NCBI RefSeq assembly: GCF_009601505.1
Contig: NZ_WITC01000120.1
Location: forward strand, 1 to 64,000
DNA: 64,000 bases
Source: Sinorhizobium terangae
Lineage (GTDB): Bacteria > Pseudomonadota > Alphaproteobacteria > Rhizobiales > Rhizobiaceae
Direction: 5' to 3'
Part shown: in pieces, positions 1-64,000 of the stretch
Layout of the letters: every line of letters starts with the position of its first letter
How positions within the stretch are numbered: the first letter of the stretch is position 1
Notes under the pieces: model-generated
Told to the model about the DNA's origin: nothing
What the model saw: the letters and a program-made list of their open reading frames with translations, nothing else
Database searches by the model: none
Made by a program: the position numbers and the translations under genes

Positions 1-19
1 GCGGCCCGACTGCCGAACA

Positions 20-1684
20 TTACATGTTCGGATAGACCGGGCCTTCGCCCCCTTGTGGCGGCACCCAGTTGATGTTCTGGTTCGGGTCCTTGATGTCGCA
101 GGTCTTGCAGTGCACGCAGTTCTGGGCGTTGATGACGAAGGTCGGCTTGCCGTCCTTCTCCACCCACTCGTAGACGGCGGCCGGACAATAGCGCGTCGAC
201 GGGCCAGCAAAGACGTCGTATTCCGACCGCTTCTGCAGGTCGGGGTCCTTCACCTGCAGGTGGATCGGCTGGTCTTCCTCATGGTTGGTGTTCGACAGGA
301 ACACCGAGGACAGGCGATCGAAGGTCAAGACGCCGTCTGGCTTCGGATAGTCGATCTTCTGGTGCTGTTCGGCCGGTTCCAGCGAGGCCGCGTCGGTCTT
401 GCCGTGCCGCAGCGTGCCGAAGAAGGAGAAGCCGAACAACTGGTTCGTCCACATGTCGAGGCCGCCGAGGGCGACGCCGACCGCGGTGCCGAACTTCGAC
501 CACAGCGGCTTGACGTTTCTCACCCGCTTCAGGTCCTGGCCGATGGCGCTGTCTCGCCAGCCGTGTTCGATCTCAATCGGCTCGTCATTGGCGCGGCCGC
601 TGGCGATCGCCTCGGCGAGCTTCTCCGCCGCCAGAATGCCCGACAGCACCGCATTGTGGCTGCCTTTGATGCGCGGCACGTTGACGAAGCCGGCCGAACA
701 GCCGATCAGCGCACCGCCGGGGAAGGACAGCTTCGGCACCGACTGGTAGCCACCCTCGGTGATGGCGCGCGCGCCATAGGAGAGGCGCTTGCCGCCCTCG
801 AAGGTGCCACGGATTGCCGGATGCGTCTTGAAGCGCTGGAATTCCTCGAACGGATGGAGATAGGGGTTCTTGTAATTGAGGTGGACGACGAAGCCGACGG
901 CGACGAGATTGTCCTCGAGGTGATAAAGGAAGGAGCCGCCGCCGGTCCTCATGTCAAGCGGCCAGCCGAAGGAATGCTGCACCAGGCCGGGCTTATGGTT
1001 TTCCGGCTTCACTTCCCAGAGTTCCTTCAGGCCGATGCCGAACTTCGGCACGTCGCGGCCCTCACCAAGCTTGAACTTGGCGATCAGCTGCTTGGCGAGC
1101 GAGCCGCGCACGCCCTCGCCGATCAGAGTGTATTTGCCAAGGAGCGCCATGCCGCGGGCGAAGTTCGGTCCCGGCTCGCCGGAGCGCTCGATGCCCATGT
1201 CGCCGGTGGCAACGCCGATCACGGCGCCCTCGTCGTTGTAGAGCACTTCCGTTGCGGCGAAACCCGGATAGATCTCGACGCCCAGGGCTTCTGCATGGGT
1301 GGCGAGCCAGCGACAGACGTTTCCGAGCGAGACGATGTAATTGCCATGATTGTTCATCAGGGGCGGCATCAGGAAATTCGGCAGGCGGATCGAGCCGGCG
1401 GGACCCAGGAACAGGAAATGATCGTCGGTGACTTCCGTCTTGAACGGATGGTCCGGCTCGTCTCGCCAGCCGGGCAACAGCCGGTCGATGCCGATCGGAT
1501 CGACGACGGCACCGGAGAGGATATGCGCGCCGACTTCGGCGCCCTTCTCGAGCACCACCACCGAAAGTTCCGGATTGACCTGTCTCAGCCGGATTGCCGC
1601 CGCGAGCCCTGCCGGTCCGGCGCCGACGATCACCACGTCGAATTCCATGCTCTCGCGTTCCGGCAGTTCCTGTCGTTCGGTCAT
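20..1684 (-). CDS. Electron transfer flavoprotein-ubiquinone oxidoreductase (ETF-QO)
   Basis: This membrane-associated flavoprotein passes electrons from reduced electron transfer flavoprotein to ubiquinone, linking acyl-CoA and other dehydrogenases to the respiratory chain. The N-terminus has the FAD dinucleotide motif GAGPAG (residues 21-26). The C-terminus carries the 4Fe-4S ligands as one cysteine near 500 followed by CVHCKTC (523, 526, 529), in the order expected for the family. The frame stays open upstream to 1810, but the ATG at 1684 is preceded by GGAGAG at about 7 bases and gives 554 aa, the usual family length. An ATG at 1690 is possible but sits too close to that Shine-Dalgarno. 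The stop lies 20 bases from the window edge, so any downstream partner is not visible. Confidence 0.95.
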   Translation of the reverse strand: MTERQELPERESMEFDVVIVGAGPAGLAAAIRLRQVNPELSVVVLEKGAEVGAHILSGAVVDPIGIDRLLPGWRDEPDHPFKTEVTDDHFLFLGPAGSIRLPNFLMPPLMNNHGNYIVSLGNVCRWLATHAEALGVEIYPGFAATEVLYNDEGAVIGVATGDMGIERSGEPGPNFARGMALLGKYTLIGEGVRGSLAKQLIAKFKLGEGRDVPKFGIGLKELWEVKPENHKPGLVQHSFGWPLDMRTGGGSFLYHLEDNLVAVGFVVHLNYKNPYLHPFEEFQRFKTHPAIRGTFEGGKRLSYGARAITEGGYQSVPKLSFPGGALIGCSAGFVNVPRIKGSHNAVLSGILAAEKLAEAIASGRANDEPIEIEHGWRDSAIGQDLKRVRNVKPLWSKFGTAVGVALGGLDMWTNQLFGFSFFGTLRHGKTDAASLEPAEQHQKIDYPKPDGVLTFDRLSSVFLSNTNHEEDQPIHLQVKDPDLQKRSEYDVFAGPSTRYCPAAVYEWVEKDGKPTFVINAQNCVHCKTCDIKDPNQNINWVPPQGGEGPVYPNM

Positions 1685-2000
1685 TCTCATGCTCTCCAGT
1701 GTCGTCGGTCTTCCGCCGGTTCTGTTCCCAAGCCAAATCATCCCCGTCATGGCAAATGCGGTCGGGCTTGTCGAGCCGGGATGCGACAGACAATCTCCGC
1801 ATTTGCGCATAACTTCATGAGTTTACCACACGTGCCTTATATTACTTAGACGTAAACGTAAACATTGGCGTCATCTTCGGCAGCTGAGACGGCTTGCTTT
1901 TGCCGCAACCGCGTGCGAGGAGGCCCGCCCTTCCCTTCCAACGCAACGCCGGAAAAACCGCGCACATTTTCCTCGGCCTGCTCAAGACACGGAGAAAGTC

Positions 2001-3323
2001 ATGGCATCCGCCCTCGGTCTCGATTTCGGCACAACCAATTCCGTGCTGGCATTGTCACAGGGTGCATCGACTCGCTCCGTCGTCGTCGAAAGCTCTACCG
2101 GCAAATCCGACACGACGCGGACGGCACTTTCGTTTCTGAAGAAAGCAGACCGCGGGCCGTTACAGATCGAAGCGGGACAGGCGGCGATCCGGGAATTCAT
2201 CGACAATCCCGGCGAATGCCGCTTCCTCCAGTCGATCAAGACCTTCGCAGCGAGCGCGGTGTTCCAGGGCACGCTGGTCTTCGCCAAGCGGCATGATTTC
2301 GAGGACCTCATGTATGCGTTCCTCGCGCGGCTGAGGGACTATGCCGGCAGCGAATGGAGCAACGAGCTGAAACGCATCGTCGTCGGGCGTCCGGTGCAGT
2401 TTGCGGGCGCAAACCCGGACGAGACGCTGGCACTCGAGCGTTACAATCGCGCCTTGGCACGCTTTGACTTTCCGGAAGTCCACTATGTCTACGAACCGGT
2501 CGCGGCCGCCTTCTATTTTGCACGAACGCTCGACAGGGACGCGACGGTGCTCGTCGCCGATTTCGGCGGTGGCACGACCGACTATTCAATCATCCGCTTC
2601 GAGAGCGAGGGCGGCCGGCTGACGGCGACGCCGGTCGGGCATTCCGGCGTCGGCATCGCCGGCGACCATTTCGATTTCCGCATCATCGACAATATCGTCT
2701 CGCCGCTCATCGGAAAGGGGAGTCTGTTCAAGAGCTTCGACAAGCTGCTTGAAGTGCCATCGAGCTACTACGCCAATTTCGGCCGCTGGAACCAGCTGTC
2801 GATCTTCAAGACGTTGAAGGACTTTTCCGAGCTGAAGAAACTTGTCCGGGCGAGCCTTGAGCCGGAAAAACTCGAAGCCTTCGTGGATCTGATCGAGCAC
2901 GACGAAGGTTACCCGCTCTACCAGGCGGTTTCGGCCACCAAGATGCGACTGTCGCAGGAGGAAGAAACCGAGTTCTTTTTTGCGCCGCTCGGCGAGCGGG
3001 CTCGCCGGACGGTTCGACGCGTCGACTTCGAGACCTGGATCGCGCCTGACCTTGCGCGCATCGAACAGGCGCTCGATGAGGTACTTGAAAAGACCGAGAC
3101 GGCGCCGGCAGCGATCGACAAGGTATTCCTTACGGGCGGCACGTCCTTCGTGCCGGCGGTAAGGCGAGTCTTCGACAACCGTTTCGACCGGTCAAAGATC
3201 GAAAGCGGCGGAGAACTCCTGTCGATCGCACATGGGCTAGCATTGATCGGCGAGCGGCAGGACATCGCGACCTGGACGGCTGAGCCGCTTGATGTCGCTG
3301 GACCGCTCACGCCGATCTGCTAA
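2001..3323 (+). CDS. Hsp70 family protein, YegD-like
   Basis: A 440-aa actin-fold ATPase related to DnaK. The phosphate-1 loop GLDFGTTNS is at residues 5-13, the phosphate-2 loop DFGGGTTDYS near 187, and the adenosine motif TGGTSFVPAV near 376. It ends soon after the ATPase domain, so it lacks the DnaK peptide-binding and lid domains. That is the architecture of E. coli YegD, a chaperone-like protein of unknown client. An AAGACACGGAGAAAGTC ribosome-binding region precedes the ATG. The uracil-DNA glycosylase-like gene starts 9 bp downstream, so the two are probably co-transcribed. The substrate is unknown. Confidence 0.88.
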   Translation: MASALGLDFGTTNSVLALSQGASTRSVVVESSTGKSDTTRTALSFLKKADRGPLQIEAGQAAIREFIDNPGECRFLQSIKTFAASAVFQGTLVFAKRHDFEDLMYAFLARLRDYAGSEWSNELKRIVVGRPVQFAGANPDETLALERYNRALARFDFPEVHYVYEPVAAAFYFARTLDRDATVLVADFGGGTTDYSIIRFESEGGRLTATPVGHSGVGIAGDHFDFRIIDNIVSPLIGKGSLFKSFDKLLEVPSSYYANFGRWNQLSIFKTLKDFSELKKLVRASLEPEKLEAFVDLIEHDEGYPLYQAVSATKMRLSQEEETEFFFAPLGERARRTVRRVDFETWIAPDLARIEQALDEVLEKTETAPAAIDKVFLTGGTSFVPAVRRVFDNRFDRSKIESGGELLSIAHGLALIGERQDIATWTAEPLDVAGPLTPIC

Positions 3324-3332
3324 GTTCGCCTC

Positions 3333-4217
3333 ATGATCCCGGCCAACCACCTTTCCCCGGCAGAGCTTGCCGCCCTTCTCGCCTTCCATGCGGATGCGGG
3401 CGTCGAATGGTTGTTGGAAGACGAAGCCGTCGACCGGTTCGCAGAGTTCGAGGCGATGAAGGCGAAGCGCGCTGAGGCGCGCAGCGCCCCGCAAAGCGCT
3501 CCGACGGGCACCGGCCAAAGGCAAGGTGCGGGAGCGCAGCAATCGGCACCCGCGCAGTCCCGCAGCGCCGCTCCCGCAGCACCGGCGGCCTCCCCTCCGT
3601 CGGTCGCGATTCCCGACGAGCAGGCCATTAAGGAGGCGCAATTCGCCGCGGAAACAGCGCGCTCGTTGCCGGAGCTCAGAACGGCAATGGAATCCTTCAA
3701 CCATTGCAACCTGAAAAACAGCGCCCGCAATCTCGTCTTCGCCGAGGGCGATCCCGCATCCGGGATCATGATCATTGGACCGATGCCCTATGCGGACGAC
3801 GATCGCGATGGTCAGCCATTCTCCGGCAGGCTGGGCGAGATGCTCGAGCGTATGCTTTTGGGAATCGGCCTCGCCCGGCAGGATGTGCTGCTGACCAATG
3901 TCGTACCTTGGCGTCCGCCGGGAAATCGCGTGCCTTCGGGCCGCGAAGCGGATATCTGCCGCCCCTTCATCGAGCGACAGATCGCACTCGCCGAGCCGAA
4001 GCAATTGCTGCTTCTCGGAAACTTCACGGCGCGCTTCTTCTTCGGCGGTGCCGATACGATCCATCAATTGCGCGGGGAATGGCGCGAGCTTTCCGCAGGC
4101 GGCCACCGTGTTCCGGCACTGGCAACCCTGCATCCCCAGGATCTCGTGACCGCTCCGGTCAACAAGCGGTTTGCCTGGCAGGATCTGCTCGTCTTCAAGG
4201 CGAAGATCAACGCCTAA
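3333..4217 (+). CDS. Uracil-DNA glycosylase family protein (family 4-like, divergent)
   Basis: A 294-aa protein with a variable, Ala/Pro/Ser-rich N-terminal third (to about residue 95) and a C-terminal UDG fold. Landmarks of the UDG superfamily are present: GQPFSGRLGEMLERML, TNVVPWRPPGNR, LLLLGNFTARFFFG and the late LATLHP motif. Family 4 enzymes normally have GE(A/G)PG as motif A and four cysteines for an iron-sulfur cluster. Here motif A reads GPMPY, the KCRPP cysteine is Trp (PWRPP), and only the cysteines of FNHCN and EADICRPF remain near the expected sites. A role in base-excision repair of uracil is the family inference, but activity and cluster binding are uncertain. Confidence 0.8.
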   Translation: MIPANHLSPAELAALLAFHADAGVEWLLEDEAVDRFAEFEAMKAKRAEARSAPQSAPTGTGQRQGAGAQQSAPAQSRSAAPAAPAASPPSVAIPDEQAIKEAQFAAETARSLPELRTAMESFNHCNLKNSARNLVFAEGDPASGIMIIGPMPYADDDRDGQPFSGRLGEMLERMLLGIGLARQDVLLTNVVPWRPPGNRVPSGREADICRPFIERQIALAEPKQLLLLGNFTARFFFGGADTIHQLRGEWRELSAGGHRVPALATLHPQDLVTAPVNKRFAWQDLLVFKAKINA

Positions 4218-4357
4218 CAAGTTCCGCGCCCATTCGTGAATAAATGGTGAAAAAAGCCATGCGAATTGCGCATGCCAGCGCCGCGTTTTAATGCGTTGCA
4301 AAATCGATGCTGCATCGCAATATGGGCATGTGGGAGGAATGGAAAAGGAAATGAACC

Positions 4358-4537
4358 ATGACTGCCCGCTTTCGTCCGATTCACAGCAGCTTTGAGACGC
4401 TCCGCCATGCCGGCGCCGCGCTGCGGACACCATTCAACAACTTCGGCACGGCAGCCAACGAGCAGATGACCGCGATCGGCCTTACCCGGACCACGCGCCG
4501 CCCGGCCCAGATCTACGCCGAATTCATCCAACGCTGA
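4358..4537 (+). CDS. Small hypothetical protein, 59 aa
   Basis: A 59-codon ORF with a good ribosome-binding site (AAGGAA, about 8 bases before the ATG). The product begins MTARFRPIHSSFETLR and contains EQMTAIGLTR, which resembles the LxDIGLxR core of DUF1127-type small proteins of rhizobia. It is basic and has no membrane segment. A second tiny ORF with an equally good ribosome-binding site follows 63 bp downstream on the same strand. No function is known. The similarity to DUF1127 is only by eye. Confidence 0.5.
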   Translation: MTARFRPIHSSFETLRHAGAALRTPFNNFGTAANEQMTAIGLTRTTRRPAQIYAEFIQR

Positions 4538-4600
4538 CGATCGCGCGGAGCATTCAGCTCCGCAACACGCGTTCTGGGATCGCAGAGAAGGAAAAGGGTC

Positions 4601-4756
4601 ATGTCAAAGCCGCTTCGCAGCATTTGGCTTCTGCTCGACACGATCTCCGACATCGGCACAGCCGTACGTGCCTCGCGCGAATACAGCCGCTTAAGTACAA
4701 TCAAGGACTCGCGGCGCGCTCACCGTGTTGCCGTCAGCCCGCTGCTACCGAACTAA
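4601..4756 (+). CDS. Small hypothetical protein, 51 aa
   Basis: A 51-codon ORF starting MSKPLRSIWLLLDTISDIG and ending in PLLPN. A strong purine-rich Shine-Dalgarno (GAAGGAAAAGGG) lies just before the ATG. The N-terminal stretch is amphipathic and hydrophobic, and the middle is basic (SRLSTIKDSRRAHR). It follows the 59-aa ORF on the same strand, and the two could form a small operon. I do not recognise a family. The case for coding rests on the ribosome-binding site and the pairing. Confidence 0.45.
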   Translation: MSKPLRSIWLLLDTISDIGTAVRASREYSRLSTIKDSRRAHRVAVSPLLPN

Positions 4757-4929
4757 TCCTTCTCCTGCTTCTTTTCGCCATCGACTGTCGCAATCGACAG
4801 CGTCAAAAGATTGCGATAAAGCCACACTCATTCCGATCCGCGGAGTGAGCTGGCGAACGTCCGATCGACCGCTCCTTCCCGGTGCCCCGGGCGTTTCTCC
4901 GCAACGGCTGAAGACGACGCCAGCAATGT

Positions 4930-5034
4930 CTACAGCGCCGCGCGTCTAATCAGACGCGCAAAGGACGCTGTAGCACTTTGAATTGCTGCATGTTTTTATC
5001 CTTAAATCGGGGACGATTTAAGGAAACATGCAGT
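4930..5034. repeat. RIME-like intergenic palindromic element, copy 1
   Basis: Two adjacent imperfect palindromes. The first is built on GCGCGTCT..AGACGCGC flanked by CTACAGCG..CGCTGTAG. The second has CTGCATG outer arms and CCTTAAATCG..CGATTTAAGG inner arms. The same two-palindrome layout recurs at 10409, 18302 and 61241, with half an element at 36392. This matches my memory of the Rhizobium-specific intergenic mosaic elements (RIME). Here the element ends immediately before the ribosome-binding site of the MFS gene. Confidence 0.75.
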
Positions 5035-5044
5035 AGGAGCGCCG

Positions 5045-6337
5045 ATGCTGGCCAGTCTCGCTTCCGTTTTCAGCCTGATGCTCTCCACCTTACTGATGAT
5101 GGTGGCTTTCGGGCTGCAAAGCTACGTCATTCCGGTGCGCTCCGTGGCTGAAAGCTGGTCCACGCTCACGGTCTCGATCTTCGCCACCGGATACACGCTC
5201 GGCTTCACGCTCTCCTGCATTGTCACACCGAGATTCGTGCTGCGCGTCGGGCATGTCCGCGTCTTTACGGCGTTGATCACTCTGCTCTCCATTGCCATCC
5301 TGATGTGCGGGCTCATCGTCGACTGGCGCGCCTGGATCGCCTTCCGGGCGATTTCAGGCTTTGCCATTTCAGGAAGCTATCTCGTCATCGAGAGTTGGCT
5401 CAACGAGCGTGTGACGAACGAAAACCGTGGTCTGCTCTTTTCGCTCTACCTCATCACAACCATGGTCGGGACCATCGGTGGCCAATATCTGGTACCGCTC
5501 GGCGATCCGACCAACACCTCGCTGTTCATTCTTTGCGGGGTTCTGTTTTCGCTAGCGCTGCTGCCGACGGCGCTTTCCTCCTCGCCCATGCCGGCGCCGC
5601 CGGCGCAGGCGAAGTTCGACATTCCGGGCCTGTTTCGCCGCTCGCCGGTGGCCGTCGTCGGCGGCGTTCTCGCAGGCGCGCTTTCCGGCGCCTGGCTCAA
5701 TCTCGGCGGCGTCTTCACGCAGAGGATCGGGCTTTCGACTGCCGAGGGCGCCACGCTGCTTGCGTCGCTGCTCACGGGCAGCGCACTCTCGCAGATACCG
5801 ATCGGCCGCGCTTCGGACCGAATGGACCGGCGCATCGTCATGGTCGGCTGCGGGATCGTCGGCGTCATCTCCTGCCTCGTCATGTCGGTGTCGATCGGCA
5901 ACAGCCCGACGGTGCTTTATCTCGTCGCCGCCTGCATCGGCAGCGTGCTCTTTCCGATCTATGCACTCAATGTCGCGCACGCCAACGATCTCGCCCGCCC
6001 GAACGAATACGTGGAAATCTCTTCGGGCCTGATGATCACGTATGGCATCGGTACCATTGCCGGACCGCTGATGGTGGGTCCGGTGATGGACCGCTTCGGT
6101 CCCGCGGCACTGTTCGTCGTTCTCGCCGTCTACTTCGCGCTTTACGGTGGTTATGCCGCCTGGCGCATTCTCAGGCGCGACCAGCACGTGGGGCTCGTCG
6201 CCAAGACCGACTTCCAGGCGACCACGGTCCTGCCGACGCCCGGTCCGGACGTGACGAGCCCGATCGCCCAGCAGGCGGATGCGGATGCGCTCATCAGCGA
6301 CGACACTGTTCCCATTTGGGAGAGGCAGCCGGAATAG
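5045..6337 (+). CDS. MFS transporter, YcaD-like
   Basis: A 430-aa major facilitator with about 12 predicted membrane segments spread over residues 5-395. A basic loop (LLTGSALSQIPIGRASDRMDRR is split here as SQIPIGRASDRMDRR) matches the MFS loop 2/8 signature GxxSDRxxRR. The C-terminal 45 residues are hydrophilic. AGGAG lies 6 bases before the ATG and directly abuts the RIME-like element. The profile resembles the YcaD subfamily, whose substrates are largely unknown. It converges with the DMT transporter gene, with 16 bp between the stops. Confidence 0.85.
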   Translation: MLASLASVFSLMLSTLLMMVAFGLQSYVIPVRSVAESWSTLTVSIFATGYTLGFTLSCIVTPRFVLRVGHVRVFTALITLLSIAILMCGLIVDWRAWIAFRAISGFAISGSYLVIESWLNERVTNENRGLLFSLYLITTMVGTIGGQYLVPLGDPTNTSLFILCGVLFSLALLPTALSSSPMPAPPAQAKFDIPGLFRRSPVAVVGGVLAGALSGAWLNLGGVFTQRIGLSTAEGATLLASLLTGSALSQIPIGRASDRMDRRIVMVGCGIVGVISCLVMSVSIGNSPTVLYLVAACIGSVLFPIYALNVAHANDLARPNEYVEISSGLMITYGIGTIAGPLMVGPVMDRFGPAALFVVLAVYFALYGGYAAWRILRRDQHVGLVAKTDFQATTVLPTPGPDVTSPIAQQADADALISDDTVPIWERQPE

Positions 6338-6353
6338 GGCTGGCGAGCAATCA

Positions 6354-7292
6354 TCAGCCTTGCGGCGTCACGTGCTTGCGAGCGCCCCTGCGCTCCAAAC
6401 CCAGTTGATGCTCGCGAAAGATGATGAAGATGCCGGCCGAGACAACGATTGCGGTGCCCGCCAACATGGTTCCCGTCGGCATGTCACCGAAGAGAAGATA
6501 GCCGACGGCAATACCCAGTACGATCGACGTGTACTCGAACGGCGCGATCGTCGACATGTCGGCGTGACGGTAGCTTTCCGTCAGCAGGATCTGTGCGACG
6601 CCTCCGCAGAAGCCGGCGACCATCAGCAGCAGAAAGGACGTCCACGACATTGCCGGCCAACCGAAGGGCAGTGTCGCAAGTGAAAACACCGACGCCGAGA
6701 GGGAGAAGTAAAGCACGATCGTGTGCGTTCGCTCGAACTTGACGAGCTTGCGCACCAGCACCATCGCCATCGCCCCAAGCGCCGCCGAAGCCAGTACCGC
6801 CGCTGCACCAAGCGCCTCGGACGAGCCGAACTCTCCATTCTTGAACAGCGTCAGCCGGGGCCAGGTGATGATCAGCACGCCCGTGAGCCCGATAACGACC
6901 GCTGACCACCGGTAGAGCCGCACAGTCTCGCGGAGAAAAACGGCGGCAAAGATGACGGCAAGCAGCGGCATCGCGTAGCCGATCGCGATCGCCTCCGGCA
7001 GCGGCAGGTGGACGAGCCCATAGAAGCCGCAGCTCATCGAAAGGATGCCGACAAAGCCGCGCGCCAGATGTCCTATCAGGTTCTTGGTCCTGAACGCATC
7101 ACGCACCTGGCCGCGAAGCGCCAGGAAAGCCAGGATCGGCACCATCGCAAAGGCGGAACGGTAGAAGGTAATTTGGCCGGTGGCGATGTCGTCACCGGCA
7201 GCCTTGATGCAAGTGGACATGCAAACGAAGATGACGACGGAAAGTACCTTGAACAGGATTCCCTTCATCGGGCTTTGGATGTCCGCATCCAT
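6354..7292 (-). CDS. DMT superfamily permease (EamA domains)
   Basis: About 312 aa with ten hydrophobic segments and two EamA repeats (roughly residues 10-145 and 160-295), the RhaT/YdcZ-like drug/metabolite transporter layout. Typical features are GFYGLVHLPLPEAIAIGYAMPL in the first half (cited in part: LPLPEAIAIGYAMPL) and EYTSIVLGIAVGYLLFGD in the second. Such proteins usually export small metabolites, and the substrate here cannot be told from sequence. The frame opens with a GTG at 7301. I prefer the ATG at 7292, which has GAAAAG at a suitable distance. An ATG at 7268 is also possible. Confidence 0.85.
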   Translation of the reverse strand: MDADIQSPMKGILFKVLSVVIFVCMSTCIKAAGDDIATGQITFYRSAFAMVPILAFLALRGQVRDAFRTKNLIGHLARGFVGILSMSCGFYGLVHLPLPEAIAIGYAMPLLAVIFAAVFLRETVRLYRWSAVVIGLTGVLIITWPRLTLFKNGEFGSSEALGAAAVLASAALGAMAMVLVRKLVKFERTHTIVLYFSLSASVFSLATLPFGWPAMSWTSFLLLMVAGFCGGVAQILLTESYRHADMSTIAPFEYTSIVLGIAVGYLLFGDMPTGTMLAGTAIVVSAGIFIIFREHQLGLERRGARKHVTPQG

Positions 7293-7713
7293 CAAACGCA
7301 CTTTTCAAATGCCGCCGGCCAATGCAGGAGAATTTCGGCCGAGGAAGACGCGGCAGAAAAGCCGCAGGAAGGTCGCGCTCACTCTAGCGATGCGGGGGCG
7401 GAATATGGATCAAATTTCTTGATGGCAAGCATTTTTTCGTGATGCGTCCGCCATCGCGGCTCGGGCTCTGCGAGATTTTTTAGCAAGCGCGAAAAAGTCC
7501 TTGCCGATTTAGTTCTTGTTAGTGACGCTTCTATAAACCACTGATCGATAAGGGAACGGGAAGAATACCGGAAGCCACGTCTTGTCCGCCGGAGTGCGGT
7601 CGCCGGCATCACAATGATGTGGCAAAGTTTCGCTTTTCGCCCCTTGGGCTTTTCACCATCACAGGCGCCCTTTACAAATCGAATGTACAACGAAGGCGCG
7701 AGCGAGACTGACC
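7293..7713. other. Intergenic region, divergent promoters
   Basis: About 420 bp between the divergent DMT permease and pepN. It presumably holds both promoters. I see no convincing small gene, no strong hairpin and no repeat shared with the rest of the window. Confidence 0.5.
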
Positions 7714-10362
7714 ATGCGGACAAATACGGGCCAGACCATTCATCTGGAAGACTACCGGCCGACCGACTTCGTTCTAGAGAGAGTGGATCTGACCTTCGAG
7801 CTCGACCCGAAGGAAACAAAGGTCGAAGCGCGCCTCATTTTCCACCGGCGCGAGGGGGTAAGCCCGGCGGCGCCGCTGGTCCTCGACGGCGACGAATTGC
7901 GCATGACCGGCCTGTTGCTCGATCAGGTGGAAATACCGCCAACGCATTTTGACGCCACGGACGATACGTTGACGATCCGCGGGCTGCCGGAGACGGCCCC
8001 CTTCGAGATCACGATAACCACCCTGCTCTCGCCCGAGACCAACACCAAGCTGATGGGTCTCTACCGCACCAACAACGTCTACTGCACCCAATGCGAGGCG
8101 GAGGGGTTCCGCCGCATCACGTACTTTCCCGACCGACCCGATGTGCTCGCCGTCTACACGGTCAACATCATCGCCGACAAGGCGACGACACCGCTGCTGC
8201 TCTCTAACGGCAATCATCTCGGTGGCGCCGACATGGGCGACGGCCGTCATTTTGCGGCGTGGTTCGATCCGCACCCGAAGCCGAGCTATCTTTTCGCGCT
8301 GGTCGCTGGCGACCTCGGCGTCGTGGAAGACACGTTTACGACGGCCTCCGGCCGCACGGTCGCCCTCAGGATCTATGTCGAGCATGGCAAGGAGGCCGGT
8401 GCCTCCTATGCAATGGACGCACTGAAGCGCTCGATGAAGTGGGACGAGGAGGTTTTCGGCCGCGAATATGACCTCGACATCTTCATGATCGTCGCGGTCT
8501 CCGACTTCAACATGGGCGCCATGGAGAACAAGGGGCTCAACGTCTTCAACGACAAGTACGTGCTCGCGGACCCGGAAACAGCGACGGACGCGGACTACGC
8601 CAATATCGAAGCGATCATCGCGCACGAATATTTTCACAACTGGACCGGCAACCGCATCACCTGCCGCGACTGGTTTCAGCTCTGCCTCAAGGAAGGCCTG
8701 ACCGTCTTCCGCGACCATGAATTTTCAGCGGACATGCGTTCACGCGCCGTCAAGCGCATCGCCGAGGTACGTCACCTGAAGTCGGAGCAGTTTCCGGAGG
8801 ATGCCGGCCCCCTCGCCCATCCGGTACGCCCGACGAAATATCGTGAAATCAACAACTTCTACACGACCACTGTCTACGAAAAGGGCTCCGAGGTGACGCG
8901 GATGATCGCCACCATCCTCGGCCGCGACCTCTTCAAGAAGGGCATGGATCTCTATTTCGACCGTCACGACGGTCAGGCGGTGACGATCGAAGATTTCGTT
9001 GCCTGTTTCGAGGACGCCAGCGGGCGCAACCTCAAGCAATTTTCGCTCTGGTATCACCAGGCGGGAACGCCGCTCGTCACCGCATCGGGATCCTACGATG
9101 CCGACAAGCAGACTTTTTCGCTTTCGCTTGAGCAGACGGTGCCCCCGACGCCGGGCCAGAGCACCAAGGAGCCCATGCATATTCCGCTGCGGCTCGGACT
9201 CTTGCTTGAGGACGGCAGCGAAGCGAAAGCCGCGTCGGTTTCGGGCGCCGACATCACGGAAGATGTCATCCATCTCACCAAACGCAAGCAGACGGTTTTA
9301 TTCTCCGGCATTCCGTCGCGCCCGGTGCCGTCCTTGAACCGCGGATTCTCGGCGCCGATCAACCTCCACATCGAGCAGAGCCCCGGGGACCGCGCACTGA
9401 TCGCGCGCCACGAGATCGATCTCTTTGCCCGCTGGCAGGCACTGAACGCCATTGCGCTCGACAATCTGGTTGCCGCCACCACGCAGGCGCGCAACGGCCA
9501 ACCGGTTGTCTGCGACAACGCCCTCGTCGCCGGCCTGATTGCCGCGGCGGCGGATGACCGGCTGGAGCCGGCGTTCCGCTCGCAGGCCCTGACGCTGCCG
9601 AGTGAATCCGACATCGCCCGGGAAATCGGCAGCGACAATGACCCGGATGCCATTCACACCGGCCGTCAACAGATCCTGGCCGGTGTCGCCGCAGCCGGAC
9701 GGGATACCTTCAACCGGCTGATGGACGACATGGCAGCCCCAGGCCCATTCAGCCCGGATGCCACCAGCGCCGGACGTCGAGCGTTGCGCAACAGCGCCCT
9801 TTCCTTCCTCGTCTATGGTGACAAGGGGCCGGAAAGGGCGGCCGAGGCATTCCGTGCCGCCAACAACATGACCGATCTCAGCATCGCGCTGACGTTGCTG
9901 GCACATCGTTTCCCGGATGCGAAAGAGACGGCCGAGGCCCTCGCTCATTTCAAACAACGTTTTGCGGACAACGCCCTCGTCATCGACAAATGGTTTGCGA
10001 TCCAGGCGACGGTTCCCGGCCCCAGGACCCTCGATCGCGTCAAGACGCTGATGTCCGATCCGCTCTTCAACGGCAACAATCCAAACCGTGTCCGCTCGCT
10101 GGTCGGAACGTTCGCCTTCTCCAACCCGACCGGGTTCAATCGGGCCGATGGCGAAGGCTATCGCTTCCTTGCCCGACAGATTCTCGACATTGATCCGCGC
10201 AATCCGCAGCTCGCGGCGCGCATTCTGACGTCGATGCGCTCCTGGCGTTCGCTGGAGAAAGTCCGATCGGATCATGCCCGCAACGCGCTTGCGGAGATCG
10301 CCGGCGCGGCCAACCTGTCCGCAGATGTCAGCGATATCGTCGACCGCATGCTGGAGGCCTGA
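7714..10362 (+). CDS. pepN: Aminopeptidase N (M1 zinc metallopeptidase)
   Basis: An 882-aa cytoplasmic M1 peptidase that removes N-terminal residues from peptides. The exopeptidase motif GAMEN is at residues 268-272. The zinc site is HEYFH (304-308) with the third ligand Glu327 in LKEGLTVF, giving the HEXXH-18-E spacing. The C-terminal half fits the alpha-helical domain of gammaproteobacterial-type PepN (DUF3458 type), and total length is normal. No signal peptide is seen. It stands alone, followed by a RIME-like element and the PleC-like kinase. Confidence 0.97.
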   Translation: MRTNTGQTIHLEDYRPTDFVLERVDLTFELDPKETKVEARLIFHRREGVSPAAPLVLDGDELRMTGLLLDQVEIPPTHFDATDDTLTIRGLPETAPFEITITTLLSPETNTKLMGLYRTNNVYCTQCEAEGFRRITYFPDRPDVLAVYTVNIIADKATTPLLLSNGNHLGGADMGDGRHFAAWFDPHPKPSYLFALVAGDLGVVEDTFTTASGRTVALRIYVEHGKEAGASYAMDALKRSMKWDEEVFGREYDLDIFMIVAVSDFNMGAMENKGLNVFNDKYVLADPETATDADYANIEAIIAHEYFHNWTGNRITCRDWFQLCLKEGLTVFRDHEFSADMRSRAVKRIAEVRHLKSEQFPEDAGPLAHPVRPTKYREINNFYTTTVYEKGSEVTRMIATILGRDLFKKGMDLYFDRHDGQAVTIEDFVACFEDASGRNLKQFSLWYHQAGTPLVTASGSYDADKQTFSLSLEQTVPPTPGQSTKEPMHIPLRLGLLLEDGSEAKAASVSGADITEDVIHLTKRKQTVLFSGIPSRPVPSLNRGFSAPINLHIEQSPGDRALIARHEIDLFARWQALNAIALDNLVAATTQARNGQPVVCDNALVAGLIAAAADDRLEPAFRSQALTLPSESDIAREIGSDNDPDAIHTGRQQILAGVAAAGRDTFNRLMDDMAAPGPFSPDATSAGRRALRNSALSFLVYGDKGPERAAEAFRAANNMTDLSIALTLLAHRFPDAKETAEALAHFKQRFADNALVIDKWFAIQATVPGPRTLDRVKTLMSDPLFNGNNPNRVRSLVGTFAFSNPTGFNRADGEGYRFLARQILDIDPRNPQLAARILTSMRSWRSLEKVRSDHARNALAEIAGAANLSADVSDIVDRMLEA

Positions 10363-10408
10363 CGGCTCTCGTGCACAGCGATCACGGCAGCATTGGCTCG
10401 AATCGGGC

Positions 10409-10505
10409 TACTGCATGATTCCTTAAATCGAAATCGATTTAAGGAATCAGCAGCTCAAAGGGCTGCAGCGACCTGTGCGCGTCCGATTGGACGGGCGGCG
10501 CCGTA
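10409..10505. repeat. RIME-like intergenic palindromic element, copy 2
   Basis: The first palindrome (10417-10448) is perfect, GATTCCTTAAATCGA with its complement separated by AA. The second uses GCGCGTCCGATTGGACG-type arms and is degenerate. It lies in the inverse orientation to copy 1 and sits 50 bp after the pepN stop, so its hairpin could also stabilise or end that transcript. Confidence 0.72.
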
Positions 10506-10606
10506 ATGCCGCCATGAACGATTCCAATGAACTAAAGCTCATCTGACAGAAAGAGCCGAAGCCGCAACGGTAATCCGGCCTGTGATTTTCCAACGATGAG
10601 AATTGG

Positions 10607-10621
10607 TTAAGAAATCTTTAC
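10607..10621. promoter_or_regulatory. Near-match to a CtrA-type box upstream of the PleC-like kinase
   Basis: TTAA-GAAATCT-TTAC differs by one base from the alphaproteobacterial CtrA consensus TTAA-N7-TTAA and lies about 190 bp before the kinase start. Several one-mismatch matches are expected by chance in 64 kb, so this is weak on its own. Confidence 0.25.
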
Positions 10622-10799
10622 CATTCCCTCTGGACAAGGCGAATCGCCCTGTGATTCATTGAGTCAGATTCGGGCGAGCGGCGCGCCGAATCACTGAGGC
10701 AACCATTCCCCAGCCAAACGCTGGGACGGCTCAATGTCTCAGATCTAGAGGATCAGGCGTCTTCGGCACATTCATTGGGAATGCCGGGCGCTTTCGAGG

Positions 10800-13142
10800 A
10801 TGACAAGATTGGGAAAGATGGCGGACGCGCGACGGGGAAGCGCAGCCGACGGGCGGTTGCGACTCAAGTTTCCGGGCCTTTCCAGCCTGGAGCGGGAGTT
10901 CATCGAGCAGGCAAAGCTGTTTGCCGAGCCCGCATCGCAGCGGCTCGCAAGCGCCGAGCCTATTCTCAAGCGATCCATTCCCGTCCTGATCATCGCTTTC
11001 CTGGTCATCGTGGCTATTTCCCGCATGTCAGGCATCATGGGCGAACACGCCCGGATGGAGGGCAGTTCCCGGCAGGCCGTCGGCCTCGCGGCGGCCGCGG
11101 CTGCCGCCGCCTTCCACGCCGATGGCGCGACACTTTTTGCCGACGGCCGGCGATGGGACGCCGAACAGCGGCTCGGCGAATATCTTCCTGCGGACACGCT
11201 CGACGGCGGCATGTTCCTGCTGACGGTTCGCAAGGACGGACGGATATTCGCAAGCACGCCCGAAGGGGTGCATTTCATCGGACGCACGCTGGCATCGATC
11301 GCTCCGGACCTCGCCTCGTTGCAGTATTACGGCGAGGGATCGAGCGTGATGGAGACGTCAATCGGCGATGTCGCCCACCTCGTTGCCTTGACGCAGCTTC
11401 CGGAAGCCGCTGGCGTCATTCTGGCGGCAATACCGATCGCCGAACTCGAAACGGCGTGGCGCGACGAAGTTTCGCTCAATGTCACCCTGTTTGCAGGCAT
11501 CTCGGCGATCCTGCTCGTCGTGCTCTATGCCTATTACATTCAGGCAAAGCGCGCGCGCGATGCCGATGCGGTGTTCGCCGAATCGAACCTGCGCGTTGAA
11601 ACCGCGCTCTCGCGCGGTCGCTGCGGCCTGTGGGATTTCGACCTCGCCAACCGGCGCCTTTTCTGGTCGCGGTCGATGTACGAGATGCTGGGCATGCCAG
11701 GCGACAGCAGCGTGCTGTCCTTCGGCGACGCTGCGCGGCTGATGCATCCGGAAGATCGTGGCATCTACAGCGTGGCGCGGGCGATCGCGCGGGATAACGC
11801 GCGCCAGATCGACCAAGTGTTTCGCATGCGCCATGCCGACGGCCATTACGTGTGGCTGCGCGCGCGTGCCCAGGTCATCCGCACCGTCTCGGGGCGCACC
11901 CACCTGATCGGCATCGCCATGGACGTCACCGAGCAACACCGCCTTGCCCAGCGCTATGCGGAAGCGGATCAGCGTCTGGCCGACGCCATCGAGTGCACGT
12001 CGGAGGCTTTCGTGCTCTGGGACAAGCACGACCGCCTCGTCATGTGCAACACCCATTATCAAGAGGCCTATCAATTGCCGGATCACGTGCTCGTGCCCGG
12101 CACCGAGCGAACAGTCGTCTATGCCGCCGCGGCACGGCCGGTCGTCGAGCGGCGGGTGGCCGATCCGGATCGCAGCAATCACTCGCAGACAAGCGAGGTG
12201 CAGCTTGCCGACGAGCGGTGGCTTCAGATCAATGAACGCCGCACGCGCGATGGCGGTCTGGTTTCTGTCGGCACCGACATCACGCTGCTCAAGCGCCACC
12301 AGGTGCGCCTGCGCGAATCCGAACGCCGGCTTATGGCAACGATCGGCGACCTTTCGGCATCACGCATCACGCTGGAACAGCAGAAGGCCGAGCTTTCTGT
12401 CGCCAACGCCAACTATCAGGCGGAGAAGGAGCGTGCGGAAGCCGCGAACCGGGCCAAGTCCGAATTTCTGGCGAACATGTCGCATGAATTGCGCACGCCG
12501 CTGAACGCCATTCTCGGCTTTTCGGAGATCCTTCAAAACCAGATGTTCGGTCCGCTCGGATCCGAGAAATATCACGAGTATTCGCGCGACATCTTCGAAA
12601 GCGGCAAACACCTGCTCAACGTCATCAACGACATCCTCGACATGTCAAAGATCGAGGCAGGCCACATGCGCATCACGCGCGAGACGATCGATCTCGCTCC
12701 ACTGATCGAAGAGACGCTTCGCTTCACCACCATTCCAGCCGAGCAGAAGAACATCCGCGTCGTTCAGCAAATTTCCTCAGGCCTGACCATGGTCGCCGAC
12801 CGCCGTGCGATGAAACAGGTGCTGCTGAACCTGCTTTCGAACGCCGTTAAATTCACCAATGAAGGGGGCCGGATCTCGCTAAGGGCCCGCAAGGTCACCG
12901 GGGCAGTCACGCTGACCATCGCCGATTCCGGCATCGGTATTCCGAAGGATGCATTGCAGAAGATTGGCCAGCCGTTCGAGCAGGTGCAGAGCCAGTACGC
13001 CAAGAGCAAGGGCGGTTCAGGCCTCGGGCTTGCGATTTCCCGCTCGCTGACGCGCCTTCACGGTGGAACGATGAAGATCCACTCCGCCGAAAACGTCGGC
13101 ACGATCATATCCGTGCGCATTCCCGACCGCGTCGGCGTCTGA
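10800..13142 (+). CDS. pleC: PAS-containing sensor histidine kinase, PleC-like
   Basis: A 780-aa membrane kinase. Transmembrane segments at about 59-78 and 225-247 flank a periplasmic sensor region. Two PAS domains follow (near 262-380 and 391-520), then a coiled linker, a HisKA domain with phospho-acceptor His562 in FLANMSHELRTPLNAILGF, and a HATPase with N box LLNLLSNAVKF (about 675), G1 DSGIGIP (about 709) and G2 GGSGLGLAIS (about 738). The HisKA motif and length fit the PleC/DivJ/PdhS group that acts on DivK. My memory of S. meliloti places its PleC beside glnE, as here. A second start at 10818 is possible. The kinase call is firm and the pleC name is an inference. Confidence 0.75.
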   Translation: MTRLGKMADARRGSAADGRLRLKFPGLSSLEREFIEQAKLFAEPASQRLASAEPILKRSIPVLIIAFLVIVAISRMSGIMGEHARMEGSSRQAVGLAAAAAAAAFHADGATLFADGRRWDAEQRLGEYLPADTLDGGMFLLTVRKDGRIFASTPEGVHFIGRTLASIAPDLASLQYYGEGSSVMETSIGDVAHLVALTQLPEAAGVILAAIPIAELETAWRDEVSLNVTLFAGISAILLVVLYAYYIQAKRARDADAVFAESNLRVETALSRGRCGLWDFDLANRRLFWSRSMYEMLGMPGDSSVLSFGDAARLMHPEDRGIYSVARAIARDNARQIDQVFRMRHADGHYVWLRARAQVIRTVSGRTHLIGIAMDVTEQHRLAQRYAEADQRLADAIECTSEAFVLWDKHDRLVMCNTHYQEAYQLPDHVLVPGTERTVVYAAAARPVVERRVADPDRSNHSQTSEVQLADERWLQINERRTRDGGLVSVGTDITLLKRHQVRLRESERRLMATIGDLSASRITLEQQKAELSVANANYQAEKERAEAANRAKSEFLANMSHELRTPLNAILGFSEILQNQMFGPLGSEKYHEYSRDIFESGKHLLNVINDILDMSKIEAGHMRITRETIDLAPLIEETLRFTTIPAEQKNIRVVQQISSGLTMVADRRAMKQVLLNLLSNAVKFTNEGGRISLRARKVTGAVTLTIADSGIGIPKDALQKIGQPFEQVQSQYAKSKGGSGLGLAISRSLTRLHGGTMKIHSAENVGTIISVRIPDRVGV

Positions 13143-13166
13143 AACAACGCGACGACGCATTGCCGT

Positions 13167-16130
13167 TCACTGAACGACGACGGATTGGAAAATCCCACGG
13201 ACCGCTTTCGAGAGGCTTCGGATATCCGCCTCGAGGTGCTTCAGGTCCGGATAGTCCCCTGCCCCGCAAACGAGATCGACCAGGCCAGCGGGGGCATCCT
13301 TCGGGTCGAAATCCCCGTCGATGCAGAGGCGCACGATCTGCGAGACTTCGGTGAAAAGCGTCAACGCGTCGACGGCTACATCCAGATCGTTCGCATCCAT
13401 CATGGCCGCGCCGAGGCTCTTCAACGCTTCAAGCGTGTGCGTGCCCGCCGGCGGCGGCGTCACGCCTTTTGCCGGCGCAATCAGGGCGAGGTATTGCGCG
13501 ATGAACTCGATATCGACAAGGCCGCCGGGAATGAGTTTGAAATCCCAGATGTCGTTCGGCGGCTTCTCCTTGTCGATCAGGTCGCGCATCTCCTCCACGT
13601 CCTTGCGGACCTTCCCGATGTCACGCTTTTGAGAAAGGACCTCGCCGAAAATCGCTTCCGCCTCGCTGATCAGGCTTTCATCGCCGCAGATACAGCGTGC
13701 GCGCGTCAGCGCCAGGTGTTCCCAGGTCCAGGCCTCTCCACGCTGGTATTTGGCGAAGGCCGTGATGCGGGTCGCCACGGGCCCCTTGTTCCCCGACGGC
13801 CGCAGCCTCATGTCGACATCGTAAAGAATGCCCTCGGCGGTCGGTGCGGAAAGCGCCGCGATCAGCCGCTGCGTCAGCCGGGTGAAATAGCGCACGTGAT
13901 CGAGCGGCTTGGCGCCGTCGGACTGCCCCGCGTCGCCGTCATAGTCGTAGAGCAGGATGAGATCGACGTCGGAGCCGGCCGTCAACTCGTGGCTGCCGAG
14001 CTTGCCCATGCCGACGACGGCGACCCTGCCCCCGGGAAAGCGTCCATGCGCCGCGCGGACTTCCTCCATCACCGCGTCGAGCGCCGCGGCGATGATGAGG
14101 TCGGCTAGATCGGTGAAAGCGCGCCCTGCCTGGATGCCGGAAATGGCACCGGTCAATAGCCTTATGCCAATCAGGAAACGCTGTTCGGCGGCGATGATGC
14201 GCAGGCGGTCCAGCACCTCCTCGTAGTGACGGCCGCCAGCAACGAAATTTGCGATCCTCGGTGCGAGATATTCCCGTGTCGGCAGCTCCGCGAGCAGCCC
14301 CGGATCCAGCATGCCGTCGAAGACATGAGGTCTTGCGGCGATGATGTCCGCCAGCCGAGGGGCAGACGACATGATGTTGACGATCAGCGACAGGAGCCTC
14401 GGATTGTTGCCGAGCAGCGAAAAGAGCTGGATACCTGCCGGCAGACCGGAAATGAAATGGTCGAACCGCAGCAGTGCCTCGTCAGCCCGCCTGCTTTCGC
14501 CGAATACACGCAGGAGCTCCGGCGTCAGCTCGGTCAGCCGCTCGCGCGCTTCCACCGACTGCGTTGCCCGATAGCGCCCGTAGTGCCACGTGCGAATCGT
14601 CCTCGCTATGTCGGACGGGCGCTGGAAGCCGAGCCTTTTGAGGGTCTCCAGCGTGTCCGGGTCGTCCTGTTGTCCGGTGAAGACCAGATTTCCGGTCTCG
14701 GTCGAAAGCTTTGCCTCCTGCTCGAACAACTGCGCATAACGTCGCTCAACCGTCCGCAACACGCGCGACAGCTCCGTTGAGAAGGAAGCGGTATCCTCGA
14801 AGCCGAGCATGTAGGCAATCCGCTTGAGATCTGCCTCCGTTTCCGGCAGGACGTGCGTCTGTTCATCGCGCACCATCTGGATCCGGTGCTCGACGTTGCG
14901 CAGGAACCAATAGGCATCGACGAGCTCATCGGCGGTCGACTGATCGATCCATCCGGCCTTCACCAGTGCTTGCAGCATCGGCTCCGTTGCGCGCAACCGA
15001 AGCTCGGGCATGCGGCCGCCGGCGATCAATTGCTGCGTCTGGACGAAAAACTCGATCTCGCGGATGCCGCCGCGACCGAGCTTGATGTTGTGGCCCTTGA
15101 CGGCGATTTCGCCATGTCCCTTGTGCGCGTGGATCTGTCGCTTGATCGAATGAATGTCGGCAATGGCCGCATAGTCGAGGTATTTGCGGAAAACGAACGG
15201 TGTCAGCTCCCGCAGGAAACGCTCGCCGGCCTCCAGGTCGCCGGCAACCGGTCGCGCCTTGATGAAGGCGGCACGCTCCCAGTTCTGCCCCCTGCTCTCG
15301 TAGTAGAGCATCGCCGCTTCGATCGAGATCGCGAGCGGCGTCGAGCCCGGATCGGGGCGCAGGCGCAGATCCGTGCGGAAGACATAACCGTCGCCCGTCC
15401 GTTCCTGCAGGATGCGAATCAAGCGCCTCAGCAGACGCGCGAAGATTTCCGAAGCGTCGTCCCGGTCGACAATGATGCCGGACTGCGGATCATAGAAGAT
15501 GACGAGGTCAATGTCGGAGGAATAGTTGAGTTCGCAAGCACCGAGCTTCCCCATCCCCAGAACGACAACCCCTGAGCCGACGCTCGGCTCCGACGCGTCT
15601 TTTAGTTTGAGCTTGCCGCTTTCATGGGCGCCAAGGAGCAGGTGATCGATCGCGGCGGCGACGGCGGCAGACGCGAAATCGCTTAGCCAGCGCGTGGTTT
15701 CCCGACCGTCGAAAAGCCGCGACAGATCCGCCAGTGCGACGGCGAAGGCCATTTCGCGCTTTGCCCTGCGCAGCCTGGACATGATTTCCCCATCCGGCAG
15801 GGCAGCGGTCGTCGGCTCGGGTTGCCCGGCTGACCGGGCTGCCTCGATCCGGCGCTTCAGGAATTCGGACAGAGGCGTGGCGAGCAGATCTTCGAGAATC
15901 GCCGGATGGCTGCCAGTCGTGTCCCTTAAAAACGGCGAGAGCGCGAGCGCCGAGACGACGAAGTCCTTGAGCGGCCCATTGGACGCCAGCAAATCGGCGA
16001 TGCGATCGTGTCCTTTGGCGACATCCTTCAAAACGGACAAGGCGGCCTTTGCATCCGCCTGGCTTGTCGGACGGATCGGAACCACTTCGATATCGGCCAG
16101 ACGCCGCTCGTCCGTTTCCAGCATCAACAC
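13167..16130 (-). CDS. glnE: Bifunctional glutamine synthetase adenylyltransferase/adenylyl-removing enzyme
   Basis: A 987-aa cytoplasmic enzyme that adenylylates and deadenylylates glutamine synthetase in response to PII. Two nucleotidyltransferase modules are visible: the adenylyl-removing half with YSSDIDLVIFYD (near 205) and the adenylylating half with TAGSDVDLILLYDYD (near 720). Each is followed by its helical PII-uridylyltransferase-like region. Length is normal for alphaproteobacteria. It converges with the PleC-like kinase, with only 24 bp between stops, and lies just downstream of the two-component pair on the same strand. That pair could share its transcript. Confidence 0.97.
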   Translation of the reverse strand: MLMLETDERRLADIEVVPIRPTSQADAKAALSVLKDVAKGHDRIADLLASNGPLKDFVVSALALSPFLRDTTGSHPAILEDLLATPLSEFLKRRIEAARSAGQPEPTTAALPDGEIMSRLRRAKREMAFAVALADLSRLFDGRETTRWLSDFASAAVAAAIDHLLLGAHESGKLKLKDASEPSVGSGVVVLGMGKLGACELNYSSDIDLVIFYDPQSGIIVDRDDASEIFARLLRRLIRILQERTGDGYVFRTDLRLRPDPGSTPLAISIEAAMLYYESRGQNWERAAFIKARPVAGDLEAGERFLRELTPFVFRKYLDYAAIADIHSIKRQIHAHKGHGEIAVKGHNIKLGRGGIREIEFFVQTQQLIAGGRMPELRLRATEPMLQALVKAGWIDQSTADELVDAYWFLRNVEHRIQMVRDEQTHVLPETEADLKRIAYMLGFEDTASFSTELSRVLRTVERRYAQLFEQEAKLSTETGNLVFTGQQDDPDTLETLKRLGFQRPSDIARTIRTWHYGRYRATQSVEARERLTELTPELLRVFGESRRADEALLRFDHFISGLPAGIQLFSLLGNNPRLLSLIVNIMSSAPRLADIIAARPHVFDGMLDPGLLAELPTREYLAPRIANFVAGGRHYEEVLDRLRIIAAEQRFLIGIRLLTGAISGIQAGRAFTDLADLIIAAALDAVMEEVRAAHGRFPGGRVAVVGMGKLGSHELTAGSDVDLILLYDYDGDAGQSDGAKPLDHVRYFTRLTQRLIAALSAPTAEGILYDVDMRLRPSGNKGPVATRITAFAKYQRGEAWTWEHLALTRARCICGDESLISEAEAIFGEVLSQKRDIGKVRKDVEEMRDLIDKEKPPNDIWDFKLIPGGLVDIEFIAQYLALIAPAKGVTPPPAGTHTLEALKSLGAAMMDANDLDVAVDALTLFTEVSQIVRLCIDGDFDPKDAPAGLVDLVCGAGDYPDLKHLEADIRSLSKAVRGIFQSVVVQ

Positions 16131-16156
16131 CTCCTCCCGATCTCATGACCGGTCTA

Positions 16157-17563
16157 TCAGGTTGTACGAGCCGGGAAAACCATGCGCACCGTCAATCCTT
16201 TGCCATCCTCGGTGTTCGGCTCGGTCGCACTGAGCGTGAGCGAGCCTCGATGCATCTCCATCACTGCCTCGACAAGCGAGAGACCAAGACCGGTCCCGGG
16301 CTTCGAGCGGCTTTCATCCAGACGGACAAAGCGCTTCAGCACTTCGCGATACATGTCTTCGGGGATGCCGGGGCCGTGATCGGCGACCGTCAGCACCGCC
16401 TCATTGCCGCTCTTCGTCATCGCCACCCGGATCAGAGGATTTGCTGCTCCCTCGGCATATTTGATCGCATTGTCCATCAGGTTTCCCAGCGCCTGTCCGA
16501 TCAACTCGCGATTGCCCGAGATCACGACGCCCGGCAGGATATCCGCTTCCAGCTTCAAGGCATTGTCTTCAGCCGCCGGTTCGTAAAGCTCGACCCAATC
16601 GGCGACGATCTGGGAGAGGTCGACATCGCTCATTTCGGCGACGGCGGAACCCGCCTCGACCCGGGAGATCATCAGCAACGCGTTGAACGTACGGATCAAC
16701 TGGTCCGACTCGGCGATGATTTCCTCAAGCGCGCCACTTTGGCCACTGTCCCCCTTGCTGGAGAGTGCAGCTTCGGCCTTGTTGCGCAAGCGCGTCAGCG
16801 GAGTCTTGAGATCGTGCGCAATGTTATCGGAGACCTGTCTCAGCCCTTCGTTGAGCTTCTCAATCCGCCCGAGCATCGCGTTGAGCGATTCCGACAGCCG
16901 GTCGAACTCGTCGCCCGAACCGCTCGTCGGCAGACGCTGCGAGAGATCGCCCGCCATGATCTTCGTGCTGGCCTCGGACATTCGGTCGATACGCTTCAGC
17001 GCGTTGCGGCCAATGCCGAACCAGATGACGAGGGCACCGAGCCCCATCACGCCAAGGGCGACGACCAAGGCCTGTCGCACGAGCACGCGAAACTTCTCCG
17101 GCTCCTGAAGGTCGTGACCGACGAGAATCCTGAGACCGTTGTCAAGCAGCAGAACCTGGGCAAGCGCCACGTGGCTCTCCCCGCGGCTTTCGTCGGCGAA
17201 CCGCCGGTAACGAAACGGCTCCGACTTCCAGCCTTCGTCGTCGAGCAGGCCCGGCTGCAGACCAGCCACGTTGCCGGCGAGGATTTCTCCGCTCGGGCCG
17301 GCGATCACATAAAGATTTGCGCCCGGCTGGCGTGCACGCCGTTCGAGCGAGCGAAGCAGGCCATTCATGCCGGCGCGCTCATAGACGGCTTCGATCTGAC
17401 CCACTTCGGCGGCGATGGCATCGCGCGTCTGCTGCTCCAGCAGGCGCTCGGACATACCTGTCACGTAGAAGACGAGGAAGACCGCGCAGAGGGAAAAGAG
17501 AACAAGGTAGAGTGCGGAGAGCCGGACTGCCGTCGTTCTGAACAGAACCCTGAGTTTGCTCAT
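16157..17563 (-). CDS. Sensor histidine kinase of an OmpR-type pair
   Basis: A 468-aa membrane kinase. One transmembrane segment is at about 15-35, a periplasmic loop follows, and a second segment is near 160-180. Then come a HAMP region (RIDRMSEASTKIMAGDLSQR), HisKA with the phospho-His in DNIAHDLKTPLTRLRNK, and a HATPase with NLMDNAIKYA, DHGPGIP and GTGLGLSLVEAV. Its start overlaps the response regulator stop by 4 bp, so translation is coupled. The signal is unknown. Position between degP and glnE suggests an envelope or nitrogen-linked input, but that is only neighbourhood. Confidence 0.9.
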   Translation of the reverse strand: MSKLRVLFRTTAVRLSALYLVLFSLCAVFLVFYVTGMSERLLEQQTRDAIAAEVGQIEAVYERAGMNGLLRSLERRARQPGANLYVIAGPSGEILAGNVAGLQPGLLDDEGWKSEPFRYRRFADESRGESHVALAQVLLLDNGLRILVGHDLQEPEKFRVLVRQALVVALGVMGLGALVIWFGIGRNALKRIDRMSEASTKIMAGDLSQRLPTSGSGDEFDRLSESLNAMLGRIEKLNEGLRQVSDNIAHDLKTPLTRLRNKAEAALSSKGDSGQSGALEEIIAESDQLIRTFNALLMISRVEAGSAVAEMSDVDLSQIVADWVELYEPAAEDNALKLEADILPGVVISGNRELIGQALGNLMDNAIKYAEGAANPLIRVAMTKSGNEAVLTVADHGPGIPEDMYREVLKRFVRLDESRSKPGTGLGLSLVEAVMEMHRGSLTLSATEPNTEDGKGLTVRMVFPARTT

Positions 17564-18246
17564 GTCTCAGTCCGGTCGTCCTTGATCATGTAGCCGGCGC
17601 CACGCACCGTCCTCAGGAGCGGCATGTCGAAGTCCTTTTCGATCTTCGAGCGCAGACGCGAGACGTGCACGTCAATGACATTGGTTTGCGGATCGAAATG
17701 GTAATCCCACACGTTTTCAAGCAGCATCGTCCTCGTCACGACCTGGCCCGCATTCTTCATGAGGTATTCGAGCAGCCGGAATTCGCGTGGCTGCAACGGG
17801 ATCTCCTTGCCCTGCCGTCGAACCGAGTGAGCGAGCCGGTCCAGTTCGAGGTCGCCGACGCGGTAGACCATATCCTGTTCGGGCGCGCCCTTGCGGCGAC
17901 CGAGTACCTCCACCCGAGCGAGAAGCTCGTTGAAAGCGTAAGGCTTCGGAAGATAATCGTCGCCGCCGGCGCGCAAGCCCGTGACGCGGTCGTCCACCTG
18001 GCCGAGCGCCGAAAGGATGAGAACGGGCGTGTGGATGTCGCGCCGTCTCAATTCGGTGATCAGCGACAGACCGTCGCGGCGTGGCAGCATACGATCGACG
18101 ACCAGCACGTCATAGGCGTTCTCGCTCGCCATGAACAGCCCGCTTTCGCCATCGCTGGCGTGGTCGGAAACAATTCCGGCCTCGCGAAATGCCTTCGCCA
18201 GATACGCGGCTGCCTCAAGGTCGTCTTCAACAATCAGAATCTTCAT
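17560..18246 (-). CDS. Response regulator, OmpR/PhoB family
   Basis: About 228 aa. The receiver domain starts MKILIVEDDLEAA, with the acidic pair early, the phospho-acceptor in VLVVDRMLPRRDG and the conserved Lys in DYLPKPYAF. A winged helix C-terminal domain ends RTVRGAGYMIKDD, the typical OmpR wing. An alternative ATG at 18258 adds four residues; I favour 18246 because the family begins at this point. It is first in a two-gene unit with the downstream kinase (ATGA overlap). degP lies upstream on the same strand, separated by a RIME-like element. Confidence 0.9.
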   Translation of the reverse strand: MKILIVEDDLEAAAYLAKAFREAGIVSDHASDGESGLFMASENAYDVLVVDRMLPRRDGLSLITELRRRDIHTPVLILSALGQVDDRVTGLRAGGDDYLPKPYAFNELLARVEVLGRRKGAPEQDMVYRVGDLELDRLAHSVRRQGKEIPLQPREFRLLEYLMKNAGQVVTRTMLLENVWDYHFDPQTNVIDVHVSRLRSKIEKDFDMPLLRTVRGAGYMIKDDRTET

Positions 18247-18301
18247 GCGCGTGACCATAGTCCCGGATCCCTATCTATCTCAACCGGTTTCGGTTCCGAC
18301 A

Positions 18302-18392
18302 CCTCCAGCGCCGCCCGTCTCACGAGACGCGCAATGGTCGCTGTAGCGCTTTGAATTGCTGCATGATTTTCGATCCACGCAATCATGCAACA
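18302..18392. repeat. RIME-like intergenic palindromic element, copy 3
   Basis: The GCCCGTCT..AGACGCGC palindrome inside CTCCAGCG..CGCTGTAG is well kept. The second palindrome is reduced to GCATGATT..AATCATGC arms with a different core. It lies between degP and the response regulator, both read leftward. Confidence 0.68.
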
Positions 18393-18517
18393 GCGCCATG
18401 GCAACCGTCGCTTCGGCCGGACGGAGAAACGCCGCGAAATCACTCGGATGTCGCGGCGCCCTTGGATCATGGTGATTTTCGGATTGTGCCGATCCATTCA
18501 CCGTGATCGGTCAGAAT

Positions 18518-18546
18518 GGATTGGGGCGGGCGACCCGCTCCAATCC
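18518..18546 (-). terminator. Hairpin downstream of degP
   Basis: A 13-bp stem (one G-T pair) built on GGATTGG-G-GCGGG with a CGA loop, 16 bases past the degP stop. It has no clear U-tract on the minus transcript, so it may protect the 3' end rather than terminate by itself. Confidence 0.35.
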
Positions 18547-18562
18547 TTCGATAGTCGCGACA

Positions 18563-20116
18563 TCAACCCTGATCGATCGGGAGCGCGACAAAGCGGCTAC
18601 CTTCGCCGGATTCGATCTGGAAGAGCGCCTTGGTCCGCCCCTCCTTCTTGGCGTTGTTCATCACCTTGAGGATGTCGTCCGCCGACTTCACATCCTGATT
18701 GTTGACCGTGACGATCTTCTCGCCTTCCTTGAGACCACGGTCGCCGGCATCCGAGTCCGGATCGACGGAGGCGATTGTCACGCCAGTCCCGTCCTCGGAA
18801 GGTGTCACCGTCAAACCGAGACCGGCAAGCGCTTCATCGCTGGCTGGCGGTTGCTGCTCGGACCGCTCGTCCTTCGGCTGCGCGGAGTCGCTCGTGTCGC
18901 TTGGCAGGTTGCCGATTTCGAGCTTGACGCTCTGCGACTTGCCCTCGCGCCAAAGCGTCACGTCGGCAGAAGAGCCCGGACGCAGCGCCGCCACCTTGCG
19001 GGCCAGATCGCGCGGATCCTTGATCGGCTCACCGTTCAGTGCCGTCACCACATCGCCCTTCTTGATCCCGGCCTTTTCTCCCGGAGAACCGGCCTGCGGT
19101 TCTACGACCAGAGCGCCGCTTGCCTCGGAGAGGCCGAGTGAATCGGCGATATCCTTGGTTACCGGCTGGATCTGAACGCCAAGCCAGCCGCGTGAGACGG
19201 TGCCGTCCTTCATGAGATCGTTGACGACGTCCTTGGCAACGGATGCAGGGATCGCGAAGGCGATGCCGACATTACCGCCCGAGGGGGCCAGGATAGCGGT
19301 GTTGATGCCGACAACCTCACCCGAAAGGTTGAAGGTCGGACCACCGGAGTTGCCGCGGTTCACGGCAGCGTCGACCTGCAGGTAATCGTCATAGGGGCCA
19401 GAGCCGATGTCGCGGCCGCGAGCCGAGACGATACCGGCCGTCACGGTTCCGCCGAGGCCAAACGGGTTGCCCACCGCAACGACCCAATCGCCGACGCGCA
19501 CCTTGCTGTCGTCCGCGAAGCTCACGTAGGTGAACTTCCGCTTGTCGTCGACCTTGAGTACTGCAAGGTCAGTACGGCTGTCCTTGCCGACCAGCTTGGC
19601 ATCCAGCTCCGTTCCGTCGTTCAGGATGACCGTGAAGGCGGAGCCATCGGCAACGACGTGGTTGTTGGTCACCAGGTAACCGTCTTCGCTGATGAAGAAA
19701 CCGGAACCCTGGCCGCGGGGGCGAAGGCGACCCTCGTCGCGCGGACCACGGCGATCAGACCGACGCTCGGCACGATCGTCGCCGCGCGGGCCGCCGAATT
19801 CGCGGAAGAAGCGCTTCAGCGGATGATCATCGGGCAGATCTTCGAGGCCGCGGCCGCCGAAGTCGAAGCTGAAGTTGCTGGATTCATCTTCGGAAGTGTT
19901 CACGCGCGACTGCACGCGAACGGAAACGACGGCCGGCGAAACCGCGTCGACGACATTCGCGAAGCTCGGGACCGAGGGAGCCTCTGCCTTCACCGCCTCG
20001 GCGAAGGACTGCGAAATCTGAGCCGGCAGGCCGCTGGTCAGCATGACCGCCGCGAGACCGGCGACGGTGGAGGTTTTCAGAACCGTCTTCAGGGATGGAC
20101 GTGTGATCTTGGACAT
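18563..20116 (-). CDS. degP: Periplasmic serine protease, DegP/HtrA
   Basis: A 517-aa envelope quality-control protease. A signal peptide occupies roughly residues 1-35 (hydrophobic run VAGLAAVMLTSGLPA). The trypsin-like triad is His153 (TNNHVVADG), Asp183 (SRTDLAVLKV) and Ser257 (GNSGGPTFNL). Two PDZ domains follow, starting near 290 and 410. A charged Arg/Asp-rich insert precedes the catalytic domain. I chose the ATG at 20116, with GAGAAGG upstream, over one at 20161 that would add 15 charged residues before the signal peptide. It lies between the cyc operon and the two-component pair, all leftward. Confidence 0.95.
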   Translation of the reverse strand: MSKITRPSLKTVLKTSTVAGLAAVMLTSGLPAQISQSFAEAVKAEAPSVPSFANVVDAVSPAVVSVRVQSRVNTSEDESSNFSFDFGGRGLEDLPDDHPLKRFFREFGGPRGDDRAERRSDRRGPRDEGRLRPRGQGSGFFISEDGYLVTNNHVVADGSAFTVILNDGTELDAKLVGKDSRTDLAVLKVDDKRKFTYVSFADDSKVRVGDWVVAVGNPFGLGGTVTAGIVSARGRDIGSGPYDDYLQVDAAVNRGNSGGPTFNLSGEVVGINTAILAPSGGNVGIAFAIPASVAKDVVNDLMKDGTVSRGWLGVQIQPVTKDIADSLGLSEASGALVVEPQAGSPGEKAGIKKGDVVTALNGEPIKDPRDLARKVAALRPGSSADVTLWREGKSQSVKLEIGNLPSDTSDSAQPKDERSEQQPPASDEALAGLGLTVTPSEDGTGVTIASVDPDSDAGDRGLKEGEKIVTVNNQDVKSADDILKVMNNAKKEGRTKALFQIESGEGSRFVALPIDQG

Positions 20117-20467
20117 TCGCTTTTGCCTTCTCTCTTCCTTGAAGCCATCGCCAATCGGCATGCGGCTTCAAAACCTTGACCACGAGCACTCCCGAAGCGG
20201 TATTTGGCGTTCGGGGAACTGCTCGCCTGGCTGTGATTGGAGGAACAGCCGATGATGAAAGGTGTAACGGATGGGACCTTACTGAGTTCTGTCCGACAGA
20301 TGAATATTTGGTAATGTTCGCACGGAAGCGGGAGAGAGACTGCTCAGCGCCGTGCAGTAAGGCGCGATATCTCGTTTCGACTAGGCGAAATCCGCCTCAG
20401 CATCCTGAATTATCCTTCGGTATCAAAACCCCGTTTTCGAGGTCCGGGGCATCTGGGGAAAGAAGCC
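20117..20467. other. Intergenic region upstream of degP
   Basis: About 350 bp between the cycL stop and degP. It must hold the degP promoter, but I could not pick out a convincing -35/-10 or sigma-E-like box. No small gene is seen. Confidence 0.4.
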
Positions 20468-20923
20468 CTAGGACCTCAAAAGCTTGTCCAGCTCTTCCCT
20501 TTCCTTGTCGGAAAGCGGCGTGCCGGGCATACCGGCGCTGCGTCGGCGCGCAGCCACGACGAGGGCAACGCCACCGCAAAGAAGCAGGATGACGGGCATG
20601 CCCCAGAGGATGACAGTCTTTGCCTCGAAGCGCGGCTTCAACAGGACGAACTCACCGTAGCGGGAGACGACATAGGCAATCACCGCTTCGTCCGTGTCGC
20701 CATTCGTCAACCGTTCGCGCACCAGCACCCGCAAATCCTTGGCAAGTTCGGCATTGGAGTCGTCGATCGACTGGTTCTGGCAGACCATGCAGCGAAGCTT
20801 GGCCGAGATCGCCCGTGCGCGCGCTTCGAGTGCCGGATCGGCAAGCACCTCGTCCGGATTGACCGCCAAAGCGGGCAGCACAGAAGCGAGGCAAAGGAAA
20901 AGCGCAAGCAGCAGGCGGATCAT
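20468..20923 (-). CDS. cycL: Cytochrome c maturation protein CcmH (CycL)
   Basis: A 151-aa periplasmic, membrane-anchored thioredoxin-like protein that keeps apocytochrome c haem-binding cysteines reduced for haem ligation. It has a signal sequence ([16 protein letters not shown]), the redox motif [10 protein letters not shown] (Cys pair spaced by two), and a transmembrane anchor near residues 105-125 ([19 protein letters not shown]). Its start overlaps the cycK stop by 4 bp. It is the last gene of the cycHJKL operon. Confidence 0.96.
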
Positions 20924-22908
20924 TCGGCTGCCCCCAAGGCGAGCCGTGCGGCCCTTCTTGCGCGCGTCGGCGCGCCAACCCGCAGGCGGCGGTCACTGAG
21001 CGAGACAACGCCGCCCGCCATCATGACCAGCGCCCCGCCCCAGATGCAAAGGATCAGCGGCTTCCACCAGACACGCACGACAATTCCGCCGTCGGTCATC
21101 TGATCGCCGAGGGATACATAGAGCTGGCTGAGGCCGAAGGTCCGAATTCCGGCTTCCGTGGTCGGCATCCGGCGCGCCGTATAAAGCCGCTTCGACGACG
21201 AGATTTCCGTGACCGCCACGCCGCCCCGGCTGACGGTGAAATGCCCGGTTTCCTCGGTATAGTTCGGCCCGCGCCCTGGGCGCATGCCGTCGAAGCGCAG
21301 GGTATAGCCACCGGCGTCCACCGTCATGCCCGGCTTCATCTCGACAACCGTCTCGGTCTCGAAGCCGGTGACGGCGACGATGCCGATCAATGTGACGCCG
21401 AGTCCCGCATGGGCGAGCGCCGTCCCGAAGGCAGAGCGCGGCAGGCCCGAGAGCCGCTTCCAGGCAACGCTGCCGGCCGCTTTGCCGATACCGGAGCGCA
21501 GAATGAGATCGGTCAGCGCGCCCACGATCAGATAGACGCCGAGCGCAATGCCGAGGAGGGCAATTACCGGGCCGCCATTCATTGCGTAGTAATAGGCCGC
21601 AGCGACAAGGAGGCCGACCGCGGCTGCGACGAACAAACGCTGGGCAGCGCCGGTGAGGTCGCCGCGCTTCCAGGCAAGCAGCGGACCGAAGGGAACTGCG
21701 CAAAGCAGCGGCAGCATCAACAGACCAAAGGTCATGTTGAAGAACGGTGCGCCAACCGAAATCTTTTCCCCCGTCAGGGCCTCGAGCACCAGGGGATAGA
21801 GCGTGCCGGTGAGCACGGTCGCCGCCGCCGTCGTGAGAATGAGGTTGTTGAGAACGAGGGCTCCCTCGCGCGAGATCGGCGCGAAAAGCCCGCCGGACTT
21901 GAGACGCGAGGCCCGGAGCGCGAAGAGTGAAAACGCGCCACCGATGAAGACAACGAGAATGGCGAGAATGAAGATGCCGCGCGTCGGATCGGTGGCGAAA
22001 GCGTGCACCGACGTGAGCACGCCCGAACGGACGAGGAAGGTGCCGAGCAGCGACAGCGAGAAGGTCATGATCGCCAGCAGCACGGTCCAGATCTTCAGCG
22101 CCTCGCGCTTTTCCATCACCAGTGCCGAGTGCAGCAGCGCCGTGCCTGCAAGCCACGGCATGAAGGAGGCGTTTTCAACCGGGTCCCAGAACCACCAGCC
22201 GCCCCAGCCGAGTTCGTAATAGGCCCAGTAGGAGCCCATGGCGATGCCCGCCGTCAGGAAGATCCAGGCGGCAAGCGTCCATGGACGCACCCAACGCGCC
22301 CAGGCCGCGTCGATGCGGCCTTCGATCAGCGCCGCGATTGCAAAGGAAAAGCAGACGGAAAAACCAACATAGCCGAGATAGAGCAGCGGCGGGTGGATGG
22401 CGAGGCCGACATCCTGAAGCACCGGGTTCAGGTCCTTGCCCTCGCCCGGTGCCGGGATGAGGCGAGCAAAGGGATTGGACGTCAGCAGGATGAAGAGCGC
22501 AAAGGCGGCCGCGATCCAAGCCTGTACGGCGAGCACGGTTGCCTTCAGCGTTTCCGGGAGGTTGCGGCCGAACAACGCCACGAGAGCGGAAAAGAAGACG
22601 AGGATCAGCAGCCACAGCAGCATCGACCCCTCGTGGTTCCCCCACACACCGGAAATCTTGTAGATCAAGGGCTTGAGCGAATGCGAATTCTCCCAGACGT
22701 TGCGCACGGAGAAGTCGGAGGTCACGTAGGCAAAGGTCAGCACCGCAAAGGAGAAGGCAACGAGCAAGGCGCAGACAAGTGCAGCGCTCGAGGCGAGTTC
22801 CATCAGCGCGCGGTCACCGAGCCGCGCTCCGGCGATCGGCAAGATCGCCTGGACGAGCGCGGTCGCGAGTGCCAGCACCAGGGCATAATGTCCGAGCTCG
22901 ATGATCAT
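20920..22908 (-). CDS. cycK: Haem lyase subunit CcmF (CycK)
   Basis: A 662-aa polytopic inner-membrane protein of the cytochrome c synthetase complex. The tryptophan-rich WWD-type region is seen as [18 protein letters not shown] near residue 230. Other family blocks are [13 protein letters not shown] and [20 protein letters not shown]. About 14-15 hydrophobic segments are present and length is normal. It takes haem from CcmE and attaches it to apocytochrome with CcmH and CcmI. Both ends overlap neighbours by 4 bp. Confidence 0.97.
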
Positions 22909-23357
22909 TGAATGTTTTCCTTGCCGCCGAGCGCAACACCTTGGGCCTTCAGGCGGTCTGCAACGTCTTTCGGCATATAGGTTTCATCGTGCTTGGCAAG
23001 CACCGTATCCGCGACAAACACCGGGCTGCCTGCAACAAATGCACCCTCGGCCACCACACCCTGTCCCTCGCGGAAGAGGTCGGGCAGGATGCCGGTATAG
23101 GTCACCGGTACCGTTCCCAGCGTATCGGTCACGTTGAAGGTCACGGTCTTGCCCTCGCCACGCTTGAGCGAGCCGCTTTCGACGAGGCCGCCGAGGCGAA
23201 TGCGCGTTCCCGGCGCAAGGCCTGCCTTGGCGAGATCACCCGGAACATAGAAGTAGGCGACCGCCTGGCTGAAGGCGAACATCACCAGCAAGACGGCGGC
23301 CATCAAGAAGCCAACGCCACCGCCGATGATCGCCAACCGTTTCTGCTTGCGTGTCAT
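22905..23357 (-). CDS. cycJ: Haem chaperone CcmE (CycJ)
   Basis: A 150-aa membrane-anchored periplasmic haem chaperone. After a short basic start (MTRKQKRL) there is one transmembrane helix (about 8-29), then an OB-fold domain. The haem-binding histidine is in [14 protein letters not shown], the HxxxY signature of the CcmE family. It accepts haem from CcmC and hands it to CcmF. It is the second gene of the operon, overlapping both neighbours by 4 bp. Confidence 0.97.
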
Positions 23358-24499
23358 TTTTCTTCTCCGCCCGCCTCGATCCCGAGTTCGCGGCCGAGAG
23401 CCAGCAACTGCTTTCCCTGATCCCCGGTGGCCGGGAACGCCTTCAGCCCTTGCTGTAGAGCGTCGCGCGCCTCGTCTCTTTGATCAAGCACAACGTAGGA
23501 ACGGATCAGGCGCATCCATCCTTCAAAGTTCGCGGGGTTTTCCTTCAGCTTGCTCGACAGGCTGTCGACCATGCCGCGGACCATGGCCTGGCGATCGCCA
23601 GCGTCCATCTGCGCGGCAGCCGCCATATCCTCGGATGTCGGGTTTGCGGGCATCGTATTGCCGGCGGGCGCTTGACCAGCGGAGAGCTCCGCGATGTGCT
23701 GGTTCACCAATGGCACCCAGGGCGCGTCGGCAGGAGAATTGCCGGCAAGCCTGCGGAACGCGGCGAGCGCATCCTGCTGCTTACCCTCCTGCTTGAGACC
23801 AAGAGCCAGATAGAATTCCGAGCGCGGGTCGTTGGGGTCGAGGGCAAGCGACTTCTTCAAGGCTTCCTGCGCATCGGCCGTCACAAGGCCGCCGGACTGC
23901 ACGATCAAGGCCTCCGCATAACCCCCGAGTCTGGCGGGTGTCGGTCCGAGCAGGCGAATCGCCTGGTCGTAAGCGGCAATGGCGTCCTCTACCCGTCCGC
24001 TGCGCATGTAGATCGGTGCCAGCAGATCCCAGCCCTGGCCATCGCCCGGATTTGCCGCAAGATGGTTCTCGGCCCGCGCGATCAAAATGTTGATGTCGTC
24101 GCCCGGATTGGCAAGTCTGGCCGCAAGCGGTTGCGCCGGCACGCCGGGACTGCCGGTGACGAGATAGACAAAAAGCCCCACGGCGGGAAGACTGACAAGA
24201 ACGAAGAGCTGCGCGATGCGATTCGAGCGCAGAGATTTCAAACCGCTCTGCTCGATGGGCGCGTCCGCGGCGCTTGCCGCAAGCAGCCGGCGCGCGATCT
24301 CGGCGCTCGCGAGTTCCGCGTCCTCGCCGCTGATCAGGCCGGACTTCTGATCCCGCTTCACTTCCTCGAGCTGGTCGCGATAAACTTCGATGTCATGGCT
24401 GTGTGGAGACGAAAGCGGCGCCGTTGCCCGCATCAGCGGGAGAACGAGCACGACAGCAACTGCCGCCGTCAAAATAGCGACGAGGATCCAAAACAACAT
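23354..24499 (-). CDS. cycH: Cytochrome c biogenesis protein CcmI (CycH)
   Basis: A 381-aa apocytochrome c chaperone of the haem-ligation complex. Two N-terminal transmembrane helices (about 2-22 and 95-115) flank a cytoplasmic loop containing the leucine-rich heptads typical of CcmI. TPR repeats follow from about residue 135 (for example [20 protein letters not shown]). It is the promoter-proximal gene of cycHJKL. The cycJ start overlaps its stop. Confidence 0.94.
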
Positions 24500-24615
24500 G
24501 GAGGGGAAATACTATGAGCCCCGTGCCATTCCAACTCGAAAACAGGCAATGACGGAGATTTGAGGCGTTTCGCCGCAAGGTCGCCCGCGTGTTTCGCCGG
24601 CTTGACGGCCGAAGG

Positions 24616-24635
24616 CGCGTCACCGAAGTGACGCG
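24616..24635 (-). terminator. UUCG-capped hairpin after the lipoprotein gene
   Basis: An 8-bp perfect stem CGCGTCAC..GTGACGCG. On the minus-strand transcript the loop reads TTCG closed by C-G, the very stable cUUCGg tetraloop. It begins 7 bases after the lipoprotein stop and lies between that gene and cycH. No long U-tract follows. Confidence 0.45.
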
Positions 24636-24641
24636 GCGAGC

Positions 24642-25106
24642 TTATGTGAGTGGCGTCCAGCTTCCATCGGGATTGCGGCACGCCGCTCCGCGTGCCGTCG
24701 TCTGCTGTCCCTTCACGGTCACCGTGTGGCTGTATTGCCGGCAATTCTGCGAGCCGACCTGATAGGGTGCCGCGGCGACGACGGAACCGCTGACGCCGCG
24801 CCCCTCCCATACGACCGGCTGCCCGCCTGGTGCGGCCTCCAGCGCCCGGTACTCCGCCTCCAGTGCCCTCTGCCGATCGGACTTGCCGAGATCGATGCCC
24901 TCGATGCGCGCAATGACACCACCCTGCAGCGCGGATATATAGGCCGTCGACGACGCCCCTCGCGTTGCGGTCGCAGAAAGACCGGAGACGGCCCCACGCT
25001 GGCCGTTCGATGCCGTGCCGCAACCCGCCAGTGCGACGGCAGACGCGATGACCGCGATCCTACCGCTGGCGACAAAGGCTCGTGTCATTACTGCGTGGTT
25101 CCTCAT
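24642..25106 (-). CDS. Small lipoprotein, 17-kDa surface antigen-like (RT0821 type)
   Basis: About 154 aa from the chosen ATG. A signal peptide ends in a lipobox (AVALAGCG), so the mature protein is probably lipid-anchored at the Cys. The C-terminal half (YQVGSQNCRQYSHTVTVKGQ and ACRNPDGSW) matches the surface-antigen/RT0821-Lpp0805 domain seen in rickettsial and rhizobial outer-membrane proteins. An upstream ATG at 25139 would add 11 residues before the signal peptide. Function is unknown. It sits downstream of feuQ. Confidence 0.78.
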   Translation of the reverse strand: MRNHAVMTRAFVASGRIAVIASAVALAGCGTASNGQRGAVSGLSATATRGASSTAYISALQGGVIARIEGIDLGKSDRQRALEAEYRALEAAPGGQPVVWEGRGVSGSVVAAAPYQVGSQNCRQYSHTVTVKGQQTTARGAACRNPDGSWTPLT

Positions 25107-25266
25107 GATCCCCCGACAACTCAACTCTACCGCGAACAACCGTATCCGCCTTCCCGCGCATCCGGTGGCGGACAGGTGGCACCCTGTCGATTTCTTTTGG
25201 CACTCCCCAACGCATCAGGCAACCACACCCACTTGGGGATCGGCATTTTCGGCCCGTGTGTGGCCG

Positions 25267-26652
25267 CTAAACCGCAGCAGGCAGAACGAGTTGGGCCCGC
25301 AATCCTCCCTCATCGCGCCGCGAAAGCTCGATCGTGCCTTGGTATTCTCCGACAATCTCGCTCACGATCGAAAGTCCAAGCCCGGTGCCGGGCTTGCTCT
25401 CATCGAGCCTTTTGCCACGCTTCATTGCCAAGGCGATCTGGTCGGGGTCGAGCCCCGGGCCGTCGTCATCGACATCGAGTACGATCCAGTGCCGGCCGTG
25501 GTCCTTGCCGTGCACGTCTTCCGGGGCGGGCCGGACAGTTAACGAGACATGGTCGCGTGCATGCCGCGCGGCGTTTTCGAGCAGATTGCCGACCGTCTCC
25601 TCGACGTCCTGCTGCTCCATCGCCAATATCAAACCAGGTGGATTGATCGACAGGCTGAACTGCCTTTCGGGATTGAGGCGGCGCATCACCCGGACAAGCC
25701 GTTCGAGCGCGGGCTGGGCCTCGGTTCTGGCGAGGATCGAGCCCCGCTGCGCGGCGATCCGCGCGCGGCTGAGATAGATTTGCACCTGGGTCTGCATGGC
25801 ATCGGCCTGCGTCTTCACCAATTCCCCGTGCGGTACTTCCAGTACACGCGCTTCGTTAAGCAGAACGGCGATTGGCGTCTTCAGGGAATGGGCAAGGTTG
25901 CCGACCTGCATGCGCGCCCGCTCGATGATGCGGCGATTGCTGTCGATGAGCGCGTTCACCTCGTTGGCAAGCGGCTGGATCTCACGCGGGAAAGCACCGT
26001 CCAGGCGCTCGCTCTCGCCCGCGCGGATCTTTTCGAGCGAGCGGCGCACCTGGTCAAGCGGCCTGAGACCGAACAGAATGGTCAATGCATTGACGCCAAG
26101 GCCGCCGAGACCGAAGATCGACAGCGCGATGGTGAGATTGCGGGTGAAGCGATCGATATCCGCCTCCAGCACATCGCGATTGCCCGCGACGCGGAAGCGG
26201 GCGGCATGGCCCTGAATATCGAGGACGACCTCGGTTTCGGCCACCTCGACCTCGTTTCCGAACGGATCCATGGTCGTGTAGAAGCGCTCGTAGCGAATAT
26301 CGAAGGGAACCTCGTCGACACTGGCGATCGGCAGTTTTGCGGAGCCGAGCGACGTCGACAGCAGCGGCGGCGTATCAAATTCGCCGATCGGTTCGACGAT
26401 CCAGTACCATCCGGTTTGGGGCTGGGAGAAGCGGAGGTCGCCGAGTTGCGGGCTTCCGGTCAGAATGGCCTTCTCGTTGACGGAGATCGAATTGATAACG
26501 TTGTAAAGCTGTGCGCGCAGCAGATCCTGAAAGCCGCGCTCAGACCCCTGCCTGTACAGCGCGGAGATAACCACTCCGATCACAACGAGGGCGACGACGG
26601 CCCAAACGGTCGAAACCGCCAGTACGCGGGCCGTGAGTGATCTAATTGCCAT
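25267..26652 (-). CDS. feuQ: Sensor histidine kinase FeuQ
   Basis: A 461-aa membrane kinase. Transmembrane helices are at about 10-30 and 180-205, with a periplasmic sensor between them. A HAMP region follows, then a HisKA domain with phospho-His in LAHSLKTPIAVLLNEA, and a HATPase with NLLENAARHARD, DDDGPGLD and GTGLGLSIVSEI. The start overlaps feuP by about 11 bp. In S. meliloti FeuQ phosphorylates FeuP to control cyclic glucan export (ndvA) and is restrained in the periplasm by FeuN. The feuN-feuP-feuQ order seen here supports the name. Confidence 0.88.
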   Translation of the reverse strand: MAIRSLTARVLAVSTVWAVVALVVIGVVISALYRQGSERGFQDLLRAQLYNVINSISVNEKAILTGSPQLGDLRFSQPQTGWYWIVEPIGEFDTPPLLSTSLGSAKLPIASVDEVPFDIRYERFYTTMDPFGNEVEVAETEVVLDIQGHAARFRVAGNRDVLEADIDRFTRNLTIALSIFGLGGLGVNALTILFGLRPLDQVRRSLEKIRAGESERLDGAFPREIQPLANEVNALIDSNRRIIERARMQVGNLAHSLKTPIAVLLNEARVLEVPHGELVKTQADAMQTQVQIYLSRARIAAQRGSILARTEAQPALERLVRVMRRLNPERQFSLSINPPGLILAMEQQDVEETVGNLLENAARHARDHVSLTVRPAPEDVHGKDHGRHWIVLDVDDDGPGLDPDQIALAMKRGKRLDESKPGTGLGLSIVSEIVGEYQGTIELSRRDEGGLRAQLVLPAAV

Positions 26653-27313
26653 TGCCGGGCGCTTGCATGCGATATCCGAGGCCGCGGACCGTTTCGATCA
26701 GGTCGTTGCCGATCTTCTTGCGCAACCGGCCGACGAACACTTCGATCGTGTTGGAGTCCCGGTCGAAATCCTGATCATACATGTGTTCCACCAGTTCCGT
26801 ACGCGAAACCACCTGCCCCATATGGTGCATCAGGTAGGAGAGCAGCCGGAACTCATGTGACGTGAGCTTCAGCGGCACGCCGCGAACGGTCGCTTTGGAG
26901 CCCTTGGTATCGAGCCTCACCGGACCACAAACGATCTCAGAACTCGCATGGCCTGCGGCCCGGCGGATCAATGCGCGGATACGGGCAAGAACCTCCTCCA
27001 CATGGAAGGGCTTGGCGACATAATCATCAGCGCCGGCGTCGATACCGGCCACCTTGTCGCTCCAGCGGTCGCGCGCGGTCAGAATCAGGACCGGCATGGT
27101 CTTGCCGTCGCCGCGCCACTTTTCGAGAACGGTAATGCCGTCCATCTCCGGCAGGCCGATGTCGAGGATTACCGCGTCATAGGGTTCCGCGTCGCCAAGA
27201 TAGTGGCCCTCCTCGCCGTCGAAGGCCTGATCGACGACGTAGCCGGCTTCTTTCAACGCGTCCGCCAACTGCCTGTTCAGGTTGGCGTCGTCCTCGACTA
27301 TAAGTATGCGCAT
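26642..27313 (-). CDS. feuP: Response regulator FeuP, OmpR/PhoB family
   Basis: A 223-aa regulator. The receiver begins MRILIVEDDANLNRQ, with the phospho-Asp in AVILDIGLPEMDG and Lys in DYVAKPFHVEE. The winged helix ends DLIETVRGLGYRMQAPGNG. It is linked to feuQ by overlap and preceded by feuN. Known role in the family: activation of envelope and osmoadaptation genes needed for symbiosis in S. meliloti. Confidence 0.9.
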   Translation of the reverse strand: MRILIVEDDANLNRQLADALKEAGYVVDQAFDGEEGHYLGDAEPYDAVILDIGLPEMDGITVLEKWRGDGKTMPVLILTARDRWSDKVAGIDAGADDYVAKPFHVEEVLARIRALIRRAAGHASSEIVCGPVRLDTKGSKATVRGVPLKLTSHEFRLLSYLMHHMGQVVSRTELVEHMYDQDFDRDSNTIEVFVGRLRKKIGNDLIETVRGLGYRMQAPGNGN

Positions 27314-27354
27314 CTGCGTTCATTTCCCTTGCTCGTAGGTTGCCCGCAAGCAGC

Positions 27355-27606
27355 CTACATCGGCACCTTCACCGTCACCTTCTTCGGCCGCCCACCGTTG
27401 CCCGGGATGAGCACCGTGATCACGCACTGGCCGTCGGATGTCGGCTGGGCGGAGAGCAACTCTCCACCCGTCTCGGCAACCACTTGCGCGGCGGCAGCGC
27501 TGCAATCGCCAGCCGCGCGGACAACAGCCGAAGGCACGTTGATGGCAGGCAGCGACATGCCCGCTAGGCCTGCGGCAAGCGCGGCTATGATCACTGGTGA
27601 AGACAT
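27355..27606 (-). CDS. feuN: Small periplasmic modulator FeuN
   Basis: An 83-aa secreted protein lying 41 bp upstream of feuP on the same strand. It has a hydrophobic N-terminal signal (IIAALAAGLAGMSLPA), a short mature domain with two cysteines (GDCSAAA and DGQCVITVL) that could form a disulfide, and a basic tail (PKKVTVKVPM). Size, position and secretion match FeuN of S. meliloti, which inhibits FeuQ from the periplasm and prevents runaway FeuP activation. The identification is by position and character, not alignment. The Shine-Dalgarno before the ATG is weak. Confidence 0.8.
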   Translation of the reverse strand: MSSPVIIAALAAGLAGMSLPAINVPSAVVRAAGDCSAAAAQVVAETGGELLSAQPTSDGQCVITVLIPGNGGRPKKVTVKVPM

Positions 27607-28222
27607 GAACGCACTTTCGACTTGGGAAGCATCATGGCGAAAATCATTAACTGATACAGGCTGAATGGCAAATGAATGTCGGATGCCGCACCTGCTCCGG
27701 CGTCACGGGAGAACGACCGTAGATTGCAGCGATTCCCCCGCTTGCAAAAGTTCGCACGACGTCAACGGCGTCGCACGCCACGGACAGTGGTTCATTAGAT
27801 CTTCGCGGGAGAATGCTCACGAACATCCGCCACAAGAACCGCGATCGCCCCTTCTGGAGGTCGGACCACCCACCCGGGGCTTTAATCCTTCCTGAATTCG
27901 CGATTCTTCCGAGCGGCTTGCGGCCGTTTTCTCAAGACTTGAGTCCGATCCTTCAGAGGTGAAGCGGCGATCTCCGAACGCGAATCCATGTCCTTGTTCA
28001 AGCATTTGAAAATGCGAACGTTTCCACCTGCGCCGCTGCCGGCTCCGAGAGCAGCGATTTCACCCGGCAACGAGTTCACGAACAAATTTGTGGATCAATC
28101 GAACATTAATCGATTTAAAGAATTTTCAATCGTTTAAATGATTTAAGCCACTGATTTACAAAGTATTTACGATGTGGAATGGTCCTCGCATCCTTCAACC
28201 ATCATGAACCCGGGAGAAACGG
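27607..28222. other. Intergenic region upstream of feuN
   Basis: About 615 bp. The feuN promoter should lie at the left end. The right end (about 28090-28160) is unusually AT-rich, with a tandem pattern of ATCGATTTAAA, ATCGTTTAAAT and GATTTAAG, and probably drives the 46-aa ORF at 28223. No convincing gene is seen; short ORFs here lack ribosome-binding sites. Confidence 0.4.
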
Positions 28223-28363
28223 ATGCAGACGCTCGCGAACAAACAGCCCGCACTACCGCAATCCAGGATTCCGCAATCCCTTCTCGATCGCTTCGAGAAC
28301 GAGTGGCGCGAGATGCGCACGGCTGGCGAGGCTGCACAGAAGCCCGTTCCGCCTGCAGAATGA
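28223..28363 (+). CDS. Small hypothetical protein, 46 aa
   Basis: A 46-codon ORF preceded by GGGAG at about 8 bases and by an AT-rich promoter-like stretch. The product begins MQTLANKQPALPQSRIPQSL and has an amphipathic, charged segment LLDRFENEWREMR before a Pro-rich tail. No cysteine and no membrane segment are present. I do not recognise a family. Confidence 0.42.
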   Translation: MQTLANKQPALPQSRIPQSLLDRFENEWREMRTAGEAAQKPVPPAE

Positions 28364-28501
28364 TGTTCCGGCACCGCTGAAAGAACGCGGTTCTACAGCG
28401 GTGCCACCCCACCAAAACGGCGTCGCAACTCTTGCTGATCGTCGATGACGCAGCCTTTGCGGCCTTTTTACCATTCCACAATTCCATGCTACTCTTCGGC
28501 C

Positions 28502-28837
28502 ATGCTGACCGAAGAGCTCGAAAGGCTGGCGCTCAGCCTGCCCGGAACGCAAGAGAATGCCCATTTCGGAACGCGGGATTTTCGCGTGGGCAAGCGGATT
28601 TTCATGTCCTTGCCGGAGGCAGGTCGCGCGGTCTTCAAATTCACCCCCGATCAACAGCGCATGTTGCTGGAAATGGAGCCCGGGTTTTGCGCCGCCGTGC
28701 CCGGCGGCTGGGGAGAGCGCGGCTGGACCTCGCTCTATTTCGCCGACGCCGACGAGGCGCTTGTCCGGCAGTCGATGGAAACCGCATGGCGCAACGTCGC
28801 GCCGAAAAGCCTCGTGAAGAAGAACGGCGGCGCTTGA
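28502..28837 (+). CDS. MmcQ/YjbR family protein
   Basis: A 111-aa protein of the YjbR/DUF419 fold (CyaY-like double-wing). The family pattern is recognisable: a first helix ending in LPGTQENAHFG, a central strand GKRIFMSLPEAGRAVFKF, and the C-terminal helix RQSMETAWRNVAPKSL. The start chosen at 28502 begins MLTEELERLALSLPG, the usual family start; the frame is open further upstream. The family is annotated as DNA-binding by fold, but its role is unclear. Confidence 0.85.
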   Translation: MLTEELERLALSLPGTQENAHFGTRDFRVGKRIFMSLPEAGRAVFKFTPDQQRMLLEMEPGFCAAVPGGWGERGWTSLYFADADEALVRQSMETAWRNVAPKSLVKKNGGA

Positions 28838-28874
28838 TCCTGGCCTCACCTTTCGGGCCGCTCCACTACGGTCG

Positions 28875-28963
28875 CTAAAGCACCTGGCGTTCAATCGGAC
28901 TCACGCGGTCTTTGCTTTTATGTCCTTGTCCAAAACCGATGCACACTTTTGGGCGACATGCAT
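28875..28963. repeat. Candidate rhizobial intergenic repeat (second family)
   Basis: The segment contains GCGTTCAATCGGACTCACGC followed by a palindrome with TGTCC..CAAAACC and TTTTGGGCGACA arms. I recognise this as a sequence seen repeatedly between genes in Sinorhizobium and Rhizobium genomes. Only one copy is in this window, so repetition cannot be shown here. It runs into the stop codon of the YcgN gene. Confidence 0.5.
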
Positions 28964-29430
28964 TAGCGGGCCGTTTCCAGTCCAACTTCCAGCGGCCAGG
29001 TAACCAGGTAGTCCTCATAATCCTCGACATCGATACCGTCCTCGGCGACCGTGCGCCCGCGCACGGATATGCCGGCCGCATGGACGGTTTCCGGGTCGCC
29101 GGAGACGAGAGGATGCCACCAGTAGAGGTCCCTCCCCTCGCCGATCAGCCTGTAAGCGCAGGTCGGCGGCAGCCATGAGATCTCATGAACCACCTTCGGC
29201 GTCAGTTGGATGCAATCAGGTACAGTCGCCTGCCTGTTGTCGTAATCCTTGCAGCGACAGCTTTCACCATCGAGCAGAGTACAGCGGATCGACGTCCAGG
29301 CGATCTCGCCCGTATCCCAGTCCTCGAGCTTGTTCAGGCAGCAAAGCCCACAGCCGTCGCAAAGGCTTTCCCACTCGGCATTGCTCATTTCTTCAAGGCT
29401 TTTGGTTTTCCAGAAAGGCATTTCGCCCAT
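28963..29430 (-). CDS. YcgN family cysteine-cluster protein (UPF0260)
   Basis: About 155 aa. The N-terminus [20 protein letters not shown] and the cysteine cluster [14 protein letters not shown] are diagnostic of UPF0260/YcgN. Further cysteines in [24 protein letters not shown] and PTCAYRL match the CxxC-rich Fe-S or zinc-binding pattern of the YkgJ-type superfamily. Function is unknown. I place the start at 29430 (MGEMPFW) by family length. It diverges from the penicillin-binding protein gene. Confidence 0.88.
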
Positions 29431-29582
29431 CATGTCACACTTTCGTCCGTTCCATGCCAACATGGAACATTCGCAGAAAATTGCCGGTTTTTTAAGGCCG
29501 GCAGCACGATATGCAAGTAGATTGGAAACTCGCCTCGTGCAAATATCATTATGGGCAAGCGAACCTTCGAGACGAGAACGCC

Positions 29583-31790
29583 GTGCAGGAACCGAAGAAA
29601 GAGGACAACCGGCCGAAGAGGCGACACATCTTTCTCAGAATCGATTCCTGGATCGACTCGACGGTGTGGAATGCCGGATTCCGGCTGGGCGAATGGTGGG
29701 AAGACACGACGATCTTCTTCCGGCGCTTTCGCGTACGCGGCTGGAAGAGGGCGGTTTTCGAACTGCTTGGCGAAGCGGCGACGTGGGGGACTGCGGGCTC
29801 GGTGCTGATGCTGGCTCTGGCCTTGCCGGCATTCGAGGAAACCAAGGGCAATTGGCGCGCCCAGAGCGACTTTGCGGTGACCTTCCTCGACCGTTACGGC
29901 AATGAGATCGGACACCGCGGCATCATCCATGAAGACTCGGCCCCAATCGACGAATTGCCGGACCATCTCATCAAGGCAGTGCTCGCCACCGAGGACCGGC
30001 GTTTCTTCGATCACTGGGGCATCGATTTTCTCGGCCTGGCACGCGCCATGACCGAGAATGCCCGGGCGGGCGGCGTGGTCCAGGGCGGGTCGACTCTCAC
30101 CCAACAGCTTGCCAAAAACCTGTTCCTGTCGAACGAACGCACGATCGAGCGCAAGATCAAGGAGGCCTTCCTCGCCGTCTGGCTGGAATGCAACCTGTCA
30201 AAGAAGGAAATCCTGCGCCTCTACCTTGATCGCGCCTATATGGGCGGCGGCACTTTTGGGGCGGCTGCGGCTTCGCAATTCTATTTCGGCAAGGCCATCA
30301 CCGACATCAATCTCGCCGAATCCGCCATGCTCGCCGGCCTTTTCAAGGCCCCGGCGCGCTATGCGCCGCACGTGAACCTGCCGGCCGCACGCGGCCGCGC
30401 CAACGAGGTTCTCACCAACATGGTTCAGGGCGGCCTGATGACTGAGGGCCAGGTGATTGCCGCCCGCCTCAATCCCGCGACCGTGGTCGACCGCGCCCAA
30501 GTCAAGGCGCCCGACTTCTTCCTCGACTGGGCCTTTGACGAAGTCCAGCGTGTCGCCGCCCCCTTCGCGCAGCACTCGCTGATCGTGCGCACGACGATCG
30601 ACATGGGCCTGCAACAAGCGGCCGAGGAGTCGGTCGAGTCAAGCCTCCGGCAGTATGGCGAAAGTTATGAGGTGAAGCAGGGCGCTCTGGTCATGGTGGA
30701 AAATGGCGGTGCCGTACGTGCTATGGTCGGCGGGCGCGACTATGGCGAAAGCCAGTTCAATCGGGCAACAAGGGCGCTGAGGCAGCCGGGCTCCTCTTTC
30801 AAGGTCTATACCTACGCCGCGGCGATGGAAAAGGGCATGACCCCGGAGACGGTGGTCGTCGATGCGCCGATCACCTGGCGCGGCTGGTCGCCGCAGAATT
30901 ACGCCCGCAAGTATGCCGGTCGGGTTACCTTGATGAACGCGCTGGCGAGATCGATCAATACCGTCCCTGTCCGTCTCGCCAAGGACAAGCTCGGCACCGA
31001 GATCATTGCCGCCACCGCAAAGAAGATGGGCGTCGAAACGCCCATCCGCACCGACAAAACCATGCCGCTCGGCACCTCCGAAGTGACCGTGCTCGACCAG
31101 GCGACGGCCTACGCCGTCTTTCCTGCGGGCGGCCTGCAGGCGCGGCGACATGGCATCAGCCAGATCCTCAACTACGACGGCGACATCCTTTACGATTTCG
31201 GCCGCGATGCGCCTCCGCCGCAACGGGTTCTAAGCGAGCAGGCGGTCTCGTCGATGAACCGCATTCTGACGCAGATTCCGGTGATTGGCACCGCGCGGCG
31301 CGCGGCCCTCGACAACGGCATCATCACCGGCGGCAAGACGGGCACTACGCAGGCCTATCGCGATGCCTGGTTTATCGGCTTCACCGGCGACTATACGACG
31401 GCTGTCTGGTTCGGCAATGACGACTATACATCGACGAACGAGATGACCGGTGGTTCGTTGCCGGCCATGACCTTCAAACGGCTGATGGATTATGCAGAGC
31501 AGGGCATCGAGCATCGCGCGATCCCCGGCATAGACAACCCGCTTCCCGGCGCCACCAAGAAGCCGGAGGCAGTGGCGGATGCAAAGCCCGATGAAAGTGC
31601 CCTTCCGCCGCTCGTTCGCCCGCGCTCTCTCTCTGCCGAGGTGACCAGGCTGCTGAAAGCGATCGGCGCAACGTTCGAAAAAGCCTCTCCGCTCAAAGCA
31701 CCCGAAAAGAACTCCGGCAGGGTCGCAGTGCTTGAGACGCCGACGACGAACTCCCCGGACCGCGTTACGACGAATGCCACAAACAATTGA
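29583..31790 (+). CDS. Class A penicillin-binding protein (transglycosylase/transpeptidase)
   Basis: A 735-aa bifunctional peptidoglycan synthase from a GTG start with GAGACGAG upstream. An ATG at 29511 would give 759 aa but has no Shine-Dalgarno. It has a basic cytoplasmic tail, one transmembrane helix near residues 78-95, and a GT51 domain with [28 protein letters not shown] and [17 protein letters not shown]. The transpeptidase carries SxxK in PGSSFK (about 404), SxN in [10 protein letters not shown] and KTGTT. The C-terminal tail is Pro/Lys-rich. It builds septal or side-wall peptidoglycan. Confidence 0.93.
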
Positions 31791-31886
31791 CTTTGTAGCC
31801 AAAAATCCGTTCCCTGACGAACGTAGCGATCACGCCGCGTGGCTTTCGCAAATTGCCAGGCAAACGAGATACGATAGAGCCGCTCC

Positions 31887-32474
31887 TTGTTTCGCATCCC
31901 CCTCCTCGTCGCTCTCGCTCTGATCGTCGCCTTTGGCGGCGGGATCACTTCGGCCGTCTGGGCGCTGAAGGCGACCGTCGGTTTCGGCTCAATCGCGATC
32001 GGCCCCTGGGTCGCGTTCCCCGAGGCACAGACGGCGGCGGCGGACCCCTACGCCAAGGCGCATCGCGCCCGCGCCGGCGAGTTGCTCTTTGGAGGCGCGG
32101 AAGGGCTGATTTTCACCGCGGCGACCGACGACAGCGGCGCCCGCCTTTCGGCTGCCTGCTCCTACGATATTTCGGGCATAACGCCGCCGGCCCGTTTCTG
32201 GACCCTCTATGCGACGACATCCGACGGCATGACCTTGCGGGCCGGACCGGACCTGCCGTCGGCGGTGAACTCCTGGACGGTGCTGCGCGCCGAAGACAGC
32301 AGTTTCGTCGTCCACGCCTCGCCTTTCGCTCAGCCGGAAAACTGGCTCGCCATCCGCCACGGCGGCAGCTTCAAGCTTGTCCTGACCCTGCTCGATACCC
32401 CGACTGCCGGCTCCTCGGGGTTGATCGATCTTGCGATGCCGAAAATCGTCAAGACGGGATGCGGAAATGCGTAG
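31887..32474 (+). CDS. DUF1214 domain protein, exported or membrane-anchored
   Basis: 195 aa from a TTG start. An N-terminal hydrophobic helix (LLVALALIVAFGGGITSAVWAL) is followed by a domain with FWTLYATTSDGMTLRAG and GGSFKLVLTLLDTP, which fits the DUF1214 family. DUF1214 is often fused behind DUF1254 in one polypeptide. Here the partner is the next gene, overlapping by 8 bp. Function is not established. Confidence 0.75.
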   Translation: MFRIPLLVALALIVAFGGGITSAVWALKATVGFGSIAIGPWVAFPEAQTAAADPYAKAHRARAGELLFGGAEGLIFTAATDDSGARLSAACSYDISGITPPARFWTLYATTSDGMTLRAGPDLPSAVNSWTVLRAEDSSFVVHASPFAQPENWLAIRHGGSFKLVLTLLDTPTAGSSGLIDLAMPKIVKTGCGNA

Positions 32475-33012
32475 CACGCTGTTCGCCATTCTCGTCGGCC
32501 TGTTTGGCGCGGCCCTGCTGCATATCATTATCGTGCTTGCCCTGCCGCAATTCACCGGCCGGGACGCCTATACGCGCGTGCTCGGCCTCCTCGAGATGGA
32601 CAGCTTCTTCCCGTTGACGGCCGAGCCGGGGGCAACCGGGCTCGACAACAGCGACCCCTATCTGCGAACCGCCGTCTGCAGCTTTTCGATCGCCGAGGCG
32701 CCGGCGCGCTTCATCGCCCGCGGCGCGGTGCCGTTCTGGTCGCTTTCCGTCTTCGACAGCAACTCGAACGAGGTGTTCAGCATGAACGACCACACGGCCG
32801 TCAACGGCAGTCTCGACCTGGTCGTCGCCACGCCTATCCAACTGGTCGAATTGCGCAAATCGCCCCCCGAAACGCTGGCTCAGTCCATCATGATCGAGAT
32901 GAAGGACGATGAGGGCTATGCGGTTCTGCGGGCTCTTGCCCCGCTCGACAGCTTCGAGGAACAGGTTCGCAATTTCCTGACGGAGTCGAGTTGCGAGCCC
33001 TTCCGGCGTTGA
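32467..33012 (+). CDS. DUF1254 domain protein, membrane-anchored
   Basis: 181 aa starting MRSTLFAILVGLFGAALLH, an N-terminal transmembrane helix. The rest contains LDNSDPYLRTAVCSFSI and AVPFWSLSVFDSNSNEVFS, recognisable as the DUF1254-type module. The ATG overlaps the end of the DUF1214 gene, so the two are translationally coupled. The domains appear split and in reversed order relative to the common DUF1254-DUF1214 fusion. Confidence 0.72.
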   Translation: MRSTLFAILVGLFGAALLHIIIVLALPQFTGRDAYTRVLGLLEMDSFFPLTAEPGATGLDNSDPYLRTAVCSFSIAEAPARFIARGAVPFWSLSVFDSNSNEVFSMNDHTAVNGSLDLVVATPIQLVELRKSPPETLAQSIMIEMKDDEGYAVLRALAPLDSFEEQVRNFLTESSCEPFRR

Positions 33013-33117
33013 CGCGATACGGCCGGCATTGTCGGTGCCTCGTTATCGCAGGCAAAACCCGAGTCCGACATCGACCGGGCATTCCGGATGGCATTATGCT
33101 CGAAGGTCGGTGGAGGC

Positions 33118-33136
33118 GCCCGGCATCCCGGGCTTT
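33118..33136 (+). terminator. Candidate terminator after the DUF1254 gene
   Basis: Stem GCCCGG-CATC-CCGGGC followed by TTT, about 105 bp after the stop. The U-tract is short, so confidence is low. Confidence 0.3.
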
Positions 33137-33202
33137 GAAGTGACGACTTAAGTCGCGCGGCCGCACCCGCGTGGGCGGCAGTGCCGCACGCTACAAATTA
33201 AA

Positions 33203-33373
33203 CTACTGCTTCTTGATCCGCCGTCCGGCTGGTGCGTTGGGCTGTGGCCCTCGGCCATCGAGACGCTCGTAGCGGATACCTGTAAACAACAGCACAGTGG
33301 CACTGCCCGATTTCACGGGCCGCCTTCGCGGCTTTTGAACCCTCCGGTCCTGCATTCTGATTACGTCTGCCAT
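33203..33373 (-). CDS. Small basic conserved-looking protein, 56 aa
   Basis: 56 codons from an ATG preceded by GGAGAC at 6 bases. The frame extends upstream to 33490, but the ribosome-binding site and the switch in composition favour 33373. The product starts MADVIRMQDRR and has a basic linker (VQKPRRRPVKSG), a hydrophobic core ATVLLFTGIRYERLD, and a basic C-terminus. The core resembles a short protein I have seen in many Rhizobiales. No function is known. Confidence 0.6.
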   Translation of the reverse strand: MADVIRMQDRRVQKPRRRPVKSGSATVLLFTGIRYERLDGRGPQPNAPAGRRIKKQ

Positions 33374-33584
33374 GCTCGTCTCCAGATTTCCATGAGACGG
33401 ATGAACTACCGTACCGATTTCACCCTGCCCGCCCTCGGGCTGACGCATTTTCCAAAGACCACATTCCCTGGACAGACGCGCCGTTCTCATTTGCTCCTTC
33501 TTCCGGTGACCCGGACGTTGTTTCGGTTCACATCAGATGCCGGACCGATGATAGCCGGTCCATCCTGATTGAGCCATAGCCTAG

Positions 33585-33599
33585 TTAACACTATCTTAA
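33585..33599. promoter_or_regulatory. Exact CtrA-type box TTAA-N7-TTAA
   Basis: TTAA-CACTATC-TTAA matches the CtrA consensus exactly and lies in an AT-rich gap 212 bp upstream of the 56-aa gene (minus strand). By base composition about 0.1 exact matches are expected in 64 kb. The regulated gene is uncertain. Confidence 0.4.
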
Positions 33600-33655
33600 T
33601 CTCATCGTGCTTCCCCCATTTTGGTGCGCTATCCCGGTGTCTTGAGTTGGAGCGC

Positions 33656-33940
33656 TCAGCGTCTCGCAAGCAGCCCGAAAAGGAACGCAACACCCGCGAC
33701 CGTCAACAGGCTCGATATCGGTTCGTCGCGAACGCGTTCACGGACGCGCTCCGTCATCAACTCCGCCTCCCCCTGCACGACGGCCCTTGCCCCGGTGCTG
33801 ATGGCTGAAACCGTCTCCGTTAGCCGAGCAATCTCCGTTCTGAGGTCAGCAATCTGCGCTTCCACTTCCGCCTGCGCGCTCGCAGTGCGTGCTTCAGCAT
33901 CCGCTTCCGCCGCGACGGCTGCCAGTTTCTTCTCCGCCAT
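33656..33940 (-). CDS. DUF883 (ElaB/YqjD-like) protein
   Basis: 94 aa. A long Ala/Glu-rich amphipathic helix or coiled coil spans residues 1-70, with VQGEAELMTERVRERVRDEP before a C-terminal membrane helix (SSLLTVAGVAFLFGLLARR). This is the ElaB/YqjD tail-anchored layout. In E. coli such proteins bind ribosomes at the inner membrane in stationary phase; whether this one does is unknown. Confidence 0.75.
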   Translation of the reverse strand: MAEKKLAAVAAEADAEARTASAQAEVEAQIADLRTEIARLTETVSAISTGARAVVQGEAELMTERVRERVRDEPISSLLTVAGVAFLFGLLARR

Positions 33941-34021
33941 TTCGTCGCTCCCTTATCTTCGCGCGATGTCAACGCACCCAGGCAGGATTGGTTCCCGCGA
34001 GGCGACGCAAATAGACCGACG

Positions 34022-34053
34022 AAAAAGGGCGGGCGGCAATTGCCGCCCGCCCT
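34022..34053 (-). terminator. Rho-independent terminator of the SH3 protein gene
   Basis: A 13-bp perfect palindromic stem GGGCGGGCGGCAA with its complement, followed on the minus strand by five T. It lies about 90 bp after the SH3 gene stop and insulates the DUF883 gene. Confidence 0.75.
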
Positions 34054-34139
34054 CTCGGTACCATCTGTAGCCGTTCTCACTACCTGCGTTTCGCACCCTG
34101 ATCTTCCAGCGGCCCGCCGGCGAAAGATCGCACGGCGCG

Positions 34140-34643
34140 TCAGTCGTTCTCACACGAGGCGTTGTCGAAACCACACACCGGAACCATGCGCATTTCATCG
34201 TCGCGCCGCCATTCACGCCGGTCCCGATCCTCTGCCCAGTCGGGACCACGGCGCCAGCGGTCACGGTCACGATAGAAGTCGCGGCCCCGGTAGTTGCGAT
34301 CCCAGTAACGATCGAACTGGAAGACGACCGTGGGAATGCCAAGCGGGCGGTAATATTCCGGCTCCAGATAAACCCTCCGGCTGCGGTAGGCAGCTTGCAC
34401 ATAGCGGCCGGCAACCCAACCGCGGCCACCATAGAAGGAAACATCACACCAGGGCAGGTCCGCCAGGCAGCCGTGGATTTCCACCGGTTCGCCGGCCGGG
34501 ATGACGGTCACGGCCGGATAGCGTGTGCTCGGCCCCGATCGCATGTTGACATTGGCGGTGGAAAAACCTTCCGCAGCATCGGCTACCGCCGGGACGAGCA
34601 GAAGCGCACAAACAATGGCTGCCCGAAAAAACGCATCTTTCAC
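34140..34643 (-). CDS. Secreted SH3-domain protein
   Basis: 167 aa. The signal peptide is at about 1-23 (FFRAAIVCALLLVPAVADA). A bacterial SH3b domain follows, from FSTANVNMRSGPSTRYPAV to GRGWVAGRYVQA, with two cysteines (HGCLADLPWCDV) likely disulfide-bonded in the periplasm. The C-terminal third is Arg/Asp/Tyr-rich and low in complexity. SH3b domains usually bind cell-wall peptides. A strong terminator follows. Confidence 0.85.
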   Translation of the reverse strand: MKDAFFRAAIVCALLLVPAVADAAEGFSTANVNMRSGPSTRYPAVTVIPAGEPVEIHGCLADLPWCDVSFYGGRGWVAGRYVQAAYRSRRVYLEPEYYRPLGIPTVVFQFDRYWDRNYRGRDFYRDRDRWRRGPDWAEDRDRREWRRDDEMRMVPVCGFDNASCEND

Positions 34644-34840
34644 AGATCTATCTCCATAGAGGGCCTACCTCCGGCCCCTTCGGCTGGCACCAGCGCTTCG
34701 CCGATTTGCGGATCACATAGAAGTGCATGTGGAGTTTTTATGGCTGAAAGCAGCCCGGGCGCCCGACTTCTGTGGATCAAGGAAAATTCCGCTTCGCCAC
34801 GACAGTGCCGCAAGCCTGAATAAAGCCCCAACGTCCATAG

Positions 34841-34855
34841 TTAATGCTACGCTAA
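34841..34855. promoter_or_regulatory. Near-match CtrA-type box upstream of the DUF2336 gene
   Basis: TTAA-TGCTACG-CTAA, one mismatch from TTAA-N7-TTAA, 82 bp before the GTG. Chance matches of this quality are expected. Confidence 0.25.
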
Positions 34856-34936
34856 CGTTTTAGATCTATTTTTGATGACGTGTGCCGTTCCGGGCCATCG
34901 CCGATGGCGGTCGTGTTTTGCGTGCAAGGATAAATT

Positions 34937-35983
34937 GTGACGAACCGGTTTCGTGAGTTGGAAAGGCCGCAAACGGGCCGACTGAAGGACGTCGTGCTGA
35001 TGGCGACCGTCACCGGCTTCGAGAGCCTTCGCGTCCCGCGCAAGTCGGATATGAAGCAGTTTGCCGAGCTGTTTGAACCGCTTTTCCTCGGATCAAGCGA
35101 CGAAGCCCGCCGGCAGGCGGCCGCCGCGCTTTCGCAATGTGCACAGGTGCCCGAACCCGTCGCCCTGCTGATCGGCAGCATGCCGATTTCCATCGCCGCC
35201 ACCTTTCTGACCCGATCGAAAGCAGTTTCCGATCGCGTGCTGGTTTCCATCATCCGTCGGCAGGGACCGGCCCATGCCAGCGCGATCGCGCACCGGGAAA
35301 ACCTTTCGCCCTCGGTCGTCGATGCGTTAGTCGAACACCACCAGTCCGTGTATCCCGGCGGGCAATCCGGCGTGAATCAGCCGGAGCCGAACGCCGTACG
35401 TCCATCGCCGTCAGCCGGGGGCAGCGCTTCCTCCGATCGCATCGCCCGCGAAGACAAGCTGCGCGAGGAAATCAAGGCATTGGTGCGGGCGGAGCCGCGA
35501 GAAGGCACGTCGCGAATTCGGCCGATCGACGAGTTGCACCAGGCGTTGCTCATGCGGTTTGCCCGCAGTGGCGAAGCGGTTCTCTTCGCTACGGCTCTCG
35601 CCGACGCATTGCGATCGAGTCGAGCGCTTGCGGAGCGGATCCTGCTCGACATTTCAGGCCGGCAACTCGCCGCAACCCTTTCTGCACTTGAGTTCCCAGC
35701 CGGCGAGACTAGACCTCTGCTCGAGGCGCTTTATCCGCACCTTTCCGAGAGGCTCGGCGGCGGCACTCGCGCCACCGCCCTGGTTGAGTCCGTTGCGAAG
35801 AAAGCGAGCGTCGAACGGGTAGAGGCCTGGCTGCGTGCGGATGGCCAGGGTGCCGCCGAGCCAGCCCGCTACGAAGCCCATTTCGCCGACAATCGTGGCG
35901 CCGACCCTCGCCAGCAAGAGGCCCGTCCAGCCGTCGCTCATCAGGGCACGACCCAGCCCATGCGAGGGTTCGGGCGGCGCTAA
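34937..35983 (+). CDS. DUF2336 domain protein
   Basis: 348 aa from a GTG preceded by AAGGA at 6 bases. The DUF2336 helical repeat region covers roughly residues 40-290, visible as repeated Leu/Ala-rich helices (for example AVSDRVLVSIIRRQGPAHAS and VVDALVEHH). A charged, Ser/Gly-rich linker lies in the middle and a disordered tail at the end. The family is alphaproteobacterial and its role is unknown. It converges with the DUF1491 gene. Confidence 0.78.
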   Translation: MTNRFRELERPQTGRLKDVVLMATVTGFESLRVPRKSDMKQFAELFEPLFLGSSDEARRQAAAALSQCAQVPEPVALLIGSMPISIAATFLTRSKAVSDRVLVSIIRRQGPAHASAIAHRENLSPSVVDALVEHHQSVYPGGQSGVNQPEPNAVRPSPSAGGSASSDRIAREDKLREEIKALVRAEPREGTSRIRPIDELHQALLMRFARSGEAVLFATALADALRSSRALAERILLDISGRQLAATLSALEFPAGETRPLLEALYPHLSERLGGGTRATALVESVAKKASVERVEAWLRADGQGAAEPARYEAHFADNRGADPRQQEARPAVAHQGTTQPMRGFGRR

Positions 35984-36006
35984 CCCTGACATCGCCCGCG
36001 CCTTGC

Positions 36007-36366
36007 TTATCGCCGGCGATCGACGTCGTCGTCCACGACCTCGAACAGACCGTCGCAATCGTCCAGTTCGATTTCGACAATCCAGCAATCAGGATCGAAG
36101 CGAATCTCGGAGGAAAGCGCGCTGTCGACGTGATGCGCTTCCGTATTCTGCAATCGTATCTCGAACTTGCGGCCCGTATCGGCCTCATCTTCGAAGAAGT
36201 TCTGCGGCGCGGGCGCGTAGAGGGTCTCGATCCCCAACCGCGAGCGCTGGCGAATGAAGATCGCGCCGGCCTCTTGCGCACCCTTGCGCAGCACGGCGGC
36301 ATAGCCACCGACGGCAAAGACGCGGCGCAGCAAGGAGGACACGAAGATATCGGATTTCAGGCGCAT
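36007..36366 (-). CDS. DUF1491 family protein
   Basis: 119 aa starting MRLKSDIFVSSLLRRVFAVG; an ATG five codons upstream is possible. The block GYAAVLRKGAQEAGAIFIRQ followed by LYAPAPQ and a C-terminal acidic stretch (FDPDCWIVEIE) is typical of this alphaproteobacterial family. It is cytoplasmic and uncharacterised. It lies downstream of the peptidoglycan-binding protein gene, separated by a half RIME-like element. Confidence 0.8.
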   Translation of the reverse strand: MRLKSDIFVSSLLRRVFAVGGYAAVLRKGAQEAGAIFIRQRSRLGIETLYAPAPQNFFEDEADTGRKFEIRLQNTEAHHVDSALSSEIRFDPDCWIVEIELDDCDGLFEVVDDDVDRRR

Positions 36367-36391
36367 CGGAGGCTGATACACGTGAGACCAC

Positions 36392-36460
36392 CGGCATGCA
36401 ATTGCAGCAATTCAAACCAAGCGATCTTGGCGCGTTCGATTGGACGCGCGGTGCTGTAGT
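36392..36460. repeat. Partial RIME-like element, copy 4
   Basis: Only the GCGCGTTCGATTGGACGCGC palindrome with the GCTGTAG flank is well kept. The second palindrome is reduced to a GCAGCAATTCAAA remnant. Confidence 0.55.
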
Positions 36461-36508
36461 GGGAAACGTCAAGCCGCTGCGGTCACGAACTCAAATTGCC
36501 GGCGCGGC

Positions 36509-37447
36509 TCAAAGCGCACCGATTTCCTTCAGCTTCTTGAGAACCTTCGCATTGGGTTCACCGGTCTGCGGCAGGCGGTAATGCTTTTCAAAATGCCGGA
36601 TGGCGGCGCGCGTCTGATCGCCCGCGACGCCATCGACCACGATGTCGGCATAGGCAAGATTGCTGAGCCCCTTCTGGATGCTCACCACCATTTCGCTCGA
36701 TACAGGAATGTCGGCCCGAGGGAGCAATGTCTTGTCCTCTTCGGCAGTGCGGATCGCCGCGGCGATCGGATCGACTTCTGCCGGTGCGGCCTTCGGGTCT
36801 GAATAGGGACGATCGCCAGGGGTTGCTACGGCACGTCCGGTATCGCCCGCCGCACGCAACGCCTGCAACAACTCGTCGCTGGCCTCGCCGCTTTGCATAC
36901 GGCCGGCCTGTTTTTCGAAGCGCAGGATCGCGGCTGAGGTTTTCGGGCCGCTACGCCCATCCGGGGCTCCGTCGTAAAGTCCCAGCCGCGCCAGCTCTTT
37001 CTGTACGTCCGCAACAAGCGGCGAGGCAGACGAGGCGGTTTTCGCCTGTTCATCCGGCTCGTCTTGTGCAGCGGCCGCGTCGCCGATGGTCTCGGATCTT
37101 TCGGCGCCTTCCCGTTCGATGACGAAGGTCGTTACGTTACGACGCTCGACCGGCTCACCCTTGGCAGCCGCCAGGCGCTCGGCTACTTCGGGTCCGACCA
37201 ACGGAACACGGGTGCGCAAAAGCGGCGACGGGTGGGCCCCGTGCTGATACCACATGGCATTGGCAGCGACGAAACTGAAGACGACGACGAAGGCTGCCGA
37301 TCCGCCGGCGCCGACGGGGTGGCGCGCCATCATTCTGCCGGCAAATGCAAGACCGCGAGCGGCGACGGCCAGGCCGCGCAGTGCGACGCCTGGTCGATTT
37401 CGTGCCGCTCTCTTCCGCTCAGGCTGTTTGCGCTTGCGCGGAGCCAT
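36509..37447 (-). CDS. Membrane protein with two peptidoglycan-binding domains
   Basis: 312 aa. A very basic N-terminus (MAPRKRKQPERKRAARN) precedes a single membrane helix near residues 49-65 (GGSAAFVVVFSFVAANAM). The rest is periplasmic, with two PG_binding_1 domains: LVADVQKELARLGLYDG with SGPKTSAAILRFEK, and SSEMVVSIQKGLSNLAY with AGDQTRAAIRHFEK. Its first 29 bp overlap the end of the DivJ-like kinase gene, so the two are co-expressed. A link between wall binding and polar kinase function is plausible but unproven. Confidence 0.85.
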   Translation of the reverse strand: MAPRKRKQPERKRAARNRPGVALRGLAVAARGLAFAGRMMARHPVGAGGSAAFVVVFSFVAANAMWYQHGAHPSPLLRTRVPLVGPEVAERLAAAKGEPVERRNVTTFVIEREGAERSETIGDAAAAQDEPDEQAKTASSASPLVADVQKELARLGLYDGAPDGRSGPKTSAAILRFEKQAGRMQSGEASDELLQALRAAGDTGRAVATPGDRPYSDPKAAPAEVDPIAAAIRTAEEDKTLLPRADIPVSSEMVVSIQKGLSNLAYADIVVDGVAGDQTRAAIRHFEKHYRLPQTGEPNAKVLKKLKEIGAL

Positions 37448-38993
37448 GTCCCCGGTCCTCGTTCAATCCCTCGTCCTGGAAGCCAACCCCCCGTATACGT
37501 GCCGCTCCTCCCTCACCGCGCTCCTTGAGGCGCGGAGGGAACTCCACGGTAACGGGAATGCTCGTTTGTTCGCCGTTCGCAATGCCGGATCCGTCGCGCG
37601 GGATTGAAACGACGATTACCGTCCCCTCGCCCTCGGAACTACGGATCGAAACCTTGCCCCCGTGCAGTGTGACCAACCCCTTCACCAGCGACAAACCGAG
37701 TCCGGTCCCTTCGTAGCGGCGCGTATAGTCATTCTGAATCTGGACAAAAGGTTGGCCGAGCATCTGCAGCTTGTCTTCGGCAATGCCGATCCCCGTGTCG
37801 CTCACCGTGAGCTTCAATAGGGCGCCGTCGGTTTCGGCATCGATGGTGACCAGCCCGCCCTGATTGGTAAACTTGATCGCGTTGCCGACAAGATTGATCA
37901 ATATTTGCTGAAACGCGCGCTGATCGGCATTGATTTCACCGACCGCGCGCGTGACGCGGCTCACCAGCCTTACGCCCTTCTCGCGCGCCTGATGGGAAAG
38001 CATGGCCTCGCAAGCGGCAACGGCATCGGCCACACGGAAGGGCTCCGGAACAAGCTCGTAACGGCCGGCCTCGATCTTGCTCATATCAAGCATCGTGTTG
38101 ACGACAGACAGGAGGTGAGCGCCGGATTTGTGGATCAGCGAGACGTATTCGCGCTGTCTGTCGTTCTCCAGCTTCCCGAAATATTCACCGGCCAGCACAT
38201 CAGAAAAGCCCAGGATGGCGTTGAGCGGCGTACGCAGTTCATGGCTGACGGCCGCGAGAAAACGCGTCTTCGCGTCGTTCGCCGATTCGGCATGGGCTGC
38301 CTTGGCGGTTGCTTCCGCCCGCAGTCGGGCTTCCTCGGAGACGTCGCGGGATTGCACGACGATGGCAGTCAGCCGATCCTCGGCATCCCGGATCGGGGTC
38401 ATCTCGCAACGCATGTGCACGAACTGCGCCCCTTCGGCCGGTGCCGACAGCCGCTCGAGGCGGATATCGACCGCCGATCTCTCGCCATTCTGGCGCAGCG
38501 CATCGATAGCCGTGAGGAACGTGATCCGATCCGAGACGTGGATCTGCTCGATGAACCCGCGGCCGCATGGATCGCGCATCAGAGTGAGATGTTCGGCGGC
38601 ATCGCGACCATGCACGGACAGGACATTGCCGCGCAGGTCATGCACCGTAACCAGACCGGCGAAGAGATCGTAGGCTGCAGAAAGATCGGGAAGCGCAGTT
38701 GCAGGCCCGCGCTCGCCATATGCCTGACGCTGATCATCCCAACCAATGGCAGCGGCGGAGGCCAGGAGCGATGCCGAAGCCCACAGCGCCGTCCCGACCG
38801 GCAGGGCGGCGGAGACCGGCAACACAGCCATGAGCGCCAGTGGTACGACCGGCAGAGCCGTCAGAGAGACGGCCGCGACGGCGCGCAGACGCTTGAGGTC
38901 ACGATGTGGCAGCCACGCGGCGGCAGCTTCATCCACGCGGGATGCCCATCTGCCAGCCATGTCACGCAATACATTCACGCTTTGCCCTGCCAC
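37419..38993 (-). CDS. divJ: Sensor histidine kinase, DivJ-like
   Basis: 524 aa. Two closely spaced membrane helices lie at about 38-62 and 65-85 with almost no periplasmic loop. A PAS domain (about 105-220) precedes HisKA with His251 in FLAAVSHELRTPLNAILGF and a HATPase with LINLVGNAIKFT, DTGIGIAED and GTGLGLSLVKGL. The motif is the PleC/DivJ type that acts on DivK. My memory of S. meliloti places divJ beside mucR, as here. The kinase is certain; the divJ name is an inference. The C-terminal 45 residues are low-complexity and overlap the next gene. Confidence 0.72.
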   Translation of the reverse strand: MAGQSVNVLRDMAGRWASRVDEAAAAWLPHRDLKRLRAVAAVSLTALPVVPLALMAVLPVSAALPVGTALWASASLLASAAAIGWDDQRQAYGERGPATALPDLSAAYDLFAGLVTVHDLRGNVLSVHGRDAAEHLTLMRDPCGRGFIEQIHVSDRITFLTAIDALRQNGERSAVDIRLERLSAPAEGAQFVHMRCEMTPIRDAEDRLTAIVVQSRDVSEEARLRAEATAKAAHAESANDAKTRFLAAVSHELRTPLNAILGFSDVLAGEYFGKLENDRQREYVSLIHKSGAHLLSVVNTMLDMSKIEAGRYELVPEPFRVADAVAACEAMLSHQAREKGVRLVSRVTRAVGEINADQRAFQQILINLVGNAIKFTNQGGLVTIDAETDGALLKLTVSDTGIGIAEDKLQMLGQPFVQIQNDYTRRYEGTGLGLSLVKGLVTLHGGKVSIRSSEGEGTVIVVSIPRDGSGIANGEQTSIPVTVEFPPRLKERGEGGAARIRGVGFQDEGLNEDRGHGSAQAQTA

Positions 38994-39599
38994 CTTTGTT
39001 GTTCTTTCGAGCCGATCCGGAACGCCTTTTTTCGCTTTCGCAGGGCGGTTGGCCGGGCTGTCTCGTGATGGTCCGAATCTCGCACTCCCGACTTAATGAA
39101 AGAATAAACGGGCCGCCTCGGAGCGGGCGCAAAACCGGCGAAAAATCCTGTTTTGGGGCAATTCCGGCGAGCTTCGTTGCTTTTGGTTAACGGGGCGTAA
39201 GCGCCGGATTTCCGTGGATTTTCCGGTTCTTGTTAAGAATTTGGGCAGCCGCTTTGAGGCCTGTCGCCCGCGCCATATGCGGTCGCTGGCTGGAGCCTTG
39301 CCATGAACCTTAACGGCTATCGCTAAAATTCGAGATAAATGCCACCTCGGATACCAAGATCGCGCATTTCATTAAAATTCGAGACAAATTCCACTGGTTT
39401 TGGAAAAGCGACCTTGTGATTCCCGCTCTAATGTCGGCCACAACGCATGGAAGAGCCGGACGCGTGATCGGTTCCGGACATGGAGCGAATGCAAGCGGGC
39501 GGGTATATCAGGCGATAACACTCGTCCGGGACTGTCGAGAAGGGCAAAATCGGTTAAAAGACCGGGACCTGCGACAGCCGAACAAAGGATGGGCAGAAG
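38994..39599. other. Intergenic region between the DivJ-like kinase and the DUF5330 gene
   Basis: About 600 bp, the divergent promoters of both genes. It holds a near-match CtrA-type box at 39093-39107 (TTAA-TGAAAGA-ATAA) and a 22-bp direct repeat with three mismatches at 39324 and 39373, core TAAAATTCGAGA, spaced 49 bp. No convincing gene is seen. Confidence 0.45.
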
Positions 39600-40025
39600 A
39601 TGTGGTTTCTCGTCAAGGCAGCATTCTGGTTTTCTCTGGTCCTGGTACTCCTGCCGTTCCTGGATCCATCGAGCACGGAGAAGCTTCAGCACGGACCGAA
39701 GGTTGAGATCGGCGATACCTTTTCGGCGGCCAGCGAGGCTTTCCGGTATGTTAGCGCCATCTGCGTGCAAAAGCCCGACGTCTGCGAGAAAGGTGCCGAG
39801 ACCTTCGTCGCGCTTGGCCATCGAGCCCGTGAAGGCGCGCGCATCGCATATGAGTTTCTCGACACACAGTTCGCCGAGACCGATGTTCCCGATGCCAAGA
39901 TCATGACGGGCACGGTGGCGCCCACGGGCTCTTCGCATGAAGAAGCGATCGATAGCGCGCCGATCTTCAAGCGCACACCGGTTCCCGAGAAGCGTCTCGA
40001 CCCAAAGGCCGCCGTGGCGCAATGA
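39600..40025 (+). CDS. DUF5330 domain protein
   Basis: 141 aa. An N-terminal membrane or signal helix (AAFWFSLVLVLLPFL) is followed by a domain with AASEAFRYVSAICVQKPDVC, a two-cysteine motif typical of this short Rhizobiales family, then a Pro/Lys-rich tail. A GGGCAGAAG ribosome-binding region precedes the ATG. Probably periplasmic or membrane-anchored; function unknown. Confidence 0.75.
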   Translation: MWFLVKAAFWFSLVLVLLPFLDPSSTEKLQHGPKVEIGDTFSAASEAFRYVSAICVQKPDVCEKGAETFVALGHRAREGARIAYEFLDTQFAETDVPDAKIMTGTVAPTGSSHEEAIDSAPIFKRTPVPEKRLDPKAAVAQ

Positions 40026-40293
40026 CGATCGGACTACAGACGCCTGCAGTCAGCACAATTCAACTGCCTGATTAGCCGTTCCGTTTCGGCCGCCGCGAGG
40101 ATGCCCATCCTGCGCGGTGTCTTTTTTTGACGAGATGGAACGAGAGTGCGACGATGTGCGGGACGAAATGGTATTGGCTGTTCTCATTGCCGCCCGCATC
40201 TCCTATATGAAAGGGTGAAATCCCGATGACGCCGGCATGGGCGGGATCGAGACAGGCGCAGTTCAGGAAGCGGCGCCGAGAATTGGACGGACT

Positions 40294-40716
40294 ATGACTT
40301 CACTTGACCAGATCATCGACGATTTTTCCTTCCTCGACGAGTGGGAGGACCGCTACCGTTACGTGATCGAGCTGGGCAAGGGCTTACCGGAGATGCCGGA
40401 GGCCCTGCGGACGAGCGAGAACAAGGTTCAGGGTTGTGCAAGCCAGGTATGGCTCGTGACGCACACGAGCGGTGATCCGGAGAACCCCGTCCTCACCTTC
40501 GAAGGCGAATCCGACGCCCATATCGTCCGGGGTCTCGTGGCAATCGTTCTCGCCCTCTATTCCGGCAAGCACGCTTCCGAAATCGCACAGCTCGACGCCC
40601 TCGACGTCTTCGGCAAGATCGGCCTCATCGAGCATCTGTCGTCGCAGCGCGCCAATGGCCTGCGCTCCATGGTCCGGCGGATCAAGAACGAGGCGGAGGT
40701 CCGGCTGGCTGCCTGA
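40294..40716 (+). CDS. sufE: Cysteine desulfuration protein SufE
   Basis: 140 aa. SufE accepts sulfur from SufS for Fe-S cluster assembly. The active cysteine is in NKVQGCASQVWLV. The N-terminus MTSLDQIIDDFSFLDEWEDR and the helix LIEHLSSQRANGLRSMVRRI are family hallmarks. The start at 40294 has GGAC upstream and gives the normal length; the frame extends 19 codons further. No suf genes adjoin it here. Confidence 0.93.
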   Translation: MTSLDQIIDDFSFLDEWEDRYRYVIELGKGLPEMPEALRTSENKVQGCASQVWLVTHTSGDPENPVLTFEGESDAHIVRGLVAIVLALYSGKHASEIAQLDALDVFGKIGLIEHLSSQRANGLRSMVRRIKNEAEVRLAA

Positions 40717-40742
40717 CGCCGCGCGGTCGGAGACTTTGTCGC

Positions 40743-40768
40743 AAAAACAAGCAAGGCCGGACCCTTGC
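40743..40768 (-). terminator. Rho-independent terminator of mucR
   Basis: On the minus strand, GCAAGG-GTCCGG-CCTTGC is followed by TTGTTTTTG, 85 bp past the mucR stop. It lies between convergent sufE and mucR. Confidence 0.7.
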
Positions 40769-40852
40769 TCGGCCCGACCCTTCTTTCCAAGACGAAACGC
40801 TGGGCGCACGCTTGCGCGCGCTCAGCCTAGCCGGGCCAAGCGGCGAACGGGA

Positions 40853-41284
40853 TTACTTGCCGCGACGCTTGCGACGCTGTCCGAGGCCCATCTCCTTGGC
40901 GAGGCGCGAGCGGGCTTCCGCATAGGCGGGCGCCACCATGGGATAGTCGGCAGGCAGATCCCACTTCTCGCGATACTCTTCAGGCGAAAGATTGTGATGG
41001 GTCATCAGGTGGCGCTTCAGCGACTTGAACGTGCCGCCGCATTCAAGGCAGGTGATCTGATCATCCTGAACCGACTTGCGCACCGAAACCGCGGGTTTCG
41101 GCTTCTCGACCGGAACCACCACCGGTGCAGGAGCCGTCGTGTTGTTAAGCGCCGAGTGAACATCGGCTATGAGTGTCGGAAGCTCGGCAACCGGAACCAC
41201 GTGGTTGCTTACATAGGCGGCAACGATTTCCGCCGTCAACTCAACCAGGAGTTCATGGCTCGCGCCGGGCGTGGTTTCTATCAT
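40853..41284 (-). CDS. mucR: Transcriptional regulator MucR (Ros/MucR zinc finger)
   Basis: A 143-aa Ros/MucR regulator. The zinc finger has [19 protein letters not shown] (two Cys, two His), followed by [20 protein letters not shown] and the basic tail [10 protein letters not shown]. The N-terminal helix region ([19 protein letters not shown]) is the oligomerisation part. In S. meliloti MucR controls exopolysaccharide, motility and nodulation-related genes. It binds AT-rich DNA in an H-NS-like way and represses itself. The AT-rich region upstream is consistent with that. Confidence 0.96.
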
Positions 41285-41690
41285 TTCTTTCTCCTATCGG
41301 AATCCAGCAACAAATCTGAAACAGCGTTTCAGAGGGAGGAATTCGCGAAAATGCCGCCGAACAGCGCCCGCTGCCTTGGAATTGACCGATAACTGCGCGG
41401 CAGGGACCAAGGTTCTGCCGCAACATCAAGGCTCGAATTGGGATAGCGAAACCCGCCACCAAGGCATCAGGACAATCGACACCTCAAAGCAACGGATAAT
41501 ATTCACAACTCAAGCTGGAATTTCAGTTCAAAGTATTTTCCACGACGACACTTTGCATTTACTGCATTAACACTGATCGCCGAAAAGTCCAAACATAAAT
41601 TTATGGAAAAGCAGCAACTTTATTCCAAATTGCTAAAATTGTCCCCGCGCGCGGAATTGTTCGGAAATACAGAGACAGAAACGGCGTCAA
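41285..41690. promoter_or_regulatory. AT-rich region upstream of mucR
   Basis: About 400 bp between the phaG stop and mucR. From about 41480 to 41650 it is markedly AT-rich (for example AAACATAAATTTATGG), in sharp contrast to the flanking GC-rich genes, with many T-A steps of the kind MucR/Ros proteins bind. No gene is seen. Confidence 0.5.
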
Positions 41691-42050
41691 TCAAAGCCGA
41701 CGTGGCTCTTCCTTTTGTGGAAGCTGATCTATGACCGACAGTTTCGTCAGTTTGTAACCCGCCTGGTGCGCGCCCTTGGCCAAGAGATGGGCAGAGATCG
41801 GCGCGGTCAGAACGAAGAAAACAAAGCCGGCAAGCGCCCGCACAAGAATTGCACCATCAAGGGAATGCAACCCCGCTGCCAGGAGCAAGAGGCCGGACCC
41901 GATGGTTCCCGCTTTCGAAGCGGCATGCATGCGGGTGTAGAGATCAGGAAACCGAACGATCCCCAAAGCCGCCAGCAACGAGAAGGCGGCGCCGACAACG
42001 ACGATCAACGCGACGCCAAGCTCGACTGCGGCATTGACTTGCGCTTCCAT
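41691..42050 (-). CDS. phaG: Cation/proton antiporter subunit G (PhaG/MnhG)
   Basis: 119 aa with three membrane helices, starting [20 protein letters not shown]. The block [24 protein letters not shown] is diagnostic of the MnhG/PhaG family. Last gene of a seven-gene Mrp-type antiporter operon. Its start overlaps the phaF stop (ATGA type). The frame is open further upstream, but that is phaF/phaE sequence in another frame. Confidence 0.93.
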
Positions 42051-42424
42051 CACCGTGCTCCTCTGCGTTTGCGGCGCGCCGACTGGACTGTCTTGCCGCG
42101 CTTCGCGGGTATCTTCTTGGCCGAAACGGCCTCCGCGGCTTGTTCGGGCGCCAGTCCGCGCGCCAGGATGAAACGGGCGAAAGCCACGGTCGCAAGAAAG
42201 CCGACCAGGCCCAAAGCGATGGCGATGTCTATGTAAAGGCTGAAGCCGGTCTTTATGGCGATCACGGCGATGAAACCGATCGCGATCGCCACCAGCATGT
42301 CGAGCCCAAGGACGCGGTCCGGCAAGGTGGGCCCGCGGACAATACGCAACACCGTGAGCAACAGGGCGGCGGAGAGGAGCGCCAGCGCGAAGCCTATCGC
42401 TGCGGATAGCACGGTCTGAGCCAT
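42050..42424 (-). CDS. phaF: Cation/proton antiporter subunit F (PhaF/MnhF)
   Basis: 124 aa with three membrane helices starting [20 protein letters not shown]. The motif [17 protein letters not shown] is the MnhF/PhaF signature. The C-terminus has a basic tail ([15 protein letters not shown]) longer than in many homologues. Coupled to phaE and phaG by overlapping stop/start codons. Confidence 0.92.
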
Positions 42425-42915
42425 CACGATCCAAAGGCCTCCCGGATTCGGCGCTCGAAGCCGCGCGCGATGTCCTGTCGAAGCGCGCCGGGATCGGCGC
42501 AATCAAGCGCATGGACATAGAGGGTCTTACGATCGTCAGAGACGTCGACCGACAGGGTTCCCGGCGTCAAAGTGATCAGATTGGCGAGCAGGGTGATCTC
42601 GAAGTCGCTCTTGAGCGTCAGCGGATAGGAGAAGATGCCGGGCTTCAGCGCCATCCTCGGCCGCATGACGAGAATGGCGACCTTGGTCGCGGAAACGGCA
42701 AGTTCCTTGAAGAAGAGCAGCATGAGAAGCAACATGCGCAGAGGCCGGATCGGATAGGTCACCGGCCGCAGCTCACGCCGGATGAGCGCCAGCGACAGTG
42801 CGCCGACCAGGAAGCCAAGCACGAGATTTGCGAGCGTGAAGCTCGAACTGATGGCGCCCCAGATAAAGGTGAAGATCACGTTGATCGCAAGAAACTTCAT
42901 TCCAGTGAACTTCAT
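42424..42915 (-). CDS. phaE: Cation/proton antiporter subunit E (PhaE/MnhE)
   Basis: 163 aa, two or three membrane helices near the N-terminus, then a cytoplasmic domain with [20 protein letters not shown], the hallmark of MnhE/PhaE. The start overlaps the phaD stop by 4 bp. An internal ATG at 42900 could also serve. Confidence 0.93.
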
Positions 42916-44471
42916 TGCAGGCCTCCCGCAGGAAAGACCGAGTTCAGATAGGCCGACGGCTCGGCAAGCCCCGCGGCCGCGCTCCGTATCGTCGCCAGCA
43001 GCGGCTCCGGGTAAAGGCCGATCCCGAGCGTAAGGAGGGCAAGGACCGCAAGCGGCGCCAACACGGCCGATGGCAGCCGCACCGTCTCGACGGCCGCGCC
43101 AGCCTCGTCACGCCAGTAGGCAAGCAGGAACAGGCGGCCGGTCGCAATCACCGTGCAGAAGCCGGCCAGAAGGAGCGTCGCCGCAAGCCACCAGGCGCCG
43201 ATGTCGAGCGACGCCTTCACGAGCATAACCTTTGGCCAGAAGCCGGAAAAGGGCGGCAGCCCGGAAACGGCGAAGCACAGCATCAGGGTCAGCGCGGCGA
43301 ATCCAACGTTCTTGCGGTAGAGACCCGAGACTGTCGCGATGGAAGAGTCACCGCCGAGCCGCGCGGCGATTCCGGCAGTAAAATAGAGGCCGGTCATCAC
43401 CACCATCGAATGGAGCGCATAGAAGATCGCGCCACCGATGCCGCCGGGACCGCCGACGGCGATCCCCGCCAGCATCGACCCGATCCCTGAAACGACGAGA
43501 TAGCCGAGGATGCGGCGGAAGTCGGTCTGCGCCAGCGCGCCGAGCACGCCGACGACCATCGTCAAGGCTCCCGCCAATGCGATGACGAAGCTCAGCTCCT
43601 CTCTTTCAACCGGGAAAAGCATGACCATCACGCGGATCAGCGCGTAGATACCGACCTTGGTGAGCAGGCCGGCAAAAAGAGCCGATACGACGACGCGCGG
43701 GGTGTGATAGGAGGCCGGCAGCCAGAAATTCACGGGGAATGCCGCTGCCTTCATTCCGAAGGCGAGCACATAGACGGCGGTCAGCGTCATCAACGGCGCG
43801 CTCCCCCGCAGGCCTTCTGCCTTGCGGGCAATGTCGGCCATGTTCAGTGTCCCGAACACGGCGTAGAGATAGCCCGTCGCGACCAGGAACAGCGTCGTTG
43901 CCACGAGATTGAGGAAGCCGTACTTCACCGTGCCGTCGATCTGCTCGGGCTCGGAACCGAGAACCAGGAGCCCGAACGAGGAAATGAGCAGAACTTCGAA
44001 CCAGACGTAGAGGTTGAATATGTCCCCGGTCAGGAAGGCGCCGGAGACGCCCGCCATCAGCAGCATCAGGAACGGATAGAAGCCGTAGCGCCTGCCGCCG
44101 TCGTTGATATCGGCGAGCGAATAGATACCGCCCGCGAGCGCAACGATTGCCGCGACCAGTGCGAAGAGCGCACCCGTCAGATCGACAGTGAAGGCAATGC
44201 CGAAGGGCGGCAACCATCGGCCCATGACCATGGTCACCGGCCCCTTGGCTGCCACATGTCCAAGCAGCAAGGCGTCGATCAGGACAAGTCCCGCAAGCCC
44301 TGCAACCGCGATGATCGGATGAAGGCCGATCACGCGGCGCAACATGACCAGAAGCGCGCCGATCGCGAAGCACCAGGCGACCGGCAGTATCACCAGCCAA
44401 TCGGCGAACGCCGTCGGGCCGAGAACGAGCGCGGCGGAAAGATCGACGGGGGATGAGGTCGTAACAGCCAT
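42912..44471 (-). CDS. phaD: Cation/proton antiporter subunit D (PhaD/MnhD)
   Basis: A 519-aa NuoN/NuoM-like membrane protein with about 14 helices, one of the two proton-channel subunits. Conserved complex-I-like features are visible: the Glu in LYVWFEVLLISSFGLL, the Lys in AFGMKAAAFPVNFWLP, and the helix-breaking YHTPRVVVSALFAGLLTKVG. An alternative TTG start at 44489 would overlap phaC. I prefer the ATG at 44471. Confidence 0.95.
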   Translation of the reverse strand: MAVTTSSPVDLSAALVLGPTAFADWLVILPVAWCFAIGALLVMLRRVIGLHPIIAVAGLAGLVLIDALLLGHVAAKGPVTMVMGRWLPPFGIAFTVDLTGALFALVAAIVALAGGIYSLADINDGGRRYGFYPFLMLLMAGVSGAFLTGDIFNLYVWFEVLLISSFGLLVLGSEPEQIDGTVKYGFLNLVATTLFLVATGYLYAVFGTLNMADIARKAEGLRGSAPLMTLTAVYVLAFGMKAAAFPVNFWLPASYHTPRVVVSALFAGLLTKVGIYALIRVMVMLFPVEREELSFVIALAGALTMVVGVLGALAQTDFRRILGYLVVSGIGSMLAGIAVGGPGGIGGAIFYALHSMVVMTGLYFTAGIAARLGGDSSIATVSGLYRKNVGFAALTLMLCFAVSGLPPFSGFWPKVMLVKASLDIGAWWLAATLLLAGFCTVIATGRLFLLAYWRDEAGAAVETVRLPSAVLAPLAVLALLTLGIGLYPEPLLATIRSAAAGLAEPSAYLNSVFPAGGLQ

Positions 44472-44478
44472 GGGTCGA

Positions 44479-44856
44479 TCAATATCCAAGCGGCGGCATT
44501 GGTTCCTTCACCGGCTCGGCCGCACGCATCTCGTCCGTGTTGTCGGTCGACAGGTCCTCATAGGCGCGCCAGGCGAGAACCAGGAGGAAGGCGAAGAAGG
44601 AAAAGGAGATGACAATCGCGGTCAGGATCAGCGCCTGCGGCAACGCATTGGCGGCAGGGCCATCCAGCGCGTCGGCGCCGCCGGCAATGACCGGCGGCAC
44701 ATCGCGTGTGAGCCGCCCCCCGGTAAAGATCAACAGGTTGACGGCATTGCCGAGAACCGCCACGCCAAGGAGCACGCGGATGATGAACTTCGACAGCATC
44801 AGGTAGACCGCGACAGCGAAGAAGATGCCGACAAGCAATGCAAACCAGGCCTCCAT
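44479..44856 (-). CDS. phaC: Cation/proton antiporter subunit C (PhaC/MnhC)
   Basis: A 125-aa NuoK-like subunit with three helices. VYLMLSKFIIRVLLGVAVLG and NAVNLLIFTGG are typical of MnhC. LPQALILTAIVISFS matches the conserved third helix. The start shares an ATG/stop junction with the phaB stop. Confidence 0.94.
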   Translation of the reverse strand: MEAWFALLVGIFFAVAVYLMLSKFIIRVLLGVAVLGNAVNLLIFTGGRLTRDVPPVIAGGADALDGPAANALPQALILTAIVISFSFFAFLLVLAWRAYEDLSTDNTDEMRAAEPVKEPMPPLGY

Positions 44857-45275
44857 TACTCGCCTCCCCTTTCCTCAAGCGAAAGCGCGACCGAACTGAT
44901 CGATCCGACAACGACGAGATAAACGCCGGTATCGAAGAGCATTACGGTCGAGAGCGGGATCTCGATGCCGAAGAGCGACGGATAGATCCACAGGCCGGTC
45001 AAGAAGGGCACATGTGCGACGAGCGAAATTAGACCCGCGACCGTCGCCGCAAAGAGCCCCGCGCCGGCGATCGCCATAGGATGGAAGTAAATTGCATGCC
45101 TGACAGTCTCGACGCCGTGGGCGATGCCGTAGATCGCCAAGGCGGAGACGGCGATCAATCCGCCGATGAACCCGCCGCCCGGTTCGTTATGGCCCCGCAA
45201 CAGGACGAAGATCGAGAACAGCGTCATCAGGCTTGTCAGGAACGGCGCGACGGTCTTGAAAATCACCGATTTCAT
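44856..45275 (-). CDS. phaB: Cation/proton antiporter subunit B (PhaB/MnhB)
   Basis: 139 aa with four helices. [20 protein letters not shown] is the MnhB/MrpB signature. [26 protein letters not shown] (quoted in part: [18 protein letters not shown]) also fits. It overlaps phaA by 4 bp. In this operon A and B are separate genes. Confidence 0.95.
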
Positions 45276-47632
45276 GCGCGTTCCTCCACATCCTGTCGAT
45301 CATCGGCGCCGCGCTTGAGCGACCCCGCCCTCAGCCGCACGAGCGAGAGGATGGCTAGACCGGTGATCATCACCACGGCGATTTCGCCAAGCGTGTCCGT
45401 ACCGCGGAAATCGACGATGATGACGTTGACGACATTGGCTCCGTGCGCGATCGACTTCGAATAGAGATTGTAGAAATCCGTCAACGTCGCGTCGAACGGC
45501 CTGCCCGTGGCCTTGAGCAGGAAGAGGCCGAAACCGAGCCCGCAAGCGAGCGCGATCATCGAATCGGGAACCTTCTGGCGTAGCGGCCGCCGATCCGAAG
45601 GGGAAAGTCGCAGCCGGGTCATGACCAGCGCCAGCACCACCACCGACAGCGTCTCGATCATGAACTGCGTGAAGGAGAGGTCCGGCGCACCGTAGAGCAA
45701 GAAGATAACCGCGACGGCAAAGCCCTGGATGCCGAGCGAGACGATCGCAGTCAGACGATCGGCCGCCAGCACGACGGCGAAAAGGCCAGCGACCGCAATG
45801 GCCATGATCGCAAGTTCATGCACCGGAACATCCGCAGCGAAGAACGGCGCGCGCGGCAGTTCTCCAAAATGTACCGGAGTTGCAAGAAGAACGGCCGCGA
45901 TCAACACGAACACGACGGTCATATAGACATCGAGCTTGCCGCTCTGCAGGCGGCGCGTGACGGCCACGGCGAGCCGCAAGAGCCCGCGGATGAATTGGTC
46001 GAAACCCCGATCCGGGCCCCAGCCGATATCGGCAAGGATAACCGTCATGGCTGCGCGGAGACGGTCGAGGTTGAGATAGAAGACGACGCCCAGCAGCAGG
46101 GTGACAGCGGAAAGAAGCAGCGGCGCGCCGATATGCGGTGCCAGCGAAGTCGTCACCGTTCGCGGTTCGCCGGCAATGGCGGAGGACATCGGCGAAGAAA
46201 TCAGGCGATGGGCATAGGCGGACATCAGAGCGATCGAGAGACCCTTCAGTGCCAGGATCGCCGGACCAAGCCAGAGGAGGATCGGCGCCTCGTGGGCGCG
46301 CCTCGGCGTCTCTATCTTTGATCCGAGGAACGGCTTCAAGGCGATGGCGAAAGCGACGGCAAACATCAGGGCGTTGCCGAGAATGGTGAGCGCAGCAAAG
46401 ACTACAGAGCGTCGGTCGAAGCTGGACAGCGCTTCGTAGATTTCTTCCTTGGCGAGGAAGCCGAAAAAGGGCGGCAGACCGCCCATCGAAAGCGCGGCAG
46501 CAAGGGCGATCACGAAGGTCAGCGGCATGGCCGAGCGAAGCCCGCCGAGCTTCGTCAGGTCGCGAGAGCCGGTCTCGTGGTCGATGATGCCGGCGACCAT
46601 GAAGAGTGCGCCCTTGAACAGCGCGTGCGCCACGAGATAGAGCGCCGCCGCCTCGATCGCGTGCGGCGAACCAAGGCCCGTCAGCAGGACCAGAAGACCG
46701 AGCGACGCCATCGTCGTATAGGCAAGCATCAGCTTGAGGTCGGTTTGACGCACTGCCAGCGCCGCACCACTCACGAGCGTCGCCGCCCCGAACAATGGCA
46801 GCAGGATCTGCCATTCCGGCGTGCCCCCAAGCACTGGATTGAGCCGCATCAGCAGGTAGACGCCCGCCTTCACCATCGTCGCCGAATGCAGATAGGCCGA
46901 AACCGGCGTCGGCGCCTCCATCGCATTCGGCAGCCAGAAATGAAACGGAAACTGCGCAGACTTGGTGAAGGCTCCGCCCAGCACGAGGAGAAGTGCTGCG
47001 AGATAGAACTGGCTTTCCTTCAACTCGGCGCCGAAGGAAAGAAGCAAAGAGAATTGGGTGATGCCGCTCACGTTCCAGAGAATGAGAAGGCCGGCAAGCA
47101 GCAGCAGGCCTCCTCCCCCCGTCACGACCAATGCCTGTAGCGCCGCGCGCCGTGCGGCCTCGCGGCCGTGATCGAAGCCGATCAGCAGGAAGGACGTAAT
47201 CGACGTCAGTTCCCAGAAGACGAAGAGCATCAGGAAACTGTCCGAAAGGACGAGCCCCTGCATGGAGCCCATGAACATCAGGATGAAGGAAAAAAACCGG
47301 CCCTGATGCGGGTGGCCTTTGAGATAACCGCCCGAATAGAGGACGATCAGCGCCCCGATGCCGGAGATCAAAAGTGCGAAGGTTAGCGACAGGCCGTCAA
47401 TCAGCCAGGAGAAACTGACGTTGAAGGAAGGAATCCAGGCATAGCCGCCGGTGACAATTTCGCTGTCGGCGATTTCCGGAACGAAGTGGAGGAAATGCAC
47501 GAAGATCGCGACCGGCGCGAGAGCCAGGAGCCAGGCGGCATTGTGACCGAGAAGCCGCGTCAGCACCGGGGCCACGAGCGCCGCGACGAAGGGGAGACCG
47601 AGGGCCAGAAATGTCAGGGCCGCGATATCCAT
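45272..47632 (-). CDS. phaA: Cation/proton antiporter subunit A (PhaA/MnhA)
   Basis: About 786 aa (797 from an alternative ATG at 47665), the large NuoL-like proton-channel subunit. The antiporter core has the Glu in [20 protein letters not shown], the Lys in [20 protein letters not shown], and [19 protein letters not shown]. The C-terminal part carries the DUF4040-like helices ([20 protein letters not shown]) and an MbhE-like segment ending in [24 protein letters not shown] lies upstream of the chosen ATG. First gene of the Mrp/Pha operon, which extrudes Na+ or K+ in exchange for protons. S. meliloti has two such systems, and the neighbouring mucR suggests the Pha2-type locus. Confidence 0.93.
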
Positions 47633-48257
47633 CGTCTTGGCAAGCTCCTTCGCCGTTTTGACCATCCGATCAAATTGTCACCGGACATAAAATAAGGCCT
47701 GCTACGCCTCAAGAGTGAATCGGCACGAATCGGAGTTGCGCGACAGTAATACAATGCAAAGCGCAGGCAAATCTTACAGTGTCGCGTCATGCGCGAAGAT
47801 GGTACGGAGTACCCCTTTGCCGAGCCTTACCCAATAATGAGAAACGGTCGGCGCCGACATGCGGGCCTGTCGCAGCCGGGCTCCCTTTCGTCAGATACGA
47901 AATTCCATTCAGGTGGAGCTATTTCGCACCCATCGACGAGCGGACGATCAAAGAATATGTTGATCGCACGCATTTCATGGTGCGGACCGAAATCCGCTGC
48001 GCGCAGCGCGACGCCATCTCGGCCATGTTTTCCCGGCCGCCCTCGGCGACAAGCTTCGCGTTGCTGCTTCGACGGCACGCCATACCTTCGAAGAGGATTG
48101 ACAGCGCGAGACGGAAGCAGTGCCATGAGCGCGAGCGCTGCTTTTGTACGTTGTGTCGAACACGCGGCGCTCCTGCTGTTGCAGGACAAATAGCAAGGGC
48201 TTCGGGGCCGGGCTACGAGGGAGCGGCAGATCGAAGCGAGCCAAGAGGATGCCCCGC
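47633..48257. other. Intergenic region upstream of phaA
   Basis: About 620 bp between divergent transcripts, holding the pha operon promoter. I see no convincing gene. A 22-codon ORF at 48125 has a fair ribosome-binding site but nothing else. No strong repeat or terminator is found. Confidence 0.4.
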
Positions 48258-48758
48258 ATGCGCCGCGCTTTCTTCGCCCTCGCCCTTGCCACGGGGCTTG
48301 CGTTCCCCGCAGCCGCGGAGGACGACTGGCACCCCTATGCCAATCCTCGCTTCGGCTACACCGTCGAGATCCCGCCGGGTTTCGAGCTGCGCCAGGACGC
48401 GCCCGATGATGGCGACGGCGCGAGATTCCATGCGGATGACAACGGAGCGACGCTTGCTGTGTTCGGAAGCCATCCGCCGGATGGTGATTTCGAAACGGAT
48501 GTCGCCGATCGCATCAGCCTTGAGACACAGGATGATTGGAGAATGCTGTTTTCGCGCGTGACGCCTGCCTGGGCCAGTTTCTCCGGCGCGCGTAACGGCG
48601 AGGTGTTCTATGCCCGGGCGATCGCCCTTTGCGACGGCAGTGCCGCCTATTTCCGCCTGCAATATCGCAAGAACCCGCTGACGAGTTTCGACGGGATCAT
48701 CTCGCGCATGGCCGCAGCTCTCAGGCCGTCCGACGGCTGCCGGCCCGCACCGGAATGA
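48258..48758 (+). CDS. Exported hypothetical protein
   Basis: 166 aa from an ATG with AAGAGG at 9 bases. The signal peptide [19 protein letters not shown] is cleaved before EDDWHPY. The mature part ([20 protein letters not shown], with [15 protein letters not shown]) resembles periplasmic PsbP/serine-protease-associated-type domains but I cannot name the family. Probably periplasmic. It converges with the HlyIII gene, with 3 bp between the stops. Confidence 0.7.
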
Positions 48759-48761
48759 GAG

Positions 48762-49424
48762 TCAGGAGAGGGCCGTGCCGCTGAAGCAGGTCACGACCGC
48801 CGAATAATGTACCGCCGAACCGGCGACGACAAAGCCGTGCCAGATGGCGTTCTGGAAGCGCAGGCGTTCCCAGACGTGAAAGATCACTCCGGTCGAGTAA
48901 ATGACGCCGCCGATCAGGATCAGGATCAGTGTCGTCGCCGTCAGCGTGGATAAAAGCGACCGGGCGGCGAGCACGCCGCTCCAGCCCAGGCCCATATAGA
49001 GCAGGATCGCAAGCCGGTCGAACCGCCCGGGGAAGAGACATTTGATCGCTACCCCGAGCGCGGCGATGACCCAGATGCCGATCAGCATTCTGGAAAGGAA
49101 CGGGTTGTCCCAGCCGCGCTGGAGAAACGGCGTATAGGTCGCCGCAATCAGCAGGAAGATCGAGGAATGGTCGAACCGGCGCAAAAGCCACTTCAACCGG
49201 CAGATCGGGAAGAGATTGTAAAGGAAGGACACCGAAAGGGTGGTGACGAGCCCGACACCATAGATCCAGGCGGCGGCAAGCTGACCGGACGTGCTCCATA
49301 GCGTCGCATAGAAAATCAGCGCCGTGACACCGCAGAGCGCTGCCGCAAGACCGATGCCGTGAACGATTCCATCCGCAATCAATTCGAATCGGTCATAGTT
49401 CCACTTGACACCGTCGATCTCCAC
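48762..49424 (-). CDS. HlyIII/PAQR family membrane protein
   Basis: 220 aa from a GTG preceded by GGGGAGGA at 5 bases. The frame is open upstream to 49589, but that part is not hydrophobic and has no Shine-Dalgarno. Seven hydrophobic segments are seen. The PAQR motif elements are present: ELIADGIVHGIGLA (first His), LRRFDHSSIFLLIAATYTPF, and the late NAIWHGFVVAGSAVHY. Known as hemolysin III-like, but most members are not hemolysins. Confidence 0.88.
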   Translation of the reverse strand: MEIDGVKWNYDRFELIADGIVHGIGLAAALCGVTALIFYATLWSTSGQLAAAWIYGVGLVTTLSVSFLYNLFPICRLKWLLRRFDHSSIFLLIAATYTPFLQRGWDNPFLSRMLIGIWVIAALGVAIKCLFPGRFDRLAILLYMGLGWSGVLAARSLLSTLTATTLILILIGGVIYSTGVIFHVWERLRFQNAIWHGFVVAGSAVHYSAVVTCFSGTALS

Positions 49425-49777
49425 GCGTTCCTCCCCTCGACGCCAGCGCCAAACATCCCTTGGATGCACAAAGGGCCTGCTCATGCCCGGGTCCGCACAG
49501 CGACCGGAAATCGACACAATTTCCCCAATTGGCGGCTGATGTTCGGTCCGGTAAGGCACGTGTTCTACCCGTTTAACGTGCCACAACATGCGCCCACAGC
49601 AAAGAGCAGCCGGACGACGAAAGGATCAATTTTTGCAACCTATTACAACAGTCGGCTAATGTCCCGGAAAGCGGACGCGGCATGCCTCGCCGGCTGGCTG
49701 TCGGAGCGACAATCGTCGGCGCTTAAATGCGTCAGCGGGCGAGAGCGACGCCAGACGAAAATGCGTGGGGGCCTAGC
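49425..49777. other. Intergenic region between DksA-like and HlyIII genes
   Basis: About 350 bp holding the HlyIII promoter and the 3' end of the DksA-like transcript. Moderately AT-rich around 49590-49660. No gene or strong hairpin found. Confidence 0.35.
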
Positions 49778-50119
49778 TTATTTTGCGCCTGCTACCTCCG
49801 CTGCACAGGTCTGGCAGAGCGGCGCGTGCGGTACGGCGTGCAATCTTTCCGGCGAAATCGGGTCACCGCAGCGCACACAGATGCCGAATGTTCCGGACTC
49901 AATTCGGTCCAGAGCGGCATTAATGGCGCGGATCTCGCTCTGACCTGCGAGGCCGAGGCCCTCCAATACCTCGTCGTTTTCTCGTTCGGTAACGCGATCC
50001 GGAACATCGGCATTCATCGGTTGATCGAGATCCTCCTCGATCTTCACCAGCCGACCGTAAAGCTCGCGTTTGCGGCGGAGAAGCTGTTCGCGAAAGTCAT
50101 CAAGCGCGTACTTATCCAT
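49778..50119 (-). CDS. TraR/DksA family zinc-finger protein
   Basis: 113 aa from MDKYALDDFREQLL with GGAGCC upstream. The N-terminal coiled-coil helices (about 1-75) are followed by the C4 zinc finger CVRCGDPISPERL..CQTC. This layout is that of short DksA-like proteins, which bind RNA polymerase's secondary channel. The acidic tip residues normally needed for DksA are not obvious in the coil (DADVP-like region MNADVPDRV is present). It adjoins a UspA gene, suggesting a stress operon. Confidence 0.85.
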   Translation of the reverse strand: MDKYALDDFREQLLRRKRELYGRLVKIEEDLDQPMNADVPDRVTERENDEVLEGLGLAGQSEIRAINAALDRIESGTFGICVRCGDPISPERLHAVPHAPLCQTCAAEVAGAK

Positions 50120-50180
50120 TTGCAGGGCTCCCTTGGTCGCGGCGCGGTTCGAATCACGCCGCCTTCTTGTTCTTGGCATT

Positions 50181-50603
50181 TTACCGGTCGACGAGAACGG
50201 CACAGGGGCAATGGCTGACCACGCGGCTGGCGGTCGAACCGATAAAATAATCGATCAAACCCGGCCGGTGCGACGCAATAATCACGAGGTCCGCATTCTC
50301 TTCCTTGGCGAGAGCGTTGATGGTGCCCGCCGCTCCGCCGGTACGGATTTCGATACGTCCCTTGATCCCATGCTTGGTCTTCAGCGCTTCCAACGTCCTG
50401 ACGGCGTGTTTGCGTGACTCCTCGATCATCTCGAGCGGAAAATCGACGATCATGTATCCCTGTGCATAGGCGTTGAGGTCCTCGACCACGTTGAGCAGGA
50501 CGATTTCCCCCCCTTCGTCGATCAGCTTCTCGGCGATATTGAGTACGGATTCGCCATGCTCCAGCTGATCCATGGCGATCGGGACGATGATTTTTTTGTA
50601 CAT
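50181..50603 (-). CDS. Universal stress protein (UspA family)
   Basis: 140 aa. N-terminus KKIIVPIAMDQLEHGESVL and the ATP-type C-terminal motif VIIASHRPGLIDYFIGSTASRV..CPCAVLV match G-2x-G-9x-GS/T-like USP signatures. Likely cytoplasmic stress protein that binds nucleotides. It lies upstream of the DksA-like gene on the same strand, 61 bp apart. Confidence 0.92.
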   Translation of the reverse strand: MYKKIIVPIAMDQLEHGESVLNIAEKLIDEGGEIVLLNVVEDLNAYAQGYMIVDFPLEMIEESRKHAVRTLEALKTKHGIKGRIEIRTGGAAGTINALAKEENADLVIIASHRPGLIDYFIGSTASRVVSHCPCAVLVDR

Positions 50604-50950
50604 GCTGCACTCCTTCTGCTGCGTTCCCGGGTCGCCATATGGCGAGGCCAGCCCCTAGCGCGGATCAAGGAGAAAACCGGTCTTCACTTCTCCCGTTTCC
50701 GCGCCAACATGAATTTGCGCGGAGGCGATGTTCCAGCATTGATTGAAATCAAATCGGCCGCCACCGTCGTATTAGCATCACTGAAAGATCAGGTAGTGCG
50801 GTGGTCATGACTGTCAACGCTCATCGAACACAACATCAAGTAATATAATAGCTTTCCTGAACGTGGTCACGGGCCGATATTTGTGGCACTTTCAACAAAT
50901 TGCGACCGGCAGCCACGGGGCTTACCGGTCCGGCCCCGAAAGGCGACGCC
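50604..50950. other. Divergent promoter region (UspA / VOC)
   Basis: About 350 bp between divergent uspA and the VOC gene. The stretch at 50835-50850 (CAAGTAATATAATAGC) is AT-rich and promoter-like for the rightward gene. No small gene was recognised. Confidence 0.35.
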
Positions 50951-51844
50951 ATGCAAGCTACAACCCAGTCGCACCCTGCAGTTAGCATACCCGCGGACCA
51001 CGCGGTCGCGATGCCGGCCTATGTCGAACGGTCCCACCTCGTGGTCCAGGACTTGCCGATGGTTTCCAACTGGTACCAGAGAATTCTGGGGCTGACGCCG
51101 ATCGAAAGCGGCGCCAACGGCGAAACCCTCGGCGTCGCCGGCCGACCTCTCTTGACGCTGACGACCGAACGGAACGCGGCAAAAGCACCGCGCAGTGCGC
51201 CGGGTCTGTTCCACACGGCTTTTCTGGTTCCCAATCGACGTGATCTCGCACACTGGCTTGCGCACGCGGCGCACAACAACATTCGCCTCCAGGGCGCATC
51301 CGACCACCTGGTCAGCGAGGCGGTCTATCTCGCCGATCCCGAGGGCAACGGCATCGAGGTCTATCGCGACCGTTCGCGCGGCGAGTGGAACTACCAGCCC
51401 GATGGCACCGTGGCGATGAGCACGCTGCCGCTCGACCTGCAGGCCCTCTACGACGAAGCACCGAAGGACCATTGGGAAGGCATCGCGGAGGGAACTGCTA
51501 TCGGCCATATCCACCTGCAGGTCTCTGACATCCCTCAGGCGGACGCGTTCTTCCGCGACGCGCTCGGGCTGGACCTGATGGCGCGCTACCCAGGGGCAAG
51601 TTTCTTTGCTACGGGCAAGTATCATCACCACGTCGCGGCCAACATCTGGAACTCCCGAGGTGCGTCCAAACGCCAAGGCAACATGACTGGTCTTGCCGAC
51701 TATACCGTCCGCTTCAACGATCCCGCGAAGCTCGCAGCGGCGCTGGGCAAGCTCGACGAACTGGAAATACCGGTAAGCACGGAAGGCAGTGTCCACAGCC
51801 TGGTCGATCCATGGGGCATCGGCCTCCTGCTCGTCGCCCCCTAA
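50951..51844 (+). CDS. VOC superfamily dioxygenase/glyoxalase, CatE-like
   Basis: 297 aa from an ATG preceded by AAGGCGA. Two vicinal-oxygen-chelate modules, about residues 25-140 and 165-290. Metal ligands fit HLVVQDLPMVSNWY (first His), FHTAFLVPNR, GNGIEVYRD (Glu) and GHIHLQVSDIPQAD (second-module His). This is the extradiol dioxygenase (CatE/YfiE-like) layout. Substrate unknown, probably a catechol or related aromatic. The S9 peptidase follows about 120 bp downstream. Confidence 0.83.
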   Translation: MQATTQSHPAVSIPADHAVAMPAYVERSHLVVQDLPMVSNWYQRILGLTPIESGANGETLGVAGRPLLTLTTERNAAKAPRSAPGLFHTAFLVPNRRDLAHWLAHAAHNNIRLQGASDHLVSEAVYLADPEGNGIEVYRDRSRGEWNYQPDGTVAMSTLPLDLQALYDEAPKDHWEGIAEGTAIGHIHLQVSDIPQADAFFRDALGLDLMARYPGASFFATGKYHHHVAANIWNSRGASKRQGNMTGLADYTVRFNDPAKLAAALGKLDELEIPVSTEGSVHSLVDPWGIGLLLVAP

Positions 51845-51962
51845 GGGGGTGGCGAGCAATCGTCGAGAAGCGCCAATAGGAAGAACGGGCACCTGCTTTC
51901 TGCTTGATCGCTGCGGTGACGCTCTCTATCTCATGGTCTCCCATGAAATCCGGAGACGCGCC

Positions 51963-54071
51963 TTGTCTGCTTTCAAGAACCTGCCCACCGCCCCCGTCGC
52001 TCCGAAGAAGCCGGTCACCGATACACGTCACGGCATTACCCGCACCGATGACTATGCCTGGCTCAGGGCCGACAACTGGCAGGCGATGTTCAAGGATCCT
52101 TCCATTCTCGATCCGGAGATCCGCAAGCATCTCGAAGCGGAAAACGCGTATATGAACGCGGCGATGGCTGACACGAAGGAATTGCAGAAGGCGCTCTTCG
52201 GCGAGATGCGCGGCCGCATCAAGGAGGACGACTCTTCGGTTCCGATGAAGGATGGGGCCTTCGCTTACGGTACCTCTTACGTGACGGGCGGCGAACAGCC
52301 CCGCTACTTCCGGATTCCGCGCGACGGCAACCCCAAGGATGAGGCGATCCGCCACGTGCTGCTCGACGGCGACAAGGAAGCCGAGGGCAAGGCTTATTTC
52401 CGCCTCGCCGGTATCGACCATTGCAGCGACCATTCCCGAGGCATCTGGGGTTACGACGACAAGGGTTCGGAATATTTCACCCTGAAGGTGCGCGATCTTT
52501 CGACCGGCGAGGATCTGCCCGATGTGATCGAGAATACGGGTGGCGGCGGCGCATGGGCGCCGGACGGCAAGAGCTTCTTCTACACCGTGCTCGACGAGAA
52601 CCATCGGCCGTCGAAGATCTTCCACCACGTCATCGGCACACCGCAGAAGACCGACCGGCTCGTCTACGAGGAAAAGGACCCGGGTTTCTTCATGTCAGTC
52701 GGCGGGTCGCTGCTCGACGATTTCATATACATCGATATCCACGACCACGAAACCAGCGAATACCGGCTGCTCTCGACCACGGATCTGACGGCCGAGCCGC
52801 GGCTCGTGGCCGAGCGGGTAACCGGCCTCGAATACTCGATGACGGAAGGCGGCGACGTCTTCTACATCCTCACCAATGCCGACGGCGCCAAGGATTTCAA
52901 GATCATGGAAGCGCCTGTGGAGGCGCCGCAGAAGGAAAACTGGCGCGAGGTCGTGCCGCACAAGCCAGGCACGTTGATCCTCAATCACATGGCCTATGCC
53001 CGCCATCTGGTCTGGCTGCAACGGCGTGAGGGATTGCCGGAAATCGTCATCCGTGACCGCAGCACCGGCGAGGAGCACGCGATCGCCTTCGCCGAGGAAG
53101 CGTATTCCTTGGGGCTCTCCGGCGCTGCCGAATACGACACCGACGTCATCCGCTTCTCCTACTCGTCGATGACGACGCCGTCGCAGCTCTTCGACTACGA
53201 CATGGCAACGCGTCAGCGCACGCTCCTGAAGACCCAGGAAGTGCCTTCCGGCCATAATCCGGACGACTATGTGACCCGCCGCGTCTTCGCGCCGTCCTGG
53301 GATGGCGTCGACGTCCCTGTCACCCTGCTCTACCGCAAGGATACGCCGCTCGACGGTTCCGCCCCTTGCCTGCTCTATGGTTACGGCGCCTACGGCATCA
53401 CCATCCCGGCGGGCTTCAACACCAACTGCCTCTCGCTCGTCGACCGCGGCTTCGTCTATGCCATCGCCCATATCCGCGGCGGCAAGGACAAGGGCTTCCA
53501 ATGGTACGAAGACGGCAAGATGGCGAAGAAGACCAATACCTTCAAGGACTTCATCGCTGCCGCTGACTATTTGAATCAGGAGAAGTTCACGTCCTACGCG
53601 AACATCATCGCCGAGGGCGGCTCAGCCGGGGGCATGCTGATGGGGGCGGTCGCCAACATGGCGCCGGAGAAGTTCAAGGGCATCATTGCCGCGGTTCCCT
53701 TCGTCGACGTCTTGAACACCATGCTCGACGACACGCTGCCGCTGACCCCGCCGGAATGGCCGGAATGGGGCAACCCGATCGAGAGCGCCGAATTCTACAA
53801 CATCATCGCCAGCTACTCGCCCTACGACAAGGTGGAGGCGAAGCCTTATCCGGCAATCCTGGCGCTCGGTGGCCTGACCGATCCGCGCGTGACCTATTGG
53901 GAGCCGGCGAAATGGGTGGCGAAGCTCCGGGAGAAGACCACCGGCAGCGCTCCGATCCTGATGAAAACCAACATGGATGCCGGCCACGGTGGCGCGTCCG
54001 GGCGTTTCCAGCGGCTTGAAGAAATCGCCTTCGAATACGCCTTCGCCATCAAGGTCGCGGAAAAGATGTAA
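51963..54071 (+). CDS. S9 family oligopeptidase (oligopeptidase B-like)
   Basis: About 702 aa from a TTG with GGAGACG at 5 bases, beginning SAFKNLPTAPVAPKKP after the initiator. An ATG at 51933 is an alternative without a ribosome-binding site. An N-terminal beta-propeller (about 70-410) precedes an alpha/beta-hydrolase domain with nucleophile Ser in AEGGSAGGMLMGAV, the Asp near LGGLTDPRVTYWEP, and the His near DAGHGGASGR. Cleaves short peptides after basic or proline residues, depending on type. It is cytoplasmic. Confidence 0.9.
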   Translation: MSAFKNLPTAPVAPKKPVTDTRHGITRTDDYAWLRADNWQAMFKDPSILDPEIRKHLEAENAYMNAAMADTKELQKALFGEMRGRIKEDDSSVPMKDGAFAYGTSYVTGGEQPRYFRIPRDGNPKDEAIRHVLLDGDKEAEGKAYFRLAGIDHCSDHSRGIWGYDDKGSEYFTLKVRDLSTGEDLPDVIENTGGGGAWAPDGKSFFYTVLDENHRPSKIFHHVIGTPQKTDRLVYEEKDPGFFMSVGGSLLDDFIYIDIHDHETSEYRLLSTTDLTAEPRLVAERVTGLEYSMTEGGDVFYILTNADGAKDFKIMEAPVEAPQKENWREVVPHKPGTLILNHMAYARHLVWLQRREGLPEIVIRDRSTGEEHAIAFAEEAYSLGLSGAAEYDTDVIRFSYSSMTTPSQLFDYDMATRQRTLLKTQEVPSGHNPDDYVTRRVFAPSWDGVDVPVTLLYRKDTPLDGSAPCLLYGYGAYGITIPAGFNTNCLSLVDRGFVYAIAHIRGGKDKGFQWYEDGKMAKKTNTFKDFIAAADYLNQEKFTSYANIIAEGGSAGGMLMGAVANMAPEKFKGIIAAVPFVDVLNTMLDDTLPLTPPEWPEWGNPIESAEFYNIIASYSPYDKVEAKPYPAILALGGLTDPRVTYWEPAKWVAKLREKTTGSAPILMKTNMDAGHGGASGRFQRLEEIAFEYAFAIKVAEKM

Positions 54072-54088
54072 CGGGCTGGAGGAGGCGA

Positions 54089-54616
54089 ATGCCGGTTTAC
54101 GTCGCACTGCTGCGGGCGATCAATGTCGGAGGGACCGGCATGCTTCCAATGGCGGAGCTGAAGGCTATTTGCGAGAGCCTCGGCTTCACCGATGTGAGAA
54201 CTTATATCCAGAGCGGCAATGTGCTCTTTCGCTCCGAGCTTTCCGAAGCCAAGGTGCAGAAACGGCTCGAAGATGCTCTGGCGGAACGAATGGGCAAGGC
54301 GCCCGGCGTCATCTTGCGCAGCCGGAGCCAACTCGAAAAGATTGCCGACGAGGCGCCGTTCGCGGGCGCCAAGCCGAATTTTCTGCTGGTGACCTTCCTG
54401 CCCGAGCCGCCGCCGGCCGATGCGCTCGAGAAGCTCGTCGCGCCGGACGGCGAAGAGGTGCGGATCAGCGGCAGGGAGATCTATATCCATTTCCCCAACG
54501 GCTCGGGAAAGTCGAAGCTGAAATTGCCTGCACTCAAGCCAGGCACAGCCCGCAATCTCAACACCGTCCGGAAACTCGCCGAGCTGGCCGCAGAGCTCGA
54601 GGAAAGCCGTGCCTGA
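54089..54616 (+). CDS. DUF1697 domain protein
   Basis: 175 aa with MPVYVALLRAINVGGTGMLP and LGFTDVRTYIQSGNVLF, the two best-conserved DUF1697 blocks. Function unknown. It starts 17 bp after the oligopeptidase stop on the same strand and may be co-transcribed. It converges with the TetR gene. Confidence 0.88.
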   Translation: MPVYVALLRAINVGGTGMLPMAELKAICESLGFTDVRTYIQSGNVLFRSELSEAKVQKRLEDALAERMGKAPGVILRSRSQLEKIADEAPFAGAKPNFLLVTFLPEPPPADALEKLVAPDGEEVRISGREIYIHFPNGSGKSKLKLPALKPGTARNLNTVRKLAELAAELEESRA

Positions 54617-54622
54617 ACCCCA

Positions 54623-55243
54623 TCACGCCTGCGCGATTGGTTGAAACAGCATCCGCACGAAGGTGCGGAAGACCAGCAACTGGTCGGGCAGGCTCTTCGG
54701 TTCCTTCAACGCCTTCGAAATTACGATGCCGCCCTCGATCACGGTCGAGACCATGTCGGCCAGTTGGTCGGCGTCGAGCGCTTCGCGCGGGCGGTAGTGG
54801 CGCATGATGTCCCGGAACATCCCGCCGAAGCGCCGGCGCCACATCAGTGCAGCCTGCCGGTTGATCTCCTGGATCTCGCGGTCAAAGGCGCGCTCCTGCG
54901 TGCACATGGTTGCAACAAGGCAACCTGGATGGCCGTTCGGCAGGTCCGAGAGCAATTCAGACAGCAGCTTCAGGCCGAGCAAAAAGGCTTGCAGAGGATC
55001 ATCCGAGAGTTCGTGTGCCCGGCTGAAGATCTCGTCGTAGATCCGTTCGTCGTTTTCGATGTAGCGTTCCAGGAGTGCCTTGGCGAGTTCGTTCTTGTCG
55101 CGGAAATGATAGAAGAAACCGCTCTTGGTGATGCCGGTTTCGGCGATCAGTTCGTCGATCGAGGTTGCCCCAAAACCCTTCGCCAGCACGGCGGCTTCGG
55201 CGACATCGAGGAGCCTCGTCCGCGTTTCCTCACCCTTTCGCAT
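54623..55243 (-). CDS. TetR family transcriptional regulator
   Basis: 206 aa. The N-terminal DNA-binding domain MRKGEETRTRLLDVAEAAVL, with recognition helix TGITKSGFFYHFRDKNEL, is typical TetR. The ligand-binding part is helical with two cysteines (PGCLVATMCTQE). It is divergent from a homocysteine methyltransferase and preceded by a 13-bp palindrome, so it likely regulates itself and perhaps the neighbour. A compact N-terminal HTH plus the C-terminal domain resembles the YerO/TetR_C-type repressors. Confidence 0.9.
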   Translation of the reverse strand: MRKGEETRTRLLDVAEAAVLAKGFGATSIDELIAETGITKSGFFYHFRDKNELAKALLERYIENDERIYDEIFSRAHELSDDPLQAFLLGLKLLSELLSDLPNGHPGCLVATMCTQERAFDREIQEINRQAALMWRRRFGGMFRDIMRHYRPREALDADQLADMVSTVIEGGIVISKALKEPKSLPDQLLVFRTFVRMLFQPIAQA

Positions 55244-55254
55244 GGTCCGCTCCT

Positions 55255-55267
55255 GTACCGCCGGTAC
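55255..55267. promoter_or_regulatory. Candidate TetR operator
   Basis: Perfect 13-bp dyad GTACCG-C-CGGTAC centred 18 bp upstream of the tetR ATG. Its position overlaps the expected 5' leader or promoter of tetR, as in autoregulated TetR genes. No second copy was noticed near the divergent gene. Confidence 0.45.
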
Positions 55268-55457
55268 GGTTTTCAGCTTAGAAAACGCCTCCCACGTCCT
55301 CCGCCGCCATCCGATCTCAACGGCAAGTATCTGTTTTCACATCGAAATGGGGATCTCCCGTAAGTAGTATACCGCAACTCCTCTAGTTTAGCAGATGATA
55401 AAAAGGCAGAAATTCATCCAATCCCTGGCACGGAAGATCCGGTCAGGAGGAAAGAGG

Positions 55458-56426
55458 ATGGAGCAAGAGATGGCCAAGTACAGAGAAAACCTGCCGCTAC
55501 TGAACGGAGGCACATTCCTCAGCGATGGCGGCATGGAGACGACGCTGATTTTTCATGACGGCTTCGAGCTTCCGCATTTCGCTTCCTTCGTGCTCTTGTC
55601 GTCGGCCGAGGGGCGCCGGAAGCTTCTGCAATATTACACGCACTATCTCGACATCGCCCGACGTCATAATACCGGCTTCATCCTCGACACTGCCACGTGG
55701 CGAGCCAATGCCGATTGGGGCGAGAAGCTTGGCTACGATGCGGACGCGCTGGCAACGGCCAACCGAGACGCCGTCTATCTGCTGACCGAGTTGCGCGACC
55801 AATACGAGCGGCCACAAGCACCTATTGTCCTCAATGGCGCGATCGGCCCGCGCGGCGACGGTTACAAGGCCGGCAGGATGAGCGCCGACGAGGCGGAGGA
55901 TTACCATGCGGCCCAGATTGCCACTTTCGCCGCAAGCGAAGCCGATCTGGTGTCCGGTGTTACGTTGAACAATGTCAATGAAGGCATCGGCATTGCTCGC
56001 GCGGCCAGAAGGTATGGCATGCCCTGCGCGATCTCCTTCACGGTCGAGACCGATGGCCGGCTGGTGACCGGCCAGTCACTGCAGGATGCGATCGAGACCG
56101 TGGACGCGGAGACGAATGGCTATCCGCATTACTACATGATCAACTGCGCCCATCCGAGCCATTTCGATGGCGCACTGGACCAAGGCCAAGCGTGGGTCAA
56201 GCGGATCGGCGGCATACGCGCCAATGCCTCGATGATGAGCCATGCCGAACTCGACGAGAGCGAGACGCTCGATGCGGGGGATCCTGCAGATCTCGCCCGG
56301 CGCTATCGGTCGCTGACCGGCCGTTTGCCGCAATTGCGTGTGCTCGGCGGCTGCTGCGGCACCGACCACCGCCACATCGCGGCGATCTGCGAGGCTTGCC
56401 TTCCTCGCACCGCGCTCAGCGCCTGA
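55458..56426 (+). CDS. Homocysteine S-methyltransferase family protein
   Basis: 322 aa from an ATG behind GGAGGAAAGAGG. The zinc cysteines are seen in MINCAHPSHF (first) and VLGGCCGTDHRHI (pair), the hallmark of the MetH-N/BHMT barrel. The start DGGMETTLIFHDG matches the family N-terminus. Likely transfers a methyl group from S-methylmethionine or a betaine-type donor to homocysteine; the donor is not decided by sequence. Its divergent TetR neighbour suggests ligand-controlled expression. Confidence 0.9.
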   Translation: MEQEMAKYRENLPLLNGGTFLSDGGMETTLIFHDGFELPHFASFVLLSSAEGRRKLLQYYTHYLDIARRHNTGFILDTATWRANADWGEKLGYDADALATANRDAVYLLTELRDQYERPQAPIVLNGAIGPRGDGYKAGRMSADEAEDYHAAQIATFAASEADLVSGVTLNNVNEGIGIARAARRYGMPCAISFTVETDGRLVTGQSLQDAIETVDAETNGYPHYYMINCAHPSHFDGALDQGQAWVKRIGGIRANASMMSHAELDESETLDAGDPADLARRYRSLTGRLPQLRVLGGCCGTDHRHIAAICEACLPRTALSA

Positions 56427-56577
56427 CGCGGAGATAGAACCGTCGCCTCTCCGGCAATACACCGGAGAGGCGACGGATTAAGTCCCGGCCTCGCGGAACA
56501 ATCGGCGCTCGTGTAGACTTGTCCTGAGAGTGTGGCTCGTCGGCACCGCTCCGGCGCACGCAACGGGACCAGGAACG

Positions 56578-58083
56578 ATGAACTACGTACCCCCGCAACC
56601 GGCCTCTGAAACGGGCCCCTTCCCCTTCGACAATAGCTATGCGCGGTTGCCCGCGAATTTCTATGCTCGTGTCGAGCCGACACCGGTTGCGGAGCCCTGG
56701 CTGATCAAGTTCAACCGAAAGCTCGCCGAAGAGCTTGGCATAGACACGGAAGCGCTCGAACGTGACGGCGCGGCGGTCCTTTCGGGCAACAGAGTGCCGC
56801 CGGGTGCGGAGCCGCTTGCCATGGCCTATGCGGGACACCAGTTCGGCACCTTCGTTCCGCAGCTCGGCGATGGGCGCGCCATCCTGCTCGGCGAGGTAAT
56901 CGATCGCGGCGGAAAAAGGCGCGACATCCAGCTCAAGGGATCCGGCCAAACGCCCTATTCCCGCCGCGGCGACGGACGGGCGGCGCTCGGACCGGTGCTG
57001 CGGGAATATATCATCAGCGAAGCGATGCATGCGTTGGGCGTGCCAACGACCCGCGCGCTCGCCGCCACCGTTACCGGTCAGCCGGTCTACCGCGAGCAGA
57101 TCCTGCCCGGTGCGGTCTTCACCCGCGTCGCCGCAAGCCATATCCGGGTCGGGACCTTTCAATTCTTTGCCGCCCGCGGCGACATGGAGTCGGTCAAGGC
57201 CCTGGCCGACTATGTGATCGCACGCCATTACCCGGAGTTGAAGGATGGCGAACAACCTTACTTTTCGCTGTTCAAGGCGGTCGCGGCGCGGCAGGCGGAA
57301 CTGATCGCCCGCTGGCTTCACATCGGCTTCATCCACGGGGTGATGAACACCGACAACATGGCCGTTTCCGGCGAGACGATCGATTTCGGCCCCTGCGCCT
57401 TCATGGACGCCTATGATCCGAAGAAGGTGTTCAGTTCGATCGACCAGTTTGGCCGCTATGCCTATGCCAACCAGCCCGCGATCGGCCAGTGGAACCTTGC
57501 GCGTCTCGCCGAAACGCTGGTGCCGCTGTTCGATCCGGTCGCCGATACGGCGATCAGTCTCGCCAACGACGCGCTCACCGAATACGGATCGATCTTCCAG
57601 AGGCATTGGCTCGACGGTATGCGCCGCAAGATCGGACTTTCGACCGAAGAAGATGGCGATCTCGATCTGATCCAATCGCTCCTCACCTTGATGCACAAGG
57701 GCAACGCGGATTTCACGCTCGTCTTCCGGCGTCTCGGCGCATCGGCCGAAAGCGAGGACGCCGATCCGACGCTCGTCGAGCTTTTCGAAGAGCCTGGTGC
57801 GGTGTCCCCCTGGCTCCGCGACTGGCGCGGACGCCTGGCCCGCGAAACCCTCGACGCCGGCACACGCGCCGCGGCGATGCGTTCCGTTAATCCGGCCTTC
57901 ATTCCGCGCAATCACCGCGTGGAACAGGCGATCGAGGCGGCCACTCGCGACGCGGATTTCTCGCTGTTCGAAGCGCTGCTCGACGTCACGTCTAGGCCTT
58001 ATGAAGACCAGCCCGAGCACGCGGCCTATGCCGCGCCGCCCGAGCCTGGCGAAGAAGTGCTACAGACCTTCTGCGGCACCTGA
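56578..58083 (+). CDS. selO: Protein adenylyltransferase SelO (YdiU)
   Basis: 501 aa from an ATG with AGGAACG upstream. A pseudokinase-fold AMPylase. Family blocks include [40 protein letters not shown] (quoted in part: [18 protein letters not shown]), [20 protein letters not shown] and [10 protein letters not shown]. Known SelO enzymes transfer AMP to Ser/Thr/Tyr of redox proteins in response to oxidative stress. The C-terminus ends in FCGT; no selenocysteine is seen. Neighbouring gcd lies 230 bp downstream. Confidence 0.95.
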
Positions 58084-58315
58084 ACGGCAGCCCTCTGCCG
58101 CAGTCTGTCGCGACATTCGCGGCGCTTTGCGGCCTCCATATTTTTGCAACCCCACAGCGTGCGGCCATTGAAAGGCACGCTGCAGGCGTTAGCTGTTCAA
58201 GAAGGCGCTGTCGTCCGAGGCGGTTGATCGGGGCACCCGGAAAACGGCGCGCGGCGGCTGCCCGCAGGTTTGGCCGTACAGCTCGGCACCGTACTTCAAA
58301 TCGGGGGACGAACTC

Positions 58316-60652
58316 ATGCTCATCGTGCTGACGGCCATTCTCTTCGCCCTGATCGGTCTCGCGATCGGCGCGGGAGGTATCAGGCTCCTGATGCTCGGCG
58401 GCAGCCCCTACTACCTTATAGCAGGCCTCGGTTTCCTGCTGACAGCCTTTCTGCTTTTCCGCCGCCGCCCTGCAGCTCTCTGGGTCTATGCGCTCGTCGT
58501 CGTCGGGTCGCTCGCCTGGGCGGTCTGGGAGGTCGGCTTCGACTGGTGGCAGCTCGGTCCTCGCGGCGGTGTCATCATCCTGCTCGGTCTCTGGCTGCTT
58601 ACTCCGTGGATCCGACGCCCCCTCGGCTTCGTCAGCCCCTCGGGCGAGCACTACAGCGCCGCGGCCTGGCCGCTCGCCCTCGCCAGCCTTGTTTCGATCG
58701 GCGTCGCTGGATTCGCGATCACTCAGGACCCGCACGATATCCGCGGCGAGCTGCCGCGCACTGCGGTCGCCGCCCGGGCCAACCTTGGCGGCAATGTGCC
58801 GCCCGGCGAGTGGCACCAGTACGGCCGCACGCCCTTTGGCCAGCGATACTCACCGCTCGACCAGATCAATGCGGAAAATGTCGCGAACCTCAGGGTCGCG
58901 TGGCAATACCAGACGGGCGACGTGAAGCGGCCGGATGACGTCGGCGAGACCACCTATCAGGTGACGCCGCTCAAGGTGAAGGACACGCTCTATCTCTGCA
59001 CGCCGCACAACTGGGCGATCGCGCTCGACGCCGCGACCGGACAGGAAAAGTGGAAGTATGATTCGAATTCCGGCATGAACCCCGACCGCCAGCACCAGAC
59101 CTGCCGCGGCGTCACCTATTGGGCCGATCCTGCGGCCACCCCGGGCAGCGCCTGCGCCGAGCGCGTCTACCTGCCGACCTCCGATGCGCGCCTGATTGCG
59201 CTCGACGCCGCAAGCGGCGAGGTCTGCACCAGCTTTGCCGATAATGGCGTCCTGCATCTGGAACAGGGGATGCGGTTCAATCCGGCCGGCTACTACTACT
59301 CGACATCGCCGCCGGTGGCGGTCGCCGGCAAGATCATCGTCGGCGGTGCCGTCAACGACAACTACTCGACTGAGGAGCAATCCGGCGTCATCCGCGCCTT
59401 CGACATCAACAGCGGTGTGTTGCTCTGGAACTGGGACAGCGGCAACCCCGACCAGACGGCTCCCCTGCCGGCCGGCCAGTCCTACACGACGAACTCGCCG
59501 AACAGCTGGTCGGTTTCCTCGGTCGATGAAGCTCTCGGCCTGATCTATGTGCCGCTCGGCAATCAGGTGCCGGACCAGCTCGGCATGGGGCGAAGCGAGC
59601 ACGTCGAGAAATACTCTTCCTCGATCGTCGCGCTCGACATCAACACCGGCGCAGTGCGCTGGGTGCGCCAGACAGTGCACCACGACCTTTGGGACATGGA
59701 TGTGCCGGCGCAACCGTCGCTCATCGATATCACGAAGGAGGATGGAACGGTCGTTCCGGCGCTCGTCGGCGCGACCAAGCAGGGCGACCTCTATGTGCTC
59801 GACCGGCGGAGCGGCGAGCCGGTCATTCCGGTCGAGGAGGTGGCCGCACCCGGCGGCGCAATCCCCGAGGACTTTTCAGCGCCGACACAGCCGGTCTCGG
59901 GTCTCACCTTCATGCCGCCGCCGCTCGAAGAGCGGGACATGTGGGGCATCTCGATGTTCGACCAGCTCGCCTGCCGCATAGCCTTCAGGTCGCTGAAATA
60001 CGAGGGCCGCTATACACCGCCTTCGCTGGAAGGAACGCTGGTCTATCCGGGCAATTTCGGCACATTCAACTGGGGCTCGGTGGCGGTCGACCCTGAGCGG
60101 CAGGTGCTGTTCGGCATGCCGACCTATCTCGCCTTCACATCCCGGCTCGTGCCGCGCGACCAGATCCCGCCGAAGCAGGCAGGCGAAACAGGCAGCGAGC
60201 AGGGTCTCAACCGCAATGAAGGTGCGCCCTACGGCGTCTTCATGGGACCGTTCCTCGGTCCGCTGCAAATCCCCTGCCAGGCGCCTCCCTGGGGCTATGT
60301 CGCAGGCGCCGATCTCAGGACAGGCAAGATCGCCTACAAGCACAAGAACGGCACGGTCTACGACATGACGCCGCTGCCGCTGCCCATCAAACTCGGCGTT
60401 CCGGGCATCGGCGGGCCGATGATCACGAAGGGCGGCGTCGCCTTCTTGGGCGCAGCGGTCGACAACTATCTGAGGGCCTACGACCTCACGACCGGCAGCC
60501 AGCTCTGGGAGGCTCGACTTCCGGCGGGCGGGCAGTCCACGCCGATGACCTACGCCGTCGGCGACAAGCAATATGTGCTTATGGTTGCCGGCGGCCACGG
60601 TTCGGTCGGCACCAAGCCAGGCGACTACATCATTGCCTACACCCTGCCCTGA
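58316..60652 (+). CDS. gcd: Membrane-bound PQQ-dependent glucose dehydrogenase
   Basis: 778 aa. Five membrane helices in the first 140 residues are followed by a PQQ beta-propeller in the periplasm. Propeller and PQQ-site blocks include GRTPFGQRYSPLDQINAENV, ETTYQVTPLKVKDTLYLCTP (quoted in part: TYQVTPLKVKDTLYLCTP), HHDLWDMDVPAQP and GATKQGDLYVLDRRSG. It oxidises glucose to gluconolactone and passes electrons to ubiquinone. Length is normal. A hairpin and a 153-aa ORF follow. Confidence 0.96.
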   Translation: MLIVLTAILFALIGLAIGAGGIRLLMLGGSPYYLIAGLGFLLTAFLLFRRRPAALWVYALVVVGSLAWAVWEVGFDWWQLGPRGGVIILLGLWLLTPWIRRPLGFVSPSGEHYSAAAWPLALASLVSIGVAGFAITQDPHDIRGELPRTAVAARANLGGNVPPGEWHQYGRTPFGQRYSPLDQINAENVANLRVAWQYQTGDVKRPDDVGETTYQVTPLKVKDTLYLCTPHNWAIALDAATGQEKWKYDSNSGMNPDRQHQTCRGVTYWADPAATPGSACAERVYLPTSDARLIALDAASGEVCTSFADNGVLHLEQGMRFNPAGYYYSTSPPVAVAGKIIVGGAVNDNYSTEEQSGVIRAFDINSGVLLWNWDSGNPDQTAPLPAGQSYTTNSPNSWSVSSVDEALGLIYVPLGNQVPDQLGMGRSEHVEKYSSSIVALDINTGAVRWVRQTVHHDLWDMDVPAQPSLIDITKEDGTVVPALVGATKQGDLYVLDRRSGEPVIPVEEVAAPGGAIPEDFSAPTQPVSGLTFMPPPLEERDMWGISMFDQLACRIAFRSLKYEGRYTPPSLEGTLVYPGNFGTFNWGSVAVDPERQVLFGMPTYLAFTSRLVPRDQIPPKQAGETGSEQGLNRNEGAPYGVFMGPFLGPLQIPCQAPPWGYVAGADLRTGKIAYKHKNGTVYDMTPLPLPIKLGVPGIGGPMITKGGVAFLGAAVDNYLRAYDLTTGSQLWEARLPAGGQSTPMTYAVGDKQYVLMVAGGHGSVGTKPGDYIIAYTLP

Positions 60653-60704
60653 ACTCGCCGGGCGGTTGCGTCGAAAGGCTCACGCAAGCCGCGATAGACA
60701 GGCT

Positions 60705-60728
60705 CCCCCGGACTTCACATCCGGGGGA
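60705..60728 (+). promoter_or_regulatory. Hairpin covering the Shine-Dalgarno of the 153-aa gene
   Basis: Perfect 8-bp stem CCCCCGGA/TCCGGGGG with a 7-base loop. The 3' arm plus the next base forms GGGGGA, the only plausible ribosome-binding site for the ATG at 60734. It is also 52 bp past the gcd stop, so it might serve as a gcd 3' end structure. There is no U-tract. Confidence 0.5.
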
Positions 60729-60733
60729 TTCCC

Positions 60734-61195
60734 ATGAAAATCGAAAGCAGCCTTTCCAACTATTACCTTTCGCAACGCCGCTCCGTCGCAAGCAGCCTTC
60801 CCGCGCTCGAAGACACGGGCGGCGACCAGGCGCAGCGCCGCTCTCCGCCCACCATTGCCCCCGCCTCGCCTTCTGCCTCGCTTTCAAGCGCACTGTGGCT
60901 TTCGCTCGCCACGGAGGAAACGACCGGACCCTCGATCACCGAGGGTAAGTCGCCGTTCGGCTCGACCGTTGCCGACGAGTTCCTTGAATGGTCAAAGATG
61001 TCGTTGGCCGAAAAAATCCGGGCTCAGCTTCTCGAAGCACGTGGGCTGACTGAGGAGAGCCTGGAAGCGATGCCGGCCGACGAACGCGCAGCAATCGAGG
61101 ACGAAATCCGCAAGGCGATCGCCGAAAGCCTCGGCATCAAGGAACAGGCAAGCGAGACGGCATCGGACATCGCCGGAAGCGCTGCCGAAGCCTGA
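60734..61195 (+). CDS. Hypothetical protein with C-terminal helical domain
   Basis: 153 aa. The N-terminal half is Ser/Ala/Pro-rich and probably disordered. The C-terminal half (DEFLEWSKMSLAEKIRAQ followed by LTEESLEAMPADERAAIEDE) is a helical domain I have seen in many alphaproteobacterial small proteins. No signal peptide. Function unknown. Expression may be limited by the hairpin over its ribosome-binding site. Confidence 0.7.
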   Translation: MKIESSLSNYYLSQRRSVASSLPALEDTGGDQAQRRSPPTIAPASPSASLSSALWLSLATEETTGPSITEGKSPFGSTVADEFLEWSKMSLAEKIRAQLLEARGLTEESLEAMPADERAAIEDEIRKAIAESLGIKEQASETASDIAGSAAEA

Positions 61196-61240
61196 TGTGA
61201 ACGCAAGACGGCCCTCCTCGGCGGCGACACGGCCGAAAGG

Positions 61241-61345
61241 CTACTGCATGATTCCTTAAATCGGATCGATTTAAGGATAAAATCACGCAGCAAATCAAAG
61301 TGCTAAGCGACCTTTGCGCGTGCGATTGGACGCGCGGCGCTGTAG
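61241..61345. repeat. RIME-like intergenic palindromic element, copy 5
   Basis: Both palindromes are recognisable: CCTTAAATCGGATCGATTTAAGG and GCGCGTGCGATTGGACGCGC with the GCTGTAG flank. Same orientation as copy 2. It is followed directly by another common rhizobial intergenic sequence. Confidence 0.72.
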
Positions 61346-61434
61346 CGGATGAGGAAAAGTGTGTGCGGTTTTCCGCCCGCATCCCGCGCCAACTTATTAG
61401 AATCGATCACGTTTATGATTTAGGTCGATCGGCC
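61346..61434. repeat. Candidate rhizobial intergenic repeat (third family)
   Basis: The segment GCGGTTTTCCGCCCGCATCC and the following GAATCGATCACGTTTATGAT are sequences I associate with many rhizobial intergenic regions, often beside RIME. Only one copy is present here, so its repeated nature cannot be shown from the window. Confidence 0.5.
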
Positions 61435-61503
61435 CCTCTATTGATGGGCGAATGCCTGTTCCCTATGTAAATACTCCAGCGACTATAGATATGAGGCGGC
61501 AGC

Positions 61504-61917
61504 ATGTATTCGATCGGTGACCTCTCCCGCCGCACCGGCGTCAAGATCCCGACCATCCGCTATTACGAGCAGATGGGATTGATCGAGGCGCCGGAACGCT
61601 CGGAAGGCAATCAACGGCGTTATGAAAAGCGCGAACTCGAGCGACTGGCCTTCATCCGCCACGCGCGCGACCTGGGACTCTCGATCGAGGCGATCCGCGA
61701 TCTTCTGGCGCTCAGCGAACATCCGGAGCGCCCTTGCGGCGAGGCGGACCGCATTGCCACCGAACACCTCGCGTCAGTACGTGAAAGGATCGCCAGGCTG
61801 CGAAAGCTGGAAAGCGAACTGGAGCGCATCGTCGCCTGCCATGGCGATCATACGATCGGCGACTGCTACGTCATCCGGGCGCTCGCCGACCACTCGATGT
61901 GCGAGAGCGAGTACTGA
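61504..61917 (+). CDS. MerR family transcriptional regulator, probably metal-sensing
   Basis: 137 aa. The N-terminal HTH starts MYSIGDLSRRTGVKIPTIRY. The dimerisation helix carries RPCGEADRIATEHL, and the C-terminus has ACHGDHTIGDCYVIRALADH plus a last Cys (SMCESEY). A Cys at the dimer helix start with a C-terminal Cys/His loop is the pattern of metal-responsive MerR proteins (ZntR/CadR/CueR-like). No efflux pump lies adjacent in the window. It ends 57 bp before the attenuator leader. Confidence 0.88.
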   Translation: MYSIGDLSRRTGVKIPTIRYYEQMGLIEAPERSEGNQRRYEKRELERLAFIRHARDLGLSIEAIRDLLALSEHPERPCGEADRIATEHLASVRERIARLRKLESELERIVACHGDHTIGDCYVIRALADHSMCESEY

Positions 61918-61940
61918 GGCCCGCCGGCCGAGAATTCCCG

Positions 61941-61969
61941 TTGACAAAATCGCGGAAATCGCGAATCTA
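61941..61969 (+). promoter_or_regulatory. Promoter of the GNAT-DJ-1/PfpI leader transcript
   Basis: -35 TTGACA (61941-61946), 17-bp spacer, weak -10 AATCTA (61964-61969). Start of transcription predicted at about 61975, the A of the leader ATG, so the leader peptide would be leaderless. The spacer contains the dyad TCGCG-N5-CGCGA (61950-61964), a possible operator. Confidence 0.55.
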
Positions 61970-61974
61970 CGCGC

Positions 61975-62025
61975 ATGATCAAGAACGCACCCATTTCCCG
62001 CGTGTATTTTTGGCTGTTCCGATAG
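61975..62025 (+). CDS. Leader peptide with Tyr-Phe-Trp codons, 16 aa
   Basis: ORF encoding MIKNAPISRVYFWLFR, stop TAG at 62023. Consecutive TAT-TTT-TGG codons (62005-62013) with a further TTC make it sensitive to charged tRNA-Tyr, -Phe and -Trp. It has no Shine-Dalgarno but begins at the predicted transcription start, like the leaderless trpL of S. meliloti. The stop codon is two bases before the anti-terminator arm. Confidence 0.65.
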   Translation: MIKNAPISRVYFWLFR

Positions 62026-62026
62026 G

Positions 62027-62080
62027 AGCGGCCTGCTGATCATATTCAACAAGGCCGCCATCAGGCGGCTTTTGTTTTTC
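62027..62080 (+). terminator. Attenuator: alternative anti-terminator and terminator hairpins
   Basis: Arm A GCGGCCT (62028-62034) can pair perfectly with arm B AGGCCGC (62052-62058). Arm B also pairs with arm C: GCCGCC (62054-62059)-ATCA-GGCGGC (62064-62069), extended by AAG/TTT to 9 bp and followed by TTTTGTTTTT, a Rho-independent terminator. A-B and B-C cannot form together. A ribosome at the leader stop would cover A and let the terminator form; one stalled at Tyr-Phe-Trp would leave A free. Confidence 0.72.
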
Positions 62081-62117
62081 ACGGCACCTGATGGCGGCAG
62101 AACCATAGGAGCCGAGA

Positions 62118-62621
62118 ATGTTGCAGACCGCCACCCCTTCCCTTCATCCCCTGCCATCGGCACGCCCACCGATGGTGACGATCCGCTGTGCCAAACCGCG
62201 CGATCTTCCCGAACTGCACGAGATGATCGTCGAACTTTCCGCGCATCACGGCGACGCCGCACCGCTGACGCCGGAACGGCTCGAACGCGACCTCTTCAGC
62301 CGCTCCCCCTGGATCACCGCGCTTGTCGCCGAAGCCGGCAACCAGCTGATCGGCTACGCCATCCTTGTTCCGACTTATCGGGCAGCCGAAGGCGTGCGCG
62401 GCATGGAACTGCATCACCTTTTCGTTCGTCCCGGCCATCGTGGCACCGGCATTGGCCGCCACCTCGTTGCCAAGGCACGCGAACAGGCGCGTATGGTCGG
62501 CTGCGACTATCTTTCCGTCAGCGCCGCCACCGGCAATTTCCAGGCGCATCGCTTCTACGAATCCGAACGCTTCGTACCTCGACCCGTCACCGGCATGCGC
62601 TATATGCAGAAACTTGGCTGA
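62118..62621 (+). CDS. GNAT family N-acetyltransferase
   Basis: 167 aa, ATG preceded by AGGAG at 6 bases. The acetyl-CoA site is in LFVRPGHRGTGIGRHLVAKA (Q/RxxGxG/A motif). The C-terminal strand-helix GNFQAHRFYESERFVPRP is also typical. A later ATG at 62172 starts at the conserved fold. Substrate unknown. It is the first gene behind the aromatic-type leader attenuator and is followed 12 bp later by a DJ-1/PfpI gene. Confidence 0.9.
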   Translation: MLQTATPSLHPLPSARPPMVTIRCAKPRDLPELHEMIVELSAHHGDAAPLTPERLERDLFSRSPWITALVAEAGNQLIGYAILVPTYRAAEGVRGMELHHLFVRPGHRGTGIGRHLVAKAREQARMVGCDYLSVSAATGNFQAHRFYESERFVPRPVTGMRYMQKLG

Positions 62622-62633
62622 ACGGGAGGGCTC

Positions 62634-63212
62634 ATGCGCCTCGCAATCGTCCTGACGGAAGGTTTCGCCGACTGGGAATGCGCGCTGCTGATGGCCACGG
62701 CGCGCACCGAGCTCGGGCTCGACGTGCTGATCGCCGCGCCCGGCGGCACCGTGGTGACATCGATGGGCGGCCTTCACATCACGCCGCACCTGCCGACGAA
62801 GACGCTGGCCCCGACGGAGTTCGACGCGCTTGTGCTCTGCGGCGGGTCGGCCTGGCAAACCTCCGCTGCACCCAATCTCACTGCGATGATCCATGCCTTT
62901 CACGGGAAAGGCCGCGTCGTCGCAGGGATCTGTGGGGCGACGCTTGCGCTGGCCGCTAGCGGCATTCTCAACGAAACGGACCACACGGGCAACTCGGCCG
63001 AAAGTCTCTCAGCAGTCGCCGGTTATCACGGTCACCAACATTATCGCGACCAACCGCAGGCCCTTCGCAGCGACCGCCTGGTGACCGCTGCGGGTACGGC
63101 CCCGGTCAGCTTTACGGCCGAGATCTTCCACGCGCTCGGCCTCGGTTCCGAAGCGCTTGACGACTATCTTTCGCTCTACGCCAGGGAGCATGTCGTTCGC
63201 GCTGCACGATAA
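62634..63212 (+). CDS. DJ-1/PfpI family protein
   Basis: 192 aa. Nucleophile Cys in RVVAGICGATLALA, with the acid residue region early (LTEGFADWECALL). The helix-strand pattern matches type-1 glutamine amidotransferase-like DJ-1/PfpI proteins. Catalytic role unknown: protease, deglycase, isonitrile hydratase or chaperone are all possible. It has a GGGAGGG Shine-Dalgarno and probably forms one operon with the GNAT gene. Confidence 0.9.
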   Translation: MRLAIVLTEGFADWECALLMATARTELGLDVLIAAPGGTVVTSMGGLHITPHLPTKTLAPTEFDALVLCGGSAWQTSAAPNLTAMIHAFHGKGRVVAGICGATLALAASGILNETDHTGNSAESLSAVAGYHGHQHYRDQPQALRSDRLVTAAGTAPVSFTAEIFHALGLGSEALDDYLSLYAREHVVRAAR

Positions 63213-63225
63213 AGCAGTGAACCCT

Positions 63226-64000
63226 TCAAAGCGGCGGGAGCGCCTTCAGATAGGCGGCGATCGCCTCTCGGTCGGAGGGCGAAAGTCTTGCCAGGTTCTT
63301 CTGTACCTCGATCATCGAACCGCCGACGGAATCGAAATCCGGCGTGAAACCGGTCTCCAAATAGGAGGCGATGTCGGATGCGCTCCAACTGCCGACGCTT
63401 CTCGAGCCCGGCGTGATGTCCGGGATGCGGCCTTGGCCCTCGGGGTTTGGCGCACCGGCCAACCACCTGCCTGCCTCGAATCCGCCGAGGGCGTTGCGCG
63501 GCGTATGACACTCGCCGCAATGGCCGGGACCTTCAACCAGATACTGCCCGCGTGCGAGCTTCGCGTCCGCCGTATTCATCTCGACGCGCGGCTCGTCGGT
63601 GAAGAACAAGAGCTTCCAGGCGCCTAGCGCCGGGCGGATGTTGTAGGGAAAAGGCAAGTCGTGCGGCGGCACCACATTGGCGCTCTTCGGCAGCGTTTGC
63701 AGATATCCCCAGAGATCATTGATATCCTTGGCAGTCATGCGCGCGTAGGAACCGTACGGGAACGACGGATAAAGGTGCTCGCCATTTTCCCCGACACCGC
63801 GCGTCATGGCGTTGCCGAACTCGGCAAGCGTCCAGTCGCCGATGCCGGCGCTTTCATCGGGCGAGATGTTTGGAACATGGAAGGTACCGAAGGGGCTTTT
63901 CAGGGCCCGGCCACCTGAAAGCACGAGCCGCGCGTCATCCTGTGCCCCCGGCTGAGCGTGGCAGCTGACGCAGCCGCCTGCCCAAAAAACCTGTTCGCCA
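63226..64000 (-). CDS. Diheme cytochrome c, partial (runs off the right edge)
   Basis: At least 258 codons; the start lies beyond the window. Two CXXCH haem sites: CVSCH (about 63960) and CGECH (about 63510). Between and after them are the segments TFHVPNISPDESAGIGDWT and IPDITPGSRSVGSWSASDI, each a typical class I cytochrome c fold with Met-ligand regions. This resembles the cytochrome subunit of periplasmic alcohol or gluconate dehydrogenase-type complexes. It is exported by family. It converges with the DJ-1/PfpI gene. Confidence 0.88.
   Translation of the reverse strand, partial: GEQVFWAGGCVSCHAQPGAQDDARLVLSGGRALKSPFGTFHVPNISPDESAGIGDWTLAEFGNAMTRGVGENGEHLYPSFPYGSYARMTAKDINDLWGYLQTLPKSANVVPPHDLPFPYNIRPALGAWKLLFFTDEPRVEMNTADAKLARGQYLVEGPGHCGECHTPRNALGGFEAGRWLAGAPNPEGQGRIPDITPGSRSVGSWSASDIASYLETGFTPDFDSVGGSMIEVQKNLARLSPSDREAIAAYLKALPPL

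Follow-up and report, generated by a model that had tools for sequence, protein, structure and literature searches.

The trp, pheA and pheST attenuators of Escherichia coli are built from alternative 1:2, 2:3 and 3:4 pairings, with the regulatory codons lying in or next to segment 1 and with an intrinsic terminator, and kinetic antitermination is accepted for trp attenuators. In the translational attenuators of ermC and cat, the stalled ribosome unmasks a downstream ribosome-binding site, the signal being a drug. The auxiliary, indolmycin-resistant trpRS1 of Streptomyces coelicolor is reportedly also under ribosome-mediated attenuation. In the rnTrpL/peTrpL leader, consecutive codons specify the amino acid that is sensed, a feature shared with the leader analyzed here. 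The parts of two sources covered here (PMC10117765, PMC7298713) describe rnTrpL of Sinorhizobium meliloti as a leaderless short ORF, the AUG of which is the start of the transcript, with the attenuator RNA being released as an sRNA. A survey of S. meliloti RNA, in the part covered, reports 379 mRNA leader transcripts.

On computational evidence, the leader found upstream of a GNAT-family N-acetyltransferase gene of Sinorhizobium terangae is very probably a leaderless ribosome-mediated attenuator that senses aromatic aminoacyl-tRNA and controls this gene. It appears to work like the trp and pheA attenuators and, as far as the literature search reaches, represents an undescribed RNA family; in genera as well studied as Sinorhizobium, Rhizobium and Agrobacterium, an attenuator of the amino-acid type would then govern a non-biosynthetic gene. 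In agreement with the initial annotation, which named no earlier report of such a leader, the literature search returned no description of it, although the mRNA-leader tables of the S. meliloti RNA survey may contain it as an unannotated entry. Likewise, no description was present in the covered parts of PMC10117765, PMC3616915, PMC3738593, PMC1273637, PMC2965389 (in which ermC is mentioned), PMC2873474, PMC2573895 and PMC2881028. None of 4227 Rfam models matched the window (the whole stretch of 64,000 nt that was analyzed) above its gathering cutoff. A permissive Rfam search returned five matches to positions 61900-62180, all far below cutoff, and Phe_leader (RF01859) scored 16.5 against the leader, with a cutoff of 55.

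Layout of the leader locus

The leader occupies an intergenic gap of 200 nt between a MerR-family gene (61504-61917, MerR domain by Pfam match) and the GNAT gene (62118-62621; PF00583, 4.2e-17), which is followed by a gene for a DJ-1/PfpI-family protein (62634-63212; PF01965, 1.4e-24); the two latter genes and all leader features given below lie on the + strand. The -35 box TTGACA (61941-61946) is located 34 nt 5' of the ATG of a leader ORF of 16 codons plus stop (MIKNAPISRVYFWLFR, 61975-62025, with the stop codon TAG at 62023-62025), which is predicted to be leaderless, the RNA beginning with the A of its start codon. The presumed -10 element, AATCTA (61964-61969), is weak and placed by spacing only, and a generic sigma-70 consensus scan raised no flag at the leader. 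In the promoter proposed by the initial annotation, the -35 box and its spacing are nevertheless conserved. The codons TAT TTT TGG for Tyr-Phe-Trp (62005-62013) are the presumed stall site.

Downstream of these codons, the pairing set corresponds to the classical trp-type 1:2, 2:3 (A:B) and 3:4 (B:C) alternatives, mutually exclusive in silico. Segment 1, covering codons 13-15 (GGCUGUUCC, 62012-62020), is supported by folding and covariation and pairs in the predicted fold with positions 62025-62033 (GGAGCGGCC), which hold most of arm A. Segment 2, or arm A (62025-62034), includes the antiterminator 5' arm GCGGCCU (62028-62034), which begins two bases past the leader stop and is complementary to AGGCCGC at 62052-62058. 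Segment 3, or arm B (62052-62059), pairs with either A or C, and segment 4, comprising arm C and a U-rich run (62064-62079), forms an intrinsic terminator with arm B, with terminator arms GCCGCC and GGCGGC at 62054-62059 and 62064-62069, respectively, and the run TTTTGTTTTT, seen by sequence inspection, at 62070-62079. The terminator scan placed a stem of 9 pairs with a loop of 4 at 62051-62072. Both alternative arms and the terminator with its T-run, as first read from this stretch, are therefore present, and their pairings are kept in homologues.

Three further elements, the 1:2 hairpin, a helix at the 5' AUG (P1) and an arm D, go beyond what had been proposed previously. In the predicted P1, the 5' strand AUGAUCA (61975-61981), which includes the start codon, pairs with UGAUCAU (62037-62043), located between arms 2 and 3 in the A-B loop, and thereby sequesters the start codon. 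Arm D (CCTGATGGCGGC, 62087-62098), defined by covariation and conserved over its first nine bases, is complementary to the end of arm B, the terminator loop and the 5' part of arm C. An anti-Shine-Dalgarno strand GGCACCT (62083-62089) overlaps arm D and can pair with the Shine-Dalgarno (SD) region AGGAGCC of the GNAT gene (62107-62113). The leader RNA (61976-62082) folds with z = -4.34, and none of 200 shuffles was equally stable. Overall, this layout suggests that termination, access to the start codon and access to the ribosome-binding site are controlled in a linked manner within ~145 nt.

In the same neighborhood, a stretch of 30-37 nt within 61400-61436, upstream of the MerR gene, recurs at 13 other places of the own genome (E <= 1e-3; matches covering query positions 1-30 to 1-37), and may represent a dispersed repeat or a family of binding sites.

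Conservation of the leader, its codons and its pairings

Each of the 32 genomes in the genus sample, the own one and 31 others, encodes an orthologous GNAT (E < 1e-90), and the leader is near-invariant, from the -35 box to past the T-run, in 30/30 of the loci returned with sequence. When 297 family genomes were searched by blastn with the leader, 61 of them, spanning 22 of 109 genera, gave a match at E <= 1e-3. The corresponding 63 places comprised 58 GNAT leaders, two leaders with Tyr-Tyr (YY) codons (L098 and L099) and three chance matches (L097, L100 and L101). In a collection of named taxa, 387 GNAT relatives were confirmed, and in the best 80 of these 387 an RNA-model match directly 5' of the gene was accompanied by an aromatic leader ORF in 80/80. 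The leader-bearing named taxa belong to Sinorhizobium/Ensifer (including S. medicae, S. fredii and S. meliloti, with an orthologue in strain 4H41 at locus L193), Pararhizobium, Rhizobium, Neorhizobium, Agrobacterium and Ciceribacter, with the GNATs that are 93-98% identical to that of the window all deriving from Ensifer and Sinorhizobium species. The sequence TTGAC stands at -34 to -37 from the ATG in 79/80 named loci vs 9/4000 random positions; in the remaining locus the TTGAC nearest to the ATG sits at -11. In all these respects, the TTGACA box and the 16-codon ORF with its Tyr-Phe-Trp codons, both noted initially in this single sequence, proved to be kept in homologues.

The gene neighborhood is less uniform. 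Among the 80 named loci, DJ-1/PfpI was detected downstream in 44, MerR upstream in 56 and a convergent cytochrome c gene in 74; MerR was undetected in 24, and the leader is kept in all. Since these neighbors vary, the GNAT is the constant target of the leader and DJ-1/PfpI an optional partner. The initial designation of the locus as a GNAT-DJ-1/PfpI operon was accordingly correct for its first gene and too wide for its second. These data also bear on the trivial explanation that the upstream MerR gene simply ends in a common intrinsic terminator, next to which a small ORF lies by chance. Terminator-like sites are indeed common (two in 61400-63300 vs 1.3 expected by shuffling), whereas many genera share the ORF, its codons and the -35 spacing and show covariation in several pairings, and the leader persists in the 24/80 loci where MerR was undetected upstream. 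By virtue of this conservation, chance is already refuted and its residual probability is negligible.

The leader ORF consists of 16 codons in 47 and of 17 codons in 11 of the 58 leaders. Outside of the aromatic stretch its residues vary widely between genera, and either YFW or WYF is found in 57/58 leaders of the family set and in 80/80 named loci, each of these two arrangements retaining all three aromatic residues; W is absent from L093 (RYFTLFR) and from L147 (AYFT), a related leader described below. Tyr-Phe is encoded by TATTTT in 80/80 named loci. Within the leader YF pairs, Phe is encoded by TTT in 58/58 and Tyr by TAT in 55/58, whereas in the GNAT coding sequences of the 80 named matches TTT accounts for 27/417 Phe codons and TAT for 129/415 Tyr codons (counted over the first 501 nt in frame of each, i.e., slightly beyond the stop in shorter genes). 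This pattern suggests a genuine ORF in which the codons serve as the sensor.

Covariation was analyzed in a sequence-only alignment of 55/58 GNAT leaders (54 distinct rows; L041, L042 and L046 left out), and a second alignment comprised 40/58. In the former, the combined A:B and C:D pairings gave a covariation score of 0.158 vs 0.103 in shuffled alignments (0/500 as high; slid versions <= 0.112) and 39 double-change cells vs 16.6 (0/500; slid versions <= 9), both values being uncorrected for kinship. Most of this signal is supplied by C:D, A:B itself hardly varying. The two terminator-loop positions facing arm D illustrate the exchange of pairs: position 1 with D is AU in 20, GC in 19, UG in 2, other in 10 and gapped in 3 rows, and position 2 is UA in 32, CG in 10, UG in 3, other in 6 and gapped in 3 rows. 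As the loop is unpaired in the terminator, its covariation with D points to selection on the loop:D pairing. For the OFF structure (P1, 1:2, B:C and SD), the score was 0.116 vs 0.103 (2/500; slid versions <= 0.060), and the double-change cells numbered 24 vs 13.5 shuffled (1/500), yet slid versions reached 26; the number of pairs with double changes in this structure, 8 vs 6.3 shuffled (83/500), was not significant. In the alignment check proposed by the initial annotation, the aromatic codons are conserved in the form of YFW or WYF.

When duplex energies of own and swapped strands were compared, 1:2, loop:D and D:SD each gave 0/5000 and P1 7/5000 in the GNAT set, and P1 gave 0/5000 and 1:2 38/5000 in 22 other members of the family. 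The P1 and 1:2 comparisons excluded two sequences of odd ORF length (L124 and L144). In the controls, 62/2000 permutations were as low for the 5' end against the tail, and 1936/2000 for the 5' end against the SD. Both the shuffle and the swap tests ignore kinship among the sequences. Overall, homologues deprived of the ORF or of the alternative pairing, which the initial annotation named as evidence to the contrary, did not appear, both elements being kept.

The near-invariance of the leader within the genus, over ~90 nt and with the loops included, could be taken as a sign that the terminated ~105-nt RNA or the 16-residue peptide acts mainly in trans, in the manner of rnTrpL/peTrpL, with attenuation of the GNAT being secondary; moreover, the covered parts of PMC10117765 and PMC7298713 present the S. 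meliloti trp attenuator RNA as a leaderless dual-function RNA/peptide. Nevertheless, 58 of the 60 true leaders from the leader-sequence search directly precede the GNAT, the non-aromatic residues of the peptide differ widely between genera, and the pairings covary with arm D and with the SD of the adjacent gene, which would be needless for a purely trans function. A mainly trans-acting role is for these reasons considered improbable, and attenuation of the adjacent GNAT remains the preferred reading.

Stall model and output of the switch

The effect of a stalled ribosome was modeled with RNAs ending at arm B and with the ribosome-covered bases blocked, A:B being scored when at least 4 bp formed. 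For A-site positions from Y-1 to Y+3, A:B formed in 58/58 leaders; with the A site at Y-6, Y-5, Y-4, Y-3 and Y-2 it formed in 34, 44, 43, 43 and 45 of 58, respectively, and it was present in 48/58 at Y+4, in none at Y+5 and in 0/58 at the stop codon. The model is thus sharp on the 3' side only. The five-codon stretch in which all leaders are positive spans both YFW and WYF, so that Trp can stand on either side of Tyr-Phe. These values agree with the attenuation geometry proposed from the window alone, in which a stall at the aromatic codons opens the antiterminator. Without a ribosome, RNAs ending at arm B formed A:B in 20/58, 1:2 in 42 and P1 in 31 cases.

Once arm C is included, equilibrium folding favors the terminator: placing the A site at Y, F and the next codon made A:B the stronger pairing in only 2, 1 and 3 of 58 cases, respectively, and without a ribosome the terminator formed in 58/58. 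In the fold of the window's own leader, P1 and 1:2 coexist with the terminator. Antitermination must consequently be kinetic, given that the terminator is favored at equilibrium as soon as arm C is present.

In the mechanism that we infer from these observations, transcription would start at the AUG of the 16-codon leader ORF. A ribosome that reaches the stop codon would cover arm A, allowing the B:C terminator to form and an RNA of ~105 nt to be released. Under a shortage of Tyr-, Phe- or Trp-tRNA, the ribosome would halt on YFW and mask segment 1, leaving arm A free to pair with B before C is made, whereupon RNA polymerase would read on and the GNAT would be expressed. In an untranslated leader, P1 would tie the 5' AUG to the loop and the 1:2 hairpin would stand, again leading to the terminator. 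Finally, read-through would make the terminator loop and arm C available to arm D, whose pairing with them may compete with the SD-sequestering hairpin.

This last, translational layer, linking arm D with the ribosome-binding site of the GNAT, is partly supported by folding. When A:B was forced, loop/C:D helices of at least 4 bp formed in 29/58 leaders vs 1/58 in the OFF state, and the SD became freer in 27/58 and less free in 2. The minimum-energy ON structure of the window's own leader displays the C:D helix, and in the forced ON ensemble its own SD was not freed (0.79 to 0.84). The covariation of arm D with the terminator loop and of the SD region with its sequestering strand could even be read as an indication that the switch acts mainly on translation and only secondarily on transcription termination, the more so as four of 58 homologues (L069, L073, L083 and L086, by eye) lack a U-run and retain D and the SD hairpin. 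Against this stand the U-rich run of the other 54/58 leaders (by eye) and the unfreed SD of the window's own forced ON state, and a primarily translational output is regarded as unlikely. Termination with kinetic antitermination is therefore preferred as the main output for the family, with a possible exception: in the four U-run-less leaders the D and SD strand is kept although the hairpin is not followed by a U-run, so that termination cannot be the mechanism there, and a termination switch may possibly have turned translation-only. These four leaders belong to one genus (g105; genomes G274, G214, G135 and G327).

Related leaders, the sensed signal and comparison with known attenuators

Relatives of the leader before other genes were collected with two RNA models, R1, built from the GNAT leaders and run on 397 genomes of the order, and the broader R2, run on 385 genomes at the level of the class and on 257 at that of the family, with stricter filters that lose weak matches in these multi-genome searches. 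R1 gave hits at E <= 0.01 in 99/397 genomes, many covering only the terminator end of the model. The 30 R1 loci examined comprised the window, eight Rhizobiaceae GNAT leaders (L114 being new), five tyrS leaders, four tyrA leaders and 12 matches judged to be chance terminators (L123, L125, L127 and L129-L137). With R2, 13 of 14 hits in the 385 genomes of the class show the architecture, the own leader included, L150 being without it. In the 257 family genomes, R2 recovered 66 places, 16 of them new, and 13 of the 15 new ones examined (one in genome G069 was left out) show the architecture, which is absent from L165 and L167. As the architecture was seen in 13/385 class genomes, under filters prone to missing weak matches, the leader family looks patchy. 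In the own genome, R1 found one strong match, the window leader, and five weak ones (E 0.1-4.5), and two sequence patterns did not locate trpL there.

The codon runs of these leaders follow the gene that stands behind them. Excluding near copies or same places (L118, L128 and L142) and a broken tyrS (L098), YY is found in 9/9 leaders of tyrA (prephenate dehydrogenase) and in 5/6 leaders of tyrS, the remaining one carrying YF, and Trp is absent from all 15. The single trpS leader (MVNRPHLPAFIWWRSF, L148, 449-1453 on the - strand, from one genome of the class) carries WW (1/1). A distant group of GNATs, two members of which are 30% and 32% identical to the GNAT of the window, has WYF in 5/5 leaders. 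Small orphan S4-domain proteins resembling the C-terminus of TyrRS, with weak Pfam support (one S4 match above cutoff), have leaders with WYF in 2/3 and YF in one; they are located in other families of the class (L143, 1161-1424 -; L147, 1181-1456 -; L149, 1671-1937 +). One scaffold with codon runs YY, WW, YFW and WYF matched to the next gene would amount to a natural demonstration of attenuator retargeting, and this codon-gene matching is the strongest argument for aminoacyl-tRNA as the signal.

Three genomes (G125, G207 and G268) each carry a YFW GNAT leader together with a second, YY leader, which in G207 and G268 stands before a full-length tyrS. In G125, the YY leader (L099) is almost identical to the tyrS ones, with no evident tyrS ORF directly behind it. 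A second tyrS behind a YY leader was observed at L155 and L156, and in G010 (C166 and C130) and G020 (C14, locus L098) related tyrS copies appear to be fragmented. The genus also has a housekeeping tyrS (54-57% identical), which was considered as a second target and rejected, the leader being upstream in 0/30 loci; across the housekeeping tyrS loci, the leader model gave one weak partial match, located elsewhere in L258 (E 0.27).

By its Pfam match, the GNAT is not a gene of amino-acid biosynthesis, as the initial annotation had stated, nor one of charging, whereas tyrA, tyrS and trpS, found behind the related leaders, are such genes. Its nearest profiles are diamine acetyltransferase 2 (1.3e-16) and thialysine acetyltransferase (1.4e-13), matches that are too distant for a substrate to be named. 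Together with the many drug acetyltransferases among GNATs and with weak matches, below cutoff, to enzymes acting on aminoglycosides and streptothricin, the non-biosynthetic nature of this target might suggest that the GNAT is a resistance gene and that the leader responds to a drug acting on the ribosome, or to a stall caused by one particular nascent peptide as in ermC. Such sensing is very unlikely, as the peptide residues around YF vary freely, the related leaders carry YY or WW matching tyrS, tyrA and trpS, and RNA geometry, rather than one peptide motif, determines where the ribosome has to stall.

The codon-matched aminoacyl-tRNA thus remains the favored signal, and the leader would provide an initial hint about the function of this uncharacterised GNAT, which probably acetylates something met when aromatic aminoacylation fails. 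An amino-acid switch on a non-biosynthetic enzyme, together with a spare TyrRS in the family, invites a reading in terms of blocked charging over one of plain starvation. More speculatively, and with rather low confidence, leaderless aromatic attenuators might constitute a protective regulon in Alphaproteobacteria that senses failed charging of Tyr, Phe or Trp (e.g., by synthetase inhibitors or competitors' toxic aromatic analogues) and induces compound-acetylating GNATs and spare TyrRS genes, with the P1 start-codon lock and arm D adding translational control.

Compared with the trp, pheA and pheST leaders of E. coli, the GNAT leader shares the 1:2, 2:3 and 3:4 alternatives, the codons in or next to segment 1 and the intrinsic terminator, without sequence relation at the level of Rfam. 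It differs from them in its predicted leaderless start, its mixed Tyr-Phe-Trp run, its 5' AUG helix, its GNAT target and its arm D, which links the terminator loop to the ribosome-binding site. The likeness to trpRS1 of S. coelicolor lies in a non-biosynthetic, possibly protective gene behind an amino-acid-sensing attenuator, although trpRS1 belongs to another phylum, responds to Trp only and has no known relation to the GNAT leader. In ermC and cat the signal is a drug, whereas a codon-matched aminoacyl-tRNA is proposed here. Finally, with respect to rnTrpL, we know of no arm D or P1 in this RNA. The leaderless start, described for S. meliloti rnTrpL in the covered part of PMC10117765 and predicted here from the -35 spacing (79/80), would be common to both; as far as the same part extends, rnTrpL/peTrpL encodes a different peptide of 14 residues, senses Trp only and controls trpE, whereas the GNAT leader encodes 16 residues with a Tyr-Phe-Trp run.
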